Virus record (IMG/VR): IMGVR_UViG_3300032288_002687
Span: 1 to 22,965 of that record
DNA length: 22,965 bases
DNA from: a virus
Direction: 5' to 3' (one strand)
Shown here: positions 1 through 22,965 of the stretch, piece after piece
Numbering within the stretch: the first letter of the stretch is position 1
Layout of the letters: each line of letters opens with the position of its first letter
Notes under the pieces: generated by a model
Databases searched by the model: none
Told to the model about the DNA's origin: nothing
Seen by the model: the letters and a program-made list of their open reading frames with translations, nothing else
Made by a program: the position numbers and the translations under genes

Positions 1-876
1 GTAAATCTTACAGATGTAAACTTTACTAGTCGTACAGTTCCTGTAGGTGCTGACGATACACTGGATGTAAGTACCCTGACATTTGAAATGCCTATCTGGA
101 TTAGCGCACCAGCCAAGATTAAGAAGCTAGGCGTTATACAAAGCATTGTGTCTGGAATCTATGATGCACAAGGTAACTTAGAGACTGAAAACATTGATGA
201 TTGGCTGTTACTAGGCAACCGTCCTTATGTTACTCCTACTAACAATGGCGTTATGTTGCAGGGCAATCAACTCATACTATTAAAGTACGAGGACATTACC
301 CAGAACAAAGATGACATAAGTAAAAATCTAAACAAGATAGGTACCCGAGATAACTGGGGTGCATTGGTTAACCTGTACGGTAGTCTAACCAATGGCATAA
401 GCCAGGTAAAACTGTTACAGTCTGATGGTGAAACCTATGTTGTGGGTACTGTAGCGTTCCATCCTACTGATGACTCTATACTATTGTTTACTGTGGATCA
501 GGATACTATCCATGTAAACACTCTGGATCCTATTGCTGCTGTAATTGACCCACAAAAGGTAGGCCCAGGAGACGGATTAGCCAGCGCATTAACAGGTACC
601 AGATATCTGTTAACCAACGACATAGGCAGTGGTGCCAATACGGATGGTCCTGATGCCTGGAAGGGAACCGACAATTCAGATCTCATAGCTCATGCCAACG
701 ACATCATTGAATTTGATGGTACTACCTGGAATGTTGTTTTTGATAGTCAGGAAACAACTAGCCTAGAGTTTGTAAGTAATCTTACAACAAGCCTGCAATA
801 CAAGTGGACCGGTAGTCGTTGGGTTCGCAGTTATGAAGGCGAATATAAAGCAGGAAGATGGTCACTGGTCTTATAA
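1..876 (+). CDS. T4 gp15-like tail sheath stabilizer/terminator, 5' end cut off
   Basis: The frame is open from base 1, so the gene starts left of the window. The first in-window ATG, at 88, is internal. The stretch TLTFEMPIWISAPAKIKKLG just after an Arg/Thr-rich segment resembles the part of T4 gp15 where LSRRRIEWSLTFEV leads into the C-terminal region; gp15 caps the contractile tail tube and sheath. The following ~250 residues are mostly beta-like, with a C-terminal segment rich in W, Y and G (EFDGTTWNVVF, then YKWTGSRWVRSYEGEYKAGRW). T4 gp15 lacks such a long tail, but marine T4-like phages often have extended versions. Its last 19 bases overlap the Nudix gene. The gp15 call rests on a remembered motif similarity. 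Another tail-completion protein such as gp3 is possible, but a structural role is likely. Confidence 0.5.
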   Translation, partial: VNLTDVNFTSRTVPVGADDTLDVSTLTFEMPIWISAPAKIKKLGVIQSIVSGIYDAQGNLETENIDDWLLLGNRPYVTPTNNGVMLQGNQLILLKYEDITQNKDDISKNLNKIGTRDNWGALVNLYGSLTNGISQVKLLQSDGETYVVGTVAFHPTDDSILLFTVDQDTIHVNTLDPIAAVIDPQKVGPGDGLASALTGTRYLLTNDIGSGANTDGPDAWKGTDNSDLIAHANDIIEFDGTTWNVVFDSQETTSLEFVSNLTTSLQYKWTGSRWVRSYEGEYKAGRWSLVL

Positions 877-1307
877 ACTCTGTTGGTGCTTTATTCTATT
901 GCTCCAACACTCAGCGTTATTTGTTTTTGCTCAGAAACGCTACTAGTTATTCTGGAACCTGGGGTCTGGTTGGTGGTAAGATAGATACAAACGAAACCAT
1001 TGGACACGCTCTTAAAAGAGAGGTGTTTGAAGAAGTTGGCTACACTATTACAACAGAAAAAATAATACCCATAGATTTGTTTACATCCGACAATAAACAA
1101 TTCAGATATAATACCTATGTGATTGTTGCAGATACAGAGTTTGTACCTAAACTAAATTCTGAACATCGTGGCTTTTGTTGGTGCGAGCTTAGAGATATTC
1201 CCAGACCCATACATCCTGGTGTGGCTGGTACTATTAAGATTGATGAGATACAGGCTAAATTGGATCTAATTAAAGATCAGCTTCAATTGCAAAGTCACGC
1301 CACTTAA
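858..1307 (+). CDS. Nudix hydrolase
   Basis: A 149-aa protein with a complete Nudix box at residues 40-62: G40, five residues, E46, seven residues, then R54-E55-V-F-E58-E59-V-G61-Y62. This matches the consensus GX5EX7REUXEEXGU. The Glu residues bind Mg2+, and the family cleaves nucleoside diphosphates linked to another group (NDP-sugars, NADH, dNTPs, RNA caps). The substrate cannot be read from the sequence. The length is typical for a single-domain Nudix enzyme. The ATG at 858 overlaps the upstream gene by 19 bases, has a purine-rich AGGAAG directly before it, and has no better in-frame start nearby, so translational coupling is likely. The 3' end overlaps the convergent gene on the other strand by 38 bases. 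T4-like phages commonly carry Nudix enzymes; their use in sugar-nucleotide or NAD metabolism here is not established. Confidence 0.9.
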   Translation: MVTGLINSVGALFYCSNTQRYLFLLRNATSYSGTWGLVGGKIDTNETIGHALKREVFEEVGYTITTEKIIPIDLFTSDNKQFRYNTYVIVADTEFVPKLNSEHRGFCWCELRDIPRPIHPGVAGTIKIDEIQAKLDLIKDQLQLQSHAT

Positions 1308-2046
1308 GAGTTCTAAAATTCCTAAGTTGATGATAAATTTTAGGAATATCTACCAATCTGCTTTTATATAATACCATACAAAAATCTACATCTGTATAGG
1401 TGCTCATTATTTTGTAAGTATTCGCAATCCATTTACCAGCATCAAAAACAGTTTCAGGAGGTTCATAACCTAAAGTGCCGGCATATAGGTTGCTAGTATT
1501 ATTTCCGTAGGGCAGGTTATCAAAACCCATCAGGTAAACAGTTTTATGTCCATCAAAGCAGGCTAACTTAAGAGCTAATGCACCTGCATTCATATTTTCG
1601 TAAAATGGATACAGATGAAATCTGCCTCGCCACTTAACAATATTTTCTGTGTTAGTAAGTACAACATTTTTAGGAGCATAGTTATAATTTCTTACCATGT
1701 CTTCAATTAGTACAGGATTTGTACATACTAAAAAGTCTACAGAAGCTTCACGATAAAGAGCATTGCACCCATAGACTTGCATTTTTCTTTTGCCTAAATG
1801 TCCACCCTTATGCCTGGTAAAAATCTTAGGGTCTATTTCTTCACGACTGCGACCATTGCCCAACACCATGGCTATTTTATTATGGTTAGAATTGTCTATG
1901 CGGGTTTCTACCCACTCTTTAATTTCAGATCGTTTGTTATCTTCTTGTACGACGCTCAGAGTGATATATTCGCCCAGATAATCAGATCTGTATATGATAC
2001 CTGGTGCAGGGGCGAGCTTAGTTAGTCCGTTTAACACGAGCGTCAT
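1270..2046 (-). CDS. DUF115/MptE-like Rossmann protein (long form)
   Basis: 258 aa; last gene of the - strand block. After a ~58-residue N-terminal extension it has VLGNGRSR (61-68), VYGCNALYR (91-99), NAGALAL (153-159) and VYLMGFD (170-176). The same motif order occurs in the 190-aa protein at 20653-21225 (VLGNGTSR, VYGCNALYR, SGPIALS, YILGFD) and, more loosely, in the first domain of the 703-aa protein. This pattern fits the DUF115 superfamily (PF01973), which includes archaeal MptE pterin pyrophosphokinase and Maf flagellin glycosyltransferases. The actual reaction is unknown. The start at 2046 overlaps the upstream 2OG oxygenase gene by 29 bases and has only a weak ribosome-binding site. 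The internal ATG at residue 60 would give a protein starting like the 190-aa paralogue. The 3' end overlaps the Nudix gene. Confidence 0.7.
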   Translation of the reverse strand: MTLVLNGLTKLAPAPGIIYRSDYLGEYITLSVVQEDNKRSEIKEWVETRIDNSNHNKIAMVLGNGRSREEIDPKIFTRHKGGHLGKRKMQVYGCNALYREASVDFLVCTNPVLIEDMVRNYNYAPKNVVLTNTENIVKWRGRFHLYPFYENMNAGALALKLACFDGHKTVYLMGFDNLPYGNNTSNLYAGTLGYEPPETVFDAGKWIANTYKIMSTYTDVDFCMVLYKSRLVDIPKIYHQLRNFRTLKWRDFAIEADL

Positions 2047-2731
2047 ATATGATTAGATTTCTTTCAATGTCCATAGTATTTACCGGTTCTACACCATGGA
2101 AGCTCTTGTTGTTTTTAAGAAATCCAAACATACAGTTAGCCCTGTAGGGCATGGTTTTTACTAGATCGTAGTCCTTAAACTGGTGATGTGGACCACCTTC
2201 GCAAGTAAAATTAGGGTTTTTAGGCTTATAAATGCTAGTTCCTATGCCTGGTGGGTCTGTGGGCTTAGGCAAGTACATAAGCATAGTTAGTACCTTGTGT
2301 GGGGCATCTGTATGTGGTCCCAGACTGTAGCCTGTAAAATCTCGAACATAGATACCCTCATTGGTAATAGTCACAGGCTTACCAAATCGCTCTAGTATGA
2401 GCTTGTCAAACTTGTGTACTATGGCGTTACCAAAACCGCCCTGGGTAAGCCATTTAGTGAATGTGGCCCAGAACTCTCGGCATTCAGCAGGTAGTACTTC
2501 TACATTGTCCTTGGTAAGTATCATGACTTTGCGACCATCAGGATAGCCGTCGCCCACACGCTTTAGTTCTTTAAGACTTTTTAAATACTCTGTGGGCATG
2601 GCATACTTGAGCATGTCAGCATAATACCAGTCTGGAAAAATGTTTTCAATCCAGATATGTGGATAAGGATCCATGATGACCCTGGCATTAGCTATGGCTT
2701 CTCTTACATGTTTATCGACGTCGGAAAACAT
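2018..2731 (-). CDS. 2-oxoglutarate/Fe(II)-dependent oxygenase
   Basis: 237 aa. The facial triad of the 2OG-Fe(II) family is visible: H140 and D142 in LGPHTDAPHK and the distal H212 in KSFHGVEPV. R224 (DIERN) is suitable for binding the 2-oxoglutarate carboxylate. The spacing and the C-terminal position of the second His and Arg match phage members of the P4H/2OG-FeII_Oxy type. Such enzymes hydroxylate or otherwise oxidise proteins, nucleobases or small molecules; the substrate is not indicated. The start is supported by AAAGGAG nine bases before the ATG. It overlaps the 703-aa gene by 20 bases and the next DUF115-like gene by 29, so the three are translated as a coupled set. That suggests a shared pathway with the methyltransferases and DUF115 domains. 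Confidence 0.88.
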   Translation of the reverse strand: MFSDVDKHVREAIANARVIMDPYPHIWIENIFPDWYYADMLKYAMPTEYLKSLKELKRVGDGYPDGRKVMILTKDNVEVLPAECREFWATFTKWLTQGGFGNAIVHKFDKLILERFGKPVTITNEGIYVRDFTGYSLGPHTDAPHKVLTMLMYLPKPTDPPGIGTSIYKPKNPNFTCEGGPHHQFKDYDLVKTMPYRANCMFGFLKNNKSFHGVEPVNTMDIERNLIIYDARVKRTN

Positions 2732-4823
2732 ATTCTGCTACTCCTTTAAATGCGCCATCCTTGCGGGCTGCTTTGCTTACTTGTTCTGAATCAAAACTAA
2801 ATCCTAAATCAGCCAGCGTTTTAATCATCATCATGTGTTCATTTAGGTTAGGATTAGTTTCAATAATTAAGCTCTTGACATTCTTAATGGTATTCTTGGC
2901 ACCTTCTACTGCTAAGTGTTCAAAGCCATCCACATCAATCTTGATATGGTCAGGTTGTGGCATACCTGCTGCTACCAAGTTGTCTAAACTTTGTAATACA
3001 CAGCCCTGACTAAACTTAGGAGTGGTAGGTTGTAGTTTAAAGTCTACGGCTTTGTCTGCGCTGTGGCAGCTACCACCTGCTACTAGTTCTGACAGATGCA
3101 GATCTGTAAACTTGTAACTGTCGCTTAGTCCTACGCAATAGGCTTTGACCTGATCACCCAGATTGTTAAGGCTGATGTTTTTGTTTAGTACAGCATAGTT
3201 CTGTGACTCAGGTTCAAAGGCTAATACATTAGCGCCACGGACCTTGGCTGCAAATACTGTGTACATACCTACATTGGCGCCTATGTCTACCAATACTTCA
3301 CCTTCTTGTATTTCATTAAGCCACTCTATGGTACCTGGCTCTTTGGTTAGTAGAGTGTTGGCTCTCCAACGAGTAGTATCGTTGGGTGTGCTGTATACGA
3401 GTTTTGTGCCATTGTAATCTATGGTAGCAGTCTCTGCTGCTAAACTCTCAGTCATGGTCTTAGCGGCTTGTTTAGGTCCTAGTACAATGTGTAGTTCATA
3501 ATCCTTATCAATAACCTTGCTTACATCAAACCAGGCACTCAACCGTTTTTCCCACCAGGTTGCACCTTCTTGTATCAGATGTGCATTACGACCATCAGCT
3601 AAAGTTTTTTGAGCTGCTTTGGTATGTACTACTACATAGGCACACTCTTTGGTACAACGGGCTAGATCAGCAATTACATTGTCCAATAGATCAGGCTCAA
3701 TATGTTCTAGTACATCTGTACAGATAACTAGGTCAGCTGGTTTTGGTGGGGTATCCTTGCCTGGTATTGCTGGATCGTATTCCCAGATTGGGAAAGGTAA
3801 CTTTTTAGCCAACATACCCTTACCACATCCATAGTCCAGGATGTTTTTAGTGTTAAGGCTTTCGCTTAGTTTGAGTACAATGTCTACTCGCTTTTCGCCA
3901 CTAACACCGTAGTTGGGGTTAGATTCATGTAGCTCACGATTTAATTTTAGATATTCATCACTAATAACTTTTGGCATGATAACTGCTATGTCCTTTTTGG
4001 TCTTTTTGCGTTGTGCTGCTGGTACATATTTGTTTCTGAACAGATGTTGTAGCATACCTTCACCATACATAGTTACTTCAACTTCGGGCATCTGTTTTAG
4101 TTCATGGAAAAACTGGCGGCTATATTCCACCAATGGCTGTGTTACTTTGTATTCCACCTTATCGTAGGTTGTTAAGTAATAGCCCTTGGATCCTTTGGGA
4201 TGGAAATCAGCATGGCTTTTACCATCATTGCTCATGCTTGAATCCATGCCAAAAATATGTTGATTTACAAAGCCCATAAAACGAGCTATAACCATGGCTC
4301 TGAGGCTAACATTACTGCCTCCTGTCAGAATCCATTCACCTCGGGGAAATACTGTGGGTAAGGTTGTTTCAGGATCGCCAGTATGTATATGCCAGAGTTT
4401 TACATTAAAGCCTTCTAAATGGTCAAACAGTTTAGGATGACAGGCACTTGCGATCAGATATTGGGTCTGAGGTTGTGGTTGTCCCATGAGACCAATTTTA
4501 TGTTCTCTGGGGTCAACTTCTACATGATGTGTGGGTATGATACCGCGGTCAACCAAAAACTTATGACTACCCGAGCCTGTCATGATGTATTTGAACTTGC
4601 GTAGTTCTTGCCAGGTATCGTTTAGACTAGGACCAAAACCTACGATAGCTATGGGCTCGTTGGTAATTGGGCCTGGTTGAATACGGCCTTTTATTCTCTG
4701 AGTGCTTTCCCTGACCTGAGCATCTCTCTGCTCAAGTGGTATACAGTACTGAACCTCAATCTTTGACTTTTCTACATCTTCGATTATTTTAGGTTTTTTG
4801 GATTCGCTTTTATCTTTTGCCAT
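2712..4823 (-). CDS. Trifunctional-looking fusion: DUF115/Maf-like domain + class I methyltransferase + FkbM-type methyltransferase
   Basis: 703 aa. Residues 1-50 are charged and probably disordered. Residues ~55-265 form a DUF115/MptE-like domain: IAIVGFGPS (58-66), TGSGSHKFL (82-90), VEVDP (101-105), TGGSNVSLRAMVIA (167-180) and IFGMD (190-194). Residues ~288-452 are a class I SAM-dependent methyltransferase: motif I ILDYGCGKG (328-336) and TDVLEHIEP (369-377). Residues ~470-700 are an FkbM-type methyltransferase: VDIGANVGMY (512-521), FEPE (536-539), IKIDVDGFEHLAVEG (627-641) and LIIETNP (652-658). FkbM enzymes O-methylate sugars or polyketides. All key SAM motifs are intact. The start is the first Met. 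There is no good Shine-Dalgarno, but a TATAAGTA box lies just upstream. The combination suggests transfer and methylation of a glycan or similar group; this is inference. Confidence 0.85.
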   Translation of the reverse strand: MAKDKSESKKPKIIEDVEKSKIEVQYCIPLEQRDAQVRESTQRIKGRIQPGPITNEPIAIVGFGPSLNDTWQELRKFKYIMTGSGSHKFLVDRGIIPTHHVEVDPREHKIGLMGQPQPQTQYLIASACHPKLFDHLEGFNVKLWHIHTGDPETTLPTVFPRGEWILTGGSNVSLRAMVIARFMGFVNQHIFGMDSSMSNDGKSHADFHPKGSKGYYLTTYDKVEYKVTQPLVEYSRQFFHELKQMPEVEVTMYGEGMLQHLFRNKYVPAAQRKKTKKDIAVIMPKVISDEYLKLNRELHESNPNYGVSGEKRVDIVLKLSESLNTKNILDYGCGKGMLAKKLPFPIWEYDPAIPGKDTPPKPADLVICTDVLEHIEPDLLDNVIADLARCTKECAYVVVHTKAAQKTLADGRNAHLIQEGATWWEKRLSAWFDVSKVIDKDYELHIVLGPKQAAKTMTESLAAETATIDYNGTKLVYSTPNDTTRWRANTLLTKEPGTIEWLNEIQEGEVLVDIGANVGMYTVFAAKVRGANVLAFEPESQNYAVLNKNISLNNLGDQVKAYCVGLSDSYKFTDLHLSELVAGGSCHSADKAVDFKLQPTTPKFSQGCVLQSLDNLVAAGMPQPDHIKIDVDGFEHLAVEGAKNTIKNVKSLIIETNPNLNEHMMMIKTLADLGFSFDSEQVSKAARKDGAFKGVAEYVFRRR

Positions 4824-4877
4824 GGTTTATGTACTTATAGTAGCACAAAGTCTGGCAAAATAAAACTGGTATCGGAC

Positions 4878-5117
4878 CTAAGTTTGTTCTAGCCAAACTC
4901 CTATGGGACAGCGTGACCATTTAAGTCTTGTTTTGATAGGCATATAGCAACCGCATTTGGAACAAAAATTGTATGTTAAATTTTCACAAAACTTGCATGC
5001 CGCCATGCGTTGTTTGAACATAGGAACTGATGAAAAATGTTCTGGTGGAGTTTCCTTTAATTCCTTTAGTTACTCTGGATCTTCATCTTCCCAGGAAAAT
5101 TCAGTGTGGTTGTACAT
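4878..5117 (-). pseudogene. Small Cys-rich (zinc-ribbon-like) protein interrupted by an in-frame TAA
   Basis: Reading left from an ATG at 5117 gives 15 residues (MYNHTEFSWEDEDPE), a TAA at 5072-5070, then 63 more residues in the same frame to TAG at 4878. The start has a strong AAAGGA eight bases upstream, overlapping the end of the halogenase gene. The downstream part reads like a real protein: CKFCENL, then FCSKCGCYMPIKTR, then SRCPIGVW. This CxxC...CxxC pattern with a CP-G-W ending resembles small zinc-binding proteins common in marine T4-like phages. Internal ATGs at 5021 and 5006 keep all the Cys residues but lack a visible ribosome-binding site. Possible readings are a recent nonsense mutation, a shortened protein from an internal start, stop readthrough, or a sequencing error. 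It fills most of the otherwise gene-free 4824-5129. Confidence 0.6.
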
Positions 5118-5129
5118 GGATTATGTCCT

Positions 5130-6746
5130 TTAAGTTAATTTATGGATATGAGTAGCTAAAAATTGTCTGTGTGTGGGCAGGGATTTTATATTTTCTTCTA
5201 CTTCTGCTTTGTGTTTTAACCAATTGTTATAAATTTCTGTCTCATAACCTGGAACTTCCATGTATTTTAGGTCTAAATATTCTTTACAAGCCTGATCCAA
5301 CGGCAAATACCCCATACCCGCAGCAATATACATAATACCACCCATGTCTATACTAAAACTATTGTTTCTATACAAACTATGAGCCATGCTGATGTACCCA
5401 GAATACATTTCAGGTTTAAAATCATTCATACCTGGACTGTAGGTAATTCCACCTGTAGCTTGTTTCCAATATGGCGTATCACATCGTTTAGACATTGCAT
5501 AATGTAAACTAATAAAATCCTTAAATCCTGATATCTGATACATGAGTGCATGGTTTAATAAATCAACATCGTATTGATTAACGATGCCATTTCTCATACC
5601 TAGTGCCGCTATGAGTTTAATTATTGTCTCATGTGTTAGCATTAGTCCTGTACTTTCCAACGGTTCAATGAATCCATTGGACAAGCCTATGCCTATTACA
5701 TTCTTTTCCCAGGCTTTGGTATGTACTCCGTGTTTTATCTGAATGTGTCTAAATTCTGCTGCATCAGCTCTGGCTGCATCAGCAACAGTCATTCTGTTAC
5801 TTTTTAAATGTTTTCGGAATTGAGCCTCAGCTTCTGCTTCTGTAGCAAACTGACTGCTGTAAACATAACCAGTTCCTATACGATGCCAGAGTGGTATGTT
5901 CCAGACCCAACCACATTCTATGGCTGTGCTTGTAGTAAAACTATCCATTTCTATTTCAGGGTCAATGTAAGGTATAACTGTGGCTATGGCCCTGTCGTTT
6001 TGTAAAGTGTCATGGAAACTTTTAAATGGGACTCCCATTTTTTGTTCTAGCAACATACTTTTAAATCCAGTACAGTCTATATAAAGGTCTGCTTTTAGTA
6101 TTCCAGAATTTTCTGTTACAATACCGGATATGGCACCTTGTTCATCTAAAGTAGCATCTATGACTGTATCAACTATATGAGTAGTACCTGCAGGTTTACA
6201 TATATGATCTCTGAGATACACACCAAACAATCCAGCATCCATATGATAGGCTGTGTCTAATCTAAAATTAAAAGCTCGGATAGGATTATTAGGAGGTATA
6301 TTGTTGGTCATTTTACGAGCTTCGGCCATGATTATGCTATCATGATAAAACTCTGCAAAATTACCAGGATCAATTTCTGGATTAGCCACCTTGGCTAAAA
6401 ACCATTCCATTAATTGTCTGGGTTTGTCTGTGGAATCCATGAGTCCAAAAGGATAATGAAACACATGAGGCTTTTCACTAGGATTTTCTCTAAAGTCCTG
6501 AAATTTGATGCTAGTTTTGTAGGTGGCATTACAGTATGGCATCCAATCTGCATCTTGTAATCCTAACAGATGCAGATATCTGTTTATATGGCCCAGGGTG
6601 CTTTCGCCTACCCCTATGGTAGGTATGTCTGTGGATTCTATAAGGGAAAGTTTTATGTTAGGTAATCGTTTGGCTATGGCTGCTGCGGTCATCCAGCCTG
6701 AGCTACCGCCACCTACTATTAATATAGATTTAATATCATGTATCAT
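5130..6746 (-). CDS. Flavin-dependent halogenase (tryptophan halogenase family)
   Basis: 538 aa, the usual length for PrnA/RebH-type enzymes. It has the FAD-binding GGGSSGW (12-18), IGVGEST (44-50), a Lys at about 77 in YKTSIKF that corresponds to the catalytic Lys79 of PrnA, and the family signature GWVWNIP (279-285, WxWxIP). GFIEPLEST (358-366) carries E364 at the position of PrnA Glu346. Active enzymes use FADH2 and O2 to make HOCl-type halogenating agents, and they need a flavin reductase; none is seen in this window. A cyanophage relative, VirX1, has been shown to halogenate and iodinate a broad range of compounds, so tryptophan may not be the substrate. The start overlaps the stop of the U32-like gene by four bases (ATGA), indicating tight translational coupling. 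Confidence 0.93.
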   Translation of the reverse strand: MIHDIKSILIVGGGSSGWMTAAAIAKRLPNIKLSLIESTDIPTIGVGESTLGHINRYLHLLGLQDADWMPYCNATYKTSIKFQDFRENPSEKPHVFHYPFGLMDSTDKPRQLMEWFLAKVANPEIDPGNFAEFYHDSIIMAEARKMTNNIPPNNPIRAFNFRLDTAYHMDAGLFGVYLRDHICKPAGTTHIVDTVIDATLDEQGAISGIVTENSGILKADLYIDCTGFKSMLLEQKMGVPFKSFHDTLQNDRAIATVIPYIDPEIEMDSFTTSTAIECGWVWNIPLWHRIGTGYVYSSQFATEAEAEAQFRKHLKSNRMTVADAARADAAEFRHIQIKHGVHTKAWEKNVIGIGLSNGFIEPLESTGLMLTHETIIKLIAALGMRNGIVNQYDVDLLNHALMYQISGFKDFISLHYAMSKRCDTPYWKQATGGITYSPGMNDFKPEMYSGYISMAHSLYRNNSFSIDMGGIMYIAAGMGYLPLDQACKEYLDLKYMEVPGYETEIYNNWLKHKAEVEENIKSLPTHRQFLATHIHKLT

Positions 6747-8005
6747 GTGTCAAAAGGTCTCTGAAGTATCATGGGTTGATAATCTGGTTTTTTAATCTGC
6801 AATGCGCTATCTATGTCCTGAGCCCCAAACACTCTTTCACATTCATGGCAGTCCCAGCATTGGTTTTTACAATTTTGCAATAGTTTTTCTAAGTTTTTAC
6901 CTGGCTCAGTATTCCAAATACCTATATAAGGTTTATAGGTGGTACGCCAATCCTGAGTAGTATATCTGATATCAATCCAGCCTGGAATCCAATCATGTAT
7001 GGGACCCAGATTGTTATCTATAATCTCATTAAAATCATTAGCAAATACAATGTTTTCTGGGGCGCTAATTTCCTGACTAAATTTATTAGTACGCAAATAC
7101 CAAACAGCCTTCATGTATGGTATATCTTCTGGACTTTTAACCTGTGAAGTAAGTCTACCTGAGTATTTGAAAACATCTGCTAGCTCAGCATATTGTAAAA
7201 AAGTTTTAGCATCATTAGCTATAATATTGATGCCTGACCTAGGACTTTCAGCAAATCCTACTAGGCTACGCCAACCATTACAACTTAGGTCAGCAGGGCC
7301 TCGAAAATAGTCTCCACTTATAACTTCACCAACACTATCATGTTCCTTTTTAAATGGACAACGATATATGCAGGCCTCAGCTATGAGTAAAATGCTTATT
7401 AACCTTTTTTTAGGATTTTTAAGGTTTAGATATTCTTGTGCTCTTTTGACTCTTTTTAATTCTTTAACATTGCGATTAAGACTGCGATCTAAATTAATAC
7501 TGTTATAACCCAAATAAGCATAGTCCACAAACTGTTGTGCATCAGCAACAATTTGGTTTACTGTACTTTTCCAGCGCATGTCTGGACAACGATCCTGTAG
7601 CCAGCCCAGACGCATGATGTGCTCTGAACTTATGGTACAACTCCTCAACCCACGATCGTAATAACTACCAATCCATTCTACAAATTGTTGGGTAATGTAA
7701 GGATCAAATGCTAACTCATGTGGGATTTCTATGGTATTAAAAGTTAGACTTATTTCAACACCTAACTCATCCTGTATCTTGAACAAATAATCTACTTGTT
7801 CATCAGAAGCTTCAACGCCCATGGGGTTACCAGCCCGTTTTAATTTACCATTGTAATGGTAATTAAAATACTTACCAAAGTAGATATCGTGTATGTTATC
7901 TCTGAATGCCTGGTCAGCATTTTTTAACATATTGTAAAAGGTGCTACTATAAGGTCCCTGGAACCTATCATAATGGGCCAAAGAAAACCGTTTATTGAAT
8001 GTCAT
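6743..8005 (-). CDS. U32-peptidase-like TIM-barrel protein with Cys clusters (probable Fe-S protein)
   Basis: 420 aa. The N-terminal part (DIYFGKYFNYHYNG, 40-53, then a GVEISLTFN strand near 82-90) and SILLIAEACIYRCPFKKEH (204-222) fit the U32 family, where the pattern is (N/A)ExCxxxCPF..H. C212, C216 and H222 are conserved. A second cluster, C379-x3-C383-x2-C386-x2-C389, near the C terminus could complete or add an iron-sulfur site. U32 relatives UbiU/UbiV and RlhA are 4Fe-4S proteins used in O2-independent hydroxylation, and others were described as proteases. The reaction here is unknown. It overlaps the halogenase by four bases, so the two probably act together. No Shine-Dalgarno is evident before the ATG. 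A radical-SAM enzyme was considered, but there is no CxxxCxxC motif at the N terminus. Confidence 0.62.
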   Translation of the reverse strand: MTFNKRFSLAHYDRFQGPYSSTFYNMLKNADQAFRDNIHDIYFGKYFNYHYNGKLKRAGNPMGVEASDEQVDYLFKIQDELGVEISLTFNTIEIPHELAFDPYITQQFVEWIGSYYDRGLRSCTISSEHIMRLGWLQDRCPDMRWKSTVNQIVADAQQFVDYAYLGYNSINLDRSLNRNVKELKRVKRAQEYLNLKNPKKRLISILLIAEACIYRCPFKKEHDSVGEVISGDYFRGPADLSCNGWRSLVGFAESPRSGINIIANDAKTFLQYAELADVFKYSGRLTSQVKSPEDIPYMKAVWYLRTNKFSQEISAPENIVFANDFNEIIDNNLGPIHDWIPGWIDIRYTTQDWRTTYKPYIGIWNTEPGKNLEKLLQNCKNQCWDCHECERVFGAQDIDSALQIKKPDYQPMILQRPFDT

Positions 8006-8026
8006 AAATTGTAAACTACATTAAAG

Positions 8027-8443
8027 TTAAGTGGTGCCCTTGTTCTCCAGGGATTTCCTTAATTCTTCATTCCAGGCTAATACAGCAGCAGGGTCATCTT
8101 TAGGTATAGTAGCTTTTACATTAGCAATATGGGTAGCCCAGGCACCAGTATTACTTATGGTGCCGTTGGCTTGTATTTCTTTATATATCATATCTAATTG
8201 ATCACCTATGGGTTTGTAGGCTATTCCCCGGGCCACTTTATACCCTTCAGCCAAAAACACTGGATCTTCTAAAATATTGTATTTTTTGACAACATTGTTT
8301 TCAGTATCCCAGGTGTCCCTATATGTAGTATCATCTGGAACATCGACCCAGGAAAATGATGGGGCTACTTCAAACTCGTCGCCAGAATTAACAATCTGGC
8401 AAATTCTACCTGGTTCTAAACTATGTAAAAGAGCTTTTTTCAT
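8027..8443 (-). CDS. Tail-fibre-assembly-like small protein
   Basis: 138 aa from the ATG at 8443. A TTG six bases further upstream is possible but has poorer spacing, while AGG lies six bases before the ATG. The N-terminal half is ALLHSLEPGRICQIV, then a W/D-rich strand region, and the C-terminal half has YKPIGDQLDMIYKEI. That GDQLDMIY segment is a hallmark of small phage tail or tail-fibre assembly proteins (XkdW-like) found next to fibre genes. The place directly after three adhesin-like genes supports a chaperone or attachment role. There are no transmembrane segments. The function is inferred from motif and neighbourhood only. Confidence 0.55.
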   Translation of the reverse strand: MKKALLHSLEPGRICQIVNSGDEFEVAPSFSWVDVPDDTTYRDTWDTENNVVKKYNILEDPVFLAEGYKVARGIAYKPIGDQLDMIYKEIQANGTISNTGAWATHIANVKATIPKDDPAAVLAWNEELRKSLENKGTT

Positions 8444-8453
8444 GATCAACCTA

Positions 8454-9125
8454 TTATTTGTAATTATAAACTATAACGCATCCTGACATTCCTGCTGAGC
8501 CGTGTCCAGCATGATCTGACAATGCACCTACTCCGCCAGTGCCATAAGCAGCATTACCTACATTGGTATTGCTGGTTGTTCTGTTTGTTCCTGACCCACC
8601 ACCAAAATATGTAGGTCCTCCTCGAGCACCTGGCCAACTACCAGAACTATTAGCATGTCCTGTTCCAGCACCACCCACAAGATTTATAGATGTACCGGTG
8701 CCTGATCCAGTCCCTCCTGATCCTCCAGTATGATTATAATTGGCATTTGCTCCGTAACCACCTGTTGCCGTAAAGTAACTACCAAAGCTGCTTGTGCCAC
8801 CTGTACCAGCAGCAGCATGATAAGATATTACTGAACCTCCACCACCTACAGTTACTGTAACTGAACTTATGGTCATAACATCCAACATACCTTCAGTAAA
8901 TCCACCTCCGCCGCCTGACTCACAATACCCTGAACTACCTCCACCTCCACCAACTACTTGTACTCTGATCATTCTACAACCAGTTGGTCTAGTCCAGGTA
9001 GCTGTACCTACAGTAGTATATTGGTTAATGCTTATGAGGCTGCCTGTGTCCATGTTGGCATAACTAACAGGTTGGAGTGTTCCATCTGGATATCTTATGC
9101 CGTTCAAATCTAATGTTATTGCCAT
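8454..9125 (-). CDS. Glycine-rich tail-fibre adhesin-like protein (copy 3)
   Basis: 223 aa. A short beta N terminus (MAITLDLNGIRYPDG) leads to VVGGGGGSSGYCESGGGGG (58-76), then Gly-rich repeats to a closing beta strand CVIVYNYK. The core GTSSFGSYFTATGGYGANAN (about 110-129) is nearly identical in the neighbouring paralogue. The region after residue ~160 is different in all three copies. The Gly-rich fold with conserved ends and variable loops is like distal fibre adhesins that touch the host receptor (for example gp38-type polyglycine sandwiches). The start has AAGGA six bases upstream. The role as receptor-binding tip is inferred; a minor capsid decoration is the alternative. Confidence 0.7.
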   Translation of the reverse strand: MAITLDLNGIRYPDGTLQPVSYANMDTGSLISINQYTTVGTATWTRPTGCRMIRVQVVGGGGGSSGYCESGGGGGFTEGMLDVMTISSVTVTVGGGGSVISYHAAAGTGGTSSFGSYFTATGGYGANANYNHTGGSGGTGSGTGTSINLVGGAGTGHANSSGSWPGARGGPTYFGGGSGTNRTTSNTNVGNAAYGTGGVGALSDHAGHGSAGMSGCVIVYNYK

Positions 9126-9134
9126 GTTTTATCC

Positions 9135-9803
9135 TTAAGCATACGCATATACCACAACCATACCAGCTGCACCAGTAGTTCCGGCATTTCCATCGTTTCC
9201 TCTGTCCCCTGTGGCACCAGTTCCTGCTCCACCAGGACCTACATACTGTCCAGAACCGCCAGGCCCATTACGATTCTTAGTTGCACTACCACCAAAAAAA
9301 CCTACACCACCATGTGCAGTTTGTTGATGGCTTCCGCTATTATGATGTCCGGTACCTGCACCACCTTGTAAATTTACACTGCCTCCTGATCCTGTACCTC
9401 CTTGTCCACCAGTATGAGTATAATTAGCATTAGCTCCATAACCACCTGTGGCAGTAAAGTAAGAACCAAAACTACTTGTTCCTCCTGTTGCAGCCGATGT
9501 ATAATATGTTACCCCAGAACCACCACCGCCCAAAGTGACTGTAACTGCTGTGCCTGCTGCTAGATCCATAACTCCTTCACAAAATCCACCAGATCCGCCA
9601 GACTCTCCATATCCCGCACTGCCGCCGCCACCACCTATGACCTGAACTAAAACTCTGGTTGCACCTTGGGGTTGTGTATAAGTGTAGGTACCTGCACCAG
9701 CATTAAACACCTGCATACCTACCATACCTTGTTTGTTGGTTGCAGATGTTTGCTCAGTTAAACCACCTATGCTTATTCCTGTACTAGTTAAAGAAGTAGA
9801 CAT
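9135..9803 (-). CDS. Glycine-rich tail-fibre adhesin-like protein (copy 2)
   Basis: 222 aa, paralogue of its two neighbours. It has YTYTQPQGATRVLVQVIGGG leading into GSAGYGESGGSGGFCEG, the shared GGTSSFGSYFTATGGYGANA block, then a unique Gly/Asn/His loop region (residues ~160-205) and the closing GMVVVYAYA. Its N-terminal 25 residues (MSTSLTSTGISIGGLTEQ) differ from the MAIT start of the other two. GAGGTG lies four to five bases before the ATG. Nine bases separate it from copy 3 and eight from copy 1. Likely a receptor-contacting fibre tip. Confidence 0.7.
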   Translation of the reverse strand: MSTSLTSTGISIGGLTEQTSATNKQGMVGMQVFNAGAGTYTYTQPQGATRVLVQVIGGGGGSAGYGESGGSGGFCEGVMDLAAGTAVTVTLGGGGSGVTYYTSAATGGTSSFGSYFTATGGYGANANYTHTGGQGGTGSGGSVNLQGGAGTGHHNSGSHQQTAHGGVGFFGGSATKNRNGPGGSGQYVGPGGAGTGATGDRGNDGNAGTTGAAGMVVVYAYA

Positions 9804-9811
9804 TTTTCACC

Positions 9812-10483
9812 TCAACTAAACGCATACACAATTACCATACCAGGCGTGCCATCTGAACCTTGATTTCCGTGTACTGTTCTGGCGCCTGGAGCACCTGCCC
9901 CAGGGGCACCAGTACCTATTGTTGTGTTGGTTCCTTCTGTCCATTGTTGACATTTTCCACTGCCGTAATAACTGCCGCCACCGCGACCTGCTTGATGGGC
10001 GCTATTTCCATGGCCAGTACCACCACCGCCATACAAATTGACATCTCCACTTGAACCTAAACCACCAGCACCTCCAGTATGGGTATAGGCAGTATTTGCT
10101 CCATAGCCACCTGATGCAGATACTGCACCACCAAAACTACTAGTCCCGCCATTTCCTGCTGATGTGTAATAGGTAACATTAGTTCCACCAGCCCCTACCG
10201 TATAACTAAATGTTCCACCTGGGGCTACACTATTTCCGTTTCTGGTAAACCATTTTTCTGCGTATCCACCGCCACCACCTGATTCGGCATATCCGGCACT
10301 TCCACCACCACCGCCAATAACTCGCACAAATAAATTGTAAGCCCCCGCAGGTACAGTATATGTACCACTTCCAGCTGTGGTATAGGTTGTAATACTGATT
10401 AAATTTCCCCCGTCTATACCGAAGGTGCTTTGTGTAGAACTATCGCCAAATGTAACGCTTGTAGTTCCTAAAGTTATAGCCAT
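9812..10483 (-). CDS. Glycine-rich tail-fibre adhesin-like protein (copy 1)
   Basis: 223 aa. It shares the plan of the other two: MAITLGTTSVTFGD start, YTVPAGAYNLFVRVIGGG strand, GSAGYAESGGGGGYAEKWF, a GGTSSFGG block (here AVSASGGYGAN instead of YFTATGGYGAN), a variable segment with CQQWTEG, and the end GMVIVYAFS. The core is the most divergent of the three. AAAGG lies 10-12 bases before the ATG, whose A is next to the stop of the S74 gene, so it follows on the same message. Function is inferred as adhesin. Confidence 0.7.
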   Translation of the reverse strand: MAITLGTTSVTFGDSSTQSTFGIDGGNLISITTYTTAGSGTYTVPAGAYNLFVRVIGGGGGSAGYAESGGGGGYAEKWFTRNGNSVAPGGTFSYTVGAGGTNVTYYTSAGNGGTSSFGGAVSASGGYGANTAYTHTGGAGGLGSSGDVNLYGGGGTGHGNSAHQAGRGGGSYYGSGKCQQWTEGTNTTIGTGAPGAGAPGARTVHGNQGSDGTPGMVIVYAFS

Positions 10484-10484
10484 A

Positions 10485-11120
10485 TTACTTGCCTTTCTTT
10501 AGTTCATTCACTTCGGCCCTGAGTTCTTTAACTGCTTCTATGAGTAATGGAACTAACTTTTCATACTGAACAGTAAGATAATTTTCTCCTGACTTACTTG
10601 AGCCATCAGTATCAATATCAAATGGGGCTGGCTTTACCGCTTCTGGCTGCACTTGTTGTACATCTTGTGCAATTACACCAACCTGAACTTCATAATTGTT
10701 GTAACCAAATGTTTCTGCTAGTTTATTTTGAGTGTACAAAACGCCATTTAATTGGCATAATTTATCCAACGGATTGTCTATATTACTGATAATATTTTTT
10801 AATCTACCGTCGGAGTAAAAAGCTGTAATAGCGTTTGTAGCTCGGATTTCTCCGGTAGTACCAGATGCTGCGGTACCCACACCAAAACTCAGAGCTTGAA
10901 GATTACCGGCTGCAACCAATGCCCCAGGAAAAGTACCAGCACTGATGTCGGCCGCAGTTAGAGTCACTGCACCAGTACGCCCAGCTACACTACTAACAGG
11001 ACTCGCTGTGCTTACGCTGCCTTGTTTGGACCAGGTACCTAGAGTACTGTTATAAACATAGGTAACACTATTGATTGTTGTAGTTTGTCCATTGGACCAG
11101 GGTTGTGCGGGAAATGCCAT
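10485..11120 (-). CDS. Short tail-fibre tip with S74 intramolecular chaperone
   Basis: 211 aa. Residues 1-100 have a fibre-type start (MAFPAQPWSNGQT) and the common fibre stretch VAGRTGAVTLTAADISAGTF (45-64). Residues ~100-210 form a peptidase S74 chaperone: FYSDGRLKNI (101-110) with the catalytic Ser103/Lys108 pair, YEVQVGVIAQDVQQVQPEAV (143-162), and the end LTVQYEKLVPLLIEAVKELR followed by a coil. In this family the chaperone trimerises the fibre, then cuts itself off just before the Ser. Release of the ~102-residue N-terminal part is therefore expected. TAATG overlap with the preceding 690-aa fibre gene and AGGAAG six bases upstream support coupled translation. Confidence 0.88.
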   Translation of the reverse strand: MAFPAQPWSNGQTTTINSVTYVYNSTLGTWSKQGSVSTASPVSSVAGRTGAVTLTAADISAGTFPGALVAAGNLQALSFGVGTAASGTTGEIRATNAITAFYSDGRLKNIISNIDNPLDKLCQLNGVLYTQNKLAETFGYNNYEVQVGVIAQDVQQVQPEAVKPAPFDIDTDGSSKSGENYLTVQYEKLVPLLIEAVKELRAEVNELKKGK

Positions 11121-13192
11121 TATGTTCTTCCTACCATTATTTCGATTGTGCCAGATTCGCCTGTGAAATCTTCCAGGGCTTTACCAATAATGCAGCCAGG
11201 TTCATATAAATTTGGATTCATACTCATAGCATGGCCAGGTTTATAACTAGCTACCAGTCTGTCACCTTTGGTTACGGTGCCAGTTACCTGACATGGAACA
11301 CGACCCATAAGTGCTACCGGTAAGCCTTTAGCTTCTGAATTCATTAAGTAGGCTGGTTTATCCGAAATTACACCAGCAATGCGAGTATCATGGCTGTGCG
11401 TAGATTGGGTTATTTCAGCTGGCCCATCCAGAACTACTACTGTGCCGGCAGTATAGTCATAATCTGAAGTATAAATCTCAGCTAAGTCAGCGTATTTGGC
11501 TGAGCTAGCAACACCTAAAAAGTTTGTAGCTGTTAGGTTACCACCACTATCTCGGAGTGCGATAGTGTTGGCTGTTGCTGCTGTAGCAGTATTGTATAGT
11601 GGGCTTGTTAAATCTACCCAGGCATAGTTTGTGCCATCGTAGATGTATTTGTATAAAATGTCGCTAGTAGTGTAGTACCATTCATCTCCTACTAATGGAG
11701 TAGAAGGGGCTGATACCCCTGTATAGTTTGTTACTACATTTCTGCTATTGCGTTGAAGGGTATTACTAAAGCCATAGGTAGATCCGCTGAATGTTTGACT
11801 GCTGGTTAAGATAGCACTTACTTTGTTCCAGGTACTTAATTGAGCAGCACTAACTACTGATACTGCATTGCTTATGGCATTGTTGGCACTAGTCATCTGT
11901 GCAGAATTGGTCGCCACCTGAGCACTAACTACTGATACTGCATTACTTACAACATTTATGGCTGATTTAAGATCTGCGCTTGCAGCAGCACGAACGGATA
12001 TCTCATTGCTTATGGCGTTCCAGGTACTTAATTGAGCAGCACTGACTGTTGATACTGCATTACTTACAGTATTAACATGAGTTTCTACTGATGCGGCCGC
12101 TGCACTTACAACAGATACTAAGTTGCTTAGTTTATTTTCAACGCTTGCTAGATCTGCGCTTGCAACACTGGTTGTGCCACCACCGCCCCCAGCAGCTAAT
12201 AAGTTTGTACCAACGCCAGAACCAGCAGATGTAAAATCAATATATGCACCACGAGCTGTACCACCTTGTTCAAAGAATCTTAGTCTATTTTGATAAACAT
12301 CAATCGTAATTCCGGTGCCCACTAATGTTGTGTTTGTTACCGGTTTTCCAAGCAATATTTCACCGCCTTCATCACCACCAACGGTGGCAACATTTACAGT
12401 ACCTGCAAATACAGTAGCACCTATTACGCTTAGAGTTGCACTTACTACTACATCACCTGTAAACGTTGCACCAGATTTTTTAGCATAAGTTGAGCTTATA
12501 GCATTACTTAAAGCACTAATAGCATTGCTTAGTTTACTATCTACACTCACTAACTGGGCGCTAACTATGCTAACTGCATCACTTACTACATTAATGGCTG
12601 ACTTGAGGTCTGCACTTGCTGCTACACGAGCTGATGTTTCGTTACTAATTGCATTTTGAAGTACTGCGCTAACTGATACTACAGCCGCACTTACTACTGA
12701 TACTGCATTGCTTACTGTGTTGATATGACTTTCAAGAGCAGCACTGGCACTTTGTCTGTTAGATACTTCGTTGCTTATAGCATTTTGAAGTACTGCGCTA
12801 ACTGATACTACAGCAGCACTTACTACTGATACTGCATTGCTTATGGCATTGTCAGCACTGGTCATTTGTGCTGAGTTGGTGGCTACCTGAGCACTGACTA
12901 CTGAAACGGCATTACTTACAGTATTGACATGTGATTCTATGGAGGCTGCTGCTGCACTTACAACCGAAACTGCATTGCTTAACTTGGTATCTACGCTAGC
13001 CAATTGGGCGCTTACTACGCTTACAGCATTGCTAATGGCATTGTCGGCACTTATCATTTGTGCCGAATTATCAGCCACTCTTGAGCTTAAAACACTGATT
13101 TGTTGACTCAAAACGCTCGTAGAATCTGAAACCGTGTCTACGGCTGAGGATGCACCTCTAATTTGAGCAAATGTTGGTCTAGTTAATCCCAT
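11120..13192 (-). CDS. Long tail-fibre protein with coiled repeats and shared C-terminal domain
   Basis: 690 aa. Residues ~15-235 and ~341-462 are repeats of the type SNAVSVVSAQ, VATNSAQM, SADNAISNAV and SNEISxRxAASADLKSAI, which look like a Ser/Ala/Val/Asn-rich trimeric coil. Between them (~240-335) lies a beta-rich module with GGDEGGEILLGKP and RLRFFEQGGTARGAYIDF. The C terminus (~563-690) has YADLAEIY, AGVISDKPAYLMNS, GRVPCQVTGTVTKGD and GTIEIMVGRT. This domain is also at the end of the 1371-aa protein and is known from marine T4-like phage fibres. A CATAAATA box and AAGG lie upstream of the ATG. Probably a fibre shaft that joins to the S74 tip and the adhesins encoded next. Confidence 0.85.
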   Translation of the reverse strand: MGLTRPTFAQIRGASSAVDTVSDSTSVLSQQISVLSSRVADNSAQMISADNAISNAVSVVSAQLASVDTKLSNAVSVVSAAAASIESHVNTVSNAVSVVSAQVATNSAQMTSADNAISNAVSVVSAAVVSVSAVLQNAISNEVSNRQSASAALESHINTVSNAVSVVSAAVVSVSAVLQNAISNETSARVAASADLKSAINVVSDAVSIVSAQLVSVDSKLSNAISALSNAISSTYAKKSGATFTGDVVVSATLSVIGATVFAGTVNVATVGGDEGGEILLGKPVTNTTLVGTGITIDVYQNRLRFFEQGGTARGAYIDFTSAGSGVGTNLLAAGGGGGTTSVASADLASVENKLSNLVSVVSAAAASVETHVNTVSNAVSTVSAAQLSTWNAISNEISVRAAASADLKSAINVVSNAVSVVSAQVATNSAQMTSANNAISNAVSVVSAAQLSTWNKVSAILTSSQTFSGSTYGFSNTLQRNSRNVVTNYTGVSAPSTPLVGDEWYYTTSDILYKYIYDGTNYAWVDLTSPLYNTATAATANTIALRDSGGNLTATNFLGVASSAKYADLAEIYTSDYDYTAGTVVVLDGPAEITQSTHSHDTRIAGVISDKPAYLMNSEAKGLPVALMGRVPCQVTGTVTKGDRLVASYKPGHAMSMNPNLYEPGCIIGKALEDFTGESGTIEIMVGRT
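11807..13150 (-). repeat. Coil repeats of the 690-aa fibre
   Basis: Two tracts, 12488-13150 and 11807-12172, encode imperfect repeats around SNAVSVVSA, VATNSAQM and SADNAIS. The same words recur in the 1371-aa and 614-aa genes. A beta module lies between them. Confidence 0.8.
12651..12843. repeat. Near-perfect 64-base direct repeat inside the 690-aa fibre gene
   Basis: 12651-12714 and 12780-12843 are identical except for one base (C at 12686, A at 12815). The copies are 129 bases apart, exactly 43 codons, so the frame is kept. Most other coil repeats here agree in protein but differ at many silent sites, so this pair is a recent duplication or conversion. Confidence 0.85.
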
Positions 13193-13210
13193 AAATCTAC
13201 CTTATCAAGG

Positions 13211-13218
13211 TATTTATG
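13211..13218 (-). promoter_or_regulatory. Late promoter before the 690-aa fibre gene
   Basis: CATAAATA in the 32-base gap before the ATG at 13192, 18 bases away, followed by AAGG eight bases before the ATG. It would allow the fibre-tip and enzyme part of the block to be transcribed separately. Confidence 0.5.
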
Positions 13219-13224
13219 GAAGTA

Positions 13225-16200
13225 TTACATGCGTCCAACAACAATCTCTATTACGCCAGATGTGCCTTCAAAGTTTTGCAATGCCTTACCAATTACACTT
13301 CCAGTTACAGGATTTGCTTCGGATCTAGCATGGCCATTTCCGGCAACAATCAACATGTCACCTTTCTGAATTGGTCCAATGACTTTACATGGGACTCTAC
13401 CCAGAAGTGCTAGGTCTGTTACATATTGGCCTTCTAATTCCGAATTCATCAAGTAAGCTGGCTTGTCACTTACAACACCAGCCACTCTGCGATCAGAATC
13501 TGTATTGGCCTGAGTTATTTCGGCTGCACCACCAAATACCATAACTGTACCAGGATCGTATTTGGCATCAGCCAGATACTTTTCTGCCAAGTCAGCGTAT
13601 TGTGCTGTAGTTGCTGTACCGTTAAAAGTGGTAGCCCAGACATTTAACCATCTTGCAGTTGTGCTTCCTGAATCGTAAGTAATGTTTGCACTTGGTGCTA
13701 TATTACCAAATTGATATAAGGCACCTGTAAATGATTGACTACTGGTCATAATCGCACTAATGCGATTACTTACAACATTAACTGCTGCGCTGATAGCATT
13801 ATCTGCGCTAACCATTTGTGCTGAGTTAGTTGCTACCTGAGCGCTGACTACTGAAACTGCATTGCTTACAGCATTAACTGCGCTAACACGATTAGCAATT
13901 TCTACACTAACTGCATTACTTACAACATTTATTGCACTTTGTAAATTATTTTTAGCACTAACCAAATCAGCACTAGTCACACTAACCTGATTACTTACGG
14001 TGTCCAGTCTAGCACTTACTGCATTAATTGCACTAACTATGTCAACACTACCCATAACCAAACTACCACTTACAGTTAGGTTTGGAATGGTAACTACTGA
14101 TCCGTCAGAAGTAATCGCAACATTGGCCAAATACATTGTGTTACCAGCCAGATATAGGTCTTTCCACTGGTTTGTAACATTGCCCAGACTGTGGATTGCA
14201 TTTGCTCTTGGAATTATGTTTCCACTATCAATTTCATTAACCCATAGTGTGCTTACAATACTTGTAGCATTACCGATGCTGTAGCTTGCATTTGCGCTTG
14301 GTAAATAATTGCCTGAAGTGTCAATTCTCCAACGCTCTACAACACTTGAAGTTCCGGTGCTGAATACTACACCAGTTGTGTTTAGTGTTTCTACAACAAC
14401 ATAGCCGTTATTGCTTGTTAGGTTGGTAACAGTGGTTGTAGTTGTTATTTCTCTTACATCAATAATGTCACCAAAAGCAGGTGGTTCTGTAAATGTAAGT
14501 GTTGTTCCACCAGTTACACCATAAGCGTCTGTTGGTATTTGTACAATACCGTTAATGCTTACAATACAGCTATTGGTTGTCTGAGAACTACTTAGTGTGA
14601 AAATAGTTGTACTGCCATCACCAGTAAATTTATCATCAGCTATAACAGTAAATGTACTACCAGTACCTTGCCAAGAAGTTCCATCGTAAAATTCTAACTG
14701 GAGACTACTGGTGTTAAATCTGACCATACCTGAAGTAACTACTCCAATACCTGGTCGTTCAGCTGTTGTTCCTTTTGGTAGAATTACACTATTAGTTGCA
14801 TTTATATGTAGTTTTGCACCAGTATTTGGTGTGGCAGTTCCTAGACCAATATTATCATTTGTAGCATTAGCAAATATTAGAGCTGTATCTGTGTCGCCTT
14901 TGACAACAAAATTAGATGCTGCACCAGAATCATTAACAACAGTTGCACCAGTACCATTTGGTTGTAAGACTAAATTACCGTTTGAATTGGTTGTAGCTAT
15001 AGTATTGCCTACAATACTAATGTTAGCAGCATTAATGTTACCGCCAACACCTAACCCACCAGTAATAACCACTGCACCAGTTACTGTATTGGTGCTTGCT
15101 GTTGATCCACTGAAGGTATATGTAGCACCACTAAATGTTGTGCTGCTGGTTAATATAGCACTTACTCTGTTCCAGGTGCTTAATTGAGCTGCACTAACTA
15201 CACTTGTAGCATTACTTACAACATTAATTGCGCTTTGTAAATTGCTTTTTGCACTTGCCAAGTCTGCACTAGTAACCGAAACTGAATTACTTATGTTATC
15301 AATTCTTACACTTAGAGCGGCATCAGCTGAACTCATTTGTGCTGAATTAGTTGCTACCTGTGCGCTAACCACTGATACAGCATTACTTACGGTATTAATA
15401 GCACTTTGTAAATCAGCACTGGCTGCTTGACGAGCACTTATTTCATTACTTAAAGCATTATAGGTGCTTAACTGAGCTGCGCTAACGACACTTACTGCAT
15501 TGCTAACAGTATTAACATGAGATTCAACACTAACAATAGCTGCACTTGCTACGCTAGCATAGTTACTCAATGCGCTTAATGCATCAATAATGTTTGTTGA
15601 GCCAACTACTAAATTTCCACCAATATAAGCATTGCCAACAACACCAATACCACCATTGGTTGTGATTGCACCTGATGTTGTGCTTGTAGCTGCTGTACTT
15701 GCATTAGCAATTAAATTACCCAAACGCATGGTACCATAGTTACCAGTAAAGGTATCTATACCTTCAGCACCAGAATCTTGCCATTCCAGATAACCGGAAC
15801 TATTGTCCCAACCTAGGAATGCATGTTGATCTGAACCTTTAAAATAATGGATGTGTATACCAATATCTTTACCGTCATCTGCACTCAGAGCAGATAATGT
15901 AGCAGGAGTATGTAGTTCAATAATGTTATCAGTATAGGCAGTATTATTAGAACCTATAATGGTGTAACTACCGGTAACTATTAGGTTACCTAAAATGTTT
16001 ACATTGTTTGTAAACTGAGAATTTGCACTTACATACAACGCTCCACCAATACCTACACCACCAGCAACAACTACTGCACCAGAAGAAGTGTTGGTTGCTG
16101 CTGTAGTTTGATTAAAGGTATATGTGGCGCCACTAAATGTCTGGCTGCTAGTCATAATTGCACTAACGCGATTCCAGGTGCTTAACTGAGCAGCACTTAC

Positions 16201-17340
16201 TACTGAAACAGCATTGCTTATGGCATTATCAGCACTAACCATCTGTGCTGAATTGGTTGCTACTTGTGCGCTAACTACTGAAACAGCATTGCTAACTGTA
16301 TTAACATGACTTTCAACACTTGCTGCTGCTGCGCTTACTACGCTTACAGCATCGCTTACCGCATTTATAGCTGACTTTAAATCAGCACTAGCTGCTTGAC
16401 GAGCTGATATTTCGTTGCTTACTGCGTTCCAGGTACTCAATTGGGCTGCACTTACCACACTAACTGCGTTACTAATAGCATTGTCTGCACTAACCATTTG
16501 TGCTGAGTTAGTTGCTACCTGAGCACTAACTACACTTACAGCATTGCTAACGGTGTTGATAGCATTAATTATATCAGTTCCACCTACAACAAGGTTGGCA
16601 CTAACATAAAGTTTTTCCCCAATGCCGACACCACCAGCAACAACTAAAGCACCGGTTGTAGTGCTAGAAGATGCGGCTGCATTAGTTACATTAATTCTGC
16701 TAGCAGTAGCAATATTTCCACCATTTGTGCTAACTGTTAAATCAATATTGGTGCCAGAAGTATTAATACTGTCTGCACCAACTCTAATGTTTCCAACTGT
16801 AACATTACCGGCTACAGTTAAAGTGTTTGTTGTTTCATTATATGTAAAATCAGTTTCAGATTTTAATGCACCACCAGTTGTACCATAAACAACCTGTCCA
16901 GAGGCTACATTACCAATATTGGCACTAAAATTAGATGCTGTTAAGTTACCAACAATAAGGTCGGCATACCCAGATTTGTTTATGGTTCCAGCAGTAGTAC
17001 CAGTTTCAGTAGTAAATGTTGCCATGAAACGATCATTAGATTCGTCCCAGGCAAACGCAACGTTAGTGTCTGATCCACGCTCAATAACAATACCAGAATC
17101 TAAACTAGGGGCACCACTTTGATTTCTAGCTAATACAATAAGTGGATCTGCTACCACTGTGTTAGTTGTATCAATAACAGTTGTTGCGCCCTGTACTGTT
17201 AAGTTACCAGTAATTGTAAGGTTACTTGGATAGATAAGGTCCAGATCAAGTTTACTTGCTGTTACAGCATTTTCCGCAAGTTTAGAAGCAATAACTTCTA
17301 AATCTGTAATCTGATTGCGTTTAATTCTTGTTATAGACAT
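13225..17340 (-). CDS. Giant tail-fibre protein (1371 aa)
   Basis: The largest gene here. Residues 1-250 are beta modules with TTVIDTTNTVVADPLIVL and GIVIERGSDTNVAFAWDES. Coil repeats fill ~255-400, ~585-735 and ~1100-1200. They are separated by modules ending TFSGATYTF and starting GAVVVAGGVGIGGALYVSAN. Residues ~855-965 hold ERPGIGVVTSGMVRFNTSS, then FTGDGSTTIFTL, IVSINGIVQIPTDAY and GDIIDVREI, a module repeated in the 614- and 136-aa proteins. The C-terminal domain (~1246-1371: YADLAEKY, PGTVMVFGG, KPAYLMNS, GRVPCKV, GVIEIVVGRM) is paralogous to that of the 690-aa protein. AGGA lies seven bases before the ATG. Alternating beta knobs and coil rods suggest a long hinged fibre. Confidence 0.85.
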   Translation of the reverse strand: MSITRIKRNQITDLEVIASKLAENAVTASKLDLDLIYPSNLTITGNLTVQGATTVIDTTNTVVADPLIVLARNQSGAPSLDSGIVIERGSDTNVAFAWDESNDRFMATFTTETGTTAGTINKSGYADLIVGNLTASNFSANIGNVASGQVVYGTTGGALKSETDFTYNETTNTLTVAGNVTVGNIRVGADSINTSGTNIDLTVSTNGGNIATASRINVTNAAASSSTTTGALVVAGGVGIGEKLYVSANLVVGGTDIINAINTVSNAVSVVSAQVATNSAQMVSADNAISNAVSVVSAAQLSTWNAVSNEISARQAASADLKSAINAVSDAVSVVSAAAASVESHVNTVSNAVSVVSAQVATNSAQMVSADNAISNAVSVVSAAQLSTWNRVSAIMTSSQTFSGATYTFNQTTAATNTSSGAVVVAGGVGIGGALYVSANSQFTNNVNILGNLIVTGSYTIIGSNNTAYTDNIIELHTPATLSALSADDGKDIGIHIHYFKGSDQHAFLGWDNSSGYLEWQDSGAEGIDTFTGNYGTMRLGNLIANASTAATSTTSGAITTNGGIGVVGNAYIGGNLVVGSTNIIDALSALSNYASVASAAIVSVESHVNTVSNAVSVVSAAQLSTYNALSNEISARQAASADLQSAINTVSNAVSVVSAQVATNSAQMSSADAALSVRIDNISNSVSVTSADLASAKSNLQSAINVVSNATSVVSAAQLSTWNRVSAILTSSTTFSGATYTFSGSTASTNTVTGAVVITGGLGVGGNINAANISIVGNTIATTNSNGNLVLQPNGTGATVVNDSGAASNFVVKGDTDTALIFANATNDNIGLGTATPNTGAKLHINATNSVILPKGTTAERPGIGVVTSGMVRFNTSSLQLEFYDGTSWQGTGSTFTVIADDKFTGDGSTTIFTLSSSQTTNSCIVSINGIVQIPTDAYGVTGGTTLTFTEPPAFGDIIDVREITTTTTVTNLTSNNGYVVVETLNTTGVVFSTGTSSVVERWRIDTSGNYLPSANASYSIGNATSIVSTLWVNEIDSGNIIPRANAIHSLGNVTNQWKDLYLAGNTMYLANVAITSDGSVVTIPNLTVSGSLVMGSVDIVSAINAVSARLDTVSNQVSVTSADLVSAKNNLQSAINVVSNAVSVEIANRVSAVNAVSNAVSVVSAQVATNSAQMVSADNAISAAVNVVSNRISAIMTSSQSFTGALYQFGNIAPSANITYDSGSTTARWLNVWATTFNGTATTAQYADLAEKYLADAKYDPGTVMVFGGAAEITQANTDSDRRVAGVVSDKPAYLMNSELEGQYVTDLALLGRVPCKVIGPIQKGDMLIVAGNGHARSEANPVTGSVIGKALQNFEGTSGVIEIVVGRM
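13741..16578 (-). repeat. Coil repeats of the 1371-aa fibre
   Basis: Three tracts, 16141-16578, 15136-15588 and 13741-14043, encode the SNAVSVVSA/VATNSAQM/STWN type of repeat, each closing with an SAIxTSS block followed by a beta module. The repeats are conserved mainly at the protein level. Confidence 0.78.
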
Positions 17341-17364
17341 TGAGTTATCCTGGTAGCATAAGTT

Positions 17365-17372
17365 TATTTATT
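17365..17372 (-). promoter_or_regulatory. Possible late promoter before the 1371-aa fibre gene
   Basis: AATAAATA, one mismatch to TATAAATA, in the 44-base gap between two fibre genes, 24 bases before the ATG and upstream of an AGGA ribosome-binding site. The position is suitable, the match is not exact. Confidence 0.4.
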
Positions 17373-17384
17373 TGAAATGGCAAA

Positions 17385-19229
17385 TTAAACTATTTGGGTT
17401 TTGTGAACTTTTACTGTATTTCCAGCCCCAGAACCTACGAAAATAAGCTGTACAGTACTGCCCACCATATCTACACCCAGTGTACCTAAACTGCTAGAAG
17501 TGTACAGAGTTGAGCTAGAAATATATGGGGTCGTTCCATTATGTACTACCATTGCATCAAAAACCTGATGGTTTGATCCATTGCTGACTTGCACAAAATA
17601 TTTGGCGCTTCTGTAGCTAGAAGTAGTAAAAGTATCCACAATGGTATTACCGGTTCCGGCACTGATTCCAGTCTGATCATAGGTTATATTAGTGCCAGAT
17701 TTTAGATTTAAATTGCTGTCTAGTACTATTCGTTCTGTACCCGCAGTAGTCATTCTAACTTTGTTATCGCCTACAGTAGTTTCTACGGTAACTATAGTGT
17801 CAACTGCTTCGTTTTGAATTGTAGGACCCAGAGCGACCAAACTAGTATTCAAACTACGAATTTCTACAGTATCAATAATAGTTGGGGCATCTGCAAAAAT
17901 AATATTAGCGCCGCTCAGAGTATAAGCAACGCCTGGTAACTGCATTACACCGTTGAGTGTAACAATGTAGTTTTCTACTGGAACTGTCTGACTTGCTGTA
18001 AAGGTGGTTGTGCTATTATCGCCCTGATATATGTCTAGACTCATTAAACCAGTTGTTGGACTAGCATTAATCCAGGCTGCACCATTGTAATATTCCAGAT
18101 ATCCTGAGCTTGTGTTGTATCTGGTGTACCCCGCAGTGGCGCCCAATGGTCTAGAACTTTCTGGGCCCGCTGGTATTAACACAGCCGTATCGGTATTAAT
18201 ATCTACGATCCCATCACCGTTGGGCTGAATAACAACATTACCATCAAGATTAGTATTGCTCAGGGTGTCTGTGGTTATTGTTAGACTTGCTACTTCTAGT
18301 TTGCTAGTTGCTGTAACAGCATTAGCATATATGTTATCTGAAACTCCGAGTCCACCAGTTATAACAACGGTACCACTAGAAACAGTATTGCTTGGAGTAT
18401 TGCCAGTAAAGGAATAAGTAGCACCACTTAAAGTTTGGCTGCTAGTCATAATTGCACTAACACGATTACTTACAACATTAATTGCGCTTGCTAAATTGTT
18501 ATTAACACTGGTCAACTGGACACTAACTGCACTAATAGCATTGCTTAATTTGGTATCAATACTTGTTAAATCTGAACTTACTGCGCTAATTCTGTCGTTA
18601 GAACTTAATACTGCTGCACTTACAACACTAACCGCATTACTAATAGCGTTGTCAGCACTTATCATTTGAGCTGAATTAGCTGCTATAGCTGAAGTTAAAA
18701 CACTTATAGCATCTTTAATATCCATACCAGCTACATTTAATGTAGCACTAACATATAAATTTCCACCTACACCAACTCCACCTGTTACAATTAAAGCACC
18801 TGAACTGGTACTTGAAGCAGAAGTAGTTGCTGTAATATTAGTATTACTATTAATTTGAACATTTGCACCTGTTATTGGAGCGAGTGTGAGATTTCCGGCA
18901 CTAGTGCTTACATTACTGGTAACAACATTAGATGTTGAAATGTTGCCGGCATCTAGGTTTCCTGTTACGACTACAATACCGGTACCATTGCCAGATAGAT
19001 TTAAGTTTGCATTAGTAATTAATGGGCTGATATTGCCTGAATCCAGCACAATGTTACCAATTTGGCCGTTGCCTGAAACATCTAGCACATAGGCAGGAAT
19101 AGCATTACGGATGCCTATACGATTATTCGTAACATCAAAATATAGTAAATCTGTTTCAACACTTAAGTTTATGCCCTGTCGTTCCAGATTGCTCTGGAGC
19201 ATAGGGCCGCTAATTCTGCCTATAGCCAT
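17385..19229 (-). CDS. Tail-fibre protein (614 aa)
   Basis: N terminus MAIGRISGPMLQSNLERQGI, then beta modules (to ~165) that include GALIVTGGVGVGGNLYVSA, a block also found in the 1371-aa fibre. A single coil-repeat segment covers ~168-264. Residues ~345-460 hold the SRPLGATAGYTRYNTSSGYLE / YNGAAWI / VTLNGVMQLP module. The C terminus (~532-614: SSYRSAKYFVQVSNG, then VHNGTTPYIS, ending VKVHKTQIV) is a domain type common at the ends of marine myophage virion proteins. AAGGA lies eight bases before the ATG. It probably forms a shorter fibre or a proximal segment. Confidence 0.82.
   Translation of the reverse strand: MAIGRISGPMLQSNLERQGINLSVETDLLYFDVTNNRIGIRNAIPAYVLDVSGNGQIGNIVLDSGNISPLITNANLNLSGNGTGIVVVTGNLDAGNISTSNVVTSNVSTSAGNLTLAPITGANVQINSNTNITATTSASSTSSGALIVTGGVGVGGNLYVSATLNVAGMDIKDAISVLTSAIAANSAQMISADNAISNAVSVVSAAVLSSNDRISAVSSDLTSIDTKLSNAISAVSVQLTSVNNNLASAINVVSNRVSAIMTSSQTLSGATYSFTGNTPSNTVSSGTVVITGGLGVSDNIYANAVTATSKLEVASLTITTDTLSNTNLDGNVVIQPNGDGIVDINTDTAVLIPAGPESSRPLGATAGYTRYNTSSGYLEYYNGAAWINASPTTGLMSLDIYQGDNSTTTFTASQTVPVENYIVTLNGVMQLPGVAYTLSGANIIFADAPTIIDTVEIRSLNTSLVALGPTIQNEAVDTIVTVETTVGDNKVRMTTAGTERIVLDSNLNLKSGTNITYDQTGISAGTGNTIVDTFTTSSYRSAKYFVQVSNGSNHQVFDAMVVHNGTTPYISSSTLYTSSSLGTLGVDMVGSTVQLIFVGSGAGNTVKVHKTQIV
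18438..18728 (-). repeat. Coil repeats of the 614-aa fibre
   Basis: One short tract of the same repeat family (AANSAQMISADNAISNAVSV), closing with VSAIMTSSQTLSGATYSF as in the 1371-aa protein. Confidence 0.75.
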
Positions 19230-19259
19230 TTCAGGTATCCTTAGCTATATTTAGCTGAA

Positions 19260-19670
19260 TTAACTAGCGTAGCCGTGTAGCAATACGATGGTATGACCCA
19301 GAGGTGGAGGGCTTGTGAATGTAATATTAGTAGTGCCATCAAAAGTAAATGCTACTCCTGGATTTTGGAAAACGTTGTTGATGAATACCAAAACAGTTTT
19401 TTCTTGTCCAGCACTATATGTAAAACTCATAGGACCAAATACCAGAGTGGACCCATCGCCCGTAAAAGTATCTTTGGTAATACTTGTAGCACCAGCTACT
19501 CTGAGTGCGCTCCAACTGCCGTTAATATATGCCTCTAGAACATTGTCTGTGGTGTTGTAACGAATCTGACCGTTAGAGCTTGAGCTAGGTCTTAAGGTAG
19601 TGCTACCGCCTGGAAGTTTAGCGGTAGTTTCTCCCACTTTAATTTTGGTATTTTTAAGGCTGCGTCCCAA
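19260..19670 (-). CDS. Small virion/fibre protein with a shared fibre module; TTG start
   Basis: 136 aa. LPGGSTTLRPSSSSNGQIRY followed by LEAYINGSW, then FTGDGSTLVFGP, VFINNVFQNPGVAF and GHTIVLLHGY. This is nearly the whole of the module seen inside the 1371- and 614-aa fibres, here as a free protein. The start is TTG: GGAG lies seven bases before it and there is no ATG in the frame, so TTG is the only well-placed start. It begins two bases after the stop of the 104-aa gene. Confidence 0.78.
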   Translation of the reverse strand: MGRSLKNTKIKVGETTAKLPGGSTTLRPSSSSNGQIRYNTTDNVLEAYINGSWSALRVAGATSITKDTFTGDGSTLVFGPMSFTYSAGQEKTVLVFINNVFQNPGVAFTFDGTTNITFTSPPPLGHTIVLLHGYAS

Positions 19671-19672
19671 GA

Positions 19673-19987
19673 TTAGGCTCCAATGTAACTAACTGTAGCA
19701 GTTACCGAACTTGCCGCGCTACAATTTGCTTGTAATGAATCGTCTTGTCCTAGTATGAGTTTTTCTACATCCATGATGTAGGTATCATAGGCAGCTATGG
19801 TTAGTGTTTTGTAGATTTGATTACCAGCGCCATAGGTTCCTGAAGCTGGAACAGCCCAGACATTTATGGTTACATCTGCTGCACTAGTATTGCAAAAATA
19901 TACTGTGCTGACTACAGAATTACCTGTGCTTGCATAGATGTTACCAGGGGTTGATGAATCTGTTAATTGGTTGCATTGTATAGACAT
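19673..19987 (-). CDS. Small virion protein, marine T4-like type
   Basis: 104 aa, beta-rich and with no charged clusters: IYASTGNSVVSTVYFCN, then INVWAVPASG, YKTLTIAAYDTYIMDVEKL and ILGQDDSLQA, ending VTATVSYIGA. It resembles ~100-aa structural proteins seen beside fibre genes of marine T4-like phages; no precise function is known to me. GGA lies before the ATG. It sits between the 217-aa and 136-aa genes with gaps of 10 and 2 bases. Confidence 0.72.
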   Translation of the reverse strand: MSIQCNQLTDSSTPGNIYASTGNSVVSTVYFCNTSAADVTINVWAVPASGTYGAGNQIYKTLTIAAYDTYIMDVEKLILGQDDSLQANCSAASSVTATVSYIGA

Positions 19988-19997
19988 AGTGATTCCG

Positions 19998-20651
19998 TTA
20001 TAATATTAATCCAAATAATATGGCCTTGCGCTTACTTACAAGTTCGTCTGAGTAAGTAGCATTAACCACATATACGCCAGAACCACCAGTGCTGGGTGAT
20101 TTAGCATAAAGTTTGTTATAGTTTGATAAACTGCCAGGATCTGATCCCTGATTTTTTAGGGTTAAAACATCGTCTAGTTTAACTAAGCCAGTTCCGTCAG
20201 CATCAATTACGACATTACCGTTACTGGCACTTGTAATAGTGTAACCATTTACATCTAGATTTCCGCCTAGTTGAGGGCTAGTATCATCCACAACATTGCT
20301 GATACCACCTGAAGCAATTTCATTCCAGGTAGACCCATCAGTTGTTAATTCCCACTGAGTAAGACTTTCGTTCCATCTGAACCCTGTATTGGGCAAACTT
20401 CCTCGTTCAACTTCAATACCTGAATATCCCAGAGTAACACCGGCACCAATTTCTCCTGAATTCAATACAATGGTATTGTCTGTGATTAAACTGTTGGTAC
20501 TTTCAACGCTGGTTGTTGCGCCTGTTACAACCAAGTTACCAATTACATTTAAATAGGCTGTAGTTACATTCACATTTCCAGAGGTCGCACCAGCACTGGA
20601 AACGGTGTTTATGTTGTAATCGCCCTGAATTCGTTTATTTGTAGTAGACAT
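19998..20651 (-). CDS. Short tail-fibre/virion protein
   Basis: 217 aa, beta-rich. GNLVVTGATTSVESTNSLIT, then DNTIVLNSGE, GIEVERGSLPNTGFRWNESL and WNEIASGG match the N-terminal module of the 1371-aa fibre. NVVDDTSPQLGGNLDVNGYT is a well-known fibre stretch. The C-terminal ~30 residues (GVYVVNATYSDELVSKRKAI) are less repetitive. The ATG lies two bases from the stop of the DUF115-like gene. No Shine-Dalgarno is seen, but a CATAAATA box sits directly upstream. Confidence 0.78.
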   Translation of the reverse strand: MSTTNKRIQGDYNINTVSSAGATSGNVNVTTAYLNVIGNLVVTGATTSVESTNSLITDNTIVLNSGEIGAGVTLGYSGIEVERGSLPNTGFRWNESLTQWELTTDGSTWNEIASGGISNVVDDTSPQLGGNLDVNGYTITSASNGNVVIDADGTGLVKLDDVLTLKNQGSDPGSLSNYNKLYAKSPSTGGSGVYVVNATYSDELVSKRKAILFGLIL

Positions 20652-20652
20652 A

Positions 20653-21225
20653 TCAGTTATTTATGATGGTTTGGAATTTAGCCAAATCCATGTGTTCTAG
20701 GTTTTCCTGTTGTCTGAGCTTGTCAGGGATGAGAGCTCCTTCTGGAATTATTCTGATATATTTTACTTTGGGGTAGTGCTTTATAACGGTTAGAGTCTGA
20801 TCTACCCAGTTCCCATAATAGGTTTCAGTATCAGAACTCTTTTTGTAATGTGGGGTATCTGCATACATATTGTTGAATTTCTTATCCACTCCGGCATAAT
20901 CAAAGCCCAAAATATAGATAGTTTTCATGTTGCTTATGGTTGATGCATAACTCAGAGCTATGGGCCCAGAGCTAAATCCATAATTTAAAGTAATCTTTTT
21001 AGCACCAGAATCCGTCAGAGGTTTGCGAGTATAAAATTCATTTGTTTTGGCATAGCCAGATTTTTGTATTTCCTGGCTTATGCCCTCATCTGTAGCAATT
21101 AACACATCTGGGCTAAAATCCCTGTACAGAGCATTACAGCCATAGACTTTGCCCAGAGTTTTCAGTCTGAGTAAGTCTATGTTTTTTCGGCTAGTTCCGT
21201 TTCCAAGTACGAATGCTGTAGTCAT
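20653..21225 (-). CDS. DUF115/MptE-like Rossmann protein (short form)
   Basis: 190 aa. VLGNGTSR (6-13), VYGCNALYR (27-35), DVLIATDEG (40-48), SGPIALS (86-92) and IYILGFDYAG (103-112) follow the same order as in the 258-aa protein at the other end of the block. Nucleotide-binding Rossmann-like fold, probably DUF115/MptE-related. The family includes pterin pyrophosphokinases and flagellin glycosyltransferases, and its reaction in phages is unknown. It lies among structural genes, which hints at a role tied to the virion. The ribosome-binding site (GGGGA six bases before the ATG) is inside the 3' arm of a hairpin that also looks like a terminator. Confidence 0.7.
   Translation of the reverse strand: MTTAFVLGNGTSRKNIDLLRLKTLGKVYGCNALYRDFSPDVLIATDEGISQEIQKSGYAKTNEFYTRKPLTDSGAKKITLNYGFSSGPIALSYASTISNMKTIYILGFDYAGVDKKFNNMYADTPHYKKSSDTETYYGNWVDQTLTVIKHYPKVKYIRIIPEGALIPDKLRQQENLEHMDLAKFQTIINN
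20658..20665 (-). promoter_or_regulatory. Possible late promoter before the 217-aa gene
   Basis: CATAAATA ends seven bases before the ATG at 20651. A start five to seven bases downstream would give an almost leaderless message, so this could be a chance AT-rich match. Confidence 0.3.
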
Positions 21226-21256
21226 AAAAAATCCCCGAGTATTTAACCCAGGGATT
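21226..21256 (-). terminator. Probable rho-independent terminator, overlapping the next gene's ribosome-binding site
   Basis: On the - strand AATCCC, a 15-base loop, GGGATT and then a run of six T. It follows the virion protein gene ending at 21277 and comes just before the ATG at 21225. The stem is only six pairs, so read-through is likely, and it could also hide the GGGGA ribosome-binding site. Confidence 0.5.
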
Positions 21257-21276
21257 CTTTAAGGTCCTAAAACTTA

Positions 21277-21912
21277 TTAGGCAGCGTCTACTTGTACAAA
21301 GGCTGTAGTACCAGCAGCTTTATCTGTAGCATAATCATTATTTGTTGTTGCAGCAGCTAACCAATAACGAAACTTGTCTGCGGGTGTTGAAAAATCATAC
21401 ACCCATTTGTTGGTAATGCGACTTGCATAAAATGTTGAAGCGTCTTGTTTAGTTACAAGAATACTCATTTCATTTGCACCCAATGAACCAGATGCTTTAT
21501 TTGCTAGTGTACAAACGCCAACTAGTGTAACTGTGCCTGATCCTGCACCAGCGGCTTTGGCTACAAAAATACCACCAACTTGTGCGTTGGATTTTGATGC
21601 GCCAACGGCCACCCAGTCGGTTGTGCCTACAGTTAAAATTCTATAAATGCTACCAACGACCATATCCTCGTCATTAATGGCTGTACCGCTAGTAACTAGG
21701 AATTTCTTTGCACCTTTCTGAGCTAAAATTGAACCAGCAGCGGCTGCTTGTGCTCCAATTTTAACATATGGTCTAATAGTGTTACCCGTCTGACTTGTCA
21801 TACCGCCAGTACCACCAACATTATTACTGCTTATTAAGGTTGGAGACACAAATTTGTCGCGCACCTGTGCGTCTGTAGTAGGGGTATGTGTAATTTTTAA
21901 TTTGTTTGCCAT
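21277..21912 (-). CDS. Virion structural protein, with an inserted YxIxxxGTTDW-type domain
   Basis: 211 aa. Ends of the protein (MANKLKITHTPTTDAQVRDK; KWVYDFSTPADKFRYWLAAA; AFVQVDAA) look like a common marine T4-like virion protein. Residues ~78-131 (MVVGSIYRILTVGTTDWVAV, then GGIFVAKAAGAGSGTVTLVG) match a small domain widely spread in phage structural proteins, and here they interrupt the otherwise continuous TSGT...VCTLANKA region. It is the first gene of the - strand block, with a canonical AAGGAG seven bases before the ATG and a late-type promoter upstream, so it is probably highly expressed. A decoration or fibre-attachment role is possible. Confidence 0.75.
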   Translation of the reverse strand: MANKLKITHTPTTDAQVRDKFVSPTLISSNNVGGTGGMTSQTGNTIRPYVKIGAQAAAAGSILAQKGAKKFLVTSGTAINDEDMVVGSIYRILTVGTTDWVAVGASKSNAQVGGIFVAKAAGAGSGTVTLVGVCTLANKASGSLGANEMSILVTKQDASTFYASRITNKWVYDFSTPADKFRYWLAAATTNNDYATDKAAGTTAFVQVDAA

Positions 21913-21945
21913 TTATTTTCTCCTTGTGATTAGCGTTCTAGGCTA

Positions 21946-21964
21946 CTCGAAGTGGTGCTCCGAG
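21946..21964 (-). other. Hairpin in the leader of the virion-protein gene
   Basis: On the - strand CTCGGAG, loop CACCA, CTTCGAG: seven pairs including one G-U. It lies between the predicted start of transcription and the ribosome-binding site of the gene starting at 21912. It may protect the 5' end of the message or slow decay. No T run follows, so it is not a classic terminator. Confidence 0.5.
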
Positions 21965-21965
21965 A

Positions 21966-21977
21966 GTTCAGCTGAAC
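21966..21977. promoter_or_regulatory. Perfect 12-base palindrome near the predicted transcription start
   Basis: GTTCAGCTGAAC reads the same on both strands. It falls about where transcription from the CATAAATA box should start and just before the leader hairpin. It could be an operator or another RNA hairpin. A chance palindrome of this length is uncommon, but no binding protein is known. Confidence 0.4.
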
Positions 21978-21981
21978 ATTA

Positions 21982-22281
21982 TTATTTATGAGATTTTTGT
22001 AATAATGATAGTAGCAGATGTTCCTGCATTATTGTGATTACATTGTTGGCTTCTGTAATCTTTTCTGTATAAAGTCTCTTGCTGCTTACAGACCCAGTCC
22101 TGGTATAATTACGACGATGCTCGCTAGCATATTTAAGGATGTTGTCTACCGCCTTAAGTAATGTATCAAATTCTCTGTAATCTGTGTACATATGATTCAT
22201 CTGTGCTGTTTTCAGCTTGTAGCGCAAATCGTACCAGTCCTCTATTTGTTCTATCTGAACGGTCGTGATGTCTGTATCCAT
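21982..22281 (-). CDS. Hypothetical helical protein (99 aa)
   Basis: The ATG at 22281 gives 99 residues (MDTDITTVQIEQIEDWYDLR onward). A TTG 18 bases upstream would add MYVNIY but has no ribosome-binding site. The protein is charged and mainly helical, with EFDTLLKAVDNILKYASEHR and EKITEANNVITIMQEHLL suggesting a short helical bundle or coil. It has no motif I recognise. Amino-acid use is that of a real protein, and no longer frame competes on the - strand. The ATG sits on the first base of the endolysin's TATAAATA box, and no good Shine-Dalgarno is seen. Its 3' end overlaps the late promoter of the fibre block. Confidence 0.6.
   Translation of the reverse strand: MDTDITTVQIEQIEDWYDLRYKLKTAQMNHMYTDYREFDTLLKAVDNILKYASEHRRNYTRTGSVSSKRLYTEKITEANNVITIMQEHLLLSLLQKSHK
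21983..21990 (-). promoter_or_regulatory. Late promoter for the - strand fibre block
   Basis: CATAAATA on the - strand, one base from the T4 late consensus TATAAATA. It is ~70 bases before the ATG of the first gene of the block (21912), leaving room for a leader with a palindrome, a hairpin and AAGGAG. It overlaps the 3' end of the 99-aa gene. Confidence 0.6.
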
Positions 22282-22288
22282 ATAAATA
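22281..22288 (+). promoter_or_regulatory. Late promoter for the endolysin gene
   Basis: Perfect TATAAATA, the T4-type late box, 22 bases before the ATG at 22311, with AAGGAG seven bases before that ATG. It overlaps the start codon of the divergent 99-aa gene and a TGTAAATA on the other strand. Confidence 0.75.
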
Positions 22289-22310
22289 TTTACATACAAG
22301 GAGAACCCCC

Positions 22311-22931
22311 ATGGAATTTGATTTCGATTTCACACAAGAAAAACTAGCAGCCTGTCTACCCCGTAATAAGGATCCTGAGGGCTGGTTCAACATTATGTAT
22401 GAAACTCTACAAAAATACGATATTAGCACCAGAGAAAGAGTAGCCGCTTTCCTAGCACAAGCTGGACATGAAAGTGCAGAATTTACAATCCTTAAGGAAA
22501 ACTTAAACTATACAGCTGATTCACTTCATAGAGTTTGGCCAAGTCGTTTTCCTACAGTAGAAGCAGCACAACCCTATCACAAAAATCCCGAGAAGATTGC
22601 TAACAAAGTTTATTCCTCACGCATGGGCAATGGCGATGAACATTCTGGTGACGGCTGGAAGTATCGTGGTCGTGGTGCAATTCAGTTAACTGGTCACGAT
22701 AACTACAAGGCATTTGCTGCATCAGTAGGTATGACCATTGATGAGGCGGTAGCCTATTGCGAAACCAATCAGGGTGCTTTGGAAAGTGCTTGCTGGTTCT
22801 GGAATAAAAATAACCTAAACCAATATGCCGATACTGGTGACATGGTTACATTAACCAAACGCATCAACGGTGGTACTTTAGGTTTAGAGGATCGTACCAA
22901 GCATTACAATCACGCCATGCAGGTCATGTAA
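22311..22931 (+). CDS. GH19 chitinase-like endolysin
   Basis: 206 aa. RVAAFLAQAGHESAEFTILK (43-62) carries the catalytic Glu (E54), and WKYRGRGAIQLTGHDNY (116-132) is the GH19 substrate-binding signature. CWFWNKNNLNQYAD (161-174) and KRINGG (183-188) complete the family pattern. In phages this domain cleaves the peptidoglycan sugar backbone at the end of infection. There is no signal peptide or membrane anchor, so export needs a holin that is not in the window. The length is typical for a single-domain GH19 endolysin. It starts 11 bases from a strong AAGGAG and has a perfect late promoter, and it is transcribed away from the fibre block. Confidence 0.92.
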   Translation: MEFDFDFTQEKLAACLPRNKDPEGWFNIMYETLQKYDISTRERVAAFLAQAGHESAEFTILKENLNYTADSLHRVWPSRFPTVEAAQPYHKNPEKIANKVYSSRMGNGDEHSGDGWKYRGRGAIQLTGHDNYKAFAASVGMTIDEAVAYCETNQGALESACWFWNKNNLNQYADTGDMVTLTKRINGGTLGLEDRTKHYNHAMQVM

Positions 22932-22965
22932 TTCATGGGCATGACATTGCTTGAAGACAACATCA

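Follow-up and report, generated by a model that had tools for sequence, protein, structure and literature searches.

What might a phage modify with a flavin-dependent halogenase whose gene overlaps that of a U32-like protein? The two genes lie side by side in a 22,965-bp virus fragment (IMG/VR record IMGVR_UViG_3300032288_002687, positions 1 to 22,965; hereafter the window), which derives from a large uncultured phage. Both open reading frames, and the ATGA by which the first-pass annotation had joined them, were confirmed from the sequence (Table 1). On the minus strand, the overlap reads ...CACATGATAC..., with four bases common to TGA and ATG. The two proteins are probably made by translational coupling. 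A promoter scan of the window found fewer sites than in shuffled sequence.

Table 1. Positions, strands and supporting matches of features in the window.
Feature	Position	Strand	Evidence
Probable 2OG-Fe(II) oxygenase, 237 aa	2018..2731	-	PF13640 0.0036, below curated cut-off
MptE-like/methyltransferase/FkbM methyltransferase fusion, 703 aa	2712..4823	-	PF01973 6.1e-19, PF05050 2e-13, PF13489 3.3e-11
Flavin-dependent halogenase, VirX1 type, 538 aa	5130..6746	-	PF04820, PHROG 2928, VirX1 6qgm
ATGA stop/start overlap, U32-like to halogenase	6743..6746	-	Sequence
Divergent U32-superfamily protein, 420 aa	6743..8005	-	AF2 model, Foldseek 5d88, hhalign, alignments
orf140, probable fibre chaperone by position	8027..8449	-	PHROG 1787
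Gly-rich receptor-binding tip copy 1, 223 aa, proposed substrate	8454..9125	-	PF21722 9.8e-15; PHROG tail fibre
Gly-rich tip copy 2, 222 aa	9135..9803	-	PF21722 1.9e-9; PHROG 863
Gly-rich tip copy 3, 223 aa	9812..10483	-	PF21722 6.7e-9; PHROG 863
Fibre protein with S74 intramolecular chaperone, 211 aa	10485..11120	-	PF13884 1.1e-12; PHROG tail fibre
GH19-type endolysin candidate	22311-22931	+	PF00182 1.3e-5, at cut-off

The call of a flavin-dependent halogenase was borne out. The 538-aa protein matches Trp_halogenase (PF04820) over residues 8-464 in a Pfam scan (9.5e-105) and is a full-length member of PHROG 2928 (residues 6-528, 1.4e-143). Its best PDB match is VirX1 (6qgm, 1.1e-136). In an alignment with VirX1 and tryptophan halogenases, the GGG(S)SG dinucleotide motif, Lys77, WxWxIP and FIEPLES are retained, and Gly12-14, Gly17, Lys77, W280/W282 and E361/E364 are invariant or nearly so. 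We take these positions to be the FAD-binding Gly motif, the catalytic Lys, the WxWxIP motif and a conserved Glu. By sequence, the protein is a new member of the known viral halogenase family, in the VirX1 branch of PF04820. The resemblance to VirX1, from cyanophage Syn10, is full length with the same motifs, and the window halogenase scores 44-47% against cyanophage homologues. In Syn9, a near relative of the VirX1 phage, the halogenase gene is downstream of fibre genes, as in the window. Conversely, the VirX1-type phages tested (Syn9, S-CREM1 and Sf-FP1) have no U32-like gene, and the window phage differs from them in its jumbo-type sheath.

Aquatic phages commonly carry halogenases, and one of these enzymes, VirX1, has been studied in depth as a catalyst; we found no established natural substrate for them in the literature searched. 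VirX1 prefers iodide, and its large open active site accepts large phenols among varied large aromatics (PMC8407142). One proposal, made repeatedly in papers (PMC2984593, PMC9964418) and in keeping with the similarity to tryptophan halogenases, is a small-molecule route as in pyrrolnitrin biosynthesis. Free Trp would be chlorinated and the U32-like protein would be a further tailoring enzyme. We regard this as highly improbable; we recognised no further gene of the pyrrolnitrin pathway in the window, and the open site and iodination preference of VirX1, the closest characterised relative, also argue against it (PMC8407142). Like the first-pass annotation, we found no flavin reductase in the window; since this is a 23-kb fragment of a genome that is probably much larger, the absence carries little weight.

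The first-pass description of the 420-aa protein as U32-like fared less simply. Neither this protein nor any of the 22 members of its family that we scanned has a U32 (PF01136) match in Pfam, and PDB searches with the sequence or its profile returned nothing usable. NCBIfam also gave nothing usable; its sole match (0.034) is meaningless, and a radical SAM identity was rejected on that score and because the Cys spacing is wrong. Conversely, fold and profile-profile comparisons supported the description. The top Foldseek match of the AF2 model (pLDDT 81.3) is 5d88, a solved U32 protein (E 2.0e-7, TM (target) 0.63), with an E about 200-fold better than that of the next match (4.3e-5). Using hhalign, the family profile reached 86.6% (E 4.4e-6) against a canonical U32 set with UbiU, UbiV, TrhP and RlhA of E. 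coli among its members. Against two divergent bacterial U32 proteins (L201 and L202) it reached 96.0% (E 4.9e-9), in an alignment spanning only about one third of the length; an unrelated halogenase profile gave 0.1%. The bacterial proteins themselves exceed the Pfam cut-off, score 98.0% against canonical U32 in hhalign, and share with the phage family a CX3C followed by His and a Cys-rich C-terminal motif. L201 adjoins a B12-binding/radical-SAM-like ORF, and no halogenase or fibre gene was noticed. Hence, on fold and profile-profile evidence, we place the 420-aa protein in the U32 superfamily.

Seven cysteines (Cys212, 216, 242, 379, 383, 386 and 389) are invariant in the family and suggest an Fe-S cluster. 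Their arrangement is E-x-C-x3-C, then C242, then CX3CX2CX2C. Hallmarks of the U32 oxidases are a [4Fe-4S] cluster and hydroxylation that depends on prephenate. Characterised U32 oxidases carry a CX6CX15CX3C motif with a Glu eight residues before the first Cys (PMC11574389, PMC6599085). In our alignment, CX6CX15CX3C and E-x7-C-x6-C are both absent and the Glu spacing is not canonical. The protein is a divergent U32-superfamily protein, and we do not call it a U32 oxidase. With UbiU/UbiV, TrhP and RlhA (PF01136) it shares a predicted barrel fold related to 5d88, a cysteine pair near the equivalent point and a K-x-x-G-R motif; in hhalign, K280-x-S-G-R284 (KxSGR) aligns with the U32 KIEGR motif. 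It differs from them in its lack of a Pfam match, its cysteine layout, its neighbours and, probably, its substrate. The distant profile similarity to TrhP, RlhA, UbiU and UbiV would fit an RNA hydroxylase of the TrhP/RlhA kind, for which pairing with a halogenase is merely an expression convenience. Given the missing canonical motifs and the strict linkage to halogenase and fibre genes described below, we find this scarcely credible. The subfamily appears to be undescribed in the literature searched.

How stable is the gene pair? We scored a halogenase as linked when it lay within 3 kb of the U32-like gene, and counted loci as distinct. A halogenase is downstream in 44 of 44 distinct loci whose U32-like gene is at least 60% identical to that of the window. 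For U32-like genes at 35-50% identity, a halogenase was found in 6 of 15 testable loci. The two genes touch in about half of the close loci (gap -4 to +2 bases). The other half have one intervening gene of about 195 aa that resembles 2OG-Fe(II) oxygenases; that at L086:9227-9808 exceeds the Pfam cut-off for this family and others fall below it. Relative to a 99%-identical contig from a different record (L007), the U32-like gene has 31 synonymous and 4 nonsynonymous changes (per-site nonsynonymous/synonymous ratio 0.031). The corresponding counts for the halogenase gene are 34 and 2 (ratio 0.015). Both genes are under strong purifying selection. Because these ratios are low, and because gene order is kept in all 44 loci, the pair is not due to chance.

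The pairing did not extend to the six cultured phages tested, which carry one family or the other and in no case both. The halogenase occurs alone in Syn9, S-CREM1, HTVC008M and Sf-FP1, and the U32-like gene alone in Syn19 and P-SSM4. Thus, the adjacency on which the first-pass annotation had focused holds among close relatives and not among these phages. The pair is a conserved unit, and the first-pass picture of it was incomplete: it belongs to a larger fibre-linked cassette. It is possible that the two proteins oxidise and halogenate one putative substrate. Our literature search found no paper joining peptidase U32 and a halogenase, and the fibre-linked cassette also appears to be undescribed in the literature searched.

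In many contigs the cassette runs in the order Gly-rich tips, orf140, U32-like gene, optional 2OG oxygenase gene and halogenase gene. Halogenases at greater distance (about 42-50%) are mostly not accompanied by the U32-like gene, and many are still found behind Gly-rich tips and orf140. We found 16 loci with a Gly-rich tip; 15 have the U32-like gene and 15 have no halogenase, the sole exception to the latter being a near-copy of the window itself. Hence, the Gly-rich tip is the common neighbour. At L233:4804-6890, the start of a sulfotransferase gene (PF13469, 5e-38) overlaps the stop of the U32-like gene by 4 bp. This pair is directly behind a Gly-rich tip and orf140, and the order is identical at L113, where the sulfotransferase is the next gene after the U32-like gene. 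These loci suggest sulphation of tips, or of tyrosine, in other phages. A sulfotransferase in the slot held elsewhere by the halogenase further suggests that the U32-like step is common and the decoration variable.

Further enzymes occur in and around such loci. The 703-aa fusion behind the halogenase, possibly a further modifier, comes after the halogenase in L007 and L028 too, and both contigs have relatives of the 237-aa oxygenase candidate. In L028, the fusion is followed by an oxygenase-like gene and then a GT8 glycosyltransferase. The island at L106:5810-14499 has halogenase, U32-like, carbamoyltransferase, radical SAM and methyltransferase genes in one run. Here, the N and C parts of the carbamoyltransferase are separate genes with a DUF6445 gene between them, and there is a second DUF6445-like gene. 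L110 and L114 contain long runs of oxygenase-like genes. The cyanophage T4-GC 354 hypothetical proteins Syn19_046 and PSSM4_035 are about 25% identical to the U32-like protein. As in the window, Gly-rich fibre-like genes and a gene for an oxygenase-like protein are nearby; conversely, the two proteins are longer (about 520-574 aa, compared with 420 aa) and their genomes have no halogenase. Genes labelled DNA endonuclease V in the same phages (L002:7605-8102 in Syn19 and L003:7533-8042 in P-SSM4) resemble 2OG oxygenases (blastp 26%) and carry HxD..H..R. Pfam gives no match for the Syn19 gene, and the endonuclease label may be wrong.

The recurrent partner of these enzymes resembles a known fibre. 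The AF2 model of tip copy 1 (pLDDT 84.5) has 7ypx, the receptor-binding fibre of cyanophage Pam3, as its top Foldseek match (E 2.4e-8, TM (query) 0.65, 27% identity) and contains a Pam3-type Gly-rich domain. In Pam3, the fibre and its chaperone are encoded by paired genes (PMC9608196). The window resembles the Pam3 gp24-gp25 arrangement in its Gly-rich tip fold and in having a small gene directly after the fibre gene, orf140 occupying the position of gp25. Unlike the window, no modifying enzymes have been described there. Among phage records, orf140 matches 11, all from phages that are also in the halogenase match list, and in many loci it is upstream of U32-like or halogenase genes. A glycosidase identity for orf140 was dismissed, the weak local PDB match being judged spurious. 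The three tip copies in the window are diverged and in tandem (8454-10483), with up to four copies elsewhere; they are possibly alternative tips on one virion.

Since the pair lies directly behind the fibre-tip genes and remains intact in every close relative, the phage may decorate its own fibres. We tentatively favour the reading that the cassette chemically modifies the Gly-rich receptor-binding tips of the phage, or the fibre carrying them, because the tip is the recurrent partner and the decorating enzyme varies. The fibre genes lead and those for the modifying enzymes are behind them, all in the same direction. The U32-like protein would act as an Fe-S enzyme, installing or priming a hydroxyl at a residue or attached group, and neighbouring 2OG-Fe(II) oxygenases could hydroxylate further positions. 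The halogenase would then halogenate an exposed aromatic side chain, for example of Tyr, using reduced flavin that is probably supplied by the host. The phage could gain in tip stability or adhesion, or its receptor recognition could be altered. A broader version is unlikely: a modular, exchangeable system of U32-type oxidase, 2OG oxygenases and a halogenase, sulfotransferase or carbamoyltransferase, yielding halogenated, hydroxylated or sulphated residues on the tips of the phage itself.

We counted in favour of fibre modification the open site of VirX1 and its acceptance of large phenols (PMC8407142), the Pam3 fold and fibre/chaperone pairing (PMC9608196), and the 11-14 Tyr in each of the three window tips of about 223 aa. 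Other observations count against it. Tyr enrichment was not seen in halogenase-linked tips (5.4% and 3.9%), and halogenase-free tips with the U32-like gene are equally Tyr-rich (5.6%). We give no weight in either direction to the much higher frequency of Tyr102 and His132 in halogenase-linked tips, because the comparison set is small and distant. The substrates of characterised U32 oxidases are RNA bases and ubiquinone precursors, not proteins (PMC11574389). Published virion proteomics of S-SZBM1 lists adjacent structural proteins, with the halogenase and its Gly-rich neighbours SSZBM1_48 to 50 missing from the list. The HTVC008M halogenase gene is between terminase genes, beside a 2OG oxygenase-like gene, and no fibre gene was recognised among the neighbours scanned in the bacterial contigs L061 and L062. 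Our literature search on fibre prolyl hydroxylation found no paper.

Genes turn over quickly at fibre loci, so sharing a locus is by itself weak evidence for a substrate. Such a locus could be a hot spot that swaps cargo, with enzymes that modify something else, such as a host metabolite or pigment; the U32-like protein and halogenase may then cooperate, but not on fibres. The siting of the HTVC008M halogenase and the activity of VirX1 on many small aromatics (PMC8407142) are in line with this, and in published work the halogenases and 2OG oxygenases of phages count as auxiliary metabolic genes (PMC9146016, PMC9964418). We nonetheless consider a hot spot rather unlikely. In both jumbo-type and cyanophage backbones, the Gly-rich tip and orf140 are repeatedly accompanied by the same classes of enzyme, which is more specific than expected of a general cargo site.

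The sulfotransferases, carbamoyltransferases, GT8 and FkbM-like proteins, several of which are found in these loci, are common glycan modifiers. Accordingly, the pair might act during infection to modify host glycans or the envelope and so block superinfection, for instance; the U32-like protein would hydroxylate, and the halogenase, sulfotransferase or carbamoyltransferase would cap. This is improbable: flavin halogenases require electron-rich aromatics, which most glycans do not have, and the genes sit among co-directional fibre genes. Modification of the tips, if correct, would mean that phages vary the surfaces with which they bind hosts chemically, and not in sequence alone. Viral halogenases would gain a native role and the U32 family a protein-modifying branch. 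The strict U32 coupling, the recurrence of Gly-rich tips nearby and the replacement of halogenase by sulfotransferase provide a concrete, testable candidate for the halogenase substrate.

The window sheath gene is closest to those of jumbo myoviruses (Agrobacterium phage Atu_ph07 and Pseudomonas phages near 288 kb), not of marine cyanophages. Relatives of 320 and 354 kb carry this sheath gene at about 50% identity, together with the cassette. Parts of the cassette are also common to cyanophages; hence, exchange between phage groups is likely. Relatives of the U32-like gene (40-48%) are present outside recognised fibre loci in bacterial contigs (L061:5944-7251, L062:5986-7242 and L063:95-3387), and the Arcobacteraceae contig among them has two copies in tandem. 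Elsewhere in the window (11120-17340), two long proteins (690 and 1371 aa) have PHROG matches in common (22593 and 19602) near their C-termini, and carry a common C-terminal module on different fibre shafts.
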